From the NCBI RefSeq assembly GCF_001624705.1, contig NZ_JSEO01000004.1, positions 310,001 to 374,000 on the forward strand: 64,000 nt of DNA, given 5' to 3'. Below the pieces are notes generated by a model. It made no database searches. It had not been told where the DNA came from and saw only the letters and a list, made by a program, of their open reading frames with translations. Below are positions 1 through 64,000 of the stretch, in pieces. This DNA comes from Marinomonas sp. SBI8L. GTDB lineage: Bacteria; Pseudomonadota; Gammaproteobacteria; Pseudomonadales; Marinomonadaceae. Made by a program: the position numbers and the translations under genes. The stretch's first letter is position 1, and each line of letters begins with the position of its first letter.

Positions 1-22
1 AGCTTTAATAAACAAGCTTTTT

Positions 23-280
23 CTAATCAAATTGCTCCATCATTTTCTGAAGCTTTGTATACTGAGACCTTAACGCTTGATCTTGCAAGTATTGCGAACC
101 ATAGTTAGGTACTTCATTAATATTTACATCAACACCTAATGTATGTAATTTTTTCTCCATAACACTAATATCAACCCTAAGATCATACATCTCTTTATCT
201 GGGTTTGATTTTGCCTGCACATTACTAGACATAAAAGTCACAAGTGCAAGACTTATAAAACCTAGCTTGTAAAACTTCAT
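23..280 (-). CDS. small exported helical protein, divergent array member
   Basis: About 85 residues with an N-terminal signal peptide (MKFYKLGF, hydrophobic core, cleavage probably after NVQA). The mature part shares the pattern DLRVDISVMEKKLHTLGVDVN with the four neighbouring paralogues (D-I-x-SVSALExQLxxMGVDYN) but is much more diverged and lacks the GLNRxQEVKALE block. I chose the ATG at 280 because CGGAG lies a suitable distance upstream; the longer reading begins inside that ribosome binding site. It is separated from the other four genes by about 290 bp holding a terminator-like hairpin, so it is probably a separate unit. The function is unknown; the helical heptad-like pattern suggests protein-protein contact in the periplasm or outside the cell. 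Confidence 0.65.
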   Translation of the reverse strand: MKFYKLGFISLALVTFMSSNVQAKSNPDKEMYDLRVDISVMEKKLHTLGVDVNINEVPNYGSQYLQDQALRSQYTKLQKMMEQFD

Positions 281-573
281 TTCTATTTTCTCCGATAAGT
301 TCAATATTTAAGTTAATTATATATGTAAAACATTACTAAATATGTAGTTAAAACCCTTTTCCACTGTATTTACAGATTTCAAAAGATTGTGTAAAAAAAC
401 TTTGAAATTGAAAGAAAAATTCAAAATGAATGTAGAGAAAAAAACAAAAGAAATAAAACAATGCAGAGGTGGTAATATGTAAAAAAGATAAGTGAAGAGG
501 AATAAACTGAGGTAATAAAAACTAAAGAAGCTAAGTTTAATGAATAAACTTAGCTTTCCTTAAGCAGCCCATA
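281..573. other. AT-rich spacer, no gene seen
   Basis: The spacer separates the diverged first paralogue from the four-gene array. The plus strand is very purine-rich between about 390 and 530. I see no convincing coding sequence. The only structured element is the hairpin at 529-555, described separately. Confidence 0.5.
529..555 (-). terminator. hairpin after the four-gene array
   Basis: Perfect 11-bp stem (AGCTAAGTTTA / TAAACTTAGCT) with a 5-nt ATGAA loop. It lies 19 bp beyond the stop codon of the last array gene. On the minus strand it is followed by CTTTAGTTTTTATT, a moderate U tract, so it plausibly ends the array transcript. Confidence 0.55.
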
Positions 574-837
574 TTAGTTAGCTACATGGTTATTTTGAAA
601 AATAGTTTGCAGTGAATCATATTTAGCTTCTAAAGCTTTAACTTGTTGAGAGCGATTTAATCCTGACTCGATATCTGATGAGTTATAGTCTACACCCATA
701 CTATCAAGTTGGTTTTCAAGTGCAGAAACACTGATTCGAATATCTTCTACTTCGTCAGCATAATCTGTTGCTAACGCTGAAGTTGCGGCCATAGATAATG
801 CAGTTACAGCGAATGTGGTTGCGATAAAGTTTTTCAT
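574..837 (-). CDS. small exported helical protein, array copy 4
   Basis: 87 residues. The signal peptide MKNFIATTFAVTALSMAATS ends near ALA-TDY, leaving about 63 mature residues: TDYADEVEDIRISVSALENQL, then DSMGVDYNSSDIESGLNRSQQ, then VKALEAKYDSLQ. No cysteine and no known domain are visible; the whole mature chain looks helical with heptad-like hydrophobic spacing. The AAAGGT ribosome binding site before the ATG is conserved in the neighbouring copies. The spacing of 26-29 bp to the next copies suggests one transcript read from about 1705 down to 574. The family is unknown to me. Tandem duplication with conserved core residues argues for selected function. Confidence 0.75.
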   Translation of the reverse strand: MKNFIATTFAVTALSMAATSALATDYADEVEDIRISVSALENQLDSMGVDYNSSDIESGLNRSQQVKALEAKYDSLQTIFQNNHVAN

Positions 838-863
838 AATAAAGTACCTTTTAAATTAATATA

Positions 864-1127
864 TTAGTTAGCAAAGTGTGCATTGTTAAATTGAGCTTGA
901 AGCTCAGAGTATCTACCTTCTAGCGCTTTTACTTCCTGCGCTCTATTTAATCCAGCTTCGATGTTAGTTGTGTTATAGTCAACACCCATGCTTTCAAGCT
1001 GTCTTTCTAGAGCAGAAACACTAATCTTTATATCTTTTACTTCATCAGAGTAGTCGCTTGCCAACACTGAACTAGCAGTAGTTGATAAAGCAGTAGCAGC
1101 AAGAATTGTCGCGATTGTTTTATTCAT
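864..1127 (-). CDS. small exported helical protein, array copy 3
   Basis: 87 residues, with signal peptide MNKTIATILAATALSTTASS and cleavage near VLA-SDY. The mature sequence, SDYSDEVKDIKISVSALERQ followed by LESMGVDYNTTNIEAGLNRA and then QEVKALEGRYSELQ, is the closest relative of array copy 4. The ATG is preceded by AAAGGTAA at good spacing. A few residues after the last helix end in FAN, as in copy 4. It lies inside the four-gene set with short spacers. No function can be assigned from sequence; the conserved SVSALE and GLNRxQEVKALE blocks are the marks of the family. Confidence 0.78.
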   Translation of the reverse strand: MNKTIATILAATALSTTASSVLASDYSDEVKDIKISVSALERQLESMGVDYNTTNIEAGLNRAQEVKALEGRYSELQAQFNNAHFAN

Positions 1128-1155
1128 AATAATTTACCTTTAAATTAAACTAGTT

Positions 1156-1413
1156 TTAGTATTGAGCATTGTTAAATTGATTTTGCAAAGAAGAGTATTT
1201 AGCTTCTAATGCTCTTACTTCTTGAGATCTATTTAAACCAGATTCGATTTCTACAGTATGATATTCAACGTCCATGCTTTTTAATTGATTTTCCAGAGCT
1301 GAAACACTTATTTTAATATCTCTTACTTGATCAGAGTAATCACTTGCAAGTGCAGAAGTTGTTACAGTAGATAACGCAGCGATTGCTAGTAGTGATGATG
1401 TGATTTTTTTCAT
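1156..1413 (-). CDS. small exported helical protein, array copy 2
   Basis: 85 residues starting MKKITSSLLAIAALSTVTTS with cleavage near ALA-SDY. The mature part reads SDYSDQVRDIKISVSALENQ and LKSMDVEYHTVEIESGLNRS and ends in NNAQY, two residues shorter than copies 3 and 4. An upstream reading to 1473 is possible, but the ATG at 1413 has the family-conserved AAAAGGT site and a proper signal peptide, so I chose it. It belongs to the same run of genes as its neighbours. Function is unknown. Confidence 0.75.
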   Translation of the reverse strand: MKKITSSLLAIAALSTVTTSALASDYSDQVRDIKISVSALENQLKSMDVEYHTVEIESGLNRSQEVRALEAKYSSLQNQFNNAQY

Positions 1414-1441
1414 TTTGATTAACCTTTTAAAATTTAAAATA

Positions 1442-1705
1442 TTAGTTAGAGTAAGTTGCATTAACAAACTCATTTCTTAGAGCAGAGTATTTACCTTCTA
1501 ATGCTTTTACTTCTTGAGCTCTATTTAAACCTAATTTAATTTCGATGTTATTATATTCAACATCCATAATTTCAAGCTGTTTCTCTAATGCAGATACACT
1601 TAGTTTTAAATCTTTAACTTCATCAGAATAATCACTTGCCATACTTGTAGTAGCGGTTGTTGATAATGCTGCAATTGCTAAAAAAGAAGAGATAATAGAT
1701 TTCAT
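1442..1705 (-). CDS. small exported helical protein, array copy 1
   Basis: 87 residues, first in the direction of reading. The signal peptide MKSIISSFLAIAALSTTATT is cleaved near MA-SDY. The mature part contains DEVKDLKLSVSALEKQLEIM and IEIKLGLNRAQEVKALEGKY. AAAGGTAA precedes the ATG. It is the most K/E-rich copy of the four and probably carries the promoter of the set in the spacer above 1705. No known family is recognised. Confidence 0.75.
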   Translation of the reverse strand: MKSIISSFLAIAALSTTATTSMASDYSDEVKDLKLSVSALEKQLEIMDVEYNNIEIKLGLNRAQEVKALEGKYSALRNEFVNATYSN

Positions 1706-2277
1706 ATTTATTTACCTTTAAAGTTTTTAATTGGGAAGATTTGTTCCCCCCTGTTGATGAAATATATAATAGCGTTTTCAAAAATAAATAAAATAGCCAA
1801 ACGCTCTCTTCCCCTGTGTTTACAAAATTGGAAAAGCGATGTGCTAATTTGATTAAATGTGCATATATTGTGATGAATATGCACATATAGGGAGAGAAGA
1901 ATAAATTGTGAAAGAAATGTTTATAATTGGGCTGAATTTAGCCTTTATTAGGCACTTTTAGCATCATTTTTTAGTACTTAAGTTTAGTTAGTAATAGCCT
2001 TTTGGAATGAAGATGAGGGATTTTTTTATTACACTTGCACAATTGATTAGATATGTGCTTTTTTTATGTGTTTACGCCTATTTTCAAAGGGCTTTAAGCC
2101 TGAAAACCAAGTTAAAGCACCCTCTATATAAAGCTTTTTTTAAGTAAAAATTAGACATTCCTGACTGCCTTCCTATCTCTATTCTAAAAAAGCTTGATTA
2201 ATGAATGAGATAGGGAAACACCTAAATTCAGATGATAAGAATCAACTCATACAAGAGCACAAATTGATCACATTCAG
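1706..2277. other. intergenic region, no gene seen
   Basis: 572 bp of AT-rich DNA between the array and tpm. It should hold the promoter of the array on the minus strand. No coding sequence with a plausible start and composition was found; a long open frame over 1632-1886 on the minus strand runs out of phase through the start of array copy 1 and looks like chance. Confidence 0.5.
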
Positions 2278-2925
2278 CTAAGCAATCAACCAAACCTTTT
2301 CAGCGAAATAAGAGTACCCCTTTGCTTTATATCGTGGATTTTGTGAGAAGAGGTCTTGACTAAATAGTGGTTTTTTAACTCTTGACCAATACTCAAAAAC
2401 CTCATCATCCATGACATTATAAGGGGGGGAGTTAGCCTCTCTGCCATCTTGATAAGCATAGTCGAGTGTTACCAGCATAAGCTTGGCACTAGGTTTTAGC
2501 CTTTGTTTGAGATGCCGTATATAACTAGGTCTAGCGGTCTGAGTGATGGCAACTAAAGATGCTCTGTCGTAACAAGCATCAAAATCAGCTTCTCTAAACT
2601 CAAAGAAGTCTTGTTCAATTAACAAAATATCAAGCTCCTTCGCTTGATAATAAGCAACACCATCATACCAATTCTGCTCATACGTAAGCTGGTTCTCTTT
2701 AAAAAAGTCTCGTATAGCAATATCTGATAATTCAACTCCAACTACCTTATAGCCCTGCTCTGCGAGCCAGATAAGGTCTTTTGTCTTACCACATAAAGGT
2801 ACTAGTATTTTTGAATCATGATTAAGCTCAGGCCAGTACTCAACTAATAATGGGTTTACCTCATCAAGATGAAACCCTATTTGTCCTGATTGCCATTTTT
2901 CTAACCAAAACGTATTTTTAAGCAA
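2278..2925 (-). CDS. tpm: thiopurine S-methyltransferase
   Basis: 215 residues, the normal length for bacterial TPMT. SAM-dependent methyltransferase of class I fold acting on thiopurines and, in bacteria, on selenium and tellurium oxyanions. Diagnostic stretches are the N-terminal FWLEKWQSGQIGFHLDEVNP, the SAM-binding VPLCGKTKDLIWLAEQGYKV, and FDACYDRASLVAI. The cytosolic enzyme has no signal peptide. It stands alone, divergent from the rsmS-like gene. Identification is secure from family-specific motifs; the natural substrate is not known. Confidence 0.93.
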   Translation of the reverse strand: MLKNTFWLEKWQSGQIGFHLDEVNPLLVEYWPELNHDSKILVPLCGKTKDLIWLAEQGYKVVGVELSDIAIRDFFKENQLTYEQNWYDGVAYYQAKELDILLIEQDFFEFREADFDACYDRASLVAITQTARPSYIRHLKQRLKPSAKLMLVTLDYAYQDGREANSPPYNVMDDEVFEYWSRVKKPLFSQDLFSQNPRYKAKGYSYFAEKVWLIA

Positions 2926-3018
2926 ACTATCGCCTCTATATGTATCTTGTTAATAAAACTAAAACTTGGCTATATGGTATATTTCGACTAATTAAATAGG
3001 AAGGAAGTAAAAACTAAA

Positions 3019-3186
3019 ATGTCTCTAGAAAGTGCACCTAAACATATCCAACTGGCTGTTGACCTAATAGAAATTTTGGAAACCAACAAAGTTGATAATG
3101 AAACGGCTATAGCAGCTCTCAGTATTGTGTTGGAAGACTATAAAGCAAAGCTTAATAGTAACATGACTAAAACCGATGAAATCTAA
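3019..3186 (+). CDS. rsmS: RsmS/YbaM-like small regulator (DUF2496)
   Basis: 55 residues beginning MSLESAPKHIQLAVDLIEIL. E. coli YbaM and Pectobacterium RsmS begin MSLE-AP and share the LAVDLI-LLE-N pattern and a following ALxIVxxDYxxKL helix, all present here (ALSIVLEDYKAKL). AGGAAG lies 14-19 nt upstream of the ATG. RsmS is described as a pleiotropic regulator of secondary metabolism, although its mechanism is not well known. In enterobacteria the gene follows priC; here the neighbour is the tail-to-tail gene at 3216, which I do not recognise as PriC. Confidence 0.75.
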   Translation: MSLESAPKHIQLAVDLIEILETNKVDNETAIAALSIVLEDYKAKLNSNMTKTDEI

Positions 3187-3215
3187 TGTCATCTAATAGA
3201 TGAAACGCAGCGTGT

Positions 3216-3875
3216 TTAGCTAATATTTGCCTGAAGGAAAATCTCCTTCATTTTAGCACTAGGATTTAAACATACCCGCTTCTGCCAAGGCTGGCTCGAT
3301 AAACGCTCTAATAAGCCTCTACGACCATCTAGTACAGGTAACACACAAGTATGGGAACCTTTACAAATAGCATTAGAGTAATCTAACTTGTGATTTAACA
3401 TAAAACTCGATTTAGCCCGTTCATACATAGGTTTATATCCTATAAGTGGGTATCCAGCATCACGCTCCACCAAACAATAACTCACTTTACTGAATAAGGA
3501 ATTTGATAAAATAGCGCCTTGACCACACCAAAGTACACTAGGTTTTGAATAATTCTTAATCTTTTTGAGCAAGCGATTTTGAATGGTTTCATTTTCTGAC
3601 CCAATATAGTCATCTAAAAGCTTAGATTGCTCACTCACTTCAAACCATATAGCTAAAATTTTGTAGTTAAATTGCCAATTATTTAATTGCTCTTCTATTT
3701 GAATAATGACAGATGTTTGCAATAGCGCATCACGACTTAAACGAATCATTCCGAGTCGTTTTCCATGATTTAAAGGGTGCTCAACTATCTGGGTAAAGTA
3801 ACTACTCAAAGTTTGAGCATTTAACCCCTTTTGAAGTAGCACCTCAGATGTTTTCTTAACATTCGCTAATTTCAT
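3216..3875 (-). CDS. hypothetical protein, unknown family
   Basis: 219 residues with no signal peptide and no clear membrane segment. It contains several cysteines (WCGQG, YCLVE, ICKGSHTC, VCLN) and a conserved-looking C-terminal stretch LPVLDGRRGLLERLSSQPW. I do not recognise the family. It is convergent with the rsmS-like gene 29 bp away and lies downstream of der, past a terminator. The base composition matches the surroundings, so it is probably a real gene. Confidence 0.65.
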   Translation of the reverse strand: MKLANVKKTSEVLLQKGLNAQTLSSYFTQIVEHPLNHGKRLGMIRLSRDALLQTSVIIQIEEQLNNWQFNYKILAIWFEVSEQSKLLDDYIGSENETIQNRLLKKIKNYSKPSVLWCGQGAILSNSLFSKVSYCLVERDAGYPLIGYKPMYERAKSSFMLNHKLDYSNAICKGSHTCVLPVLDGRRGLLERLSSQPWQKRVCLNPSAKMKEIFLQANIS

Positions 3876-3984
3876 CCGTTCTTATTCCAAACATCCCCAC
3901 TAAAGTCATAAGAAATATCACTTTTGGTTTTAAATCAAAATATTAAAAAAGCGCCTATTTAGTAACATAAAAATTCAGGTAAAA

Positions 3985-4010
3985 AAAAGCAGCCGTAGAA
4001 GGCTGCTTTT
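3985..4010 (-). terminator. rho-independent terminator after der
   Basis: Stem AAAAGCAGCC / GGCTGCTTTT with a 6-nt loop. On the minus strand the stem is followed by eight U residues. It lies about 40 bp past the der stop codon. Confidence 0.85.
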
Positions 4011-4048
4011 AATCATTATAAATCAATAACTTATTCAAACTATCCTAT

Positions 4049-5413
4049 TTATCCATTTCCTGAACCTGTACGCCAATGCTTTTTAGGCGCGTATGGGTTC
4101 TCTGAGCTCTTAAACTCAAAAGAAATTGGTGTACCTGTAATATTAAGAACCTGTCTAAACTTATTCTCTAAATATTTTTTATAACTGCCAGGTAAAGAGT
4201 CAACCTGATTACCATGAATAACAATTCTTGGCGGGTTAGAGCCACCTTGGTGAGCATAACGCAACTTGATTCTGCGCCCTCTCACAAGCGGCGGCTGATG
4301 CTCACTAACAATATCTTCCATAATACGTGTTAGACGATTAGTTGACCATTTCGCATAACAAGATTCATAAGTTTCATCAATTGTATCGTACAAGTTACCT
4401 ACAGCCGTGCCGTGAAGAGCTGAAATATAATGCACTTTAGCATAAGGAACAAAACCTAAACGACGCTCGACTTCCGTCTTAATTCTCTCTTTAGAATACT
4501 GATCGAGCCCATCCCATTTATTGACAGCAATAACAAGACCGCGGCCAGCATCTAGTACATAGCCTATCATATGCAAGTCTTGCTCAACCAAGTCTTCATG
4601 GCCATCAATCACAACAATGACAACATTCGCATCCTGAATTGCTTTTAAGGTTTTAACGATCGAGAATTTCTCTACAGCTTCTTTAATGTGTTTACGACGA
4701 CGTACACCTGCAGTATCAATTAAGGTGTAATCTTTTTCATTTCGAATGTAAGGTATATAAACACTATCGCGTGTTGTACCAGGCATATCGTAAACAACAA
4801 CCCTGTCTTCACCCAACATACGGTTAACTAAAGTCGATTTACCCACATTAGGACGGCCTATCACACCAATACGAGTCCCTTTTGACTCAATATCAATTTG
4901 ACCTTTGGCTTCTTGAACTTGCTCGGCAAAAGGCAGCATACAGATATCAATTAGTTTATGGACACCTTTACCATGAGATGCAGCAATCGGGTGAAGGTCA
5001 CCTAGACCAATACTATAAAAGTCTGCTAGCGCAACGTCTTCATTTATACCATCTGTCTTATTGACCACCATGAAAGTAGGTTTATTAGAACGACGTAAGT
5101 GATTAGCAATCATTTCATCAGCGGGGTTTAGACCATGGCGACCATCCACAAGAAATAGAACGGTATCAGCCTCTTCAATGGCAAGTAAGGATTGCCGCGC
5201 CATTTTCTCGTCAATTCCCATTTCATCACCACTAATACCACCAGTATCAATAACAATGAACTCATGCTCACCAATACGACCATCACCGTATTTACGATCA
5301 CGAGTTAGGCCAGGATAATCTGCAACAAGGGCGTCACGAGATCGTGTTAATTGGTTAAACAGAGTGGATTTACCAACATTGGGTCTACCAACCAATGCAA
5401 TAACTGGAATCAT
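4049..5413 (-). CDS. der: ribosome biogenesis GTPase Der (EngA)
   Basis: 454 residues with the two tandem G domains typical only of Der. The first has GRPNVGKS (residues 9-16), DTGG (about 56) and NKTD (about 118). The second has GRPNVGKS (about 187), DTAG (about 233) and NKWD (about 297). A KH-like domain ends near residue 440. Der helps mature the 50S subunit. It is the last gene of the bamB-linked cluster in the same order as in E. coli (yfgM-bamB-der). A hairpin lies between bamB and der. Confidence 0.97.
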
Positions 5414-5434
5414 TTTTTTACCTTTATAAATACA

Positions 5435-5470
5435 AAGTGGCTAGCGCCTATATGAAGACGCTAGCCACTT
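5435..5470. terminator. hairpin between bamB and der
   Basis: A 12-bp perfect stem (AAGTGGCTAGCG / CGCTAGCCACTT) with a 12-nt loop lies in the bamB-der spacer. On the minus strand a U-rich tract precedes rather than follows the stem, so it may partly attenuate or process the message rather than fully end it. Confidence 0.45.
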
Positions 5471-5523
5471 AAAAAACCTAACTTAGCGGATTTTAACTAG
5501 AGATTAGGACTCTCGATAGCTAA

Positions 5524-6663
5524 TTAATCAATCGTTAAGGCGGTTACATGTTCATTTGGCGTAAGTATAAACAATTGTTCACCATTAGACACCATCCTAC
5601 TGCCTACTGGTAAATTTTGATCAGCCAATTTATAAGCAATCACTTCACCAGAGTCTTTATCTAATATGTACACATAACCCGCTCTATCTATTGTTGCTAT
5701 CTGATTCTTAAAAATCACAGGTGAAATCAAATCTCTGTTTGCTAGCTGATCTTGTTGCCAAACTAAGTTGCCAGATCTGGCATTCAAAGCAAAGATTTTA
5801 CTTTCCTGATCAATAACAATAAGCAAATCATCTATGATAGCGGTTGATAAAGCACTCGGAATACTACGCTGCCACAATGCATTTCCATTGCTCACATCAA
5901 TGGCACTGATTGTACCATTATATGCGGTTGAAAAGAGTGTATTATCAGAAAGTAATAATCGTCCATCAACATCAGTCAAACGCTCGATTTCATACTTACC
6001 TTCTGGTTTGCCTACTTCAAAAGACCAAGCATCTTTACCATTTAGTAAGCTATATGCTTTAAGTTGACCATTAGAGAAACCAGCAATCACTTTACCGTCA
6101 GTAATGATAGGAACATTCGTGCCCCGTACACTTAAAGCTGGCACAGACTCTTTTGTACGCCAAAGTGTATCACCCGTATTAGCGTCCAATACACTTAGCC
6201 AGCCATCCGAGGTTTGAACTGCTAGCTTATTGGTAACAACAGCCACTTCTGACAAAATTTCTGAAGTGAGCATTTTACGCCAAACTTCAGCTTCTTGTGT
6301 TAATGAAACAGCAATTAATTCAGCATCATATGTAGAAATAAATGCAAGGTCTGCATTCTTTGCCAAACCAGCACTGACATCGGCATTGTCTACTTTAATA
6401 CGTTTAATTCGATGACCATCTTCTGCATCAATTTGGTAAATTACGCCGCGCTTAGTAGCAAAAAATAAACTGCTATCTTCATTTACTATATTAAAACGCT
6501 CACTTGCTTCACCAAAACCGCCATCAACACTTCTTCGCCAGTCCGTTCTTAGGTCAACTTGGTTAACCATACGAGCGGGGGCTGATAAGGGTGGACGAGA
6601 CTGTGAGCAAGCTTGTAAAACAAATGCTGTCAAAACCACTAGTAACAGAGAAAATTTATTCAC
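5524..6663 (-). CDS. bamB: outer membrane assembly lipoprotein BamB
   Basis: 379 residues. The lipoprotein signal peptide ends in LQAC-S, then an eight-bladed PQQ-type beta-propeller follows with repeats such as GKDAWSFEVGKP, GNALWQRSIP and GNLVWQQDQL. BamB assists BamA in folding outer-membrane proteins and is anchored to the inner leaflet of the outer membrane. The start codon is GTG at 6663, with GAGAG just upstream inside the end of the yfgM-like gene; the 5-bp gap implies coupling. Length and context match the family. Confidence 0.95.
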   Translation of the reverse strand: MNKFSLLLVVLTAFVLQACSQSRPPLSAPARMVNQVDLRTDWRRSVDGGFGEASERFNIVNEDSSLFFATKRGVIYQIDAEDGHRIKRIKVDNADVSAGLAKNADLAFISTYDAELIAVSLTQEAEVWRKMLTSEILSEVAVVTNKLAVQTSDGWLSVLDANTGDTLWRTKESVPALSVRGTNVPIITDGKVIAGFSNGQLKAYSLLNGKDAWSFEVGKPEGKYEIERLTDVDGRLLLSDNTLFSTAYNGTISAIDVSNGNALWQRSIPSALSTAIIDDLLIVIDQESKIFALNARSGNLVWQQDQLANRDLISPVIFKNQIATIDRAGYVYILDKDSGEVIAYKLADQNLPVGSRMVSNGEQLFILTPNEHVTALTID

Positions 6664-6668
6664 GAATC

Positions 6669-7310
6669 TTAGCTCTCTACTAGGTCTTGCAGTTTAATAT
6701 CTAACAAAGGGTTCTGAACTTGTGGTGTTTGAGCACTAAGTGCAGCTTGATAAGAAGCTCTTGCTTCTTCAGTTTTACCTTGAGCAAGCAAAACATCACC
6801 TTTTAACTCAAGTTTAAGGCTGTCAAATTCGGTTAAATTAATCATAGCCAGTTGAGTAAGCGCTTTATCCAACTTCCCTTGATGCACTAACACTTTACTA
6901 ATACGCAAATCAGAGATGGCCTTTAAGGTCACATCATCTGTACTTGCTTTTGCTTCATTTAACGTATCGATAGCAGCATCATAGTCTTCAGCCACAACAT
7001 CTACTTTTGCTTGAAATAAATGAGCAAAAGTTGCGTAGCCTGTATCATCAAAATCATTCACTAGCTGATCAGCGATAAAAGACACTGTCTTGAGGTTCTT
7101 TTCTTCGCTCAGGTCAGTCGCTGCTTGACTCATAGACTCAAATAAAGAAGAGGCTTCAGCCAAATGGTTTTCTTGGTTTTGTTGCCAAGCCTGAAAACCA
7201 AAATAACCCGCTACACCAACAGATACGGCAAGCACAAGTGAAGTACCATTTTTCTTCCACCAAGTTTTAAACGCTTCTATCTGTTCTTCTTCTGTCTTAA
7301 GTTCTGACAC
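6669..7310 (-). CDS. yfgM: YfgM-type TPR membrane protein
   Basis: 213 residues. An N-terminal cytosolic segment (EEEQIEAFKTWWKKNG) is followed by one membrane helix (about 18-40) and a periplasmic TPR domain. YfgM binds the SecYEG translocon and takes part in the periplasmic chaperone network; the family signature is the WWKKNG motif before the helix. Order hisS-yfgM-bamB-der is as in E. coli. No catalytic residues are expected. Confidence 0.9.
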   Translation of the reverse strand: MSELKTEEEQIEAFKTWWKKNGTSLVLAVSVGVAGYFGFQAWQQNQENHLAEASSLFESMSQAATDLSEEKNLKTVSFIADQLVNDFDDTGYATFAHLFQAKVDVVAEDYDAAIDTLNEAKASTDDVTLKAISDLRISKVLVHQGKLDKALTQLAMINLTEFDSLKLELKGDVLLAQGKTEEARASYQAALSAQTPQVQNPLLDIKLQDLVES

Positions 7311-7388
7311 CTAACATTCCTCTTTATTCTGTTTGCATTACTCTGCACTTAAACTCTTTTGGATTAGTACCCAATTTGCAGAATTAGT

Positions 7389-8669
7389 TCAATTTTGTTC
7401 TTTCGTAGATAAGTAATCTGCAACGGCATCAATTACACAGTTTTTCTGTTCGCCTGTACTCATATCCTTAATTTGGCAGATCCCCTCTTCAATCTCAGTA
7501 TCCCCAATAATCAAGGTAAATTTGGCACCAGATGCATCAGCTTTCTTCATTTGCTTCTTAAAGTTACCGCCACCACAGTGACGTAAAATTCGCCACCCTT
7601 TATCGGCATCTCTCAAACGCTCTGCCAAAGTGAAGGTTGAAAGTTCAGCAGTTTCACCCATGCTCACGATAAAGATATCAGTTTGGCTTTTTGCTTCAGC
7701 AGGAATTAACTCAAGCGTTTCAAGCAATAGAACTAAGCGCTCAATGCCCATTGCAAATCCAACTGCTGGTGTTGCTTTACCACCTAACTGTTCAACTAAA
7801 CCATCATAACGTCCACCGGCACATACTGTTGCCTGAGCACCTAAATGAGTTGTGACCCATTCAAAAACAGTTTTACCATAATAATCAAGGCCACGTACCA
7901 AACGACTATTAACCGTAAAAGCAATGCCACTTGACGCTAGTATTTCTTTTAACCTTTCGAACTCTTGGCGAGATTCATCATCAATATGATCAGCAAGATC
8001 AGGTGCATCATTAAGAATCTCCTGAGTACGAGCATCTTTTGAATCTAAAATACGCAGTGGATTAGTATCCAAGCGTCTTTGACTATCCTCATCAAGTTCG
8101 TTTTTATATTGAGTTAAATACGCAACCAATGCTGCTTTATAGGCTTCACGTGCAGCTGCAGTACCTATGGTATTTAATTCAAGTTCAACATGCTCTAATA
8201 AACCTAATGCTTGCCATAAACGAGCTGTCAGAATAATTAATTCAGCGTCAATATCAGGCGAAGCCATACCAAAGGTTTCAACGCCTATTTGATGAAATTG
8301 ACGATAGCGTCCTTTTTGTGGTCTTTCATAGCGAAACATAGGACCAACATACCAAAGACGCTGAACCTGATTAAACAGTAATCCAGCTTGGTCGGCAGCA
8401 CGAACACAACTTGCAGTGCCTTCAGGTCTTAGAGTTAAAGAGTCACCATTTCTATCGTCAAAGGTATACATTTCTTTCTCAACGATGTCGGTAGTTTCAC
8501 CAACACCTCGTTTAAAAAGATCTGTTGTTTCAACGATAGGAAAACGGATTTGATCATAACCATAACTGTTTACAACATCTGCAACCTTAGCTTCAAGGTA
8601 TTGCCAGATAGAAGTTTGTCCAGGCAGAATATCGTTCATGCCTCGAATTGCTTGTATTTTACGTGCCAC
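7389..8669 (-). CDS. hisS: histidyl-tRNA synthetase
   Basis: 426 residues, normal for the class II enzyme that charges tRNA-His. Motif 2 is seen around [16 protein letters not shown], the histidine-specific signature at [15 protein letters not shown], and motif 3 at [15 protein letters not shown]. The C-terminal anticodon-binding domain follows. The starting [17 protein letters not shown] is typical. It is 28 bp downstream of ispG. Confidence 0.97.
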
Positions 8670-8697
8670 TTTGTATTCCTTAGATTGCTAACGCAGT

Positions 8698-9810
8698 TTA
8701 TGCCTTTGCAATAATTTGCTCTAATTCTTTCTCTTTCGCGTCAGCTTTAGCTCTTATTTGCTTTTCGAGCTGGTCGACAATCTCATCTGCTTGTAACTGG
8801 TTTGATGGTTTACCATCCTCATACACCATATTGTTTGGTGTTCCACCAGCAAGGCCTAAATCGGCTTCTTTAGCTTCACCAGGGCCATTTACAATGCAAC
8901 CTATCACAGCAACATCTAATGGCACCTTAATATCTTCAAGACGTTCTTCTAACTGGTTCATAGTTTTAATAACATCGAAGTTTTGACGAGAGCAACTCGG
9001 GCAGGCAATGAAATTGATGCCACGATTACGCAGCTTCAAACTACGTAACATATCCCAGCCTACTTTAATTTCCTGCACTGGGTCAGCCGCTAAAGAAACC
9101 CGTAAAGTGTCGCCAATACCGTCCATTAATAACATACCAAGACCGATAGAAGATTTAACCGTACCAGAACGTAAACCACCTGCTTCAGTAATACCTAGAT
9201 GAAGAGGGTTATCTATCTGGCTAGCTATCTTACGGTAAGCCTCAACCGTCATAAAAATATCAGATGCCTTCAAGCTAAGCTTAAATTCCTGAAAATCTAA
9301 TTCATCAAAAAAACTTATCTGACGAAAAGCAGATTCAACCAATGCATCTGGTGTTGGTTCGCCATACTTTTTTTGTATATCTTTTTCTAAAGATCCTGCA
9401 TTAACACCGATTCGAATAGGAATGCCATGATCACGTGCAGAATCGACAACAGAACGAATGCGCTCTTTACTACCAATATTTCCTGGGTTGATTCTCAAAC
9501 AATCAACACCATATTCCGCTACTTTCAAAGCAATTTTGTAATCAAAGTGAATGTCAGCAACTAAAGGTGTTGAGATCTCTTGACGAATTTTTTTGAAGGC
9601 TTCAGCCGCATCCATAGAAGGTATCGAAACACGAACAATATCAGCACCGGCATCTGCAATCGCTCTAATTTGAGCAACGGTTGCATCAACATCACAGGTT
9701 TCAGTATTGGTCATACTCTGTACGCTGATAGGCGCACCACCACCTACAGCAACGTCTCCTACCATAATCTGGCGAGATTGACGTCGTTTTATGGGAGATT
9801 CAAAGTGCAT
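8698..9810 (-). CDS. ispG: 4-hydroxy-3-methylbut-2-enyl diphosphate synthase (IspG/GcpE)
   Basis: 370 residues. It converts MEcPP to HMBPP in the MEP isoprenoid pathway, using a [4Fe-4S] cluster. The cluster ligands are visible in [10 protein letters not shown] (about residue 270) and [16 protein letters not shown] (about 305). The N-terminal TIM-barrel contains [19 protein letters not shown]. The 8-bp gap to rodZ upstream and the short spacing to hisS suggest an operon, as in E. coli (pilW-rodZ-ispG-hisS). Confidence 0.97.
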
Positions 9811-9818
9811 AGCTTTCT

Positions 9819-10841
9819 CTAGTTAAGCTCGAAGCGAGCTAGGTTTTTTCGGGTAAAAGATGAAAAGTCGAACTCTTCACCTTTATAAATAAGGGAAGAC
9901 ACACCACCTGCAAAACCAAGGACGACTTTATATGGACCTTGTGCAGTTAGTGTTAGATTTGTACCCGCTTTCTTAACGCCTGAATATAAAATACTGCCGT
10001 TACCATCTCTTACTTCAGTCCAACAGTCAGAACTAAAATTAATTACAACATCATCATCGTAAGGTGTAGGTAAACTTGCTTCAATTGCTGCTTTTTCAGC
10101 TAGACTTGGTTCATTAGCAGGTAAGGAAATATTATCAGGATTAACACCAGCATCTTTCAAGATAGCAATGGTTTCAGCAGATAGCCCAGTTACAACATCA
10201 GCATCTTCATTACTTGCTGTATCAGAACGTTCACTTTTCACTACGTCTTCAGCTACTGGAGCAGTTTCTTCTATGACAACCTGTGTTTCGGCTTCAGCAT
10301 CTACAGATACCTGCTCTTCCTCAACAAGAGTTTCAGCATTTTCGTTTTGTGCCACTAGTGTTGGCTCAGAAGGAGTCTCTTCAATTTGGGTTTCTTGCTC
10401 AATAATTTCTTCAGTAGAAATGATAGGAGACTCTTGCATCATGGTCGGCCACCAAAATGCAAGAAAAATTAGCATAGCACCAATCACCACTGATACAAGA
10501 ATGACAATCGGATCGGCCATTTGGGCTTGTTTGCCATTCTTATTAATAGGTTGAACACTAGGTTCGCATTCTTCAAGAGCGCTATCGAAAGCACCAAGTA
10601 ATCGACTTTCTTCCAGCTCTAATAAACGGACATAATTTTTCAAATAACCGCGGGCAAAAGTTGAGCTACGAAAGTAATCAAATTCATTTGCTTCTAAAGC
10701 ACGGACTTGTTCAATTGGAATCTTTAATTGAGTCGCTATCTGACGCTCATCTAGATTTAACTCATTACGCTTACGTTGTAACTCTTTACCTATATTAACA
10801 ATGATCTTATTTTCATTGTTTTCTTGAATTCCAGATTCCAT
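9819..10841 (-). CDS. rodZ: cytoskeleton protein RodZ
   Basis: About 340 residues. A cytoplasmic HTH_25 domain ([20 protein letters not shown]) leads into a membrane helix ([20 protein letters not shown]), a long acidic E/T/A-rich linker and a periplasmic beta domain (DUF4115: [14 protein letters not shown]... [10 protein letters not shown]). RodZ links MreB to the elongasome and controls rod shape. I chose the ATG at 10841 with AAGG 8 nt upstream, rather than a TTG at 10868. The gene overlaps the end of pilW by 29 bp, pointing to translational coupling. Confidence 0.9.
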
Positions 10842-11592
10842 ATTCAATACCTTGAACGACGCAGGCAAAAGGGGGGCGCGAAGATGAGTAATGTGTTGAG
10901 TCTAACTCCGCTGCGTTGAACTGCTGCAATAGACATTCATACTCATTTTTATGCTCGATGTAAGGAGCATTTTTTTGTTTAGCCTGGATTTTGTTGTAAG
11001 ATTGACGCGCCCCACTTAAATCACCCAGTATTAAAGCAAGATTGAGCTCAGTCAGCAAACCTATATAGGGTAAATTGTTGATTTCTTTCGCTCGTTGCAA
11101 GTACATTCTCGCCATATCGACCTTTTTAAAGCCAAGTTCACAACGAGAAAGGTTAATTAGTCCAGAAAATGAGTTTTGAGACGATAACAGAACAACTTTT
11201 TCAAAATAATTACAGGCTTGAACAAAGTGCTCATTCCCAAGTAAAAAGACGCCATAGTTGTTCAACAGAACAATATCATTAGGGAAGCTTTTCACTGCTG
11301 TTTGATAGTGTTTTTCAGCTTTATTAATTTGTTTCGTTTGAGTTAAATAAACACCTTTTAAGCGTAAATAGTCCAACGAATGTTGAGACAAATAACTCTG
11401 CTCGGATGATGTAAAAGAGGATAAAATTGCACCTGCTTGAGGGAAGGAGGCTAATGCTAAATACTTCTGAACAAAGTCTAACTTTGTCGTCACATCAATT
11501 GGAGGGGGATTTGAAGTTGCAATAGGAGTGGACTGATGACTGCAGCCAAACAGCACCAAACTTAATACAAGTAATGGTAAAACACGCATCAT
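10813..11592 (-). CDS. pilW: type IV pilus biogenesis TPR lipoprotein PilW/PilF
   Basis: About 259 residues. Lipoprotein signal MMRVLPLLVLSLVLFGC-S, then tandem TPRs (HYQTAVKSFPNDIVLLNNYG, NYFEKVVLLSSQNSFSGLIN). PilW/PilF is the pilotin that helps the PilQ secretin reach the outer membrane. Several in-frame ATGs exist between 11589 and 11607; I chose 11592, which has AAGGA upstream, but the choice is not firm. The order rlmN-pilW-rodZ-ispG matches other gammaproteobacteria. Confidence 0.85.
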   Translation of the reverse strand: MMRVLPLLVLSLVLFGCSHQSTPIATSNPPPIDVTTKLDFVQKYLALASFPQAGAILSSFTSSEQSYLSQHSLDYLRLKGVYLTQTKQINKAEKHYQTAVKSFPNDIVLLNNYGVFLLGNEHFVQACNYFEKVVLLSSQNSFSGLINLSRCELGFKKVDMARMYLQRAKEINNLPYIGLLTELNLALILGDLSGARQSYNKIQAKQKNAPYIEHKNEYECLLQQFNAAELDSTHYSSSRPPFACVVQGIEYGIWNSRKQ

Positions 11593-11669
11593 TGACATCC
11601 TTGTCATTCGAATACGATAAATAGTGGTGGCTAGTCTAACTCATCTAAAATTAGCAATAAGTGATCTAA

Positions 11670-12791
11670 CTAGTCTTGCACTTCCTTTAGCTCAATATAT
11701 TTTTGGCTACGGCGAGTCTTATCATGAAAATCACCAACAAGTTGGCCACAAGCAGCATCAATATCATCACCGCGTGTCGTTCTCACAGTCACGGTATAAC
11801 CATCATCTGCTAGAATTTTTTGGAAACGACGTACCTGATTATTTGAAGGCTTATCATAACCAGAATTAGGGAATGGATTAAATGGAATCAGGTTAACCTT
11901 ACATTCCAAGGTTTTTAATAGCTTAGAAAGCGCTCTAGCTTGATCTTCACTATCATTCACACCTGCCATCATGGTGTATTCAATCGTGATATGACGCTTA
12001 TCAGGTAAGCTGGTCAAATAATGCTGACAAGCACCTAATAGCTCATTAATTGGATACTTTTTATTGATAGGCACTAAAACATCACGCAGCTCATTTGTTG
12101 GAGCATGCAGAGAAATAGCTAAAGATACATCGGTTCTTTCAGCTAGCTCATAAATTTTTGGTACAACACCAGATGTACTCAATGTGACACGACGTTTAGA
12201 CATGCCATAGGCATTATCGTCCATCATTAACGTCATAGCATCAACAACGGGTTCAAAGTTCATCAAGGGCTCGCCCATGCCCATCATAACAACGTTTGTT
12301 ACACGACGAGGGCCATTTGGATCAAAAGGACCAAACGACTTGATAGCAACCCATACCTGTCCAATCACTTCTGCTGGAGTTAGGTTACGATTAAACCCCT
12401 GCTTACCTGTTGAGCAAAAACTGCAATCAAGGGAGCAACCCACCTGAGAAGAGACACATAATGTCGCTCTATCACCATCAGGAATAAGCACGGTTTCAAC
12501 ACAGTTGTTACCACCACCTTCGGTACGAATAATCCATTTACGTGTGCCGTCGTTTGAGATATTTTGAGAAACGACTTCAGGGGCGCGAATTTCACTAATA
12601 TCTTTAAGCTTGTGACGCAAAGCCTTACTAACATCTGTCATCTGATCAAAATCGTCAGCACCCTTTTGATGAATCCATTTAAGCACTTGAGTAGCACGAA
12701 ATTTCTTTTCGCCAATAGACTCAAAAAATTCAATCATTTTTTTAGGTGGTAAACCCAGTAGGTTCACCTTTTTAACATCAGTCATAGTCAT
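11670..12791 (-). CDS. rlmN: 23S rRNA (adenine2503-C2)-methyltransferase RlmN
   Basis: About 373 residues. Radical SAM enzyme with the CxxxCxxC cluster motif in [19 protein letters not shown], preceded by LCVSSQVGC. It methylates A2503 of 23S rRNA and A37 of some tRNAs. [14 protein letters not shown] and [20 protein letters not shown] are family signatures; the catalytic cysteine near the C-terminus is in AACGQL. Starts at 12803 (TTG), 12791 or 12785 are all possible. The gene follows ndk after two terminator-like hairpins. Confidence 0.95.
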
Positions 12792-12838
12792 GTCACTTGC
12801 CAAAATTCAGCATTAGGTATTAATAGTTTAAAACAAAA

Positions 12839-12872
12839 AAGCTTCTGAAAAAGACATCCTTTTCAGAAGCTT
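12839..12872 (-). terminator. second terminator after ndk
   Basis: Perfect 13-bp stem (AAGCTTCTGAAAA / TTTTCAGAAGCTT) with an 8-nt loop, followed on the minus strand by six U residues. It stands just before rlmN and, with the hairpin at 12876, forms a tandem terminator. Confidence 0.8.
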
Positions 12873-12875
12873 CTA

Positions 12876-12905
12876 AAAAGAAACAGGCTAAAGCCTGTTT
12901 CTTTT
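12876..12905 (-). terminator. first terminator after ndk
   Basis: Stem AAAAGAAACAGGC / GCCTGTTTCTTTT with a TAAA loop, ending in U5 on the minus strand. It lies 70 bp past the ndk stop codon. Confidence 0.8.
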
Positions 12906-12975
12906 AGGAGATTCTTTACTTATCAAACAGATACAAAGTAAAAATTTAATAAGTTAAATCGCTGCAAAAAAGCAA

Positions 12976-13383
12976 TTATTTTCCGAAGAAATAACCGATT
13001 TCGCGAGCAGCAGACTCTAGAGAGTCAGAACCGTGTACAGCGTTAGCATCGATAGACGCAGCATAGTCAGCGCGTAATGTGCCAGCAGCAGCTTCAGCAG
13101 GGTTAGTAGCACCCATCAGTTCACGGTGACGAAGTACAGCGCCTTCACCTTCAAGAACAGAGATCATTACAGGACCAGAAGTCATGAAACCAACTAGGTC
13201 TTTGTAGAAAGGACGTTCTTTATGCTCAGCATAAAAACCACCAGCCAATTCGTCATCTAGTTGAACCATTTTAGCTTCAACAACTTTAAGACCAGAACGT
13301 TCGAAGCGAGAGTAAATTTCACCAACAACGTTTTTAGCAACAGCATCAGGCTTGATGATAGATAGAGTGCGTTCTACAGCCAT
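12976..13383 (-). CDS. ndk: nucleoside diphosphate kinase
   Basis: 135 residues ([20 protein letters not shown]), a short form typical of marine gammaproteobacteria. It balances NTP pools through a phosphohistidine; the catalytic His is in NAVHGSDS. An upstream TTG would add four residues, but its bases form the GGAG ribosome binding site of the ATG at 13383, so I chose the ATG. Strong codon bias suggests high expression. Confidence 0.96.
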
Positions 13384-13683
13384 TTTAAACTCCAAAAAAT
13401 TTAATTAATTGATAGGTAATTCCTACGAATTTAGTACCTATCAGTTTCCAAAAAATGATAAGCGCGCAGATTATACGCATCTATTTATTAAAATTGTATG
13501 CAAATAATGCTTTTTTTAACAAAAGCGACAATTAATAGTGATTTTTATAAATTCCTTTAGTTTCCAGCATCAAATTTTAAGCTTGAAACATAGTTTTTTT
13601 AGGCAAACCCAAGGCAACTCATATCAAGAGACCTATACTGAAATATGGCACATCCATAAATAACAAAAGCAGAGGCTAAGACG

Positions 13684-13947
13684 GTGAGGTTAGATAACAG
13701 TATCCATAATTACTATGAGCATCTCGTACTTGATTATATCAATACACACTTTGCAGAAGACCACTCCGACAATTTTATTGCCGACCTGATTTGCCTTACT
13801 TTAAATCATCTTCCACCAAGATATATAAGGCACGAAGTTGATATGGCCTTCTACTTACCTCAAAGTGAAAGAATGGCAATGGAATTCCAAGTCGAAAAAG
13901 CACTCAAAAAGTCTCTTACATTCCTTGAGGGTAAATATGAGATTTAA
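13684..13947 (+). CDS. ComFB-like protein
   Basis: 87 residues beginning at a GTG, with AGAGG about 10 nt upstream. LNHLPPRYIRHEVDMAFYL matches the central motif (LNxLPPRYV) of the late competence protein ComFB family, including the following helix with LPQSERMAMEFQVEKALKK. ComFB homologues in cyanobacteria bind cyclic di-AMP; in proteobacteria the role is unclear. It stands alone between ndk (divergent) and an MFS gene. Family placement is from motif memory. Confidence 0.75.
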   Translation: MRLDNSIHNYYEHLVLDYINTHFAEDHSDNFIADLICLTLNHLPPRYIRHEVDMAFYLPQSERMAMEFQVEKALKKSLTFLEGKYEI

Positions 13948-14101
13948 CCGTCTTTATACAAGACAGGGGCTCAAATACTGAGTCTATGAAGAGCAAAATA
14001 TTAAACTCAATACATATAAAAAAATCTTAGCTATCCTGAACACTCATTAAAACTTACAGTCGTACCCTTTCATTAGACTATTTGGACAGGACGACCAACT
14101 A

Positions 14102-15373
14102 ATGCCCGCAAGCAGTAACCCCAGTAGATGGCCAAACGATAGAATTCTCTCGAACATTAACTTTATTCTCAGTGCAAAATTCCTCTCTGATTTTGCGGCT
14201 TTCATGAATATGGTTGCCCTCAGCTCATATATTTATTACTTATCAGAAAGCCCCATTATGGTAGGCGTATTCTTAGCCTGTCGCGTCATTGGCGGTATGC
14301 TTGCTAGCCTAGTTTCTAACCGCCTTTTTCGCCTTTACCCAGGCAAAGTATCCCTTGTATGCCTAGACATCATTCGTGCGACTTGTTTATCTCTTCTTTT
14401 AATCACACATATGGATAATCATTTAACTATCATTCCTTTTATTGGTTTCATTCTTGGCATGAGTAACAGCCTATTTAGCATAGGACTTAATAGCCAACTA
14501 GCCTCCTTTGTTGGTACCCAAAATCTAGGAAATACAAACTCATGGATAACGACACTCTCCTCCATTGGTATGGTCCTAGGAGCACTTAGCTCAGGCATCA
14601 TAATAGGCGTATTCAGTTATGAGTCCGTCATTCTTTTGAATATTTTAGGTTACCTAGGTGCTGCGGCCTGTATTGCTTTAGTTATTCATTTATACCCAGA
14701 AGAAATTAAACAAGGCGAATCACAGCAATCGCTTAAAGAAGATATTAGGGTATTAAAACAAACTCTATCAAAGTCCCCTATCATATCTGCCATGCTCCTA
14801 ATAACTCTTGCAGATACTCTAGGCAGCGCATCTCACAATGTTGGCTTCCCTATTATTGCTAAATATTTTGACCAAAACTCAGCACCTCAAATAATGGGAT
14901 ACATCATAGCGATATGGGCCATAGGCAAATTAAGTGGTGCTTTATTAAGTAAATACATACGATTAATCCCCAAACAACAGGCTAGCGAAGATGATAAAAG
15001 GCGCATGGAGAAAAGTTTTTTCATCGCAATCCTCTTAATGTCATCAGGCTTTGTTTTGGCTTTTAACCAAGACTCCTTAATACCAAGCCTGATCTGTTTT
15101 TTTATTGCTGGAGCCGGTGATGGTATTTCAGAAGTATGCTTTATCACCCGAGCCCAAAATACGGAAAACAAAATCAGATTAGCGCTTTTTAGTTCAATAT
15201 CCTTTATGCAAAACACAGGATTTGGGGTTGGTATGCTAATTAGCGCCTTTGCCTTCGAATATCTAGCACATGGTTATGTAGTAGGCCTATTCCATGGCCT
15301 TCCCATTATCATTGTCGTTATTTTATTTTTCAGAATGAGACAAAAGCCATTGTCGAACACCTCCTCTATTTAA
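14102..15373 (+). CDS. MFS transporter
   Basis: 423 residues, with about 12 hydrophobic helices, a central cytoplasmic loop (YPEEIKQGESQQSLKEDIRV) and the layout of an MFS_3/enterobactin-exporter-like permease (LSDFAAFMNMVALSSYIYYL, ACRVIGGMLASLVSNRLFRL). It is likely a drug or small-molecule exporter of the inner membrane. The substrate cannot be told from sequence. It has a monocistronic layout and is convergent with the periplasmic binding-like gene. Confidence 0.8.
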   Translation: MPASSNPSRWPNDRILSNINFILSAKFLSDFAAFMNMVALSSYIYYLSESPIMVGVFLACRVIGGMLASLVSNRLFRLYPGKVSLVCLDIIRATCLSLLLITHMDNHLTIIPFIGFILGMSNSLFSIGLNSQLASFVGTQNLGNTNSWITTLSSIGMVLGALSSGIIIGVFSYESVILLNILGYLGAAACIALVIHLYPEEIKQGESQQSLKEDIRVLKQTLSKSPIISAMLLITLADTLGSASHNVGFPIIAKYFDQNSAPQIMGYIIAIWAIGKLSGALLSKYIRLIPKQQASEDDKRRMEKSFFIAILLMSSGFVLAFNQDSLIPSLICFFIAGAGDGISEVCFITRAQNTENKIRLALFSSISFMQNTGFGVGMLISAFAFEYLAHGYVVGLFHGLPIIIVVILFFRMRQKPLSNTSSI

Positions 15374-15431
15374 CCCTAAACAACTAATGGAACTATCGTA
15401 TTTGGATATCAGGTAACAAGACTAAAGTAAG

Positions 15432-16298
15432 CTAGTTACCTTGGTACCAAAGCGACTCGTCATTAATTGGAGTCTTTTCGGGTAAAAAAGGATTAGCTAA
15501 TTTAAAAATGCGACGCTTTTCTATCTCAGCTAAATTAAAGATTTCTTTATTGGCTGGATGATTACGGAAAATAATATCGAAGGAACCATCTTCTATTGCT
15601 CTTCTCAAGCCAAGTTCAATTCGCTCGGCGAGCGCTTGGTTATCCTTGTTAACAAAAAAATAGATAGGGGCTGGATATTGCAGAATCAATGTCTTTTCCA
15701 CTTCCAGGCCTTTATCCGCATGTGCACTCACTTCCGCCCAAGGTTCATTTACACCACGGGGAAAATAATCAAACCTTTCTCTTTCTAGCATGCTAAATAA
15801 AATTGAATAGCCACTTGCTTCCACTACCGTCAGCCCATTCGCTTTTAAGATACTGGTATCAGGCCAATCAGCTCCTTGTCCTGCTGATAGAGCTTTAAGC
15901 TGAGATAGACTTTCAACTGCCGAAAAACTTGGCTGTGTGCCTTTTCTAATAATGAAAACACGATACCCAAGCAACCCCTTCAATAAAGGGATTCTAATTG
16001 GCTCAAGCAATTCCTCTCTTTCAATTGATGTCATAGTCCAAACCACATCAATATTATTTTTATTCTCAAGGTTTTTCAGAGCCCGTAATTGATTCATCTC
16101 TATATCAGCCTTATTCAACTCAAAGCGACCATAACGCTCCTCTGTTTTAGACAGAGCAAGTTTAAGAACATCAATAAAGTAGGCATTACGAACATCATTC
16201 TCATCATGAGGACGAATATGGGTAAGAGACAAAACCTCAGCATGTAAAAAGGGGCAAATCAGTAAGCAGAAACTGAGTATTAGTTTTATTTTTTGCAT
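15432..16298 (-). CDS. periplasmic substrate-binding-like protein
   Basis: 288 residues with a signal peptide (MQKIKLILSFCLLICPFLHA). The body resembles the SBP_bac_3 fold: LGLRRAIEDGSFDIIFRNHP near the C-terminus is typical of amino-acid-type binding domains. No ABC transporter subunits are next to it. The adjacent upstream gene is a diguanylate cyclase, so it may serve as a periplasmic sensor partner, as in other orphan binding proteins; this is inference. Family level is likely, ligand unknown. Confidence 0.7.
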   Translation of the reverse strand: MQKIKLILSFCLLICPFLHAEVLSLTHIRPHDENDVRNAYFIDVLKLALSKTEERYGRFELNKADIEMNQLRALKNLENKNNIDVVWTMTSIEREELLEPIRIPLLKGLLGYRVFIIRKGTQPSFSAVESLSQLKALSAGQGADWPDTSILKANGLTVVEASGYSILFSMLERERFDYFPRGVNEPWAEVSAHADKGLEVEKTLILQYPAPIYFFVNKDNQALAERIELGLRRAIEDGSFDIIFRNHPANKEIFNLAEIEKRRIFKLANPFLPEKTPINDESLWYQGN

Positions 16299-16362
16299 GC
16301 TGTCATCAACCCTAAAAGCTCAAAATCTATTGCGATTAAAACTAACGTTTAAGCACTTGACC

Positions 16363-17649
16363 TTATATAGCGACTTGATTTCGACCATTTCGTTTCGCTC
16401 GATAAAGTGCTTCATCAGCTTTAATCATAGCAGTACCCACCCCTTCTGGGTGCAACTCACAACTTGCGACACCAATACTGGCTGTTAAGCTCAAATCTTT
16501 TTTTTCAGGGATCACCAAAGAGGTTATTTTTAAACGTAATTTTTCAGCCACTAACTTAGCTTTATGTAAGCTAGTACAGGGTAATAAGACGGCAAATTCC
16601 TCTCCACCCATTCTTGCCACTAGGTCATTTGATCTAACATTTTTAGTTAATTCACAGGCAATTTCTTTTAATACGGTGTCGCCAACATGATGCCCAAAGC
16701 TATCATTTACTTGTTTAAAATAATCAAGGTCAATAATCATCACCGACATGCTTGAGCCACTCTGAATCGCACTAACTTGCTTGGTATAAGCTTCAGACAT
16801 AAAGTGTCTCCGGTTTGCAATTCCCGTTAATTCATCTGTCGAGGCTTGCGCTTTAAACTCTTTTCTTTGTTCTACTATCTGAGTTATTTCTGTTGAAAAG
16901 CCAACAAAAGAAACGAGTTTTCCCTTTTCATTTTTAACCGGAATTTTAGTAGACCAATAATATTTGTCAGTACCAAGTTCATTCGAGAAGACTTCTTCTC
17001 CTTCTACTTTTTCTTCTGATGCTAGTATTTTGTGATCCAAAATATCAAAGTTATCAGCCAACTCAGGTGGAAGAAGTTGTTTCGTTGTTTTTCCTTTAAC
17101 CTCACAGGCTTTCACTCCAAACAAATCAGCCGTTTTATCATTAATAAATAAGAACTTCCCTTCCCTATCTTTCATATAAATATAAGCATCGACATGGTTA
17201 ATAATGGTCTTTAATTGTTGCTCATTATCTTTAAGGTTAATCTGCATTTGTTTTTGCTCGGTAATATCTGTAGAGATACCGTTTAAACCAATCACCTTAT
17301 TGTTTTCATCAAACAGAGGTTTTTTTATCGTCCAGTAGTAGCGCACCTCACCCGTTTCCATAATGACATTACGCTCTTCCTTCTCTATGGTGACGCCATT
17401 CACCATCACATAGGTATCGTTAACTGTGATCTCATCTGAATCATCTAAAGAAAAAAACGCACTATCATCTTGACCAATAATTTCCTCTAAAGAAGAGTCA
17501 AAGAGTTCTCGTACCATTTTATTTGCATAGGTGTAGCGACCTTCACGGTCCTTCATAAAAATATAGGCACTCACATTGTCTAATGCGGTTTGATGTATCG
17601 AGAGCTCATGTGAAATTTGTTTGATTTTTTGCTTTAAAGTGTCAGTCAT
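16363..17649 (-). CDS. PAS-PAS-GGDEF diguanylate cyclase
   Basis: 428 residues from the ATG at 17649. Two PAS domains (about 15-135, with YIFMKDREGRYTYANKMVRE, and about 140-255, with YIYMKDREGKFLFINDKTAD) precede a GGDEF domain starting STDELTGIANRRHFM. The active-site loop is MGGEEFAVL, and an intact inhibitory site RSND lies five residues before it, so the enzyme should make c-di-GMP and be product-inhibited. No membrane segment is present with this start. Upstream codons in the same frame encode a hydrophobic stretch, so a longer, membrane-linked form cannot be excluded. Confidence 0.88.
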   Translation of the reverse strand: MTDTLKQKIKQISHELSIHQTALDNVSAYIFMKDREGRYTYANKMVRELFDSSLEEIIGQDDSAFFSLDDSDEITVNDTYVMVNGVTIEKEERNVIMETGEVRYYWTIKKPLFDENNKVIGLNGISTDITEQKQMQINLKDNEQQLKTIINHVDAYIYMKDREGKFLFINDKTADLFGVKACEVKGKTTKQLLPPELADNFDILDHKILASEEKVEGEEVFSNELGTDKYYWSTKIPVKNEKGKLVSFVGFSTEITQIVEQRKEFKAQASTDELTGIANRRHFMSEAYTKQVSAIQSGSSMSVMIIDLDYFKQVNDSFGHHVGDTVLKEIACELTKNVRSNDLVARMGGEEFAVLLPCTSLHKAKLVAEKLRLKITSLVIPEKKDLSLTASIGVASCELHPEGVGTAMIKADEALYRAKRNGRNQVAI

Positions 17650-17882
17650 TAACGCTCCAAACAAGCATACAAAGAAGGTGCAAACCCAACTCATATAGCA
17701 TTAAAAAAACGAGATGATGTGCACACCAATATCAAAGACATGATTTATAGCTTAGTTGAGAACAAGGCAAATTTTTGTCACAAAGTGAAGAGAGTTGAAA
17801 GTTGAGGTAAAAACAAAACTTTTTAGAGGTGATAAGTAAAGAAGCTGTAACTAAACACGCCTCTTTGTACTAGGCTTCTTCA

Positions 17883-17910
17883 ACAAGGGCCCTATAACAA
17901 GGGCCCTATA
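17883..17910. repeat. tandem 14-bp repeat with GGGCCC palindromes
   Basis: Two perfect adjacent copies of ACAAGGGCCCTATA just downstream of the RND permease gene. Each contains the palindrome GGGCCC. The role is unknown; it may be a short tandem duplication. Confidence 0.6.
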
Positions 17911-17965
17911 TTAATTAGCTCTTAAGATTAGAGCGACACTCCATTCATACCCATTAGTCACCTAA

Positions 17966-20900
17966 TTAATGAGAAGGAGATGGTTTTTTTACTAAACCAA
18001 AGTCATCTAAAATGACATACAGACTTGGCAGCAAAAAGAGAATTAAGCAGGTAGACGTAACCATACCAAAAATGATGCTAACCACCATAGGCTGCATAAT
18101 TTGCGCTTGAGTACTTGTCTCAAACATTAAAGGTACTAAACCTGCTATGGTTGTTGCACTAGTGATAAACACGGCTCTAAACCTTGCCTTAGATGCATTC
18201 ACGGCGGCAATATGAGCAGACACACCTGCCGCGACATTCCGTTTAATATAATCAACCAATAAGATTGAATCATTAACCACTATCCCAGCGAGGGAAACAT
18301 AGCCGATCATACTTGGCATAGTCATATCATAGCCCATAAAGAAATGCCCCCAAAGAGAGCCTATCAAGGCAAGCGGTATCGCCATCATGACAATCAATGG
18401 CTCAATATAACTTCTGAACTGGAAGCTTAGAATAATAAAAATCCCAACTAATCCCATTAAGAATTTATCAACAATTGAGCCTGATGTTTCATTCCCTTCT
18501 TTATTTTCCCCCTCAAGATTAACCCTAATATTTGGATAATCCTTTTCAATCTCTTTCAGGATACCATTAGAAAGGCGTGCTAATAATACGTTGGTATTGA
18601 GTACTTGGTTATCAACATCCCCAATCACACTCAAAGTGCGTAGCCCATTTACACGGTTAATACGCGAAAAACCTCTTTCATAATTAAACTCTACCAAAGC
18701 AGATAAAGGGATCTCACTACCATCACTTAACCGAATAGGGTATTGCTCAAGCTGACTTTGAGAAAGAGTATCTTGTTTTGATAGTTTTAACTCAATTTCA
18801 AGCTGCTCTGAGCCACGCTGAATATCATCAATTTTCACCCCGTTAAAAGCCGTACCTATTTGATTTGATAAAGTGGCAGCATTCACACCTAAAGATAAGG
18901 CACCAGGCTTAAGCTTTAACTCTAATTCTTGCTTACCTGGACGCACATCCAAGATGACGTTTGACACACCTTGATATTGGTTAATTTCAGACAGAATGCG
19001 ATTCCCTGCTTCCATCATCTGCTGCATATCATTCCCTTGTAATTGGATATCGATTGCAAGACCAGCAGGACCATTGGAAGGCTCTTTTATGGATAAGGCA
19101 ACGACGCCAGGTAACTCACCTATTTCTGTTTCCCATGCGGTTTCTATTTCATAAATGCTCGACTTTCGCTTAGCGACTGTCAGAAACTCAACCTGTACCG
19201 TCGCCACATGGGCTCCTGTGATAAAAGCATCAGCATTTTTATTAAACTCAACCCTGATATGTTCTATCAACTTTTGCTCACCACTTGCAGGTAAATTCGC
19301 CTCTATTCTATTTGCTGCATCAACGACATGATTCACCACTTTCTCAGTTTGCTGCAAAGCGGTTCCTGGCGGCATGATAATCCTAGCCACAAGAATATCA
19401 GCTTCAGTATTTGGGAAAGCTTTAAAGGCTAAAGTGCCACTCACCATCAAGGACACAGAGATAAATAACATACCCACTAAGCCACCGACAAAGAGATACC
19501 TAAAACGAATTATAGCCTCAACAATCGTTACTAACTGGTTATTGCGGAAACCTTCGAAGGCATTAATAAAGCCTTCTTTAAAGCGATTAATCAGGTTCAA
19601 TTTAACATCTGCTTTAGGCGTTTTATGTAATGCATGGGCAAGATGACTTGGCAATATCAAAAACGCTTCAACCAAGGAGACCGTTAATGTCAAAATTAAC
19701 ACGATTGGAATATCTCTTAATACTTGGCCAATGGTGCCGGAAATAAACGCCATCCCCCCAAAAATAGCCAATGTGGTTAAGAAGGAAGAAAGCACCCCAG
19801 GGAAAACCATAGAGACACCTTTAACAACACCGTCATTAATATCCTGATTAGCTGCGACTTGTGAGGCAATATTTTCTGCAATAACAATAGCATCATCCAT
19901 CAAAAGGCCAATCGCAATTAGCATAGCCACCATGGAAATCATATTGACACTGATCCCTAACATAGACATCAGCCACAAGGCGCCTAAGAAAGAAACCGGT
20001 AACCCCATAGCAACCCAGAATGCATATCGCCAAGTGAAGAAAAGCCACATGACGAAAAAGGCGAGCAGTATTCCTTGCCAACCATTTTCAAGCAACATAT
20101 ACAGTCGATCGAGAATATTAATGGATTGATCATTAGACAAAACAAGAGAAATCCCCGCAGGTGAGACCGCCTGCTCTTTCACCACGAACTCTCTAACAGT
20201 GCTTGCAATATCTATAGCATCTTGTGACTTATTTTTATTAATTTTTAAAAGCGCAATTCGTTCGCCATCTTGCCATATTTTATCTTCGTCCAACTCAAAC
20301 TTATCTGTAATGGTCGCTATATCTGAAAGCAAGATTTGACCACCAGCCTCGCTAGCAGAAATAACGGTTTGGCCCAATTTATCAGCGGTTACTTGCTGCT
20401 GGTCTATTCGAATTAACAGAGCTCTATTTTCATTTTTAAGCTCACCACTTGGCGCTTCAATATTTTGATTTGAGAGAGCATCCGACAAATCATTAATAGA
20501 CAAACCGACTTGCCTTAATAAAGGTAACGACACATCAACCTGTAATTGATGTGTCGAAAAGCCCTTAATATCTATTAAAGAAATACCCGGCTCTTGTTTA
20601 AGCTTTCTTTTTACTTCTTCACTGTACTCTTTTAGCTCAGTGACGCTCATATTCTTACCATGTATGGCAAGATCAATTACTTCGTCAGTTCGGTTTGCTT
20701 CTGTAATAAAAGGGCTCTCAGCATCTTCTGGAAAGGTATTTATGCCATCAATTTCATTCTTCACCTCTGACATTAATTTACTAAAATCCCCTCCTTCAAG
20801 CATTTCAACCGTCAGGGTTGCTAAACCTTCAGTTGCTTCACAGCTAACTTCATCAATATTACTTAAACCATCAACAGCGTCTTCCATTGGAATACACAAA

Positions 20901-21079
20901 GCACTTTCAATACTTTCTGGTGTAGCTCCTGGATAAACCACTGTGGCTTTAATGGCATTAATACTGAAGTCAGGAAAAGTCTCACGCTTAAGGTCAGATA
21001 AAGAATTCAATCCCAATAAAATCAATACCAACATTAAGAGGTTAGCTACGGTTGGGTGTATCGCAAAAAATCGAATCAT
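17966..21079 (-). CDS. RND efflux permease
   Basis: 1037 residues, the usual size of an AcrB-like hydrophobe/amphiphile efflux pump. The N-terminus MIRFFAIHPTVANLLMLVLI and proton-relay aspartates in IAIGLLMDDAIVIAENIAS are typical, as are the large periplasmic loops after the first and seventh helices. It exports drugs or metabolites from the inner membrane using proton motive force. Its ATG overlaps the stop of the adaptor gene by one base (TAATG), so the two are coupled. No outer-membrane channel gene is adjacent, so a TolC-like partner elsewhere is probably used. Confidence 0.93.
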   Translation of the reverse strand: MIRFFAIHPTVANLLMLVLILLGLNSLSDLKRETFPDFSINAIKATVVYPGATPESIESALCIPMEDAVDGLSNIDEVSCEATEGLATLTVEMLEGGDFSKLMSEVKNEIDGINTFPEDAESPFITEANRTDEVIDLAIHGKNMSVTELKEYSEEVKRKLKQEPGISLIDIKGFSTHQLQVDVSLPLLRQVGLSINDLSDALSNQNIEAPSGELKNENRALLIRIDQQQVTADKLGQTVISASEAGGQILLSDIATITDKFELDEDKIWQDGERIALLKINKNKSQDAIDIASTVREFVVKEQAVSPAGISLVLSNDQSINILDRLYMLLENGWQGILLAFFVMWLFFTWRYAFWVAMGLPVSFLGALWLMSMLGISVNMISMVAMLIAIGLLMDDAIVIAENIASQVAANQDINDGVVKGVSMVFPGVLSSFLTTLAIFGGMAFISGTIGQVLRDIPIVLILTLTVSLVEAFLILPSHLAHALHKTPKADVKLNLINRFKEGFINAFEGFRNNQLVTIVEAIIRFRYLFVGGLVGMLFISVSLMVSGTLAFKAFPNTEADILVARIIMPPGTALQQTEKVVNHVVDAANRIEANLPASGEQKLIEHIRVEFNKNADAFITGAHVATVQVEFLTVAKRKSSIYEIETAWETEIGELPGVVALSIKEPSNGPAGLAIDIQLQGNDMQQMMEAGNRILSEINQYQGVSNVILDVRPGKQELELKLKPGALSLGVNAATLSNQIGTAFNGVKIDDIQRGSEQLEIELKLSKQDTLSQSQLEQYPIRLSDGSEIPLSALVEFNYERGFSRINRVNGLRTLSVIGDVDNQVLNTNVLLARLSNGILKEIEKDYPNIRVNLEGENKEGNETSGSIVDKFLMGLVGIFIILSFQFRSYIEPLIVMMAIPLALIGSLWGHFFMGYDMTMPSMIGYVSLAGIVVNDSILLVDYIKRNVAAGVSAHIAAVNASKARFRAVFITSATTIAGLVPLMFETSTQAQIMQPMVVSIIFGMVTSTCLILFLLPSLYVILDDFGLVKKPSPSH

Positions 21080-22401
21080 TATTCTATTTCCTGTGTCACA
21101 GTACGAATAGGCATACCACTAACAGGTGCAATTAAGTCAGTAAGAATAACTTTATCGCCAGCCTGTACTCCTTCCATAATTGCGGCAAATTCACCTTGGA
21201 CATACGCCACTTTAATTGTCTTAATTACTAACTCATTTTTTTCATCCACTAGATATACTTTATTTCCATGAATAGCCTTAACAGGTAACACTATTTGTTC
21301 TTTAGCAGGCCCTGTTACATCCACCTGAACATACATATCTTTCACCATAAGTGGCGAATCCACAGGATTAAGATTATCCATATCATTCTTAACTTCAACG
21401 GTGACACCAATCGTATTACTCGATGGGTCAATGCCATCACTCACACTGGTGACTTTTGCATCCCATTGAGTATTTTTATTACCTAACCTTGCGGTAATCA
21501 CAGCATTAAAGTTAAAACCACTAATATCACTAAAGGTAACGGGATTCTCTTTTGTGGATTGCTGAGAAATAGCTCTAATTACACCAACAAAAGCAGCGAC
21601 AGGCATGTTTGCCGTCACCTCCATGACTTGCATATCATGTGCTGAAATGAGTAGCTCTTGTAAGTTCACAACTTGCTGTAGCTCTGTATTCACATCTCCA
21701 ACTCGCGCATCAAATGGTAACCTAAACTCGGTCCTTTCAAGGTTGCGCTTAGCGTCAGCTAAGCTTGCTTCTGCTACCTTAATATTCGCTTCGCTTACCG
21801 CCCTGTCGGTAGGAATATTGTCTAGCTGCATCTGCAAGTCCCATACAACTTTTTCTTGAGATAGAACTGCATTTCTCTGATCCTCTAAGGAAGATTTAGA
21901 AGCAACGCCTTTCTTTTGTAAGGTTTCAATTCTTGTTAACTCTTTCTTAGTCAATGCGAGACGGCTTGTTTCAATCTCTAGGGAACGTAAATACTGTTGC
22001 TCATTTAAATTAACGCGCTTAATTTCTATTTTTTTTGTCTGTAAGTCTGCTTGGCTTTGAGCTAAATCCAGCTCGTAGTCAACAGGATCAATCTTTAACA
22101 CTAAAGTCCCTTCAGTGATAAAGGCCCCATTTTTTAAACCTGGATGTTGATAAACAACACGCCCACTAACCTCACTGATAGCATCCCAAGTAGTGACAGG
22201 TTTTGCACGCCCAAACCCGGTTACTACAGGGTCTAGTCGAGCATACTGAACCTCTTCAATCACAACCAAAGGACCTTTTTTACGAGTCTCATTTATCTCT
22301 ATTTTTTCAGGTGTTTGGCTAGAAACCACTAAAATAGCCACGCCAGCCACAGCAGCTATTGGCAGCATAATTTTTGTTTGCAAAAGCTTAGATATACTCA
22401 C
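21079..22401 (-). CDS. RND periplasmic adaptor (membrane fusion protein)
   Basis: 440 residues, with an N-terminal membrane anchor (MLPIAAVAGVAILVVSS), a lipoyl/barrel-sandwich part (SEVSGRVVYQHPGLKNGAFI, LVLKIDPVDYEL), a coiled-coil hairpin rich in Q/E/L and a beta-barrel domain. It links the RND permease with an outer-membrane channel. It overlaps the tetR stop by 4 bp and the permease start by 1 bp, showing one operon. Confidence 0.92.
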   Translation of the reverse strand: MSISKLLQTKIMLPIAAVAGVAILVVSSQTPEKIEINETRKKGPLVVIEEVQYARLDPVVTGFGRAKPVTTWDAISEVSGRVVYQHPGLKNGAFITEGTLVLKIDPVDYELDLAQSQADLQTKKIEIKRVNLNEQQYLRSLEIETSRLALTKKELTRIETLQKKGVASKSSLEDQRNAVLSQEKVVWDLQMQLDNIPTDRAVSEANIKVAEASLADAKRNLERTEFRLPFDARVGDVNTELQQVVNLQELLISAHDMQVMEVTANMPVAAFVGVIRAISQQSTKENPVTFSDISGFNFNAVITARLGNKNTQWDAKVTSVSDGIDPSSNTIGVTVEVKNDMDNLNPVDSPLMVKDMYVQVDVTGPAKEQIVLPVKAIHGNKVYLVDEKNELVIKTIKVAYVQGEFAAIMEGVQAGDKVILTDLIAPVSGMPIRTVTQEIE

Positions 22402-23096
22402 TCACTTTTCTCCTGATCAATAAATGCGGTTTCTATAAATTGAATACTTTGCTGAATCATTTGTTCAAAGTGGTCATGGGTTAAAGGCTCCCCCTCTACC
22501 TCTTCTATTGACTCTTTCATCAAATAAGGAAGGACAGTGCTCCCCATAATATGAAAGACAAGGAAAACAGGGTTTACACCTAGTTTTAGAGGCTTAAAGT
22601 GAGGAGTCTGCATAAATTTAAGTACAAACTCTTTATCTGGGCGAATCACTAAATCAATGACCTTAGAGCGACTCCCTTCATCATTAAGAAGCAACTCTCT
22701 AAAAATTAATTTTGCAATACCAGGCTCTTTAGCAAACATTGCAGCATAAGAGCGGACAATAGGCTCAATCGGACTTGAGACTTTACTCCAGTCTGAACTG
22801 AGGATATGGCGTTGCAACTCTTCTGCCATACCAATCAGCATCTGCTGATAAAGGCCATCTTTATTAATAAAGTAGTAACGAATCAGGGCAGGATTAACCC
22901 CTGCTCTTTCTGCAATTTTTCTAGTTGATACTTTGGCATAAGGGCTTTTCGCAAAAAGCTCTCTTGCAGCTTGTAACAAAGCCTTTCTGGATTGATTTTT
23001 TTCATCTCCATTTAAGCTTTTTAAAGGTCGTCCTGGTTTTCTGGTTTCGGTAGGTGCTATAAACATAGGCATATCTTTTCTGTTTATTTCAATCAA
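22398..23096 (-). CDS. TetR-family regulator of the efflux operon
   Basis: 232 residues. The N-terminal HTH is around TRKIAERAGVNPALIRYYFI and NKDGLYQQML is the usual last DNA-contact helix; a CecR/DUF1956-like ligand domain probably follows. It is first gene of the operon with the adaptor and permease, so it likely represses its own operon and is relieved by a pump substrate. The start is uncertain: MFIAPTETRKPGRPLKSL, ten residues on, is also possible. Confidence 0.88.
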   Translation of the reverse strand: MIEINRKDMPMFIAPTETRKPGRPLKSLNGDEKNQSRKALLQAARELFAKSPYAKVSTRKIAERAGVNPALIRYYFINKDGLYQQMLIGMAEELQRHILSSDWSKVSSPIEPIVRSYAAMFAKEPGIAKLIFRELLLNDEGSRSKVIDLVIRPDKEFVLKFMQTPHFKPLKLGVNPVFLVFHIMGSTVLPYLMKESIEEVEGEPLTHDHFEQMIQQSIQFIETAFIDQEKSE

Positions 23097-23724
23097 TTAA
23101 TTACTCAATTGCAGAATTATTAGCTTGGCAATTTTTTTTATCGACCACTTTAATTATTCAATTCTAGTCGTTTTGGTTAATAACCCCATTAAAAAACAAA
23201 AAACAGAATTTTGATTACAGAACGAAACATAAACTTTTAAAATATAAAGCTAACAATAAAAATGCCAAATTTTTTATGAAATTTTAATTCTGGGACATTT
23301 TTTAAAAAGTGATCAATCAGTAAGATATGCATTACTTGATAAATAAAAGACGAGAGAAAGCATTTTCGAAATTTTGTAACTACATGTTTTTAATGAAATA
23401 AATAAAATGCAGTAAGACAGTTAACCAATATTTAGAAAAAGCCCTCTTTGTTAACTCCTATAAAAATAGAGCCTTCCATTTCACTTGATTTTTCTCGTTA
23501 GAATTAGCGCCTTTTTATTCAGTTTCAATTTAAAACAATGATTTTTAGTTGTAATTACAGAAGTTGAGCCAAGCTCACATAAGAAAATGGAATTTTCTAC
23601 ACACTGGTAATTTTCAGGCTTTTCGATTGAAAGAAGTCGAAACTGATATCAAGAATTTTGAGTTTACTAAGGCATAAATCTAAAAAGCGAGCCGAATGGC
23701 TCGCTTTAACGATGAACAAACTCG
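23097..23724. other. AT-rich intergenic region, no gene seen
   Basis: 628 bp between the efflux operon promoter and the cytochrome c terminator. All frames are broken and composition is very AT-rich. It should contain the efflux promoter on the minus strand close to 23097. Apart from the hairpin at 23684 I see no RNA gene or repeat. Confidence 0.5.
23684..23707 (-). terminator. terminator after cytochrome c
   Basis: Stem AAAGCGAGCC / GGCTCGCTTT with a 4-nt loop, followed on the minus strand by a U tract (CTTTTTAG). It lies 18 bp past the cytochrome stop codon. Confidence 0.85.
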
Positions 23725-24036
23725 CTATTTTAATGAACTGTAGTAAGCCGCTAAATTAGCAATATCTGCATCGGAAAGAGGTGCTGCCATTCCCGTCATG
23801 ATTGCCGCTTGACCACCCGTTCTTTGACCTGCCTTATAGGCTTTTAATGCAGCACTTATATAGCCAGCATTTTGCCCCGCTAGATTTGGATAAGTAGGAA
23901 TCATTGCAATGCCATTTGCACCATGACATGCCGCACACACAGCCGATTTTGCTTTACCCGCTGATATATCAGCGGCGTTTACAGTAAAAGGTAAACAAGC
24001 AATCGCAACTGCAGAGATCCATAAACCTAATTTCAT
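23725..24036 (-). CDS. periplasmic class I cytochrome c (c4/c553 type)
   Basis: 103 residues with signal peptide [21 protein letters not shown] single haem site CAACHGANG is followed by [15 protein letters not shown], and a likely axial methionine in [10 protein letters not shown]. The start at 24036 has AAGGA upstream; a longer reading exists but adds a non-signal leader. It is a soluble electron carrier in the periplasm. It stands alone with its own terminator. Confidence 0.9.
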
Positions 24037-24530
24037 ACGATTTTCCTTACAAAGAGACTCAGTTAAAAAATAAATCACCCTTAAATACATATCATAAAAA
24101 CGCTAGGACAAATTTGTCTAAAAGCAGGAAAGCTTGAGTTAGGTGTTTTTATTCAGTTTTTAGTGATTTTCGCTTCGATATACATAAAACATTAACTGCT
24201 AATAAGGTGTTTTTCCAATTCATAGCATTCGTATTATGAAAAAACATCCATACTATGAACAAAGCTCCTACAACTAAAAAGTAAGAACGAACCACTTAAT
24301 CAGTCAATTTCCTCCAGCATAGAAGACCAAACAACATCTATATCACTCTATTTTCCAAGAGCACTCCCCTAAGCAGAAGCAACAAAAATTTCACATAGGT
24401 TCACCTATGCTGAGCCTCCAAGTTTTTAACTCACCTTAGACTTGGGCTATTCAGCAAGGACATGCCTAGCAGTAAACAGGGATTTTAAATCGAACACTTA
24501 ATAGTCATCTTTTAGATAAGTAAGGTTTTA
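24037..24530. other. intergenic region with one perfect inverted repeat
   Basis: About 490 bp between the divergent cytochrome c and LtaS-like genes. A perfect inverted repeat CATAGGT-TC-ACCTATG lies at 24394-24409, about 120 bp before the LtaS-like start, and may be an operator or short hairpin. No gene was found. Confidence 0.45.
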
Positions 24531-26492
24531 ATGGAATCCTCAAATACATTGCTAAGGCGGTTTTACGCCCCTCTCAAACCCTTCGCTCTTTTCACTTTCG
24601 TCGCTATGCTTATTCTTTCTCTTTGCAGGATTGGCTTAAGTATTTGGCAGGAAGCAAGAATTGAATCTTTTACCGACTGGATCACTTTGTTAGGTTTTGG
24701 AGCAAGGATAGACAGTGTAACCATTGCAATGTTTATTGGTATTCCAGCTGTAATCACCTTACTCATCTCAGGTATCCCTTGGGTAAATAGAGTCTGGGAT
24801 AAGGTTTGTCAGCTATGGCTTATGGCTGTACTTGTCTTCTTTATCTTTATGGAGGTCTCAACTCCAGCATTCATATTAGAATACAGTTTAAGACCCAACC
24901 GTCTCTTCATTGAATACCTAATTTATCCAAAAGAAGTATTTTCAATGTTATGGTCAGGCCATAAACTGACATTATTTTTAAGCTCAATTGTGACGGTTGC
25001 TGCGGTTTATTTTTGCTACAAACTGTTTTATCTAAGTAGCACACTGACAAAAGATAATCCTAAGTGGTTTGAACGCCCGATTTTTGCTGCCTTTGTCCTT
25101 GTATTAGCGGTTGCTGTTGCAAGATCCTCACTAGAGCACAGGCCAATCAACCCAAGTTTTACCTCTTTTACAAATGATCCACTAGTAAATAGCCTCACTC
25201 TTAATTCAAGTTATTCTGTGCTTTACGCAGCTAAGGGAATGAAAAATGAAGTGAGCTCTTTTGACCTTTATCCAAAAATGTCCAAGCAGGAAATTACAAA
25301 TACGATTAGACAGAGTATGGGGGTAGAGCCAACAGACTTTGTATCTGAAGAATACCCAACCCTACACAAACACCTTGCCAGTAAGCGCTATAACAAACCA
25401 AAAAACCTTGTCATCATTCTAGAAGAAAGCCTTGGTGCTCAGTTTGTAAAAAGCCTAGGAGGGCTTGACCTAGCGCCTTATTATGACGCCTTAAGTGAAG
25501 ATGGATGGGCATTTGAAAACCTTTACGCAACAGGTACTCGTTCGGTTAGAGGTATTGAAGCCGTTATAACAGGTTTTGTTCCTACACCGGCAAGAAGCGT
25601 TGTAAAACTGCCAAAATCACAGTCTCAGTTCTTTACCATTGCAAAGTTACTTAATCAAAAAGGTTTTGATACTAGCTTCATCTATGGGGGCAGTGCTCAT
25701 TTCGATAATATGAGTAGCTTTTTTATTGGTAATGGCTTTAAGCAAATTATTGAAGAAAAACATTATGAGAACCCAACTTTTAAAGGCTCTTGGGGGGTAA
25801 GTGACGAAGACTTATTTAATAAAGCCCATCAAATCTTTACGGAAAAAGCCAAGCAAAACAAGCCTTTCTTCAGCCTAGTTTTTAGCTCTTCCAATCATGA
25901 TCCTTATGAGTTTCCCGATAATAAGATAGCGCTTTATGATGAAACTAAAAACACACGCAACAATGCTGTTAAATACGCTGATTATGCCTTAGGTAAGTAC
26001 TTTGAAAAGGCCCAAACATCCAGCTACTGGGACGATACAGTTTTCCTTGTAGTGGCTGACCATGACGCTAGAGTGCATAAGGCAAATCTAGTACCTATTA
26101 ATAATTTCCACATTCCTGGGCTTATTTTGGGTAAAGATATCAAACCTAAAAAAGATTCTCGTATTGCCAGTCATATCGATTTAGCCCCCACACTCTTATC
26201 TTTAATTGGGGTTAATAGTATCCACCCTATGGTAGGTCGTGACTTCACCAAGCTTGATGATAACTACCAAGGACGAGCTATGATGCAATTTGCGAGCAAC
26301 CAAGCTTATATGAAAGGTAATGATGTGGTGGTTTTACAGCCAAATAAAGCCCCTAAAAGCTTTAAATATATTGAAGGAGAGCTTATTAAATCAGCACAAC
26401 ATAAGACAGATCTAATCAAAGAAGCAATGGCTTACCCTCTGCTTGGAAGCTGGTTTTATCAAGAAGGTAAATACGATATTTCGAATCATTAA
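24531..26492 (+). CDS. LtaS-like membrane sulfatase-fold phosphotransferase
   Basis: 653 residues. Five membrane helices occupy about the first 210 residues, then a large periplasmic alkaline-phosphatase-superfamily domain. Metal-site features are VIILEESLGAQF, the nucleophile threonine in YATGTRSVRGIEA, GGSAHFDNMSSFF and [10 protein letters not shown]. Gram-negative members of the LTA synthase family transfer phosphoglycerol or phosphoethanolamine groups to glucans or lipid A-like glycans; the acceptor here is unknown. It is a single gene with its own terminator. Confidence 0.88.
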   Translation: MESSNTLLRRFYAPLKPFALFTFVAMLILSLCRIGLSIWQEARIESFTDWITLLGFGARIDSVTIAMFIGIPAVITLLISGIPWVNRVWDKVCQLWLMAVLVFFIFMEVSTPAFILEYSLRPNRLFIEYLIYPKEVFSMLWSGHKLTLFLSSIVTVAAVYFCYKLFYLSSTLTKDNPKWFERPIFAAFVLVLAVAVARSSLEHRPINPSFTSFTNDPLVNSLTLNSSYSVLYAAKGMKNEVSSFDLYPKMSKQEITNTIRQSMGVEPTDFVSEEYPTLHKHLASKRYNKPKNLVIILEESLGAQFVKSLGGLDLAPYYDALSEDGWAFENLYATGTRSVRGIEAVITGFVPTPARSVVKLPKSQSQFFTIAKLLNQKGFDTSFIYGGSAHFDNMSSFFIGNGFKQIIEEKHYENPTFKGSWGVSDEDLFNKAHQIFTEKAKQNKPFFSLVFSSSNHDPYEFPDNKIALYDETKNTRNNAVKYADYALGKYFEKAQTSSYWDDTVFLVVADHDARVHKANLVPINNFHIPGLILGKDIKPKKDSRIASHIDLAPTLLSLIGVNSIHPMVGRDFTKLDDNYQGRAMMQFASNQAYMKGNDVVVLQPNKAPKSFKYIEGELIKSAQHKTDLIKEAMAYPLLGSWFYQEGKYDISNH

Positions 26493-26497
26493 CATAC

Positions 26498-26526
26498 AAA
26501 GGGAGCTTGGATAATAAGCTCCCTTT
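26498..26526 (+). terminator. terminator after the LtaS-like gene
   Basis: Perfect 11-bp stem AAAGGGAGCTT / AAGCTCCCTTT with a 7-nt loop and a U-rich end, just after the stop codon. It also sits at the end of the convergent barrel gene. Confidence 0.85.
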
Positions 26527-26540
26527 TAAAATTATTCCCA

Positions 26541-27065
26541 CTAATAGGGGAACGTCAGACCAATACTAATTGAACTCAACTCAAACGCACTATTATCTGG
26601 CATGGTTCGCCATTCTATAAACAATTTACTGACATCAAAAAGGTTATAATCTGCGCCTATGCCATAACTGACACCGGATGCCTGAGCCTTGGTATTGGAA
26701 GAAATATCATAGTCAGCATAGCCAAAAAGAGCATATAAACGAGCATCCTCAAAACTCAAGTAAGGCTTAAAATACAAGAGTTTATATAGGTCTACTCCAA
26801 CAGTACGATTTGACACATCTTCATTTTCAGCATCCCCAAAGCCCATTCCAAGCCTTAAAGAAATCTCTAGGGGATTAAATAGCTCGTAATCAAACATACC
26901 TTCAAACGATATAGGAGAATAAACCTCACCAGATTCATCATAATTCCAGGTAACAAATGCCCCACCTAAATAAAAAGTATCATTTACATCAGATTCAAGT
27001 ATTTCTTCATCAGCATAAAGAAAATGAGAAAAGCTAATAAAACATAAAAGAGTCAATAATCGCAT
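26541..27065 (-). CDS. small outer-membrane beta-barrel protein
   Basis: 174 residues with signal peptide MRLLTLLCFISFSHFLYA. The mature part alternates hydrophobic and polar residues (FYLGGAFVTWNYDESG, DYNLFDVSKLFIEWRTMP) and ends SSISIGLTFPY, with the terminal aromatic residue expected of a BAM substrate. It is an opacity/OmpW-size barrel of about eight strands. The role is unknown. Confidence 0.75.
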   Translation of the reverse strand: MRLLTLLCFISFSHFLYADEEILESDVNDTFYLGGAFVTWNYDESGEVYSPISFEGMFDYELFNPLEISLRLGMGFGDAENEDVSNRTVGVDLYKLLYFKPYLSFEDARLYALFGYADYDISSNTKAQASGVSYGIGADYNLFDVSKLFIEWRTMPDNSAFELSSISIGLTFPY

Positions 27066-27139
27066 ATTCCCTCCTGCATTTTCTGACCACCAATAATAAG
27101 TATATGAAACTTTAATAAAATTACTGAATTTATATAAAT

Positions 27140-27165
27140 AAAAAGCCAGCAGTTGCTGACTTTTT
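27140..27165. terminator. terminator, probably the original end of hcnABC
   Basis: Stem AAAAAG-CAGCA / TGCTG-CTTTTT with one mismatch and a GT loop; both strands are followed by T-rich DNA. It now lies on the far side of the IS from hcnC. Removing the IS would put it about 30 bp past the hcnC stop codon, so I infer it ended that operon before insertion. Confidence 0.65.
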
Positions 27166-27230
27166 ATTTAACTTGATTGTCCCGTCCTGAATAAGGTTGT
27201 CACTTTCCAATTAATCATTTGGAGAGTGTT

Positions 27231-27632
27231 ATGCAATCAACATCTAAGCGTACTCAGCGCGACTATTCACTCGCTTTTAAATTATCGATTGTCGATCAGG
27301 TAGAAAAAGGCGAATTAACTTATAAACAAGCTCAAGATAAGTACGGCATTCAAGGTTGCTCTACTGTTTTAGTTTGGCTTCGTAAGCATGGCAAGCTAGA
27401 TTGGTCTTTAGGGACTCCCCCTTTTTTTCTAAAAGGTAGTCATATGAAAGATCAAAAAACAGAACAAACACCCGAGCAACGCATTAAAGAACTCGAACAA
27501 AAACTGGCTGAAACACAATTGAAAGCTGAGTTCTTTGAGGCTGTCGTCACCGTTATGAAACGTGATTATGGTGTCAGCTTGCCAAAAAAGCAGCAAGAGA
27601 TGTTATCCAAGAAAAAAAGATCAAAGCATTAA
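27231..27632 (+). CDS. IS3-family transposase OrfA
   Basis: 133 residues from the ATG at 27231, with GGAG nearby. Helix-turn-helix region RDYSLAFKLSIVDQVEKGEL and TYKQAQDKYGIQGCSTVLVW, then a leucine-zipper-like segment (RIKELEQKLAETQLKAEFFE). OrfA binds the terminal repeats and regulates transposition. It ends at a TAA 42 bp after the slippery site that yields OrfAB. Confidence 0.92.
   Translation: MQSTSKRTQRDYSLAFKLSIVDQVEKGELTYKQAQDKYGIQGCSTVLVWLRKHGKLDWSLGTPPFFLKGSHMKDQKTEQTPEQRIKELEQKLAETQLKAEFFEAVVTVMKRDYGVSLPKKQQEMLSKKKRSKH
27584..27590 (+). promoter_or_regulatory. programmed -1 frameshift site (A-AAA-AAG)
   Basis: The heptamer AAAAAAG is phased in orfA as CCA-AAA-AAG, the classic A_AAA_AAG slippery sequence of IS3 elements. 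After a -1 slip the frame stays open (AAA-GCA-GCA-AGA...) straight into orfB, giving a fused OrfAB transposase. The nearest upstream stop in the new frame is at 27563, so the slip must occur after it. Confidence 0.85.
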
Positions 27633-27634
27633 CC

Positions 27635-28453
27635 GTGACTCAGTCATGTGTGTTTTTGAACATAAGCAGACAAGCCTATTATAAACAGTGTCGTTGTGCC
27701 TTAGAAAAGGAGCAACGCAATGAAGAGATCATTCGTTTTATTCGAACTAAGCGAATGCAACACCCCAGAATGGGTGGGCGTAAGCTTCTTTATTTTATGA
27801 AACAGAACAAAACGTTATCTAATGCGATAGGTCGAGACAAACTGTTTCAGTTAATGAGAGAAGCACGACTGCTAGTGCCATGTCGTCGGGCATATCATAA
27901 AACCACTCAAAGCAATCATCGCTTTTGGTGTCATCCCAACTTAATCAAAGCAAGTAAAGATCAGGTTGTTGTGAATAAGCCAAAGCAAGTATGGGTGGCC
28001 GATATTACCTACTTACCGGTACGAGAAGGGCAAGCCTACCTTAGTTTGATTACCGATATGTTCTCACGAAAAATAGTAGGCCATTATGTGCATAGTAGCC
28101 TTAAAACATGTGATGTTGTGATTGCCTTAAAGAAAGCAATTAAGTGCGCAGGAGATGTAAGGGGGCTTGTTCATCACTCTGATAGAGGTATCCAATACTG
28201 TTCGGCAATGTATCAAGCAATACATAATAAATATGGTATTCGTTGCTCAATGACAGATGGTTATGATTGTTATCAGAATGCGTTAGCAGAAAGAGTTAAC
28301 GGAATTTTGAAGAATGAATATTTATTAGAAAAGCCGATGAATTTACAGGAGGCGAAGAAAATGGTGAAAGAATCAATCACACTTTATAATGAAAGTAGGC
28401 CGCATTTAAGCCTAAAATACAAAACGCCCGATGAGGTACATCGAGCGTTTTAA
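27635..28453 (+). CDS. IS3-family transposase OrfB (DDE integrase domain)
   Basis: About 272 residues if counted from a GTG, but more likely made as the C-terminal part of OrfAB by frameshift at 27584. An HTH_21-like N-terminus leads into the rve core: VWVADITYLPV (first D), VHHSDRGIQYCS (second D) and NALAERVNGILKNEYL (E). It is complete, ending with HLSLKYKTPDEVHRAF, so it should be active. Confidence 0.92.
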   Translation: MTQSCVFLNISRQAYYKQCRCALEKEQRNEEIIRFIRTKRMQHPRMGGRKLLYFMKQNKTLSNAIGRDKLFQLMREARLLVPCRRAYHKTTQSNHRFWCHPNLIKASKDQVVVNKPKQVWVADITYLPVREGQAYLSLITDMFSRKIVGHYVHSSLKTCDVVIALKKAIKCAGDVRGLVHHSDRGIQYCSAMYQAIHNKYGIRCSMTDGYDCYQNALAERVNGILKNEYLLEKPMNLQEAKKMVKESITLYNESRPHLSLKYKTPDEVHRAF

Positions 28454-28505
28454 CTGAAATAAGTGTCAACCTATATCAGGACTAGTCAGATTAGCTAAAA
28501 TTAAA

Positions 28506-29780
28506 TCAAACTAATGCGTCTTCAATCATCTTCGAATCTTCACTTGTATCTTCTTTTGGTTTCAAGAAACGGGAGTATTTAAATGGCGTAATATCCATAT
28601 CTAAAGGCAAACCGCGATATAAGTCATTAATTAGCTTACCCGTAATAGCTGAAGTTAAAATACCTGTTCTAAAATGACCACAAGCATTGATATAACCTTC
28701 CACACCTTCCATTTCTCCTAAAATAGGAAACTCATCAGGTGTACCTGGCCTTAACCCAGCCCAACAGCGTTTAATATTCAGATCATTCAGCATAGGGATA
28801 CACTTCACCGCACCATTTACTAACTCTTTAAGCTCTGGCAGGGTATTAGTAGTATCAAAGCCCTTTTCTTCAGTGGTACTTCCTATCAAGACTTCACCAT
28901 TATCCTTTTGCGCAATATAGCAGTCTGTTGTAGAAACACAGCCCTTAAGAATTTTTGGCAAACGCTCAGATAGGATAATTTGGCCCTTAACTGGATAGAC
29001 AGGTAACTCAATTCCCGTTGCCATTTTACTCAATTGAGCCGCCCAGCTGCCTGCAGCATTAATTAAGGTATCACAAGCAATAAAACCAGCATCAGTTTCA
29101 ACACCAATCACCTTATTGCCACGTTTTTCGATCGAAAGGACCTCAGTTTCTAAAAAGAGCTCAACACCATTTTGACGAGCGGCTTCTAGATAAGCTTCAT
29201 TTAAACGATAAGGATTAACCTGATGGTCACATTTAAACTCTAATGCACCGATAGACTTTTTATTAATGTATGGTTCATCTTCAGCAAGTTCTTCTGCGCT
29301 TAGCCAACTCACTTGGTCTATTAACCCAGGAATATGATCTACAATAGAATCGGCATACATCTTATCGTATTCATCATACATGACATATTTCAGGCCCGTT
29401 TTTTCAAACTTAAAATCAACGCCATGTTTGTCTTTTAATTCTTGCCATAAAGCTGGGTACATAGCATTACTTTTTAACGCAAACTCAAAAAAGTAATCAG
29501 GTAAAACATGCGGCCTCATTGGCGGTAAGTCTTCACCGGTTGCGTCTGCTTGCTGCATCGTCATGCGATTAAAGAAAATAACACCACATCCTAAACCAAC
29601 AGATTCACCAATTGCCCACAAACCACCAGCAGAAGCACGAGAGGCATTACCTGGTTTTTTAAGGTCGACCAATGCAATTTTTAAGTCTTTTTCTTTACTC
29701 AAAAAATAAGCACAAGCAGCGCCAATTACACCACCACCCGCGATCACTATGTCATATTTTTTATTTGTCTTAGTACTCAT
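28506..29780 (-). CDS. hcnC: hydrogen cyanide synthase subunit HcnC-like FAD oxidase
   Basis: 424 residues. FAD-dependent oxidoreductase of the DAO family: dinucleotide motif DIVIAGGGVIGAACAYFLS at the N-terminus. Stretches I recall from Pseudomonas HcnC are present: PGNASRASAGGLWAIGESVG, DCYIAQKDNGEVLIGSTTEE, and CGHFRTGILTSAITG. HcnABC oxidises glycine to HCN and CO2 at the inner membrane. The start overlaps hcnB by 4 bp (ATGA). Related three-part amine dehydrogenases (octopine, D-hydroxyproline) are the alternative, but the match is closer to HcnC. An IS lies just past the stop codon. Confidence 0.82.
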   Translation of the reverse strand: MSTKTNKKYDIVIAGGGVIGAACAYFLSKEKDLKIALVDLKKPGNASRASAGGLWAIGESVGLGCGVIFFNRMTMQQADATGEDLPPMRPHVLPDYFFEFALKSNAMYPALWQELKDKHGVDFKFEKTGLKYVMYDEYDKMYADSIVDHIPGLIDQVSWLSAEELAEDEPYINKKSIGALEFKCDHQVNPYRLNEAYLEAARQNGVELFLETEVLSIEKRGNKVIGVETDAGFIACDTLINAAGSWAAQLSKMATGIELPVYPVKGQIILSERLPKILKGCVSTTDCYIAQKDNGEVLIGSTTEEKGFDTTNTLPELKELVNGAVKCIPMLNDLNIKRCWAGLRPGTPDEFPILGEMEGVEGYINACGHFRTGILTSAITGKLINDLYRGLPLDMDITPFKYSRFLKPKEDTSEDSKMIEDALV

Positions 29781-31174
29781 AATTGCACTCCATCAGATAA
29801 GGCAGAAAAAGGAATAGGATCAAGTGGAAAACGTGGCTTAATATGCCCGACATCTGGATTTTTTAACTCATGTCCTAATCTATCCTGACAATAGCTATTA
29901 CAGGTTTTGCCTTGGCAGTCTCCCATACCTGCTCGCGTCCTCATTTTTAAAGATGTGATATCTTTCACACCTTGTTCAATCACGTCATCAATATCCGATC
30001 GAGTGACATTCTCACAACGACACACTATGGTATTTGGTTTCAATAAAGATAAAAGACCTTCTCGACGACGTCCGATTCGATCAAAACCAGCTCTGAAACT
30101 TTTCACTTTTTGCAATAATGTAAAGTAGTCATCTGCTTTACTATTTGCTTGCTCCGATGTTACTTTTTGACGAGTTTGTGCAATAGATAAGGCAGCGATA
30201 CGCCCTTCTACCATGGCTCCTTCCCCTCCTAAAATGCCAACACTGTCCCCTGCAATATAGATATTTTCCTGACTAGATTTTTGCCAAGTATCTATCTTAG
30301 GTTTAAGACCACTAATAGGGCAAACATCATGCTCTAACTGGAACAACTGGCTGAGCTGATTACGTGATACAAATCCATAGCCCACAGCAAGGCAGTCTAG
30401 CTCTAAACTTGTTCCCGTTCCTTCAATGGGGTACCAATCATCTGTGTATTTCGCAAAATGCGCTTTTTTGAGGTTACCTTCTCCCGAAACAGATACAATC
30501 CCTTGGCCATAATGCATTGGAATGGCATTTGCCTTTAGGTAACTCAGCATGCCCATCCCTTCTAAGGCAAGAACAGGGCGATTAAGTAAAGCTCGGCTCT
30601 CCTTGGCAAAGTCACTAAACTTACCCGCTTCGTATACACCCAATACTTCAACACCTGCTTTGAATAGCTGGCAAGCGACAAGAGGCAACAAAGGCCCCGT
30701 ACCCACAACCGCCATTTTTTGCCCCGGCTTTACTAACCCTGACTTAAGCTGAAGCTGAACACCTCCGAGAAGCATGACACCCGGCATTTGCCAACCATCA
30801 AAAGGAACACTACGTTCATGGCACCCAGTAGCAATAATGAGCTCTTCATAGCTAAGTTCACTCACCTCTTCCTTATGGCGAACTAACAAACTAGATTTTC
30901 CAGCTGGCCCTAATACTCGTGTATTTAGCCTTAATTCAATAAAGGCTTGATGTTCATGGTATTGCTGTCTGATATTTGAAATTTTTTTGCGTAGCTTAGA
31001 ATCTAAATGAGGTAGTTCAATCGCTTCTCGATAAGGTCCTCGAAAAACAGCGCCACCGATTTTCGGTGCTTCATCCAATACAATAGAATGAATACCCGCT
31101 TGCGCTAATTCAACAGCAGCGGAAATACCTGCTGTGCCAGCTCCAACAATAACGACAGGTGATGTATGAGTCAT
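29777..31174 (-). CDS. hcnB: hydrogen cyanide synthase subunit HcnB-like flavoprotein
   Basis: 465 residues. N-terminal FAD motif VVIVGAGTAGISAAVELAQA, second nucleotide-binding motif MAVVGTGPLLPLVACQLFKA, and a C-terminal BFD-like [2Fe-2S] region with cysteines in CRCENVTRSD and GDCQGKTCNSYC. CHERSVPFDGWQMPGVMLLG followed by GVQLQLKSGLVKPG matches HcnB as I remember it. It passes electrons from glycine oxidation to a membrane acceptor. It abuts hcnA directly (no gap) and overlaps hcnC by 4 bp, indicating translational coupling. Confidence 0.82.
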   Translation of the reverse strand: MTHTSPVVIVGAGTAGISAAVELAQAGIHSIVLDEAPKIGGAVFRGPYREAIELPHLDSKLRKKISNIRQQYHEHQAFIELRLNTRVLGPAGKSSLLVRHKEEVSELSYEELIIATGCHERSVPFDGWQMPGVMLLGGVQLQLKSGLVKPGQKMAVVGTGPLLPLVACQLFKAGVEVLGVYEAGKFSDFAKESRALLNRPVLALEGMGMLSYLKANAIPMHYGQGIVSVSGEGNLKKAHFAKYTDDWYPIEGTGTSLELDCLAVGYGFVSRNQLSQLFQLEHDVCPISGLKPKIDTWQKSSQENIYIAGDSVGILGGEGAMVEGRIAALSIAQTRQKVTSEQANSKADDYFTLLQKVKSFRAGFDRIGRRREGLLSLLKPNTIVCRCENVTRSDIDDVIEQGVKDITSLKMRTRAGMGDCQGKTCNSYCQDRLGHELKNPDVGHIKPRFPLDPIPFSALSDGVQL

Positions 31175-31513
31175 TTAGAAGCCCTCTTCTAAACGGTTTG
31201 TTTGGGTATTAATACGCATACCTGGTTCAATCAAGGTTTGACAGGCTTTCATCTTATGCTTGCCGTTTACCTGAACATTGCAGCAATGACAGATTCCCAT
31301 ACCACAATAAGCACCAGTAATTTTTGCATGGTCATTTTGAGCTATTTCATTCTTACCTACGGCAAAAAGTACACTTAAAATATTTTCCCCAAGCACTGCA
31401 TCCACCCTCTGATCATCTATCCAAACTTGGGTAAACTGACCACTTGGCGGCACAATATCTTGCTTCCTATCAAGTTTTTTGTTGTGTTCCATTAACTCTA
31501 CATATTGATCCAT
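31175..31513 (-). CDS. hcnA: hydrogen cyanide synthase subunit HcnA-like [2Fe-2S] protein
   Basis: 112 residues, slightly longer than Pseudomonas HcnA (about 104). The cluster motif is GAYCGMGICHCCNVQVNG followed by KACQTLIEPGMRI, the plant-type pattern of the small subunit of these dehydrogenases. AAAGGA precedes the ATG at 31513. It is first gene of the operon. In Pseudomonas the promoter is controlled by ANR and quorum sensing; here I find only a half-site TTGAT at 31588-31592, not a full ANR box. Confidence 0.8.
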   Translation of the reverse strand: MDQYVELMEHNKKLDRKQDIVPPSGQFTQVWIDDQRVDAVLGENILSVLFAVGKNEIAQNDHAKITGAYCGMGICHCCNVQVNGKHKMKACQTLIEPGMRINTQTNRLEEGF

Positions 31514-32139
31514 CTCTAGTCCTTTAATTTAATATTTTTATAAATATCAGTTACTTAGAAAAATATAAAACACGATTAGTTCTATATTTGATAAATTTAG
31601 GGCGCAGTTATCCCTACATTTATTTTGAAAATGCATACTTTATTTAAGTGATTAGGTACTAAAAAGAAAAAGGAGGATAAATAACGGCCGAGCGAATTAG
31701 CCAAGCTCTAGCAAAAAACAAAAAGCCATTAATAAAAAAATAGAAGCAAACTCAAACATCACAATAAACGCAAACACAATGCACCTTATTAATTAGCCAG
31801 CCTTAGAATCCAACCGAATTATAAAAATAAACAAAAGCTCCTGTATTGCCTTTTAAGATAAGGCTCAATTTGTAGGACTCAGCAGTTCATCTCTTTAGGC
31901 TTTCAAAAAATGATTCTGTAACCCTGAACCCAACTTCAAAAACACTCATACCTAACTTGGAAATGACGATAAGCTGTGCCAGTTAATATGGCTATTACTC
32001 AAGATTACAGGCAAAAGAGATATTGATATTTCTCATACAAATAAGGCGGTGTTTTTATAAAAAGTTTTATAAAAAAATTCTGCCCTATGCATCCAAAACG
32101 CCACAGCAAACGTTTCTCTCTGGGACGACATAAATAAAA
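31514..32139. other. divergent promoter region of hcnA and the lipoprotein operon
   Basis: About 630 bp of AT-rich DNA. The hcnA side holds only a half FNR/ANR-type site. The lipoprotein side holds the candidate ECF promoter at 32088-32116. No gene was found. Confidence 0.5.
32088..32116 (+). promoter_or_regulatory. candidate ECF sigma promoter
   Basis: TGCATCC and CGTTTC separated by exactly 16 bp, 36 bp before the lipoprotein start codon. ECF sigma factors paired with RskA-type anti-sigmas can use -35 elements of the CATCC type (mycobacterial SigK: CCATCC, 16-17 bp, then a -10). It would give self-control of the operon. This is based on one site and is a proposal only. Confidence 0.4.
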
Positions 32140-32151
32140 ATGGAAAATCAT

Positions 32152-32550
32152 ATGAAAACTCTCGTTAAAACTGTTTGCGTTATTGGCCTAGCTCACTCTC
32201 TTATTGCTTGTGCTGCGAGCTCTGATTCTTACTATTCAAGTAGCAAAAGCAGCGACAGCAAAATGGAAACACACCTTACAGATGCAAATGGCATGAGTCT
32301 TTATACATTTGATAAAGACACAGCCAATACGTCAAACTGCAATGGCGCATGTGCAACCCTTTGGCCACCACTCTTGGTAAAAGAAGGAGAGGAAAAACCT
32401 GCAAGCTATACACGCATCACCCGTAATGATGGAAATTTACAATGGGCTCTCAACGGCAAGCCACTTTATACTTGGGTTAGAGATACTAAACCTGGTGATA
32501 TCACAGGCGATGGTGTTAAAGGCGTTTGGCACCTTGCAAAGAAACCTTAA
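32152..32550 (+). CDS. secreted-repeat lipoprotein (COG4315 family)
   Basis: 132 residues. Lipoprotein signal with LIAC-A, a serine/tyrosine linker, then the 'secreted repeat of unknown function' domain: HLTDANGMSLYTFDKDTANT, SNCNGACATLWPPLLV and GKPLYTWVRDTKPGDITGDG. The ATG at 32152 is preferred over 32140 since TGGAAA lies at good distance and the signal peptide then starts MKTLVKT. It leads an operon with an ECF sigma factor and anti-sigma. The function of the domain is not known. Confidence 0.85.
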   Translation: MKTLVKTVCVIGLAHSLIACAASSDSYYSSSKSSDSKMETHLTDANGMSLYTFDKDTANTSNCNGACATLWPPLLVKEGEEKPASYTRITRNDGNLQWALNGKPLYTWVRDTKPGDITGDGVKGVWHLAKKP

Positions 32551-32570
32551 AACCTTCAATGTCAGCATTA

Positions 32571-32590
32571 GCTCGGCTTTTAGGCCGAGC
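32571..32590 (+). terminator. intercistronic hairpin, lipoprotein to sigma factor
   Basis: Perfect 7-bp GC-rich stem GCTCGGC / GCCGAGC with a 6-nt loop and no U tract. It lies 5 bp before the AAGGA ribosome binding site of the sigma gene. It more likely lowers or processes downstream expression than ends it. Confidence 0.5.
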
Positions 32591-32607
32591 CTTACAAGGA
32601 AACTATT

Positions 32608-33180
32608 TTGAGTTTTGATGCCATAACGAATAAGACACAGGACAAAAGTTTTAAACATAAAGTTGAAATCTTGCTGGCACAGGTTTGTTTAAAAGACCAA
32701 ACAGCATTTGAAAGTCTTTACCAAGAGACCAGCCCAAAGCTATATGGCTTAATACTGAAGATGATTCAAGATAAAGAGATTGCTGCTGATATCTTGCAAG
32801 AAAGCTTTAATAAGATATGGCACCAAGCCTCCTCGTATCGTAGTGATTTAGGTGAAAACTGGGCTTGGGCTTGGATGTGTCAAATTACTCGAAATACAGC
32901 ACTAGATCACATAAGAAAAACAAATCGTCGCCCTGAATCTCCTCTAGAAGAAACTGATATAAACCAGATTACGGACGAAGGCATGGCAATAGCAGAACAA
33001 AGAGATCTTAATTACTGCCTAAACCAACTAAAGCAAGAGCCGAGACGAGTGATTGTATTGGCCTATGTTCATGGTTTTTCCCATTCAGAGTTAGCAGACA
33101 AGTTAAGCACCCCAATCGGCACCCTAAAGTCTTGGATAAGACGAGGACTAAAGGAGCTAGAATTATGTCTCAAAAATTAA
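32608..33180 (+). CDS. ECF-type RNA polymerase sigma factor
   Basis: 190 residues with region 2 (LYGLILKMIQDKEIAADILQ, then WAWMCQITRNTALDHIRK) and region 4 (LAYVHGFSHSELADKLSTPI, then GTLKSWIRRGLKELE). A TTG start is used: AAGGA at 32596-32600 sits 7 nt before it. The downstream RskA-type gene overlaps it by 16 bp, so the pair should be made together. It probably drives the candidate promoter at 32088. Confidence 0.9.
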   Translation: MSFDAITNKTQDKSFKHKVEILLAQVCLKDQTAFESLYQETSPKLYGLILKMIQDKEIAADILQESFNKIWHQASSYRSDLGENWAWAWMCQITRNTALDHIRKTNRRPESPLEETDINQITDEGMAIAEQRDLNYCLNQLKQEPRRVIVLAYVHGFSHSELADKLSTPIGTLKSWIRRGLKELELCLKN

Positions 33181-33941
33181 ATTTAGCCCTTCGCTATCAA
33201 AACCCTAAAGTACGCTCTCACCTTGCCAGCCAATTCGTCTTAGGCACCTTATCTCCTAAGGTAAAGCAAAGAGTTATCCGCCTAATGAAGATTGATAAGG
33301 AACTAGAGCAAGCTATTTATCAGTGGCAAAGTCGGCTAGAGCCAATTAACACCAGCATAGATGAAGTCATTCCACCAAAAAAAGTATGGACAAAACTAAG
33401 TCGCGAGCTCAATTTTACCAAACAAACGAAACCCTCTTGGTGGCAATCTCTATTCTTATGGCGAGGAGTGAGTGCTATAAGTTTCGCTCTCATGCTCAGT
33501 CTATTTATCGGTAAACTTGGATTAGAGCACACCAACACGCCACCAAGTTTAGCCTTACAAGGGCCAAGTTATTTAGCGGTTTTAACATCCACAGAGGAAT
33601 CAAATAAAACACTCCCTGAACTGATTGTTAGTGCCTATAAAAGCCCAGAAGCAGGTCAATCTGAATTGCATATTCAGTGGAATAAAAATACGGATAATCA
33701 GCAGAATTTCAAACTGGAAAGAGATCAAAACCTCACGCTTTGGACCATAGATAAAAGCACTGGAGAGCAAGTCTCTTTAGGGCCTCTTGTCAACACAAAC
33801 AACAAACAAAAATTAAGTGTTGCTCAATGGCAACTAATAAAAAACAGCAAAGAACTTTGGTTAACGAAAGGGAATAAAGAAACTGATCCAGTTCTCTTTA
33901 AAGGCGAATGTTTGCAACTGTCCAGTTGGAAAACCAGTTAA
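33165..33941 (+). CDS. RskA-type anti-sigma factor
   Basis: 258 residues from the ATG at 33165, with GGAG upstream. The N-terminal cytosolic domain (ASQFVLGTLSPKVKQRVIRL, then DKELEQAIYQWQSRLEPI, IPPKKVWTKLSREL) matches the RskA/anti-sigma-K family and lacks a ZAS zinc motif. One membrane helix (GVSAISFALMLSLFIG) is followed by a periplasmic C-terminal domain of the RskA kind. It should hold the sigma factor at the inner membrane until a periplasmic signal releases it. Confidence 0.85.
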   Translation: MSQKLNLALRYQNPKVRSHLASQFVLGTLSPKVKQRVIRLMKIDKELEQAIYQWQSRLEPINTSIDEVIPPKKVWTKLSRELNFTKQTKPSWWQSLFLWRGVSAISFALMLSLFIGKLGLEHTNTPPSLALQGPSYLAVLTSTEESNKTLPELIVSAYKSPEAGQSELHIQWNKNTDNQQNFKLERDQNLTLWTIDKSTGEQVSLGPLVNTNNKQKLSVAQWQLIKNSKELWLTKGNKETDPVLFKGECLQLSSWKTS

Positions 33942-33945
33942 CCAG

Positions 33946-33986
33946 GCATAAAAAAACGGGGCTTATTGCCCCGTTTTTTTATGCCT
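33946..33986. terminator. bidirectional terminator
   Basis: Long perfect stem GGCATAAAAAAACGGGGC / GCCCCGTTTTTTTATGCC with a TTATT loop. It has U7 in both orientations and sits between the convergent anti-sigma and cysteine desulfurase genes, ending both transcripts. Confidence 0.92.
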
Positions 33987-34011
33987 ATACTTGGTAGATA
34001 AAAGTAAGGGA

Positions 34012-35160
34012 TTAGCTCTTAAGACTGCTGATTACCTTTGTAATCGTTTCGATCGTAAAATCGATATCATCTTCCGTCGTAAAACGACCAACTGAAATAC
34101 GTAAAGAAGCATGGGCTAATTGATCTGGTAAACCTATGGCTCTTAGTACATAAGAAGGTTCCAAGCTTGCAGATGTACAAGCAGAACCAGAAGAAACAGC
34201 AATATCCCCAAGAGACATCAACAAGACTTCACCATCAACATCGGCAAAACCCACATTAAGCACCCCAGCAACTCTTTGCTCAGGGTGACCATTTAAGTGC
34301 ACACCACCTAAGTCTTTAATGCCATTCCATAACTTATCTCTAAGAGCAGTAATACGCTCTTTATCAGCTTGCATATCTTGGTTAGCCAATTCAAACGCTT
34401 CACCCATACCCACAATTTGATGGGTAGCAAGCGTACCAGATCGCATACCGCGCTCATGGCCGCCACCATGCATTTGCGCTTCAATTTTTACCTTTGGAGA
34501 GCGGCGTACATATAAAGCACCTATGCCTTTAGGACCATAAGTTTTATGGGCAGTTAAAGACATGAGATCTACCTTCATGGCATTAACGTCTATTTCAAGT
34601 TTACCTGTTGCTTGAGCGGCATCAACATGTAAATAAGTGCCGTTCGCTCGCGTTAACTCACCAATTTTAGCAATATCAGTCACTATACCGATTTCATTAT
34701 TTGCCATCAGTAAAGAAACTAAAATAGTATCTTCACGTAATGCCGCTTGTACCATTTCAGGCTGAATAACACCTTGCTCATCAGGCTTTAAATAAGTGAC
34801 TTCAAAACCTTCAAGCTCAAGCTGCTTACAAGGATCTAAAACAGCCTTATGCTCAATCATGGAGGTAATAATATGCTTACCTTTCTTTCCATATTGATGA
34901 GCAATTCCTTTTAATGCCAAATTATTTGCTTCGGTTGCACCTGAGGTCCAAACAATCTCTCTCGCATCAGCCTTGATCAAATCCGCCACCTGTTGTCTTG
35001 CATCTTCAACGGCTTCTTCTGCACGCCAGCCAAACATGTGTGAACGAGATGCAGGATTACCAAAATTGCCTTCTAAAGAAAGGCATTGCATCATTTTCTC
35101 AGCCACTCTTGGGTCAACCGGTGTAGTTGCTGAATAATCAAGATAAACAGGGGAACGCAT
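34012..35160 (-). CDS. IscS/NifS-type cysteine desulfurase
   Basis: 382 residues starting [23 protein letters not shown] lysine is in [16 protein letters not shown] and the sulfur-carrying cysteine in [14 protein letters not shown]. It lacks the IscS-specific C-terminal tail, so it is group I but not the housekeeping IscS proper. GGAG precedes the chosen ATG. It lies after sufE in a unit separated from the suf operon by a terminator, giving this genome region two desulfurases (with sufS). Confidence 0.88.
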
Positions 35161-35233
35161 TTTCTTCTCCATAAAAGTAAGTGTTAACTTACTTTAGATC
35201 ATATATTCTATAAGCTTTATTAAACTAGCAGAC

Positions 35234-35644
35234 CTAAAGTGCTGCTTTTGCCATTGCCTGAATTCTAGCGACGATAGATTTAAGACCATTACCTCTAGTC
35301 GGACTTAAGTGACGCTCAAGATCTAGCTCAGCAAAATAGGCATCAATATCAAATGCATCAATATCTGTCGCTGTTTTATTATCATAAGCAGCCATCACCA
35401 AAGCTAAAAGACCACGAACAATAATGGCATCACTATCAACAACAAATGTCATCCGTTCGCCGTCTTGACCTGGCTCAATCCAAACACTGCTTTGACAGCC
35501 TTTAACTAAGCGCAACTCAGTTTTTAGCGCTTCATCCATAGCAGGTAAAGATTTACCTAAATCTATGATGTATTTATATCTGTCTTCCCAGTCGTCGAAA
35601 AATTCTAAATCTTCAATAATTTCAGTTGTGCTTGGTAATGACAT
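35234..35644 (-). CDS. sufE: SufE-type sulfur acceptor
   Basis: 136 residues from the ATG at 35644. The sulfur-accepting cysteine is in VKGCQSSVWIEP and the C-terminal RHLSPTRGNGLKSIVARI is diagnostic. SufE takes persulfide from SufS and passes it to SufBCD. No strong ribosome binding site is seen; a TTG at 35665 would be the alternative start. It leads the two-gene unit with the cysteine desulfurase. Confidence 0.88.
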   Translation of the reverse strand: MSLPSTTEIIEDLEFFDDWEDRYKYIIDLGKSLPAMDEALKTELRLVKGCQSSVWIEPGQDGERMTFVVDSDAIIVRGLLALVMAAYDNKTATDIDAFDIDAYFAELDLERHLSPTRGNGLKSIVARIQAMAKAAL

Positions 35645-35728
35645 ATAAATAAAAATCTCTTTCAATAAGAAGGGGAATTGACCAGTTCTTTAATTGTGGC
35701 CATAAAAACTTCGGTCTAAAACAAAACA

Positions 35729-35754
35729 ACCCTAGTTGGAATATCAACTAGGGT
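35729..35754 (-). terminator. terminator after sufT
   Basis: Perfect 10-bp stem ACCCTAGTTG / CAACTAGGGT with a 6-nt loop, followed on the minus strand by TGTTTTGTTTT. It separates sufT from the sufE unit. Confidence 0.7.
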
Positions 35755-35811
35755 CGCTATTGTATGAGAAACACTGCTGAGGGTGAACCTCTTGAATCAG
35801 ATTAAAGTCAG

Positions 35812-36342
35812 TTAAAAGAAAAGCCCTGCTTCTAACTGCGCTTCTTCACTCATCATTTCACGAGACCAAGGTGGATCAAACACCAGCTCGACCTTAACTG
35901 TTTCTACATTAGGAACCATAGCAACGCGATAATCCACATCACTGACTAACACAGGGCCCATACCACAACCAGGTGCAGTCAATGTCATATCAATACGAAC
36001 ACTCTTACTATCTTGGTCTACTTCAACTTTATAAATGAGCCCAAGAGAGACTAAGCTAATCGGTATTTCTGGATCAAAAATACTGTCTAATGCCTGCCAA
36101 ACTTGCTCTTCAACTATTTCACCTGTGCCAGAATCAGTAAATTCTAGTACTTCAGGCTCTTGTCCTATGGCATCAGCATCTGTGCCATCAATACGCAACA
36201 TATTACCTTGAAAGGTAACTGTGTAATTCCCACCTAAACTTTGATTTATGGTCAGAAACTGGCCTTCTTCAATAATAGTAGGCTCGCCACTAGGCACTCT
36301 TCGTGCTGGACATTGCCTTTGGGTTACGACCATTTTTTGCAT
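35812..36342 (-). CDS. sufT: SufT family Fe-S assembly protein
   Basis: 176 residues, the typical full-length form. It carries a DUF59/MIP18 domain with FDPEIPISLVSLGLIYKV and the reactive cysteine in TAPGCGMGPVL; FDPPWSREMMSEEAQLE closes the family pattern. SufT assists maturation of Fe-S proteins. It is last in the iscR-led transcript, before a terminator. Confidence 0.92.
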   Translation of the reverse strand: MQKMVVTQRQCPARRVPSGEPTIIEEGQFLTINQSLGGNYTVTFQGNMLRIDGTDADAIGQEPEVLEFTDSGTGEIVEEQVWQALDSIFDPEIPISLVSLGLIYKVEVDQDSKSVRIDMTLTAPGCGMGPVLVSDVDYRVAMVPNVETVKVELVFDPPWSREMMSEEAQLEAGLFF

Positions 36343-36389
36343 TAAATCAATTCTCTTTAAAGGCTCAATTTATTTGAGCTGAGGTCGAA

Positions 36390-36755
36390 TTAGACGACGC
36401 CCTGATCGGTTACACTAAAGCTCTCACCACAACCACACTCAGACACAACATTTGGATTGTTAAACTTCACAACTTCATTAAGCCCTTCTTGAGCAACATC
36501 AATTTCAGTGCCAGCAACTAAACCTAATGCTTCACCTGAAACGGCGATGGTTAACTCGTCAAACTGAAAAACTTTATCATCTGCTTCTGGGCTATCAGCT
36601 AAATCTAGAACATAAGCAAAGCCAGTACAGCCGCTTACTTTAGTTGTCAGACGAATTAGCTTGCCTGCTTGGTTCTGCATTTTTTTAGCAAAATACGCTT
36701 TGGCCACATCACTTAGACTAATGGCCTGTGCTGGATTAAAACTAGAAACAGTCAT
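36390..36755 (-). CDS. sufA: A-type Fe-S carrier (SufA/IscA-like)
   Basis: 121 residues. Three conserved cysteines are found in SGCTGFAYVLDLA and SECGCGESF. A-type carriers deliver nascent clusters to apo-proteins. It lies between sufS and sufT in the SUF operon. The assignment to SufA rather than another A-type paralogue is by context. Confidence 0.88.
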   Translation of the reverse strand: MTVSSFNPAQAISLSDVAKAYFAKKMQNQAGKLIRLTTKVSGCTGFAYVLDLADSPEADDKVFQFDELTIAVSGEALGLVAGTEIDVAQEGLNEVVKFNNPNVVSECGCGESFSVTDQGVV

Positions 36756-36764
36756 ATAACACTC

Positions 36765-37982
36765 CTAAGCCAACATAGTTTTGACTTTGTGTAGGGCTTC
36801 AAATAAAGCATCTACTTCTTCTAATGTATTGTAAACCGCAAATGAAGCTCTCGCTGTACCTGGTACTTGAAATCTGTCCATCAAAGGCTGAGCACAATGA
36901 TCACCTGTACGTATCGCAATACCTTGTCTGTCTAACAAGAAACCAATATCAGCAGGGTGACCCGAGTCCATCACAAAGCTTATCGCACCGACTTTATGAT
37001 TTGCATTACCAATAATGCGAAGACCATCAAATGCCATAGCTTGTTCTGTTGCACTTAACATAAGTGCTTTTTCATGGGCTTGAACCGCAGCTTGATCTAG
37101 CTCGCTGTACCACTTAATTGCTGCGCCCATTGCAATCGCATCACCCACATTTGGTGTGCCAGCCTCTAAACGATAAGGCAAGACATTCCAGCTCGACTCT
37201 GTATAACTTACGCGTGAAATCATCTCACCGCCCGTTTGCCATACAGGCCAATCAGCAAGAACATCTTCACGCCCCCAAAGAATACCAACCCCCATAGGGC
37301 CGTATATTTTGTGAGCAGAGAAAGCATAAAAATCACAGCCAATGTCCTGCACATCTATGTCGCCATGAGCAGCGCCTTGAGCGCCATCAACCAATACCCA
37401 AGCGCCTACTTCTTTGGCTTTTTGAGTTAAACGCTTAATCGGATTAACACTGCCTAGGGCATTAGATACGTGTGGAAATGCCACCATCTTAGTATTTTCA
37501 TTTAACAGGGCATCAAAAGCGTCAAGGTCTAACTCACCTAAGTCTGAAATAGGTGCAACATGTAAACTCGCGCCAGCTTGTAAACAAGCTTGCTGCCAAG
37601 TTACCAAGTTTGCGTGATGCTCCATTGCGGTTACCACAACTTCATCACCTGCTTTTAAAAGTTTAGTTAAACCATGCGCCACTATGTTAATAGACTCGGT
37701 CGTACCACTGGTCCAAATCACTTCGTGACGTGCTTTTGCATTCAAAAATTGAGCAATGATGTCACGGGCATTTTCAAAGCGACGTGTCGCCTCATCCGCC
37801 AATTGGTGCGCACCACGGTGAACGTTGGCATTACATTGAGTGTAATAATCAACTATCGCATCAATGACACACTGCGGCTTTTGGGTTGTTGCCGCGTTAT
37901 CTAAATAGATAAGAGGTTTACCATCAATCTTACGATCTAAGATAGGAAACTCTTTGCGTATTGCCGTTACATCAAAACTCAT
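36765..37982 (-). CDS. sufS: SufS cysteine desulfurase
   Basis: 405 residues. Group II desulfurase: DNAATTQKPQCVIDAI, PLP lysine in FSAHKIYGPMGVGILW, and active-site cysteine in RTGDHCAQPLMDRF. It mobilises sulfur from cysteine for SufBCD with SufE help. The gene follows sufD by 9 bp. Confidence 0.96.
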   Translation of the reverse strand: MSFDVTAIRKEFPILDRKIDGKPLIYLDNAATTQKPQCVIDAIVDYYTQCNANVHRGAHQLADEATRRFENARDIIAQFLNAKARHEVIWTSGTTESINIVAHGLTKLLKAGDEVVVTAMEHHANLVTWQQACLQAGASLHVAPISDLGELDLDAFDALLNENTKMVAFPHVSNALGSVNPIKRLTQKAKEVGAWVLVDGAQGAAHGDIDVQDIGCDFYAFSAHKIYGPMGVGILWGREDVLADWPVWQTGGEMISRVSYTESSWNVLPYRLEAGTPNVGDAIAMGAAIKWYSELDQAAVQAHEKALMLSATEQAMAFDGLRIIGNANHKVGAISFVMDSGHPADIGFLLDRQGIAIRTGDHCAQPLMDRFQVPGTARASFAVYNTLEEVDALFEALHKVKTMLA

Positions 37983-37991
37983 TTTAATCGC

Positions 37992-39254
37992 CTATTTCAC
38001 TTCCATTTGCGAGAATTTCTCACGCATTTGCGGACGTAGCCATTCTGCCAATTCTTGATTTGGCATCTGATCAATCAACTCATTAATAAAGCCAAAGTTC
38101 AACATCACTTGAGCTTTAGCACGACTAATGCCACGAGATTGCATGTAATACAGAGCTTTCTTATCGATTTCAGCTACCGTTGCACCATGAGCACAACGTA
38201 CGTCATCAGCATAAATCTCAAGCTCTGGCTTGGTATTAATCTCTGCTTTATTAGACATCAAAAGGTTACGGTTATTCAGTTCAGCCAATGTCTTTTGTGC
38301 ATCACGATGAATATGAATACGACCATTAAAAACCGCTTTTGCCTGATCCGCTGCGATAATACGAATATTTTCTTCTGTCGTACCATGCGGCACAGCGTGT
38401 TCAACCGTTGCATGTAAATCGAACAATTCTTTACCGTCTAATAAGTAAAAAGCATTCATCTTAGCGAAAGCATTTTCGCCAGCATGCACCATATCCACAT
38501 CAACACGAGATAAATCACTACCAAAGCCAACTAAGGTGCTATTTAAGTCAGCACGTTCAGCTAGTTGGAAATGACTACCACCTAAGCTCACAGCCTTACC
38601 AGTTTGCAAAGCAAAACGATAATGTTCAAGACGAGCATCAGCACCAATTTCGTATTCAACGAAACCTGTATTTAGACTTTCTTCATTACCTTGATAATGT
38701 TCACTGACTGTCAACTTCGCATGCTCACCCAACACAACCAAAACGCGAGTATGTGCTTGTGCAGCTAAACCGAGTATTGAAGTTAAGCGTATAGCCGGCG
38801 CTACGCTCACATTGTCAGCCACTTCAATAACAAGTACGTCTTGCACTAGGGCATCATTCAACAAACCAAAAACATGACGCTCAGGCTTAATACTAGAAAA
38901 CTTAGCGAGTACTTCAGCTTGTTTGCTTGCATCCGCTTGGCTTGCCAATTGAATAGACAAACCTTCAGGCAGTGTCAGTGCAGCTAGATCAGTCACAAAC
39001 TGGCCATTTTCAAACACTAAATCTAGGCATTCAAAACCTTGTATTTGAGTCAGTGTTGAAGTTGACGTAAAAGCCGCTGGCGCTTCTTTGCTAAACTTTT
39101 CAACTGGACGCAAAGAGGTGTATTTCCATGCTTCCGTTTTACGTGTTGGCCAGCGTATATCAGCCAAGGCGCTTAGCGCCAAATCACGTTTAGGGGAAAG
39201 CCAATCACTCACACCTTGTGCTTGAGTGATGGCTTGATTTAGCCATTCACTCAT
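37992..39254 (-). CDS. sufD: Fe-S scaffold subunit SufD
   Basis: 420 residues. C-terminal SufBD core with EIYADDVRCAHGATVAEIDK, LYYMQSRGISRAKAQVMLNF. It forms the SufBC2D scaffold. The start overlaps the sufC stop by 4 bp. Confidence 0.95.
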   Translation of the reverse strand: MSEWLNQAITQAQGVSDWLSPKRDLALSALADIRWPTRKTEAWKYTSLRPVEKFSKEAPAAFTSTSTLTQIQGFECLDLVFENGQFVTDLAALTLPEGLSIQLASQADASKQAEVLAKFSSIKPERHVFGLLNDALVQDVLVIEVADNVSVAPAIRLTSILGLAAQAHTRVLVVLGEHAKLTVSEHYQGNEESLNTGFVEYEIGADARLEHYRFALQTGKAVSLGGSHFQLAERADLNSTLVGFGSDLSRVDVDMVHAGENAFAKMNAFYLLDGKELFDLHATVEHAVPHGTTEENIRIIAADQAKAVFNGRIHIHRDAQKTLAELNNRNLLMSNKAEINTKPELEIYADDVRCAHGATVAEIDKKALYYMQSRGISRAKAQVMLNFGFINELIDQMPNQELAEWLRPQMREKFSQMEVK

Positions 39255-40048
39255 GCGTTTTGTCCTTCTTCATCACTTGGCTGTAACCAAGCATAACCTT
39301 GTGCTTCTAACTCAAGAGCAAGAGACGCATCACCACTTTTCACTATCTTACCGTCTGCAAGAACATGGACGAAGTCAGGTTTAATATAATCAAGTAGGCG
39401 TTGATAGTGGGTAACAACAACAAAGCTGCGATCATTAGAACGCTGGCTATTTACCCCTTCAGCAACCACTTGAAGTGCATCAATATCAAGACCAGAGTCA
39501 GTTTCATCAAGGATACAAACCTTAGGCTGCAACAAAAGCATTTGCATGATTTCATTACGTTTTTTCTCACCACCAGAGAAACCTTCGTTAACGCCACGCT
39601 TTAAGAAAGCAAGCGGTAGATTAACTTGTTTACAAGCTGCTTTAGCCAATTTTAGGAAGTCAGCAGAGGAAACAGCCTCTTCACCACGTGCTTCACGTTG
39701 AGCGTCAACAGATGCTTTTAAGAACTCTAGGTTACTTACACCTGGAATCTCAACTGGGTATTGGAAAGCTAAGAAAAGGCCAGCACGTGCTCTCTCTTCT
39801 GCTTCAAGATCAAGAATATCAACTCCATCAAGAACGGCACTGCCCTGTTCTACCGAATAACCTTCACGGCCTGAAAGGACATAACCCATGGTACTTTTAC
39901 CCGCACCATTTGGACCCATGATCGCATGTACTTCACCAGGCTTAACCTCTAGGTTTAGGCCTTTAAGGATATTCTTCTCTTCGACACTGGCATGTAAGTC
40001 TTTTATGGTTAAAAGGCTGCTTGTATCTTTAGTATTTGTATTCGACAT
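39251..40048 (-). CDS. sufC: Fe-S assembly ATPase SufC
   Basis: 265 residues. ABC ATPase with Walker A GPNGAGKST, signature FSGGEKKRNEIMQ and Walker B VCILDETDSGLD. It powers the SufBD scaffold. An N-terminal extension of about 12 residues compared with E. coli is seen. It sits between sufB (12 bp) and sufD (overlap). Confidence 0.96.
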   Translation of the reverse strand: MSNTNTKDTSSLLTIKDLHASVEEKNILKGLNLEVKPGEVHAIMGPNGAGKSTMGYVLSGREGYSVEQGSAVLDGVDILDLEAEERARAGLFLAFQYPVEIPGVSNLEFLKASVDAQREARGEEAVSSADFLKLAKAACKQVNLPLAFLKRGVNEGFSGGEKKRNEIMQMLLLQPKVCILDETDSGLDIDALQVVAEGVNSQRSNDRSFVVVTHYQRLLDYIKPDFVHVLADGKIVKSGDASLALELEAQGYAWLQPSDEEGQNA

Positions 40049-40060
40049 GTACGTGTGTCC

Positions 40061-41497
40061 TCAACCTACAGAGCCTTCAAGGCTAATTTCTAGCAACTTG
40101 CCAGCTTCGACGGCAAATTCCATTGGTAATTCTTTAAAGACTTCCTTACAGAAGCCATTCACTATCATAGAGACTGCTTTCTCTGGATCTAAGCCACGTT
40201 GTTGGCATAAGAACATTTGGTCATCGCTCACCTTAGAGGTTGTCGCTTCATGCTCAACAATGGCAGAAGGGTTACGACTTTCAACATAAGGGAAAGTGTG
40301 CGCACCACATTGATCCCCAATTAGCAGGGAGTCACATTGGGTAAAGTTACGTGCACCATCAGCACCTGGGTTCATACGGACCAAGCCACGGTAGCTGTTG
40401 TTACTACGGCCAGCAGAGATCCCCTTAGAGATGATGGTCGACTTGGTATTTTTACCTAAGTGAATCATCTTGGTACCAGTATCAGCTTGTTGTGCGCCAC
40501 GAGTAAGTGCTACTGAGTAAAACTCACCAACACTATTATCACCTTTCAACACACAACTTGGATATTTCCAAGTAACCGCTGAGCCTGTTTCAACCTGTGT
40601 CCAAGAAATTTTGGCATTGGTATGACATATGCCACGTTTGGTCACAAAGTTATAAATGCCGCCTTTACCGTTCTCATCACCTGGATACCAGTTTTGAACA
40701 GTTGAGTATTTAATCTCGGCATCATCAAGAGCAACAAGTTCAACTACCGCTGCGTGCAATTGGTTTTCATCACGTTGAGGCGCTGTACAGCCTTCAAGGT
40801 AACTTACATGACTGCCTTCATCAGCAATAATCAAGGTACGTTCAAATTGACCAGTATTTTGCTCATTGATTCGGAAGTAAGTTGACAATTCCATCGGGCA
40901 ACGCGTGCCTTTAGGAATATAAACAAATGAACCATCGGTAAATACTGCACAGTTTAGTGCCGCATAATAGTTATCTTTGGTCGGTACCACACTGCCTAGG
41001 TACTTTTTAACTAACTCAGGGTGGTTTTGAATCGCTTCAGAGATAGGGCAGAAAATAACCCCAGCTTCGGACAGTTTTTCACGGAAAGTTGTCACAACTG
41101 ACACAGAGTCAAATACAGCGTCAACCGCAACACCCGCTAGCATTTGCTGCTCAATCAGAGGAATACCTAATTTTTCATAGGTGCGAATCAGTTCTGGATC
41201 AACTTCATCAAGCGACTTAGGTTTATCCTTCATGCTTTTTGGTGCAGAAAAATAGGAAATGGCTTGAAAATCAATTTTTTCGTAATCCACATGAGCCCAA
41301 TCCGGCTCTTCCATTTCTTGCCATACTTTGAATGCCTTCAAACGCGCTTCTAGCATCCATTCTGGCTCATTTTTCATGGTCGATATACGACGAATGACAT
41401 TCTCATCCAAGCCGGGCTCAAAAGTATCTGACTCCACATCAGATACAAATCCAGCTTCGTATTCGCGCTCAAGCGCCTTATCAATCTGATCTGTCAT
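40061..41497 (-). CDS. sufB: Fe-S scaffold subunit SufB
   Basis: 478 residues from the ATG at 41497; a GTG at 41509 is possible. Core SufB sequences are seen: [40 protein letters not shown], and the C-terminal ISLEGSVG. SufB binds the nascent cluster. It is separated from iscR by a 112-bp spacer that contains a strong hairpin. Confidence 0.96.
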
Positions 41498-41546
41498 ATC
41501 TAATAACACTCACTTAAACTAGATTGCGAAGTGCTTAGCAAAGACA

Positions 41547-41578
41547 TTAAGCCAATAACCCTGCCGCTATTGGCTTAA
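41547..41578 (-). promoter_or_regulatory. intercistronic hairpin between iscR and sufB
   Basis: Perfect 11-bp stem TTAAGCCAATA / TATTGGCTTAA with a 10-nt loop and no U tract on the minus strand. It could stabilise the iscR part or attenuate reading into sufB, giving unequal expression of regulator and assembly genes. Confidence 0.5.
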
Positions 41579-41609
41579 CACCCAAATTATGCACCTTTTT
41601 GAATTAGAC

Positions 41610-42107
41610 TTAATTCAAGAGTTCCGCATTAATTTTACTGCTCTGGTCAATCTCACCAGTATGCACTAACTGTTCGTTTTCTTGTCTTTGCGCGACCAGT
41701 CTCACATCTTTACGTGACACTAATTGCGCCAAACTAATTTGACTTAAGAAGTCATGAATTTGATCACTAAGATCACACCACAAATGGTGAGTCAGGCAAG
41801 TTGTGCCTGATTGGCAATCATTTTTACCTTTACACCCGGTCGCATCCACAGATTCGTTTACGGCATCCACAATCTGAGCTACAAAGATCTGATCATTAGC
41901 ACGACTCAATCTGTAGCCACCGCCCGGTCCACGCACACTTGACACCAAAGTTTGTTTGCGAAGTTTGGCAAACAACTGCTCCAAATATGACAAAGAAATA
42001 CCTTGACGCTGGGAGATATCAGCCAAGGAAACTGGGCCATTATCCGAGTGTAAAGCGAGGTCCAACATAGCAGTTACAGCGTAACGACCTTTAGTTGTCA
42101 GGCGCAT
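41610..42107 (-). CDS. iscR: Rrf2-family Fe-S regulator IscR
   Basis: 165 residues starting [20 protein letters not shown]. The winged helix reads [20 protein letters not shown]. The three cluster cysteines are present in [13 protein letters not shown] with the following [11 protein letters not shown]. IscR with a [2Fe-2S] cluster represses type 1 sites; one such site lies just upstream. The ATG at 42107 fits the family start; a longer reading adds no conserved residues. Confidence 0.94.
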
Positions 42108-42156
42108 ATATTTTCTCGCTTCAAAAGTGCTGAATTTAAAAGCTAAGTATAGAACC

Positions 42157-42181
42157 AAAACCAAGTAAAATAGTCAAGTAT
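42157..42181 (-). promoter_or_regulatory. type 1 IscR binding site in the iscR promoter
   Basis: Read on the minus strand, the 25-bp site begins ATACTTGACTATTTT and continues ACTTGGTTTT. Against the E. coli type 1 consensus (ATASYYGACTRWWWYAGTC then RRSTAT) I count 21 of 25 matches. It overlaps a TTGACT -35 element and lies 50 bp before the iscR start. It indicates [2Fe-2S]-IscR feedback on the whole suf operon. Confidence 0.75.
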
Positions 42182-42405
42182 TTAACCCAGTACTTTAGTA
42201 GGTTATTTAACCGATAAAAATGTGCGACGTATTCTACGCTTAGTCACATAAAAACTAAACCCATCTGACCTAGATCAGGCTAGGCAAACACAAAATACAA
42301 AATAAATTCATGAATAGAGCTCTTTTTATGAATTATATTTTTATCTTTTGACATATTAGACTGATTACATGATCGAATAAAAACAACTCCTTAGCGAGAT
42401 ACTTC

Positions 42406-43254
42406 ATGTCACAATGCCCTTACCAAGCCTCACACGTTGATCTAAGTGATGAAGGCGTTCACTGGGATCAAGATATTAGTTACGGCCAATACCTTGATCT
42501 TGATGCCGTACTTAAATGCCAAAACCCGCGCTCAGACAAGCATGATGAAATGCTTTTTATCGTCATTCATCAGGTATCTGAACTCTGGATGAAGCTCTGC
42601 CTACATGAAGCTCATGGTGCAGCAAAAAGCATTTTAGCAGGCCAACTAAGCCCTGCTTTTAAAATGCTAACTCGAGTTGCCCGTATTCAAGAGCAATTAA
42701 TCAAGGCGTGGGAAGTCCTTGTCACTATGACGCCAGCAGACTATGCCAGTTTTCGAGATGATCTTGGCCAAAGCTCAGGTTTTCAATCTTACCAATACCG
42801 CGAACTTGAATTCCTTCTAGGTAACAAGAATCAAGACATGATCAATGCTCATAAAAATAACCCTGAGCAGTTTGATTACCTTAATAGCGTACTTCGCCAA
42901 CCTAGTCTTTACGATGTGTGCTTGAAACTACTGGCTAGCCGTGGATTTGATATTCCAAGTGAAATTGTAGAGCGCGATTGGTCTTTGCCTTATCAACACA
43001 ATGATAAAGTAGAAGCTGCATGGGCAAGCATATATCAGGACACCCAGACACATTGGGACCTATACGAACTAGCGGAAAAATTAGTAGACCTTGAGTTCAA
43101 CTTCCAGCGCTGGCGCTTCAATCATATGAAAACAGTTGAACGCATCATAGGCTATAAAAAAGGCACAGGTGGTACTGGTGGCGTAAGTTATTTGAGCAAA
43201 GCCTTAGACCTTAAGTTCTTCCCTGAGCTTTGGTCTGTCAGAACGGAGATCTAA
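42406..43254 (+). CDS. kynA: tryptophan 2,3-dioxygenase
   Basis: 282 residues. Haem enzyme that opens the indole ring to N-formylkynurenine. Family stretches are FIVIHQVSELWMKLCLHEA, QSSGFQSYQYRELEFLLGNK, and FQRWRFNHMKTVERIIGYKK with GTGGTGGVSYL. It is first of the kynABU operon, one base before kynB. Confidence 0.96.
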   Translation: MSQCPYQASHVDLSDEGVHWDQDISYGQYLDLDAVLKCQNPRSDKHDEMLFIVIHQVSELWMKLCLHEAHGAAKSILAGQLSPAFKMLTRVARIQEQLIKAWEVLVTMTPADYASFRDDLGQSSGFQSYQYRELEFLLGNKNQDMINAHKNNPEQFDYLNSVLRQPSLYDVCLKLLASRGFDIPSEIVERDWSLPYQHNDKVEAAWASIYQDTQTHWDLYELAEKLVDLEFNFQRWRFNHMKTVERIIGYKKGTGGTGGVSYLSKALDLKFFPELWSVRTEI

Positions 43255-43255
43255 C

Positions 43256-43951
43256 ATGTCTACTGCCAATCTAAATAAGCAAGACTCATCGGCTCTTATC
43301 GATATTAGTCAGACATTACGCGCAGGCATTCCTGTGTGGCCTGGTGATACTCAATATCAAAGTGAAACTATTTGGCACATAGATGAGCAATGCCCAGTCA
43401 ATGTATCTTGGCTGCATTGCTCAACTCATACAGGTACCCATGCTGATGCTCCTTATCATTATGACCAAGATGGAAAAGTAATGGCTCAGGTAGCGTTAGA
43501 TGCTTATATCGGAGAGTGTCAGGTTATTGACCTAACCCAACTTGATACCAAGGGCCAAGGTATCGAAGGAAAAAGCATCAGACTCGACGATTGCCAAGCC
43601 CTTATCAACACCCAAACGGATGCGATAAAACGGGTTTTATTTAAAACCTATCAAAACTTCCCTGTGAATGAATGGGACGAGAACTTCGTTAGCATTAGCC
43701 AAGAGGTGATCAGTTGGTTAGGCCAAGCTGGGTGCATTTTAGTTGGCATAGATAGCCCTTCCCTAGACCCACAAAATTCAAAAAACTTAGCGGCCCATAA
43801 AGCCATTAAAGAGCAAGGCATGGCCATTCTAGAAGGCCTAGTCTTCGATCAAGTAGCAGCAGGAAAATATGAGCTCATAGCCTTGCCCTTAAAACTTGCC
43901 GACTTAGACGCCTCTCCAGTTCGAGCTATTTTACGCCCTTTAGCGCCTTAA
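43256..43951 (+). CDS. kynB: kynurenine formamidase
   Basis: 231 residues of the cyclase family. The metal-binding motif HTGTHADAPYHY is complete and DISQTLRAGIPVWPGDT is typical of the N-terminus. It hydrolyses N-formylkynurenine to kynurenine and formate. It is translationally close to kynA and 13 bp before kynU. Confidence 0.95.
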   Translation: MSTANLNKQDSSALIDISQTLRAGIPVWPGDTQYQSETIWHIDEQCPVNVSWLHCSTHTGTHADAPYHYDQDGKVMAQVALDAYIGECQVIDLTQLDTKGQGIEGKSIRLDDCQALINTQTDAIKRVLFKTYQNFPVNEWDENFVSISQEVISWLGQAGCILVGIDSPSLDPQNSKNLAAHKAIKEQGMAILEGLVFDQVAAGKYELIALPLKLADLDASPVRAILRPLAP

Positions 43952-43964
43952 CAGGATTACTCTC

Positions 43965-45233
43965 ATGACGCCATCAACAACAGCTTCACCAGAATTGATA
44001 GTCAATCAAACTGACTTTCATGATTTAGACAAACAAGACCCTCTAGCCCACTTAAGGGAGGAGTTTGAGTTAGACCAAGACTTAATCTACCTAAATGGCA
44101 ACTCTTTGGGCGTATTACCCAAAGCAGCCAAAGCACGTATGACTGAGGTAATAGAAAAAGAGTGGGGACAAGGGCTAATAAGAAGCTGGAACACCTATAA
44201 TTGGATCAACCTTCCTCAGCGCATAGGGACAAAACTTGCAGGTATTATTGGTGCCCAAGATAAAGAAGTGATCGTGGCTGATTCAACCTCAGTGAACTTA
44301 TTCAAGTTAGCCGCTGCAGCGGTTAAGTTACGTCCAAATCGCACTAAAATCGTCACAGAGCCAGGCAATTTCCCAACAGATTTATACATATTAAATGGTG
44401 TTAAAAACTTCATAGGGCAAGAGATTGAGATAGTTACCGTGCCAAGCCAAGAAGTGATGCAACATATAGATGAAGATACCGCATTAGTGTGTCTAACCCA
44501 TGTGCACTATAAGTCAGGCATCATGCTAAATATGAAAGAGATTACTGCTGCGGCCCATGCTAAAGGCGCTCTAATGATGTGGGACTTAAGCCATAGTACA
44601 GGTGCCGTTCCCCTAGCATTAAACGAAGCTAATGCAGACCTTGCTGTCGGCTGCGGTTATAAGTACCTAAATGGTGGCCCTGGTGCCCCAGCATTTTTAT
44701 ATGTAGCAGAAAAACATTTACCAGTCCTAGAGCAGCCTTTATCAGGTTGGTTTGGCCACGCCAATGCCTTTGCCATGAGCGATGATTTTGAAGCAGCGCC
44801 AGGGATAGAAAAAACACTTTGTGGCACAACACCTGTATTAGGCGCGTCTGCTTTAGAAGTAGGTGTCGACATCATGACTAAAGTTGACCCTCAACAATTA
44901 AGAGATAAGTCTCTCGCCTTAACTGAGTATTTTATGCGCCTAATGGAACCGCTTTGTGAGACTTATGGTTTTGAGCTTGTGACACCAAAGGAGCAAAGTA
45001 TAAGAGGCAGTCAGGTGTCATACACTCACCCAGAAGGCTACGCGATCATGCAAGCTTTGATTGCCCAAAACATCATTGGCGACTTTAGAGCACCTAATAT
45101 TTTGCGCTTTGGTTTCGCTCCGCTTTATGTGCGCTTTATCGATCTGTGGCATACAGTAGAAGCATTAGAAAAAATCATGCAAAGCAGCAGCTGGGACCAA
45201 GCGCAATTTAGAGCGAAGAACAAGGTTACTTAA
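43965..45233 (+). CDS. kynU: kynureninase
   Basis: 422 residues. PLP enzyme that gives anthranilate and alanine. DLIYLNGNSLGVLPKAAKAR, the Schiff-base lysine in CGYKYLNGGPGAPAFLYV, and GWFGHANAFAMS are family signatures. With kynA and kynB it completes tryptophan to anthranilate. A small hairpin follows the stop. Confidence 0.95.
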   Translation: MTPSTTASPELIVNQTDFHDLDKQDPLAHLREEFELDQDLIYLNGNSLGVLPKAAKARMTEVIEKEWGQGLIRSWNTYNWINLPQRIGTKLAGIIGAQDKEVIVADSTSVNLFKLAAAAVKLRPNRTKIVTEPGNFPTDLYILNGVKNFIGQEIEIVTVPSQEVMQHIDEDTALVCLTHVHYKSGIMLNMKEITAAAHAKGALMMWDLSHSTGAVPLALNEANADLAVGCGYKYLNGGPGAPAFLYVAEKHLPVLEQPLSGWFGHANAFAMSDDFEAAPGIEKTLCGTTPVLGASALEVGVDIMTKVDPQQLRDKSLALTEYFMRLMEPLCETYGFELVTPKEQSIRGSQVSYTHPEGYAIMQALIAQNIIGDFRAPNILRFGFAPLYVRFIDLWHTVEALEKIMQSSSWDQAQFRAKNKVT

Positions 45234-45352
45234 TCTTAAGCCATAAGCTTAAGTGAAATAAAAGCGGCTACTTAGGTAAATACTAAAATCAGATAGCCAA
45301 AATGGATAACAAGTTAACAGCCTACGAGGCAATTTATAACGAGGATAACACT

Positions 45353-45628
45353 ATGGTCACAGGTATTATTTTAATTAATGTAGAAAGATCTAAAACGAAC
45401 GAAGTGGCGAAGTCTTTAGCTGAAGTTAAAGGTATTACCGAGGTTTTTTCTGTGGGTGGTCGCTTCGACCTTGTTGCTCTTTGTCGCGTTAGCAATAATG
45501 AGCAGCTCGCGGATCTCGTCAATGTAGCTATGGCAAATGACCTTCGCATCAGCAAAACTGAAACCCTTATCTCTTTCCAAACCTTCTCTAAACATGACCT
45601 AGATACCATGTTTTCAATTGGTAACTAA
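45353..45628 (+). CDS. stand-alone Lrp/AsnC ligand-binding (RAM) domain protein
   Basis: 91 residues from the ATG at 45353, with GAGG upstream; an upstream ATG at 45302 adds an unrelated leader. The RAM fold is seen in VTGIILINVERSKTNEVAKS, FSVGGRFDLVALCRV and TETLISFQTFSKHD. It has no DNA-binding domain, so it may modulate an Lrp-type regulator or act as a sensor. It lies after kynABU on the same strand. In Pseudomonas the kyn genes are controlled by the Lrp-type KynR, so a link is possible but not shown. Confidence 0.82.
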   Translation: MVTGIILINVERSKTNEVAKSLAEVKGITEVFSVGGRFDLVALCRVSNNEQLADLVNVAMANDLRISKTETLISFQTFSKHDLDTMFSIGN

Positions 45629-45639
45629 CTAGTTTGCCA

Positions 45640-45685
45640 GCCTTTCTCTTCTTTGAAAATTGCAATAATCAAATGAGAGAAAGGC
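45640..45685. terminator. convergent stem between the RAM gene and lysR
   Basis: A 10-bp perfect stem GCCTTTCTCT / AGAGAAAGGC with a long 26-nt loop. It lies between convergent genes and could end both; it is not a classic compact terminator. Confidence 0.4.
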
Positions 45686-45694
45686 TTACTCAAT

Positions 45695-46588
45695 TTAGCT
45701 AAATATACCAATTAAAGAGTCAGCCAGCTGCTGACAGGAAGACCCCTCTTTTTCATCCTTACGCGAGAAGGCATACCAGTCTATATAAAAGCCTTCTGGG
45801 CCTATAGATTTATACTTTAAATTTGAGTTTTCTAGATAAGGTTGCAAAGTCCATTTAGGTAAAATACTGATCCCCTTACCCGCCTTAATAAAGGCAATAA
45901 TATTATCGGTTCTACCAACACGTACCACTTGTTTAGGAAAGGTATTATTTGGGCTAAATACTTGTTCGTACTCCCTGTGATATTCGGGCGTCGTCGTATC
46001 TGTGATATAGACTTGATCATTAAAGTCTTCCACTTCGATCAAGGCTTTATGGGCAAACTCATGGTCTGGCAAAAATACCACTACCAACTCATCTCGTAAA
46101 AGAAACTGGCTTTTAAAGCCCGCCTGCGCTTTAGCACCAGACATGATACAGACATCTAAACGCCCATTTCTAAGACAATATAAAGCATCTGGGTGAGGGT
46201 CACTGACCAGCTCAACTTCAGCTTGAGGGACTTTGTCATTAAAACTCTGATAAAGATCAGGCAACCAATGACTCCCTACCCTATGATCAACCCCTAATCT
46301 AAGTGTTTGCTCTATACCAGCTGAATACTTGGCAATATCAAATTCAGCCAACTCCACTTCATTTAAAATAATGTTAGCCGAATGCAACAAACGCTCACCG
46401 GCACTCGTTGGGGCCAGCTTTTTATTACGTCGAATAAATAGTGGTGCACTCAGAAGACGCTCAGCCTCTCGAATTCTATGGCTCAAAGCTGATTGGGTTA
46501 TCCCCAAGATTGCAGCAGCATCAGAAACATTGCCTGTTTGTGTAATCATTTGCACCATCTGCAAATGTCTCATTCCTATTCGAGGCAT
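45695..46588 (-). CDS. LysR-family regulator (MetR-like)
   Basis: 297 residues. N-terminal winged helix MRHLQMVQMITQTGNVSDAA, AILGITQSALSHRIREAERL. The effector domain begins at TLRLGVDHRVGSHWLPDLYQ, which resembles MetR-type regulators. It is convergent with the RAM gene, and its promoter faces the three-paralogue region. The target is unknown. Confidence 0.88.
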   Translation of the reverse strand: MPRIGMRHLQMVQMITQTGNVSDAAAILGITQSALSHRIREAERLLSAPLFIRRNKKLAPTSAGERLLHSANIILNEVELAEFDIAKYSAGIEQTLRLGVDHRVGSHWLPDLYQSFNDKVPQAEVELVSDPHPDALYCLRNGRLDVCIMSGAKAQAGFKSQFLLRDELVVVFLPDHEFAHKALIEVEDFNDQVYITDTTTPEYHREYEQVFSPNNTFPKQVVRVGRTDNIIAFIKAGKGISILPKWTLQPYLENSNLKYKSIGPEGFYIDWYAFSRKDEKEGSSCQQLADSLIGIFS

Positions 46589-46974
46589 TTAATAAGGCTC
46601 ATCAAAGTCTAATAAGCCAACTATTTTAAGCCTTTAAAAGGCGAATGTAATAACTTTTAATCAAACAGTTCATCTCCTTAGTAGAAAAGAAAGATATTTG
46701 ATACACATCAGAGAAAGTCAGAATCTATAAGAGAAAGTTAACGCAAACTCACCTGAGTTCAACTAAGACTCATTTTTTTCAATAGAATACGGCAGAACAA
46801 ATGAGTCAATCCTTTGAAACCTGCATGTAAGGGCTAAAAATATGAAATCCACCTTACTTCTGTTAGCCTGTAAAAATGAATTGACTAGTTTATAAACAAA
46901 CCTAAACACAGATGAATGCCTTCAAAAGGCCAATACAAAGGGTTTAAAACAACTAACTTCATAAAGGATCTAGT
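46589..46974. other. divergent promoter region
   Basis: 386 bp between lysR and the first membrane-protein paralogue. No gene or clear operator was found; it contains a short repeated AGAGAAAGT at 46710-46740. Confidence 0.45.
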
Positions 46975-47541
46975 ATGGCTGCTAAAGAAAACCTTGATAT
47001 CGATGAGAAGAAATCAGCACCAAAGGGTGACTTTTTCGAAGTACACAAAAAGCTCTTTGTCGGCATATTAGTCTTTTTTGCCCTGTGTATATCCGTCATC
47101 ATTTCAGTCACCTTAAGTCTTCTACTCACTCCTAAGCCCGCCTCAACGTTAGAGCTAGAAGCTCGTTTAGGCGAGCTTGTTGAAAGTGTGCAATCAATGG
47201 AAAACAGCATTGCAGAACAAAACCTAAAACTTGATCAAAACGTTGCTAGGTATGAAGTACTACAAACTCATTTAAGGCATACCAGTTCAACAACCCTTAA
47301 GAACATATTGATAGATCAAGAGAAAAACTTCCAAAGCTTTTTACATGTTCTCAGAGCAGGTATGCGAGACCTATCTGTAGAAGTGCCGAATGGGGCAGAT
47401 TGGTACGATGACTACGGCGACCAAATGCAAAAAGCACTTAAGCGCAGTCAACAAAGACAAGAGCTTTTAAGTTTACTCAAAACAGGCGCAGTGCCAGAAG
47501 AAAGCACAGAGGCAATAGCAAGCCCTGAAGCAACACCTTAA
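46975..47541 (+). CDS. single-pass membrane protein, paralogue 1
   Basis: 188 residues. A charged N-terminus (about 25 residues) precedes one membrane helix (KLFVGILVFFALCISVIISV). A coiled-coil-like stretch (ELEARLGELVESVQSMENSI) follows, then the conserved C-terminal block of the family: HLRHTSSTTLKNILIDQEKN, GMRDLSVEVPNGADWYDDY, QQRQELLSLLKTG. An E/A/P-rich tail ends it. AAGGA precedes the ATG. No known family is recognised. The positive residues before the helix suggest an N-in topology with the conserved domain in the periplasm. Confidence 0.75.
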   Translation: MAAKENLDIDEKKSAPKGDFFEVHKKLFVGILVFFALCISVIISVTLSLLLTPKPASTLELEARLGELVESVQSMENSIAEQNLKLDQNVARYEVLQTHLRHTSSTTLKNILIDQEKNFQSFLHVLRAGMRDLSVEVPNGADWYDDYGDQMQKALKRSQQRQELLSLLKTGAVPEESTEAIASPEATP

Positions 47542-48075
47542 CCAAGTTTCTATTTTATGATCATTAAATCTTGCACTCATAAGGTTTAATGATCAAAAAG
47601 CTTACTTCATGAAATAAGACTTTCTAGCGTCCATTCGTTCCACCTCCGCTCACAATCCTAGCTTTTAGCCTTAACCTTCACTTGTGCCTAATCACGTGCT
47701 TGCTTACCCCCTTTTCCTTTTGTCTTAATTGGTCAAGAGAAACTACTAAATTAACACTATTTGTCTGCCCCCCTCCCCTGAAAAACACATAAAATTACAC
47801 TAAGAGAAATAAAGAACGATAAAAACCCATCAGAAAGCGCCCTCAATTCATCAAAAATAATATTCTCCATGCTAATTTAGAAAACAATCAATAAAATAAT
47901 ATTAATTAAAATAAAAACAATAACTTATATAAATTAATCCACTTATAAAATTGACTAAAATGTTTAGTAAGAAGCAATTTCACCACTTAAAAAGTGCAAC
48001 ATTTTCAAAACCTCTACAAAAAATGCACTTTTTACGGCTACAATATATTTACAAAAACTAACTAGAGGATTACAT
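47542..48075. other. intergenic region between paralogues 1 and 2
   Basis: 534 bp. A 15-bp hairpin (TGATCATTAAATCTT / AAGGTTTAATGATCA, one G-U pair) at 47558-47595 lies just past paralogue 1 and may end its transcript. The paralogue 2 promoter region is near 48039. No gene was found. Confidence 0.5.
47989..48044 (+). promoter_or_regulatory. inverted repeat and -10 before paralogue 2
   Basis: A perfect 10-bp inverted repeat (AAAAAGTGCA at 47989-47998 and TGCACTTTTT at 48024-48033) ends 5 bp before a TACAAT -10 at 48039-48044, about 30 bp before the start codon. No good -35 is present at 17 bp, which fits a promoter controlled by a dimeric regulator. This is a proposal. Confidence 0.4.
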
Positions 48076-48630
48076 ATGGCCGCACTTGACTCATCTAGCC
48101 GACTTCTAGACATTGATATAGATGCAAAAGAAGAAAAGAAATCTACAAAAGCAAATCCAAACCTAGTACGTAATCTTATTTATGGACTCATTGGCTTTTT
48201 CTTAGTCTGTTTAATTGTGACTATTTCAGTAAGCTTAAGTCTGCTTTTAGCAAAGGACCCTGAGAATCTAGCCACTAAATCTAGTGTTGAATCTCTCTCC
48301 CTACATCTGGTTGCAATTGAAGAGCAGCTAGAAGTAAGTGCAGGCCATACTGAAAAATTCAAGCAGGACTTCGAGTTGCTTCAGGTTCACTTAAGGCACT
48401 CAAGCGCCAAAGCACTAAAGAATATCTTGATTGATCAAGAAAAGAATATTCAGAAAATGTTAACTATCTTGAATGCGAGTATGCGTGAGTTAGCTGTTGA
48501 GATTCCTGAAGGTGAAGATTGGTATCAAAATTATGGTGCCAAGCTAAGTCAGGTACAAAGACTCAGTATGCAAAGAGAAGAGCTACTAAGGCTTTTAAAA
48601 ACAGGCGAAGTTGAGGCAACTAGCAACTAA
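48076..48630 (+). CDS. single-pass membrane protein, paralogue 2
   Basis: 184 residues. Layout as in paralogue 1: charged N-terminus (LDIDIDAKEEKKSTKANPNL), membrane helix (LIYGLIGFFLVCLIVTISVS), coiled-coil-like linker, then HLRHSSAKALKNILIDQEKN, SMRELAVEIPEGEDWYQNYG, QREELLRLLKTGE. It is closest to paralogue 1. AGAGGA precedes the ATG. The family is unknown to me. Confidence 0.75.
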   Translation: MAALDSSSRLLDIDIDAKEEKKSTKANPNLVRNLIYGLIGFFLVCLIVTISVSLSLLLAKDPENLATKSSVESLSLHLVAIEEQLEVSAGHTEKFKQDFELLQVHLRHSSAKALKNILIDQEKNIQKMLTILNASMRELAVEIPEGEDWYQNYGAKLSQVQRLSMQREELLRLLKTGEVEATSN

Positions 48631-48915
48631 TATTTAGGCAAACAGAAAAAATTAGAGCCTGATTCTCTCGTTTTTTCTAAAAAAGAATTGAGAAAATGTA
48701 CAACTCCACATTGAGTAACAAAACGTAAAAATCAAACTTATAAGAATTTCGAAGATTTTAACCTCAATACGCTTTTATTTTAACGATAAATAAGCATTTT
48801 TTTGAAAGCCACCTAATGTTAGTACCTCTTAAAATAAGGTTTTTTTCTTTATAAAGAATGCACAATTTCCTCTTAACATACGTTTCATTACATATGCATT
48901 AAGACGGAGTCTAAA

Positions 48916-49458
48916 ATGAACAAACCAAATAAACTCGGCTTCTTGGAAGTAGAAGTACAAGAAGAAGGGTTTCCTGAAAACAGCTTGTCCCAATTTATCA
49001 ACGCGAATAAGGTATTCTGCTTTAGCTTATTCTTATTCCTGTGCTTTTTGATCTCAACCTTGGTTTCAATTGCCATTTCACTTTTGGTGACACCAGCACC
49101 GGCGCCCTCTACGAAAGCGGTTATGCTGTTATCCAATAGTTTGAATGAAATCAAATCCGAGCAAACTCAATTAATACAAAACTATCAGGAGTTTAAACAG
49201 GAGCAACTTCTAGTTAAACAAGAGCTCAATAGCGACAATGTCACAGCGCTAAAACATATTCTTATGGATCAAGAGCAAAACTTTCAGTTGTTCCTACAGT
49301 CTTTAAAGCAAGGTATGCAGTCATTATCAGGAGACTTACCCAACGGAGATAAATGGTATCAGGACTATAGTGAGAAAATTAACTTGGCAGAAAAACATAG
49401 CTTTAGGCGCCATACATTACTAAGCATGATTCAAACTGATACTTACCAGCAGGATTAA
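48916..49458 (+). CDS. single-pass membrane protein, paralogue 3
   Basis: 180 residues, the most diverged of the three. The membrane helix (VFCFSLFLFLCFLISTLVSI) is followed by a proline-rich TPAPAPST segment, a coiled-coil stretch and the family block: NVTALKHILMDQEQNFQLFL, GMQSLSGDLPNGDKWYQDYS, SFRRHTLLSMIQT. CGGAG lies upstream of the ATG. The separate promoters suggest different conditions of expression for the three copies. Confidence 0.72.
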   Translation: MNKPNKLGFLEVEVQEEGFPENSLSQFINANKVFCFSLFLFLCFLISTLVSIAISLLVTPAPAPSTKAVMLLSNSLNEIKSEQTQLIQNYQEFKQEQLLVKQELNSDNVTALKHILMDQEQNFQLFLQSLKQGMQSLSGDLPNGDKWYQDYSEKINLAEKHSFRRHTLLSMIQTDTYQQD

Positions 49459-49534
49459 TTTAACAAACTCTTCTTTTGTTCTTAGCATATGTGATTAAGT
49501 AAAAAGGCATATTTAATTTTAGAGCCTTTAAGAC

Positions 49535-49566
49535 AAAAAAACCGAGCAAATTAGCTCGGTTTTTTT
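49535..49566. terminator. bidirectional terminator
   Basis: Perfect 13-bp stem AAAAAAACCGAGC / GCTCGGTTTTTTT with a 6-nt loop, between the convergent paralogue 3 and fadH genes. Confidence 0.9.
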
Positions 49567-49581
49567 AACCTATTAGCGAGA

Positions 49582-51633
<2,052 letters not shown>

Positions 51634-51686
51634 TTATTCAAAAAATCTTTTTATTAGAGAGTAATGTGGTTTGCCCACCACATCTG

Positions 51687-51724
51687 GACACTGTCAAGAT
51701 AAAGTTAAATTTTGACAGTGTCAA
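51687..51724. promoter_or_regulatory. palindromic operator in the fadH-tetR spacer
   Basis: TTGACA-G-TGTCAA at 51712-51724 is a perfect 13-bp palindrome. A second, shorter copy GACA-C-TGTC lies at 51687-51695; both are followed by AAGAT. The 25-bp spacing puts the copies on nearly the same side of the helix but about 2.4 turns apart. The location between the two divergent genes makes them likely TetR sites for both promoters. Confidence 0.65.
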
Positions 51725-51767
51725 GATTGGTTGTTAAATTGCCCCTACCAACATTGGAATAACTCAT

Positions 51768-52370
51768 ATGACCAAAAAGCCTTATCACCATGGGGACCTA
51801 GGTGAAACCCTGCTATTAGCAGCTACAGAAATATTGAGAGAAACTGGCGTCGAAGGTCTGTCGATGAGAAAACTGGCAGATAAAGTCGGCGTATCACGCA
51901 CCGCACCTTATCACCACTTTAAAGACAAGAATGCCCTTTTGTGTGCGATAGCAGAAGCTGGCTTTAAACAACAATGGCAATCAGTTGAAGCCATTATAGA
52001 AAGCCATAACAAAGAGGCAAAACAGGACAGCTTTGAGAAGTATGTACTAACTTACATCGAATTTGCTGACCAGCACCCAGAAACCTACGATCTTATGTTT
52101 GGTAGAGATATATGGAAGTCTGGTACGCCAACAGAGCCCTTACTTGAAATATCCAAAGCCAGTTTTCGACAATGGTTAAATTGGGTAGAAGAGCTACAAG
52201 CACAAGGTATTTTAACGGATGTAAGTAGCGCTTTAAGAGTCGGCCAAACCACTTGGGCAACGCTTCACGGCTTATGCAGATTATTAATAGATGGCATCTA
52301 TATCAACCGTGATGATCTAGACGACATGGCAAAGCAAACCATCAAAATCATCCTCAATAAGCAAAACTAA
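51768..52370 (+). CDS. TetR/AcrR-family regulator
   Basis: 200 residues. Helix-turn-helix in MRKLADKVGVSRTAPYHHF, then KDKNALLCAIAEAGF. The C-terminal WHG-type domain (FGRDIWKSGTP, TTWATLHGLCRLLIDG) is seen in regulators of fatty acid and envelope genes. It is divergent from fadH and likely controls it through the palindrome in between. Confidence 0.9.
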   Translation: MTKKPYHHGDLGETLLLAATEILRETGVEGLSMRKLADKVGVSRTAPYHHFKDKNALLCAIAEAGFKQQWQSVEAIIESHNKEAKQDSFEKYVLTYIEFADQHPETYDLMFGRDIWKSGTPTEPLLEISKASFRQWLNWVEELQAQGILTDVSSALRVGQTTWATLHGLCRLLIDGIYINRDDLDDMAKQTIKIILNKQN

Positions 52371-52399
52371 GTTGCCACGACTTTTTTAAGGTAAAAAAA

Positions 52400-52419
52400 A
52401 GCCGCGATTAATCGCGGCT
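52400..52419 (-). terminator. terminator after the DMT transporter
   Basis: Perfect palindrome AGCCGCGATTAATCGCGGCT followed on the minus strand by U8. It lies 33 bp past the stop of the gene at 52453. Confidence 0.9.
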
Positions 52420-52452
52420 AACTGGGAGATAAAAGGGGTAAAAGGAGATAGC

Positions 52453-53313
52453 TTACGCACTGGCTAAATTGTTCTTTCGTTCTGCTCTACCCATCAGCAC
52501 AATCGGAATAATGATAAATAGTGCGCCTAGGCCTAACCATAAATCGGGTGTTTCATTAAAAACTAACCAACCCACTAATACAGCAAAAAGAAGCCCTGTA
52601 TATTCAGCACTGGCAACCTTACTTGCCGCCACATAACGATAAGCCAACATAACAGCGACACTGTAACCAATCGAACAAACCGCAGAGCCTATGGCATAAC
52701 CCACCATGTCCATATTCCAAGCGGCGCCTTCCCAAATACAAAGAGCAAAACTGAAAGGCAAAGCAAATAGCTGAGTTAATAACAAACCATGTAACAAGGT
52801 TTGACCCTGAGGCAGTTTTCTAATCAATAAACTATTAATCGCCAATACAAAAGAGAAGGCCAAGGCACTTAGGATGCCCCAATCAAACTCACTCGGTCTT
52901 AAAATAATTAAGATACCAGCAAAGCCACCTGCTACTGCGAGTACTATCATGCTAGTTAAACGCTCTTTCATAATCAGAGTCGATAACACCACTATCATGA
53001 TTGGCGCGGTGTAAAAAATCGCGTTCGCAGTTGCCAAAGGCAAGACTTGTAAAGAGATAATAAGAAGCAAAGATGACAGAATCCAAAGATTGCCTCTTAA
53101 TAAATGCAACTTAGCTCCTCTTAATGGTGCTTTCCAATCAACAAATCGGAAGAAAGGAATCAGGATTAAAAAGGTAAAAACCGCACGAATAAAGATAAAC
53201 TGGAACACAGGAATATCCTGTCCAGCCGCCTTAATAAACGCATCACAGAAGGTCGCGACAAGGTTGCCCATGATTAATAGCAATACTGCGCTCGTTACTG
53301 TTTTTCCTGTCAT
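52453..53313 (-). CDS. EamA/DMT-family transporter
   Basis: 286 residues with about ten membrane helices in two EamA repeats. The first repeat has NLVATFCDAFIKAAGQDIPV and LLIISLQVLPLATANAIFYT, and the second ends with GLLFAVLVGWLVFNETPDLW. It is likely an exporter of amino acids or metabolites. It is divergent from the LysR gene at 53474, which probably regulates it. Confidence 0.85.
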   Translation of the reverse strand: MTGKTVTSAVLLLIMGNLVATFCDAFIKAAGQDIPVFQFIFIRAVFTFLILIPFFRFVDWKAPLRGAKLHLLRGNLWILSSLLLIISLQVLPLATANAIFYTAPIMIVVLSTLIMKERLTSMIVLAVAGGFAGILIILRPSEFDWGILSALAFSFVLAINSLLIRKLPQGQTLLHGLLLTQLFALPFSFALCIWEGAAWNMDMVGYAIGSAVCSIGYSVAVMLAYRYVAASKVASAEYTGLLFAVLVGWLVFNETPDLWLGLGALFIIIPIVLMGRAERKNNLASA

Positions 53314-53473
53314 TTCTACCTCTAAAACAAACTACAAAAAATTAATACTCAGTAAATAATGAAAAGTGAACCTTTACCGATTTCGTGCAGTTTAGTGAGC
53401 ACTAAGTATTATGTACAATGACATTTATTAAGTTAGTATTAGTTTTTTAGATAATAAATTTTATTGAGCCAAA

Positions 53474-54415
53474 ATGTCCTTACCTCCCCTAAAATCACTG
53501 CCTGTATTTGAAGCCGTTGCTCGCCTAAATAGCTTTTCCAAAGCCGCAGAAGAGCTAAATGTCAGTCAAAGCGCAATAAGCCACCAAATTAGGCTTTTAG
53601 AGGACTATTTAGGGGAAGCACTTTTTATCAGGCAAGGTCGACAACTTAGCTTAAGCAGTGAAGGTAAACATTATTTAGATAATGTCAGCGCTTCCCTTTC
53701 TCAAATAGAAAGAGCCAGCAACCATCTAAAGGGTTTACAGAATAGCCATTTGCGTATTGCGGTTTATAGCTCTTTCGCTGTTTATTGGCTGATTCCTAGA
53801 TTAAGCGACTTACAAAGGCGTTACCCACATACTGAAGTGTCAATTGAAATGCTTAACTCCAATCCAGACTTATCAGACAGGGTTGGGGATTGCTTTATTA
53901 CGGTAGAAAACAATAAACGAGGTTTTACCTTTGAGCATCTCTATAGTGAGCGCTTATTCCCTGTGTGTAGTCCTAAGTTTTATTCACAGATAGAAGCAGA
54001 GCTTATTCAGGTCACAGATGATGACCTTGAGACTCATCTAAAAAAGCACCCAGAGTGGATCACCCAATTCCCGCTTGTCACGACGCATAGTATCTTTAAC
54101 AAATACGCAGAAGATTGGCGCCTCTGGTTTGCCGCTATCAATAAGAAGCTACCGGGAGAAGTGAAGTTTCATAACTTTAGCCATCTATTATTAGGAAAAG
54201 AAGCCGCCCTTCACCATTATGGCATTGCGCTCATTAACGACTATATGATTAACGAAGATGACAGCATTCCTTCTTTAGTTCGCTTGCCCTGTCATCATGT
54301 TAATTCTAATTGTGATTTTTACTTTTCTTATAAAAATAGCCGCCGTCATGAACCTGAAATCCGCGCTATTCGCAGCTGGATCAAAACTCAAAGTCAACAG
54401 CTAGGTAAGCCATAA
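53474..54415 (+). CDS. LysR-family regulator (GcvA-like)
   Basis: 313 residues. MSLPPLKSLPVFEAVARLNS with NVSQSAISHQIRLLEDYLGE is the GcvA/AmpR-type N-terminus. The effector domain follows. It is divergent from the EamA gene, 160 bp away, and convergent with the AEC transporter gene. Confidence 0.88.
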   Translation: MSLPPLKSLPVFEAVARLNSFSKAAEELNVSQSAISHQIRLLEDYLGEALFIRQGRQLSLSSEGKHYLDNVSASLSQIERASNHLKGLQNSHLRIAVYSSFAVYWLIPRLSDLQRRYPHTEVSIEMLNSNPDLSDRVGDCFITVENNKRGFTFEHLYSERLFPVCSPKFYSQIEAELIQVTDDDLETHLKKHPEWITQFPLVTTHSIFNKYAEDWRLWFAAINKKLPGEVKFHNFSHLLLGKEAALHHYGIALINDYMINEDDSIPSLVRLPCHHVNSNCDFYFSYKNSRRHEPEIRAIRSWIKTQSQQLGKP

Positions 54416-54444
54416 GAAGGGGTGAAGCGAAGTAGAACTTCTCC

Positions 54445-55395
54445 CTATGCTAGCCCAAACCAGATTTGAGCCAGCCACATGGTTAACGGCAAGGTAACCA
54501 CGCTTAATCCTGTTTGCACATTAATAAATACAGACATAATAGGTGCGTTACCGCCAAGCTGTTTCGCTAAGGCATAACCAGAAGTGGCAGTAGGCACGGC
54601 GCCAAACAAAATAGCGACACAAGCAGCCAATGGATCAAGCTCTAGATAAGTACAAGCTAGGGCAATACAGAAAGGGAAGACTAATAATCGAGCTAAAGAT
54701 GACCAAATTAATAAGCTGCCAGCATCTTTAAAAGCCTGCATCCTTAAGCTGGCCCCTACGGCGAGTAACACCAGAGGCAAGGTGGCTCTTGCTAAGATTC
54801 CTGTAATATCCGTTAGCAAAAACACCTTTTCAATACCCAGAAGGTTAACACTAATACCTGCCATGATTGCCAAAATTAATGGGTTCTTAAAAAGCTCTTT
54901 CACTAATAAACTAGGCAAAGATTTAGCAGGTTTCGAGGCATCTTGTTGGCCATGTAAGCTCACCATGCTAATAACTAAAAAGACATTAATCGTCGGAATC
55001 AAAATCGCCGCCCCTAAGGTCGCCAGTATCAGCCCTTCTTCTCCATAAAGCGCACTCGCCACTGCAAGTGAAATAAAGGTATTAAACCTTACGCCGGCTT
55101 GTAGCACTGAGGTACCTGTTGGTTTATCCACTTTAGAAAAGTAGCAGACAGCCAACACAAAAAGAGACACGCTAACTAAAGCAAAGGCAAGAACACTGGC
55201 ATAACTAGGTAACACTGGGCTAGATAGATCTACTCTAGAGGTTTGATAAAACAACATGGCTGGGAACATTACCCAGTAGACAAGTTTATCTACACCAGGC
55301 CAAAAACCTTCAACCGGAAAACGTTTTCGCTGTAACAGAGCACCAAATAGTAAAAGCATGAAAATAGGCAAAACGGTCAGGGAAAGCGTTAACAC
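54445..55395 (-). CDS. AEC-family transporter
   Basis: 316 residues, about ten membrane helices of the auxin-efflux-carrier superfamily: KLVYWVMFPAMLFYQTSRVD, ATLPLVLLAVGASLRM, and AILFGAVPTATSGYALAKQL. It probably moves organic acids or similar compounds; the substrate is unknown. It is a single gene. Confidence 0.85.
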   Translation of the reverse strand: MLTLSLTVLPIFMLLLFGALLQRKRFPVEGFWPGVDKLVYWVMFPAMLFYQTSRVDLSSPVLPSYASVLAFALVSVSLFVLAVCYFSKVDKPTGTSVLQAGVRFNTFISLAVASALYGEEGLILATLGAAILIPTINVFLVISMVSLHGQQDASKPAKSLPSLLVKELFKNPLILAIMAGISVNLLGIEKVFLLTDITGILARATLPLVLLAVGASLRMQAFKDAGSLLIWSSLARLLVFPFCIALACTYLELDPLAACVAILFGAVPTATSGYALAKQLGGNAPIMSVFINVQTGLSVVTLPLTMWLAQIWFGLA

Positions 55396-55560
55396 TTAAA
55401 TCTCCTTTTAAAAGTTAAATCGTACTAATCGCTAACGAGAAGAATAGGATCAAAATACCGGATATCTGTTATAAATGTAGTTAATTTGCATCAACTGGTC
55501 GTCATAGTGTTTAATTCTGAACTTTTCCAAAACACTATATTTAACGAAAACAGGCAAGTC

Positions 55561-56031
55561 ATGAATCTCATTTTTCGCATGTTAAGGGTACTCATTGGCA
55601 GCTATTTTAAACCAAAGCTGACACCTGATAACCTATCTAGCCATTTATCTATGCGAGTATTGCCTAATGATTTAGATCTGAATATGCACATGAACAATGG
55701 CCGTTATCTTACCATCTGTGATCTATCAAGAGTCGATATTTTTATTCGCAGTGGCTTAGCAAAGGCCATGCTAAAACAGAAATGGCAACCTGTCATAGCC
55801 GAACATACTATGACCTATAAAAAGCCTCTTAATTTATTTCAACGATACTATGTGAAAGCAGAAGTCACTCACTGGGACGAGAAATATTTCTACCTTGTAC
55901 ATACCTTCGAACGCAAAGGACGCATCATAGCTCAAGGTACATCGAAGGGCTGCGTGGTTAGTAAAGCAGGCGTGATCTCACCAGAATTGGCTATAGCGAA
56001 CGTATCTTCACGTCTTAAAGTGAAATCCTAA
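55561..56031 (+). CDS. thioesterase-like protein (hot-dog fold, THEM6-like)
   Basis: 156 residues from the ATG at 55561, chosen for the AGGCAAG upstream; a longer reading begins at 55486. The motif LPNDLDLNMHMNNGRYLTIC is that of the acyl-CoA thioesterase family including FcbC/THEM6-like proteins; the aspartate in NDLDLNMHMNNG is in the catalytic position. It may hydrolyse acyl-CoA; substrate unknown. Confidence 0.85.
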   Translation: MNLIFRMLRVLIGSYFKPKLTPDNLSSHLSMRVLPNDLDLNMHMNNGRYLTICDLSRVDIFIRSGLAKAMLKQKWQPVIAEHTMTYKKPLNLFQRYYVKAEVTHWDEKYFYLVHTFERKGRIIAQGTSKGCVVSKAGVISPELAIANVSSRLKVKS

Positions 56032-56054
56032 TAATTTCTGACAGACATAAAAAA

Positions 56055-56081
56055 GCTGGCACTAAAAAATCCAGTGCCAGC
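56055..56081 (-). terminator. terminator after the ctlX gene
   Basis: Perfect 9-bp stem GCTGGCACT / AGTGCCAGC with a 9-nt loop, followed on the minus strand by U6. It ends the astA-ctlX transcript. Confidence 0.85.
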
Positions 56082-56138
56082 GGGGGAAGGGTTAATTGTC
56101 TAAGGAGCCTGTGATAAGCGAGAAAAGTAGCATTAGGT

Positions 56139-57119
56139 CTAAGGCTTGGCTTTATCGAAGAAAACCTCTGCCACCATGCAGCGTGCACTGCCTCCGCCAA
56201 CGGCTTCGATAGTATCAATATCATTCACCAATAATTGGCCATATTGCTCTAACTGCTGCTTTTGCGCTTGGGTAAATCCATTAAAAGCACTTTTCGACAT
56301 GATAATAAAAGCAACTTGATCTGCATTTTTCACATGTAAAATGTTGCCACAAAAATGCTTTTCCATTTGCTCTTTGCTAATTTCAATGACCTCATTAGCA
56401 AGTGATAGGCTTGCTTTAACCTCTGCGTACTCTTTTTCGTCCACAAAGCAGTCCGCGCAAATCACAGCGAATCCTTCACCGACACTCATCATCACATTCG
56501 TGTGATAAATAGATTTGCCATTATCACTAGCAGTATCAAATAAATAGCTTGCTTGATAACCTTTTTGCTCAGCAAAACGCTTAAATTGCGCTTCATGGCA
56601 ACGCTCAGATTGGCTTGCGTATAAGACACTATTTTTATGATCTATCACCAAGGCACCAGTGCCTTCTAGTATCTCAAGCTTTTCATCCATGTCAGCCAAT
56701 TGCTCAACAGGCCCAACTTGGTAGCCTTCTCTCTTTAACAAATCAATTAAGTCATCGATACGTCTTTCTTGGCGGCGATTTTCAGCAAACATAGGGTAAA
56801 TAGTTAAGGTGCCATCTTGACTGGTGGAGAACCAATTATTTGGAAACACAGCATCAGGTGTAACATAATCAGTGTCGGCTTTTTCTAGTACCAACACATC
56901 AATACCGGCCGCTTTTATACGCTTAACCATGCGCTCAAACTCAACAAGAGCTTGCTCAGTCACCTTGGCACTATCATCAAGCTTTTGTTGGAATTCATTA
57001 TCCAAAGCCGTTTCTTCATTAAAACCAAAATCAACTGGTCTTACCATAACCACAGCTTGCGCCAATTGAACGGCTTTACCTGTATTTTGATTAAGCTTTA
57101 TCTCTTTCATTAAACTCAT
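56139..57119 (-). CDS. ctlX: CtlX-type amidinohydrolase (arginine deiminase-related)
   Basis: 326 residues, of the guanidino-group-modifying fold. Motifs are DAVFPNNWFSTSQDG (acidic ligand), EILEGTGALVIDHK, SIYHTNVMMSVGEG (catalytic histidine) and GGGSARCMVAEVFF (nucleophile cysteine), so all catalytic residues are in place. CtlX of Francisella is reported for citrulline utilisation. Its start overlaps the astA stop by 4 bp (ATGA), so it works with AstA. The gene name is by family resemblance only; the true substrate (arginine, citrulline or a methylated arginine) is not settled. Confidence 0.75.
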   Translation of the reverse strand: MSLMKEIKLNQNTGKAVQLAQAVVMVRPVDFGFNEETALDNEFQQKLDDSAKVTEQALVEFERMVKRIKAAGIDVLVLEKADTDYVTPDAVFPNNWFSTSQDGTLTIYPMFAENRRQERRIDDLIDLLKREGYQVGPVEQLADMDEKLEILEGTGALVIDHKNSVLYASQSERCHEAQFKRFAEQKGYQASYLFDTASDNGKSIYHTNVMMSVGEGFAVICADCFVDEKEYAEVKASLSLANEVIEISKEQMEKHFCGNILHVKNADQVAFIIMSKSAFNGFTQAQKQQLEQYGQLLVNDIDTIEAVGGGSARCMVAEVFFDKAKP

Positions 57120-58165
57120 GCAGCTTGCCTCGCACTTAATGCCACAATTCGTACACTGTCACCCGCTGCCACTTTTAAAGCATCGGCACTTGCTTGATCT
57201 AATCTAATCACACCTGCGCTTTGGGCTTTTGAGATAGATGTATTTATCAAGGTGCAGCGATAATCTTTAATACCTAAGTTAGAAATCAAGCAAGGATAAG
57301 CCTCTTCTTCTGGGCTAGCGTCGCCTATCTCAACCGCGACGGTCCTGCTATTTGAAATCGCTCGAATATGACGGATATTGGCCTCAATTGTGGGACCACC
57401 ATCAAAAATATCCACATAACCTAGATTCTCAAACCCTTCCCCTTCAAGCATACGAAGCGCTGGTAAGGTATTGTCATGCACCTTGCCAATCACCGCTCTC
57501 GCTTTGTCATTAAGTAGGTTGATATAGATAGGTAGCTTAGGCATAAGCTCAGCAATAAAGGCTTTATTACCTAACCCTGAAAGGTAGTCAGCTTTAGCAA
57601 AAGGCATGGCAAAAAAGTGAGTACCTAGACCATCCCAGAAAGGAGAATTGCCTTCTGCATCGCTCACACCACGCATCTCAGCGATAACACGCTCGTTGAA
57701 GCGTGCTGGAGCATTCGCCATGAACATGAAACGGCACTTAGACAATAGACTGCCATTTTTACTGTGACGAAAATCCTTATCCAAGAACAAAGTACATAAT
57801 TCAGAGCAGCCAGTGTGATCATTACTTAGAGTCAAAGTATTACTCTTCTCATACACTCCTAATGTCGGTGAAGCATGAACAAGGGTACCTAGGTGATAGT
57901 TATACCAAGGTGTTTGTAGCCCCAACGCGGACTCAATGCCACACACACCAGCAATGTCACCTGTGCTTGTTTCTTCTAAGACAAATAAATAACTTTGATT
58001 CTCTTCACTTTCAGGAGAAGAAGAAAAAGCCGCTTCTGCATCAGCAATCCGGGCTTTTAACAAATCTAAGTTTGCAGGTAGAGAAGTAAAACCAACACCG
58101 GCATTTTCTGCCATACGTTTAAGTGCATTTAAATCTTTCTCTACAATAGGGCGTATGATCATCAT
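57116..58165 (-). CDS. astA: arginine N-succinyltransferase
   Basis: 349 residues, near the usual 340-345. The start MMIIRPIVEKDLNALKRMAE followed by GVGFTSLPANLDLLKARI is typical of AstA/AruF, as is ETPW-like FYLVDxFD... region VDIFDGGPTIEANIRHIRAI near the C-terminus. It succinylates arginine in the first step of the AST pathway. The AST genes astB, astC, astD and astE are not next to it; instead ctlX follows with a 4-bp overlap. A divergent LysR gene lies upstream. Confidence 0.88.
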   Translation of the reverse strand: MMIIRPIVEKDLNALKRMAENAGVGFTSLPANLDLLKARIADAEAAFSSSPESEENQSYLFVLEETSTGDIAGVCGIESALGLQTPWYNYHLGTLVHASPTLGVYEKSNTLTLSNDHTGCSELCTLFLDKDFRHSKNGSLLSKCRFMFMANAPARFNERVIAEMRGVSDAEGNSPFWDGLGTHFFAMPFAKADYLSGLGNKAFIAELMPKLPIYINLLNDKARAVIGKVHDNTLPALRMLEGEGFENLGYVDIFDGGPTIEANIRHIRAISNSRTVAVEIGDASPEEEAYPCLISNLGIKDYRCTLINTSISKAQSAGVIRLDQASADALKVAAGDSVRIVALSARQAA

Positions 58166-58310
58166 TCGATTGAGCTCACAAAAAATAGGTTTGATGTATT
58201 AATTAAGGCTCATCATAAGAGGCAATTCAAATAACACAAAACTCAATTTGTTATCCTATCGATAACTAATTAGAATAAATTGATGTTAAGTTTACTTTCT
58301 GGAATATCGA

Positions 58311-59180
58311 ATGAATACACTTGCTCTAGCGGCCTTTACCACAGCAGCAGAAGAGAACTCTTTTTCCTTAGCTGCCGAGAAGTTACACCTTACTCAACCC
58401 GGCATCAGTAAACGTATTGTCTCTCTCGAAGACCTACTTGGTTGTCGTCTATTTGATCGTATTGGTCGTCGAATTCAGCTCACAGAAGCGGGTAAAACCT
58501 TTTTACCCCATGCTTATAAAATGCTACAAGATGCGCAAAGTGGGCTTAACGCCGTGCGTAATTTATCCCATACCATTGACGGCTTTTTATCTATCGCCAC
58601 CACCCAACACATAGGCTTGCACCATCTTGCTCAGCCAGTTAAACGTTACATTATTGAATATGAAGAAGTGGCCTTTAACTTGGATTTTTTAACCTCCAAG
58701 CAAGCCTATGCAGATGTATTACAGGGCAAGCTAGAACTCGCGGTTATCACAGAGCCAACCCTAATGGATGAGCAATTACGTTTTATTCCTTTATGGACAG
58801 AAAAGCTTAAATTTGTGTGTGCTAAAGATCACCACCTAGCAAGCCTTAATAGCATAAGCCTCAAGGACTTAAGCAGTGTCCAGGGCATATTGCCTGATGC
58901 ATCTAGCTTTACCCGACGTGTTATCGACGATATTTTTGAGCAAGCAAATCTAAGCATTATTCCAAGGGCGGCTTCCAACTATCTTGAAGCGATAAAGATG
59001 CTGGTTACCGCAGGCCTTGGCTGGAGTGTGTTACCAGACGCTTTAATCGATGATAATCTGAAAATCTTAGACTTAGATAATAGCCCTTTAAAACGCCAAA
59101 TTGGCTGTTTAATCCACCAAGATAGGACAGAATCTAATGCCGCTAGCGCTTTTATCAAGTTATTGCAAAGCTATGATTAA
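58311..59180 (+). CDS. LysR-family regulator
   Basis: 289 residues. N-terminal HTH: LAAFTTAAEENSFSLAAEKL, HLTQPGISKRIVSLEDLLGC. The effector domain follows, ending KLLQSYD. It is divergent from astA and likely regulates it. Its TAA stop codon lies inside the left TTAA of the MITE-like element at 59177, so the element was placed exactly at the end of the gene without loss of residues. Confidence 0.88.
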   Translation: MNTLALAAFTTAAEENSFSLAAEKLHLTQPGISKRIVSLEDLLGCRLFDRIGRRIQLTEAGKTFLPHAYKMLQDAQSGLNAVRNLSHTIDGFLSIATTQHIGLHHLAQPVKRYIIEYEEVAFNLDFLTSKQAYADVLQGKLELAVITEPTLMDEQLRFIPLWTEKLKFVCAKDHHLASLNSISLKDLSSVQGILPDASSFTRRVIDDIFEQANLSIIPRAASNYLEAIKMLVTAGLGWSVLPDALIDDNLKILDLDNSPLKRQIGCLIHQDRTESNAASAFIKLLQSYD

Positions 59181-59447
59181 GGAACCTGCGATTAAGTCAC
59201 CTCTTCTCAGTCTTATCAGAAAAAGTATCACACAAGGCGTTACTTTGACGTAATGTAGGCACCTTTCGAGAAGTAACAACACAGGGTGTGACTTTTTCTG
59301 AAAGACCCGAAGGGCGTGGTCTAAAAGCCCTATCTCTATGTTAAGGAGCTTATCAATAGAATAACTATTAAGTTACGCTCCTCGCCATAAATCTAGCGGC
59401 TTTTATTCACACGCTGAGGCGGGAGGATTTATTCGCAGGTTCCTTAA
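59177..59447. mobile_element. MITE-like element with perfect terminal inverted repeats
   Basis: 271 bp. The left end TTAAGGAACCTGCGA (59177-59191) is the exact reverse complement of the right end TCGCAGGTTCCTTAA (59433-59447). The outer TTAA on each side could be part of the repeat or a 4-bp target duplication. Inside is a second structure: TCAGAAAAAGT (59216-59226) with ACTTTTTCTGA (59291-59301), extended by TCACAC with GTGTGA and GTTACTT with AAGTAAC. No coding sequence is present. It is likely a non-autonomous element mobilised by a transposase elsewhere. Confidence 0.7.
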
Positions 59448-59462
59448 CATTATAATTTAGCG

Positions 59463-60887
59463 CTATTTAAAAGACTTCACTAACTGACACAAGCGTAATA
59501 ACTGTTGATAAGCACTGCTTTTATCCTCATCACTGGTGTCAGCAATCAAAATAGGCCAACCACAATTGATACGAATACAATCACCGTAGGCATCATGAGT
59601 GCTAAAACAAGCACCACTTCGAATATCAACACCCTCTTCATTGGCTGCTAATTCCAACGCTTTGGCATCTATGTCTGGCAATTGAAGCCAGAGAACAAGT
59701 CCGCCATCAGGCACACTTATCTTAGTATTCAAAGGTAAGTTTTCAATCAAGAAGTTACGATAACCATAAACCTGTTGGTTTAGCTGTGTACGAATACGAT
59801 TAACATGGCTGCCATACTCTCCTGAATGAATAAATTCAGCCAAACTGAGTTGCATCAAGCCGTTTATGCCAAAACGAGTTTGAGAGTGTTGTTTTATATA
59901 AGCATCCAAATAACGTCCAGGTAAGCACCAACCTAACCTAAGCCCAGCGGCTAAGGTTTTAGAGAAAGAACCACACCAGATAACATAACCTTCCTTATCC
60001 CAATATTTGGTCGGTAAAGGCGGTTTACCCTGATGGGATAACTCAATATAAACATCATCTTCTATCATGGGGGTTTGATAGTCTTGGGCGAGTTTTGCTA
60101 ACGCCTGCTTTTGCTCATTCGATAAAGTACGACCGCTTGGGTTCATATGAGAGGTACTAAATAAGCTAGCTTTAATATTGCCTTGTTTTAAACAGGCTTC
60201 ATAAAAGTCTAAATCCAAACCTTCTTCCGTACAGGGTATCTCAATAATTTTACGAGAAAGCGCAACAAGCAAGTCTAGTAGCCCACTAAAACAAGGTGAG
60301 CTAATCGCTAAGGTGTCCCCTTCTTTTGTTAGGGTTTCAATCGCAATACGAACTGAATCTATGCAACCATTGGTGATCACTAAATCTTTAGCTGAAAAGG
60401 CAAAATGATCCACTCGAAAATGTTCGCTAAGGGCTTGCCTCAAACCCACTTCACCTTGGGGGTTAGGATAAGAAAATAAGCTTTGCTGGCTGCGTGAGGC
60501 CACTCGCTTAATACACCTTTGTAGCGCTTTTGTAGGCTGTAATTCTGGCGCAATCATAGAGGTGCCTAAAGGATTAAAAAACTCAGCGCCAGCGTTATAA
60601 CCTAAAACTGGTGAGTAGTTCTTAGGATCACGCCCTTGATTTTGAAGCGAGGTTAAACATGGAAAACTTTCTTCTTCTAGATTATTAGCAACAAAATATC
60701 CGGCCTGTGGTCTTGGGTAAATCCAACCATGTTGCTGTAAATACTCATAGGTTTTAGTCGCTGTTGTTAAGCTCACCTTATGCTGCTTGGCCAACACTCT
60801 CAAAGCAGGCAGGCGACTACCAAAGGGCAAACGCTGACTCTTGATCGCATCGATATATTCATTTGCCAAGGTTTCATACAAGGTCAT
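59463..60887 (-). CDS. MocR-type GntR/aminotransferase regulator
   Basis: 474 residues from the ATG at 60887 with GGAG 8 nt upstream. The GntR winged helix (FGSRLPALRVLAKQHKVSLT) is followed by a fold-type I PLP domain (NPSGRTLSNEQKQAL, IEDDVYIEL, lysine in SFSKTLAAGLRLGW). MocR regulators act as dimers and often control a divergent gene; here that is the EamA transporter at 61049. The ligand is unknown. Confidence 0.9.
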   Translation of the reverse strand: MTLYETLANEYIDAIKSQRLPFGSRLPALRVLAKQHKVSLTTATKTYEYLQQHGWIYPRPQAGYFVANNLEEESFPCLTSLQNQGRDPKNYSPVLGYNAGAEFFNPLGTSMIAPELQPTKALQRCIKRVASRSQQSLFSYPNPQGEVGLRQALSEHFRVDHFAFSAKDLVITNGCIDSVRIAIETLTKEGDTLAISSPCFSGLLDLLVALSRKIIEIPCTEEGLDLDFYEACLKQGNIKASLFSTSHMNPSGRTLSNEQKQALAKLAQDYQTPMIEDDVYIELSHQGKPPLPTKYWDKEGYVIWCGSFSKTLAAGLRLGWCLPGRYLDAYIKQHSQTRFGINGLMQLSLAEFIHSGEYGSHVNRIRTQLNQQVYGYRNFLIENLPLNTKISVPDGGLVLWLQLPDIDAKALELAANEEGVDIRSGACFSTHDAYGDCIRINCGWPILIADTSDEDKSSAYQQLLRLCQLVKSFK

Positions 60888-61048
60888 ACCAGTATCTCCA
60901 AACTGCATCACACAAAGTTTTTTAAGCTTTCATACTCAAGCACTCATAAATTGTACTCTATTTTTTATTAAAAATTGAGTCTGCACTCTTTTTTACTTTA
61001 AGGACATACTTATGCCAATGCTTTCACTATAGGATTAAGAGACAGACC

Positions 61049-61966
61049 ATGAAAAAACACGACCTTTGTTTACTCACCGCTCTCATGGCACTTTGGGGAT
61101 TCAACTTTAGTGTGATCAAACTTGGGGTTAATAATATAGACCCGCTAGTACTCACCGCTATGCGTTTCACCTTTGCGGTTTTTCCACTCATCTTTTTTAT
61201 CAAGAAGCCCGATGTAAAGTGGCGCTATCTCATCAGCTATGGCTTGACCTTTGGCATAGGTGTTTGGGGGCTAACAACCTTAGCGATTGATGCGGGAACC
61301 TCATCAGGCATGGCATCCTTATTATTGGATATGAGTGTTGTTTCAGGCTTACTGATTGGCTACTTTTTCTTAAATGAAAAATTAACCTTTAACAAACTAT
61401 TTGGCGCAATACTTGCCTTAATTGGCCTCTTTATCATAATGCAGGAACAAGGTGGTAGCGTGACAGTGAAAGGCCTAATACTGGTATTAGCTGCATCCCT
61501 ATTTTGGAGTATTAATGGCCTAATCGTAAAACGGGCCAATACAAGATCCATCTTTGCTTTTAATATCTGGGCCATGCTTTTTGCCCCCTTACCCTTATTG
61601 CTTTTAGCCGCTGTAAGCCACGGACCTGAAGTAATTACTAACTTACATTTAGACATCAATAGCTCAGTTATCTTTTCCGCCTTGTTTCAGGCCTACCCAA
61701 CTACACTACTTGGCTACTGGTTTTGGAATAAAATGATAGTCAAATACGAGCTTTCCAGTGTCGCCCCCATGACCTTACTAGTCCCTGTGTTTGCGATTTT
61801 AGGTGGTTATTGGTTTTATCAGGAAGCCATTGTTCTATCTCAAATACTAGCGGCTATTTTCATTTTACTCGGTCTCTTTATCAGCCAATTAGCCGTCAGT
61901 TTAAGCCCTGCCTTATTCCAAAAAGTGGCAAAAAAAGCCACTTTAGAAAAGATAGGAAATAAGTAA
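61049..61966 (+). CDS. EamA/DMT-family transporter
   Basis: 305 residues with ten membrane helices in two EamA repeats: LCLLTALMALWGFNFSVIKL at the N-terminus and LILVLAASLFWSINGLIVKR at the second repeat. It is an RhtA/YdcZ-size metabolite exporter and is divergent from the MocR regulator by 161 bp, so the two form a regulator and transporter pair. A short K-rich cytosolic tail ends it. Confidence 0.87.
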   Translation: MKKHDLCLLTALMALWGFNFSVIKLGVNNIDPLVLTAMRFTFAVFPLIFFIKKPDVKWRYLISYGLTFGIGVWGLTTLAIDAGTSSGMASLLLDMSVVSGLLIGYFFLNEKLTFNKLFGAILALIGLFIIMQEQGGSVTVKGLILVLAASLFWSINGLIVKRANTRSIFAFNIWAMLFAPLPLLLLAAVSHGPEVITNLHLDINSSVIFSALFQAYPTTLLGYWFWNKMIVKYELSSVAPMTLLVPVFAILGGYWFYQEAIVLSQILAAIFILLGLFISQLAVSLSPALFQKVAKKATLEKIGNK

Positions 61967-62148
61967 CTAAATACAAAAAGTGAGTCGCTTTACATAAAGT
62001 TAGCCTATCCTAATGCAGAGCGACCTCCACCTAACTGATCACGACATGTACAGCCTCAAGGCGATGACCCTAGATCAAACTAGCACCATACTGATTGCCC
62101 GCAGATAGTTTTTACTGCTGTGTAGCGTCTAATAATAAGGAGAAAGCT

Positions 62149-63345
62149 ATGTCTTTAGCTCACGCAAACAGAGGTGTTGTTTATCAAGGTCCAGGTGTAG
62201 TGCAGGTCGACACCATTGACTTTCCAAAACTGGAAATGAATAAACGCCTATGTCAGCACGGTGTCATTCTAAAGGTTGTTACCACCAACATTTGTGGTAG
62301 TGACCAACACATGGTTCGAGGTAGAACCACAGCCGAACAAGGTCTAGTACTTGGCCATGAAATCACAGGTGAAATCATTGAATGTGGCCGCGATGTTGAA
62401 TTTTTAAATGTTGGCGATCTTGTTTCTGTGCCATTCAACATTGCTTGCGGTCGTTGCCGTAACTGCAAAGAAGGCCGTACTGGTATCTGCCTAAACGTAA
62501 ACCCAGCGCGCCCAGGTGCTGCTTATGGTTATGTTGATATGGGTGGCTGGGTTGGCGGTCAAGCTGAGTACGTAATGGTGCCTTATGCTGACTTTAACCT
62601 ACTTAAATTCCCAGATCGTGATCAAGGCATCGAAAAGATCAAAGATCTCACCCTACTCTCTGACATCCTACCGACAGGTTACCATGGTTGTGTCACCGCA
62701 GGTGTAGGCCCAGGCTCTATTGTATATATCGCGGGGGCTGGCCCTGTTGGTCTTGCAGCAGCGGCTTCTGCACAGCTATTAGGTGCTGCTTGTGTCATTG
62801 TAGGTGACATGATCCAAGAACGTCTAGATCAAGCACGTAGCTTTGGCTGTGAGACAATCGACCTTCGTCAAGAAGGTGAAATGGCTGATAAGATAGAACA
62901 AATCACAGGCGAACGTGAAGTAGATGCTTTTGTTGACTGCGTTGGTTTTGAAGCCCACGGCTGTGGTTGTAACCATGGTAAAGAGGCACCAGCGACTGTG
63001 CTTAACTCAGCAATGGAATTAACCCGTGCCGGTGGCCAAATTGGTATCCCAGGTCTTTACGTAACGGATGATCCAGGTGCGGTAGACGAAGCAGCACGTA
63101 TTGGTGCGCTTTCTATGCGCTTTGGTTTAGGTTGGGCGAAATCTCACTCTTTCCACACAGGCCAGTGCCCAGTAATGAGTTACCACAGACAACTTATGCA
63201 AGCTATCTTGTTCGATAAGATTGATATTGCTAAAGCGGTTAACGTACAAATGATAGGTTTAGATGACGCGCCAAAAGGTTATGCAGACTTTGATGGTGGT
63301 GCGGCGAAAAAATTCGTTATCGATCCACACAGAATGGTGTCTTAA
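62149..63345 (+). CDS. fdhA: glutathione-independent formaldehyde dehydrogenase
   Basis: 398 residues from the ATG at 62149 with AAGGAG upstream. Zinc-dependent medium-chain dehydrogenase: catalytic zinc motif ICGSDQHMVRGRT with GLVLGHEITGE, structural zinc cysteines CGRCRNCKEGRTGIC, NAD-binding IAGAGPVGLAAAASAQL. Length and the Cys-rich CGCNH motif match the Pseudomonas putida-type FDH, which oxidises formaldehyde without glutathione. It stands alone with its own terminator. Codon use suggests high expression. Confidence 0.93.
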   Translation: MSLAHANRGVVYQGPGVVQVDTIDFPKLEMNKRLCQHGVILKVVTTNICGSDQHMVRGRTTAEQGLVLGHEITGEIIECGRDVEFLNVGDLVSVPFNIACGRCRNCKEGRTGICLNVNPARPGAAYGYVDMGGWVGGQAEYVMVPYADFNLLKFPDRDQGIEKIKDLTLLSDILPTGYHGCVTAGVGPGSIVYIAGAGPVGLAAAASAQLLGAACVIVGDMIQERLDQARSFGCETIDLRQEGEMADKIEQITGEREVDAFVDCVGFEAHGCGCNHGKEAPATVLNSAMELTRAGGQIGIPGLYVTDDPGAVDEAARIGALSMRFGLGWAKSHSFHTGQCPVMSYHRQLMQAILFDKIDIAKAVNVQMIGLDDAPKGYADFDGGAAKKFVIDPHRMVS

Positions 63346-63383
63346 TTCTTTTAGCTAAAGCTATAAGGCGTTAAACGCACACA

Positions 63384-63420
63384 AAAAAGCCCAATGCTTC
63401 CTACCAGCATTGGGCTTTTT
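63384..63420 (+). terminator. terminator after fdhA
   Basis: Perfect 14-bp stem AAAAAGCCCAATGC / GCATTGGGCTTTTT with a 9-nt loop and U5. Confidence 0.9.
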
Positions 63421-63452
63421 ATATAGTATTTAAACTATTTTTCCTAGGATGC

Positions 63453-63587
63453 TTACCCAAGCTCCTGCTTGATTAGATCTTCTTGAATTTCTGTTAGCAT
63501 ACTAGAAAACTTTTCTAGCTTTTTAGTTTCAATGTCGAACCATGATATTTGAAAGCCTATTCGTAATGAATTACTCGACAACGACAA
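63453..63587 (-). CDS. possible small protein of 44 residues
   Basis: An open frame with a TTG start reads LSLSSNSLRIGFQISWFDIE then TKKLEKFSSMLTEIQEDLIK and ends QELG. It overlaps the end of the 95-residue gene by 31 bp. The C-terminal part has the character of an amphipathic helix. Only a weak GGTGA precedes the TTG. It could be a small downstream gene or chance. Confidence 0.25.
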   Translation of the reverse strand: MSLSSNSLRIGFQISWFDIETKKLEKFSSMLTEIQEDLIKQELG

Positions 63588-63844
63588 GCATCACCATAAT
63601 TAGTCACAGAAATTGATATCCAGTGGATTAAGTTTTGACGCCATTTTGCTTTAGACTTTTTACGCCCCTCTAAACGAAAAGCCTGATGCATTTGTTCAAG
63701 TGCGTTACAGCTCATCTTCAACTGGCCACCAAAACCACTAAATTCCATATTTAAGTACACATTTTTGTCTTCTCTTGTGAGAGTAAGGACAACAGGATTA
63801 CCAATATCACTGCATACCATAAAGTATCTATCAGGCCTTTTCAT
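63557..63844 (-). CDS. hypothetical protein, 95 residues
   Basis: No signal peptide or membrane segment. It contains a hydrophobic core pattern (NPVVLTLTREDKNVYLNMEF) and a helix with basic residues (ALEQMHQAFRLEGRKKSKAK), and ends with ISVTNYGDACRCRVIHYE. No family is recognised. The gene lies at the edge of the window after fdhA, on the opposite strand. Confidence 0.55.
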   Translation of the reverse strand: MKRPDRYFMVCSDIGNPVVLTLTREDKNVYLNMEFSGFGGQLKMSCNALEQMHQAFRLEGRKKSKAKWRQNLIHWISISVTNYGDACRCRVIHYE

Positions 63845-64000
63845 CTAATCCGCACCTACCTACATTGTATAGATATGGTGCAATATCGAAACATATATAG
63901 CCAGCTAAATGGGTTAAAATTTAAAACGAGCTACGCCTCTAGCACTAGATAATTTTATACCGAAAAAACGATTTTGTTTTTGTCTAAATCTCTCACATAA

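Follow-up and report, generated by a model that had tools for sequence, protein, structure and literature searches.

Hydrogen cyanide (HCN) synthase converts glycine to HCN and CO2 in two two-electron steps and passes the electrons to the respiratory chain. The enzyme was termed membrane bound in a study that measured cyanide from Chromobacterium sp. Panama, and the same source gives C. violaceum and C. vaccinii as producers of HCN and C. subtsugae as yielding none above background on King's Medium B (PMC5974309). In C. violaceum cultures, lower HcnA and HcnC were linked to lower cyanide (PMC8062528). For marine bacteria, an hcnABC-type operon has already been published for Vibrio coralliilyticus (PMC7649382), 14 HCN clusters are reported within Pseudoalteromonas gene cluster families (PMC13385065), one HCN cluster is given for P. 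elyakovii (PMC12452183), and the three HCN synthase subunits are described as commoner in host-associated non-pigmented Pseudoalteromonas genomes (PMC13245728). In the antiSMASH hydrogen cyanide region given for Pseudoalteromonas viridis, the core genes carry the four Pfam domains Fer2_4, Pyr_redox_2, Fer2_BFD and DAO (PMC11015633). A search of openly licensed papers found no title or abstract on cyanide in Marinomonas.

Organization and conserved residues of the operon

Three intact and tightly packed open reading frames in the order hcnABC occupy positions 28506–31513 on the minus strand of the window, the whole 64,000-nucleotide stretch of Marinomonas DNA analysed here, which belongs to a genome of 5.19 Mb. 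The hcnA-like gene (31175–31513) encodes a [2Fe-2S] subunit of 112 aa with a Fer2_4 domain and directly abuts the hcnB-like gene (29777–31174), whose 465 aa product combines a Pyr_redox_2 flavoprotein with a BFD [2Fe-2S] domain (Fer2_BFD). The latter gene overlaps by 4 bases, as in one operon, with the hcnC-like gene (28506–29780) for a DAO flavoprotein of 424 aa resembling glycine oxidase. All of these Pfam matches exceeded the gathering score, and the [2Fe-2S] subunit, the BFD flavoprotein and the DAO flavoprotein follow one another in the HcnABC order; this three-gene arrangement is real and chance is excluded. The reading frames and domains confirm a preliminary description of three abutting or overlapping genes in hcnABC order, and the sequence stretches that it cited were all found, AGGLWAIGESVG and DCYIAQKDNGEVLIGSTTEE in HcnC and CHERSVPFDGWQMPGVMLLG in HcnB.

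Judged from sequence, we assign the operon as hcnABC, coding for hydrogen cyanide synthase, with a probability of about 0.9. In HcnC, an FAD enzyme similar to glycine oxidase, two conserved arginines would bind the glycine, from which two electron pairs would be removed to take it through the imine to HCN and CO2, and the electrons would travel from the flavin and [2Fe-2S] cluster of HcnB to the [2Fe-2S] cluster of HcnA and on to the respiratory chain at the membrane. Substrate, product, membrane association and electron route are here presumed by analogy with the family, and by the same analogy the cyanide may serve as a volatile in competition or defence.

The residues expected of such an enzyme were present in all three proteins. 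Likely cluster cysteines of HcnA were C70, C75, C78 and C91, together with C77, which is typical of the clade, and those of the BFD [2Fe-2S] domain in HcnB were C385, C387, C420 and C425. In HcnC, the glycine-oxidase arginines are R344 and R371, whose alignment columns we take to be those of R302 and R329 in Bacillus subtilis glycine oxidase. Both were found throughout the clade (94/94 members), in comparison to 6/10 (R344) and 1/10 (R371) of the outgroup rows. The closest solved structures to HcnC were six glycine oxidase chains (E 1e-51 to 8e-47). None of the three proteins scored above the cut-off of an NCBIfam equivalog. HcnC scored 248 bits against the ThiO glycine oxidase family (TIGR02352), narrowly under the cut-off of 250.8, and ThiO of thiamine synthesis was rejected as an assignment, a better ThiO candidate (257 bits) being located at C12 of the same genome. 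Sarcosine oxidase was likewise rejected, as SoxA and SoxB scores were far under cut-off.

Near-invariant columns, defined as alike in at least 35 of 36 Pseudomonadaceae and Chromobacterium-group sequences (25 and 11, respectively), numbered 42 for HcnA, 227 for HcnB and 256 for HcnC. The window retained 29/42, 161/227 and 210/256 of them, in comparison to 17–23, 86–103 and 66–89 in outgroup rows so divergent that some columns may be misaligned. This outgroup comprised 10 rows (9 for HcnA), with HcnC partners chosen by best score and adjacency to HcnB not always given. The residue counts exclude L073, which lies at a contig end, L087 and L088, whose reading frames are split, L107, which lacks a partner, and L122 and L123, whose identities equal those of L088 and L093.

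The window deviated from the near-invariant columns at 46/256 positions in HcnC, 66/227 in HcnB and 13/42 in HcnA, which can be interpreted as an HCN-clade member whose activity has shifted to simple oxidation of glycine or small amines, or which is silent, with little or no cyanide formed. Retention of all three genes in a genome of C. subtsugae (L081), the reported non-producer, is in agreement with such an outcome, albeit the strain may differ from that of PMC5974309, and because of this species gene presence is not taken as proof of cyanide production. Against drift or silence, five HcnC residues aligned to glycine-oxidase positions (R344, R371, Y288, D286 and T303) were invariant across all 94 clade members, and comparison of the window with Marinomonas sp. 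MED121 gave dN/dS values of 0.025 for hcnB and 0.021 for hcnC, rough estimates at dS near 2 that indicate purifying selection on both genes. Values were calculated for these two genes only, since dS for hcnA was beyond estimation. We regard a drifted or silent operon as very improbable and retain HCN synthase as the preferred assignment.

Phylogenetic position and relatives

Relatives were searched for in one genome per species (84,980 species) with aligned HcnB sequences from the window, Salinivibrio and Vibrio as query. This search found 303 HcnB relatives, of which the best 80, corresponding to 76 distinct loci, were retained. Among these best 80 of 303, 68 of the 76 loci had HcnB identities of 40–93% to the window and the other eight of 29–37%. 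The 68 loci were from Marinomonas, Shewanella, Thalassomonas, Pseudoalteromonas, Vibrio, Photobacterium, Salinivibrio, Moritella, Pseudovibrio, Chromobacterium and Paraburkholderia, with another Neisseriaceae and single uncultured or unplaced Gammaproteobacteria, Lysobacterales, Flavobacteriaceae, Aquimarina and Acidobacteria records. HcnA- and HcnC-type neighbours occurred at all 68, some split or at contig ends. Pseudomonas was absent from the 76 loci taken from the best 80 of 303 relatives, perhaps owing to the scan patterns. A family that is presumably Pseudomonadaceae, assigned by a 16S probe that matched 1/370 genomes of the class, was searched as well, and 27 of its 298 genomes had an HcnB at 48–50% identity to the window. 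All 25 loci fetched from it, taken as mostly Pseudomonas, resembled the window in possessing the three genes, with HcnC 61–65% identical. Of 370 genomes sampled evenly across the class, only four, the window's genome included, matched Chromobacterium HcnB (E < 1e-70), and so the operon is uncommon. A plasmid search returned 521 matching records; among the 20 listed, five Salinivibrio or Vibrio rows were at 52–53% identity and the other 15 at 31–33%.

The main tree was built from joined HcnB and HcnC sequences in 56 rows, 50 of them HCN-type and six outgroup, one of the latter from the window's own genome (32% HcnB and 24% HcnC identity). Of the 25 fetched Pseudomonadaceae loci 12 were included, and the other loci were represented by a manual selection. 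The 50 HCN-type rows, which take in six Chromobacterium or Neisseriaceae and 12 Pseudomonadaceae rows, separated from the outgroup with support of 100/100, the outgroup consisting of uncharacterised rows on very long branches that drew a long-branch warning from the program. The same split was recovered in a quick tree that used 10 outgroup rows and no Pseudomonadaceae; L093, L095 and L097 were placed in this tree alone. Four subclades were each supported at 100/100, with no resolution of the branching order among them in the main tree. The window and MED121 clustered with four Shewanella loci and one Thalassomonas locus, the closest relatives after MED121 (HcnB 74–76%, HcnC 83–85% identical). 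A second subclade held eight Pseudoalteromonas rows, a third comprised 13 rows from Vibrionaceae, Pseudovibrio, Moritella and one further genome, and the fourth united Chromobacterium, Pseudomonadaceae and Paraburkholderia in 19 rows. Chromobacterium HCN synthase is like that of the window in gene order and domains (HcnC 63–65%, HcnB 48–51% identical) but falls in this other subclade. The three supported subclades other than that of Pseudomonadaceae and Chromobacterium are formed by the marine operons.

The window operon hence groups with those of known cyanogenic genera and apart from other three-subunit flavoprotein sets, which supports its earlier identification as hcnABC; grouping with amine or opine dehydrogenases, the outcome that the preliminary description had named as contrary evidence, did not appear against this uncharacterised outgroup. 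An alternative explanation is a heterotrimeric D-hydroxyproline, L-proline or opine dehydrogenase that would feed electrons from imported amines into respiration and release no cyanide. Its three-subunit architecture is identical, OpnDH, D-HypDH and HCN synthase being described as related and of the same subunit assembly (PMC4575208), and HcnB matches the SoxA family, though far under cut-off. Nevertheless, the window lies inside the HCN clade of a tree from which characterised opine and hydroxyproline enzymes were left out, and none of the ten window genes scanned around hcnABC matched a transporter family. Furthermore, the same genome has a separate catabolic-looking set on C67 (L165, 6403–9272), with 32% HcnB and 24% HcnC identity to the window operon, which adjoins TRAP transporter genes and a LysR-type regulator and probably encodes a catabolic dehydrogenase of amines or amino acids. 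There is, in our estimation, only a slight chance that the window operon encodes such a dehydrogenase in place of HCN synthase.

The proposed extension of cyanogenesis to new marine groups holds for Marinomonas, which joins the likely marine cyanide producers, and does not hold more widely, as hcnABC-type operons are carried by several other marine genera (Pseudoalteromonas, Vibrio, Photobacterium, Salinivibrio, Moritella and Pseudovibrio). The window operon is an ordinary, though well-supported, representative of an established enzyme family that is rare in Marinomonas, and its novelty is modest. If cultures make cyanide, this would bear on bacterial competition or host interaction.

HCN-clade sets were also observed outside Proteobacteria, in an uncultured Flavobacteriaceae, an uncultured Aquimarina and an Acidobacteria genome (L089, L094 and L097), at 40–43% (HcnB) and 57–61% (HcnC) identity to the window.

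Carriage within Marinomonas and bd-type oxidases

HcnC was matched at E 1e-60 or better in two of 49 genomes of the genus, the window's genome (G000) and a second (G425; 96% identity) that may be the MED121 strain, given that HcnB and HcnC of both show equal identity values relative to the window. The MED121 operon (L036) is located at the same site, with HcnA, HcnB and HcnC 89%, 93% and 96% identical to those of the window, which differs from it in the C-terminal tail of HcnC. Carriage in 2/49 genomes and kinship with Shewanella and Thalassomonas, the two grounds for favouring lateral gain, suggest transfer of hcnABC into Marinomonas. Base composition (G+C 41.0% for hcnABC, 39.6% for the window) gave no hint of recent import. 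A neighbouring Lipoprotein_15 gene was matched (E 1e-20 or better) in only 12/49 genomes of the genus.

The window's genome possesses one bd-type oxidase subunit I, a short form of 469 aa (C67:248181–249587) adjoining its partner subunit. Its length points to the cyanide-insensitive type (CIO), and an oxidase of this kind could sustain respiration under cyanide. Similar short proteins (at least 74% identity, one split copy counted) were found in 44/49 genomes of the genus, and the short oxidase is therefore not specific to hcn carriers. A longer CydA-type protein was absent in only three of the 49 genomes, both hcn carriers and the non-carrier G023, and possession of the short form as sole bd oxidase in both carriers may represent one event because the two are closely related. 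A search for AOX gave zero matches in the window's genome and likewise in control genomes, so that absence of AOX is not implied.

A broader interpretation, which we put forward tentatively and consider rather doubtful, is that hcnABC cyanogenesis is a scattered trait of several marine lineages, mobile between bacteria and extending beyond Proteobacteria, and that in the lineage of the Marinomonas carriers only the short CIO-like type of bd oxidase has remained, a reduction that would have pre-adapted the cell to its own cyanide. Within the genus, comparing the two carriers with the 47 genomes that gave no match would be a tractable way to ask how a cyanogen must protect itself.

Upstream region and flanking elements

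Control of the hcn promoter by ANR/FNR is a Pseudomonas feature. The 626 bases upstream of hcnA on the minus strand (31514–32139), which should hold the promoter, contained no ANR/FNR-like palindrome (TTGAT-N4-ATCAA, at most one mismatch). Across 89 hcnA upstream regions, with L086, L088, L089, L093, L094, L095, L097 and L120 left out, sites with at most one mismatch within 400 bases were found in 1/25 Pseudomonadaceae, 1/12 Chromobacterium-group, 15/26 Pseudoalteromonas, 3/19 Vibrionaceae, Pseudovibrio and Moritella, 2/5 Shewanella and Thalassomonas and 0/2 Marinomonas regions. The motif scan says nothing on the window, as the positive control largely fails (24/25 Pseudomonadaceae regions without a site). 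Allowing two mismatches within 300 bases, the respective counts were 4/25, 8/12, 26/26, 13/19 and 5/5, against 8 to 41% of shuffles, and both Marinomonas regions had a site in comparison to 33% of shuffles. Long common stretches in the upstream alignment were chiefly between the window and MED121. Two side observations concern the palindrome itself: the one-mismatch form in the 15/26 Pseudoalteromonas regions (for example L043, L058 and L068) was mostly TTAAT-N4-ATCAA, with shuffles at about 4%, and the whole window held 13 TTGAT-N4-ATCAA sites with at most one mismatch, several of them intragenic, compared with 4.5 expected and a maximum of 11 in 100 shuffles.

An Rfam scan of 24000–36000 gave zero matches. 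The flanks of the MED121 operon are like those of the window, with Lipoprotein_15, ECF sigma and SUF-type genes upstream and outer-membrane protein and cytochrome c genes downstream. MED121 differs in lacking an IS3-family-like element, which in the window lies beside hcnC on the plus strand at 27180–28486 (edges approximate) and includes two open reading frames, 27219–27632 and 27635–28453, the second with rve domains. Its terminal inverted repeats are imperfect, with 19 of 25 bases matching in a scripted comparison, and were not listed by a general repeat search. The element stops approximately 20 bases past the hcnC stop codon, leaving hcnC intact, and is a neighbour outside the operon. Also lacking in MED121 is a sulfatase-domain gene (24531–26492), which in the window is flanked by the outer-membrane-protein and cytochrome c genes on the downstream side of the operon.
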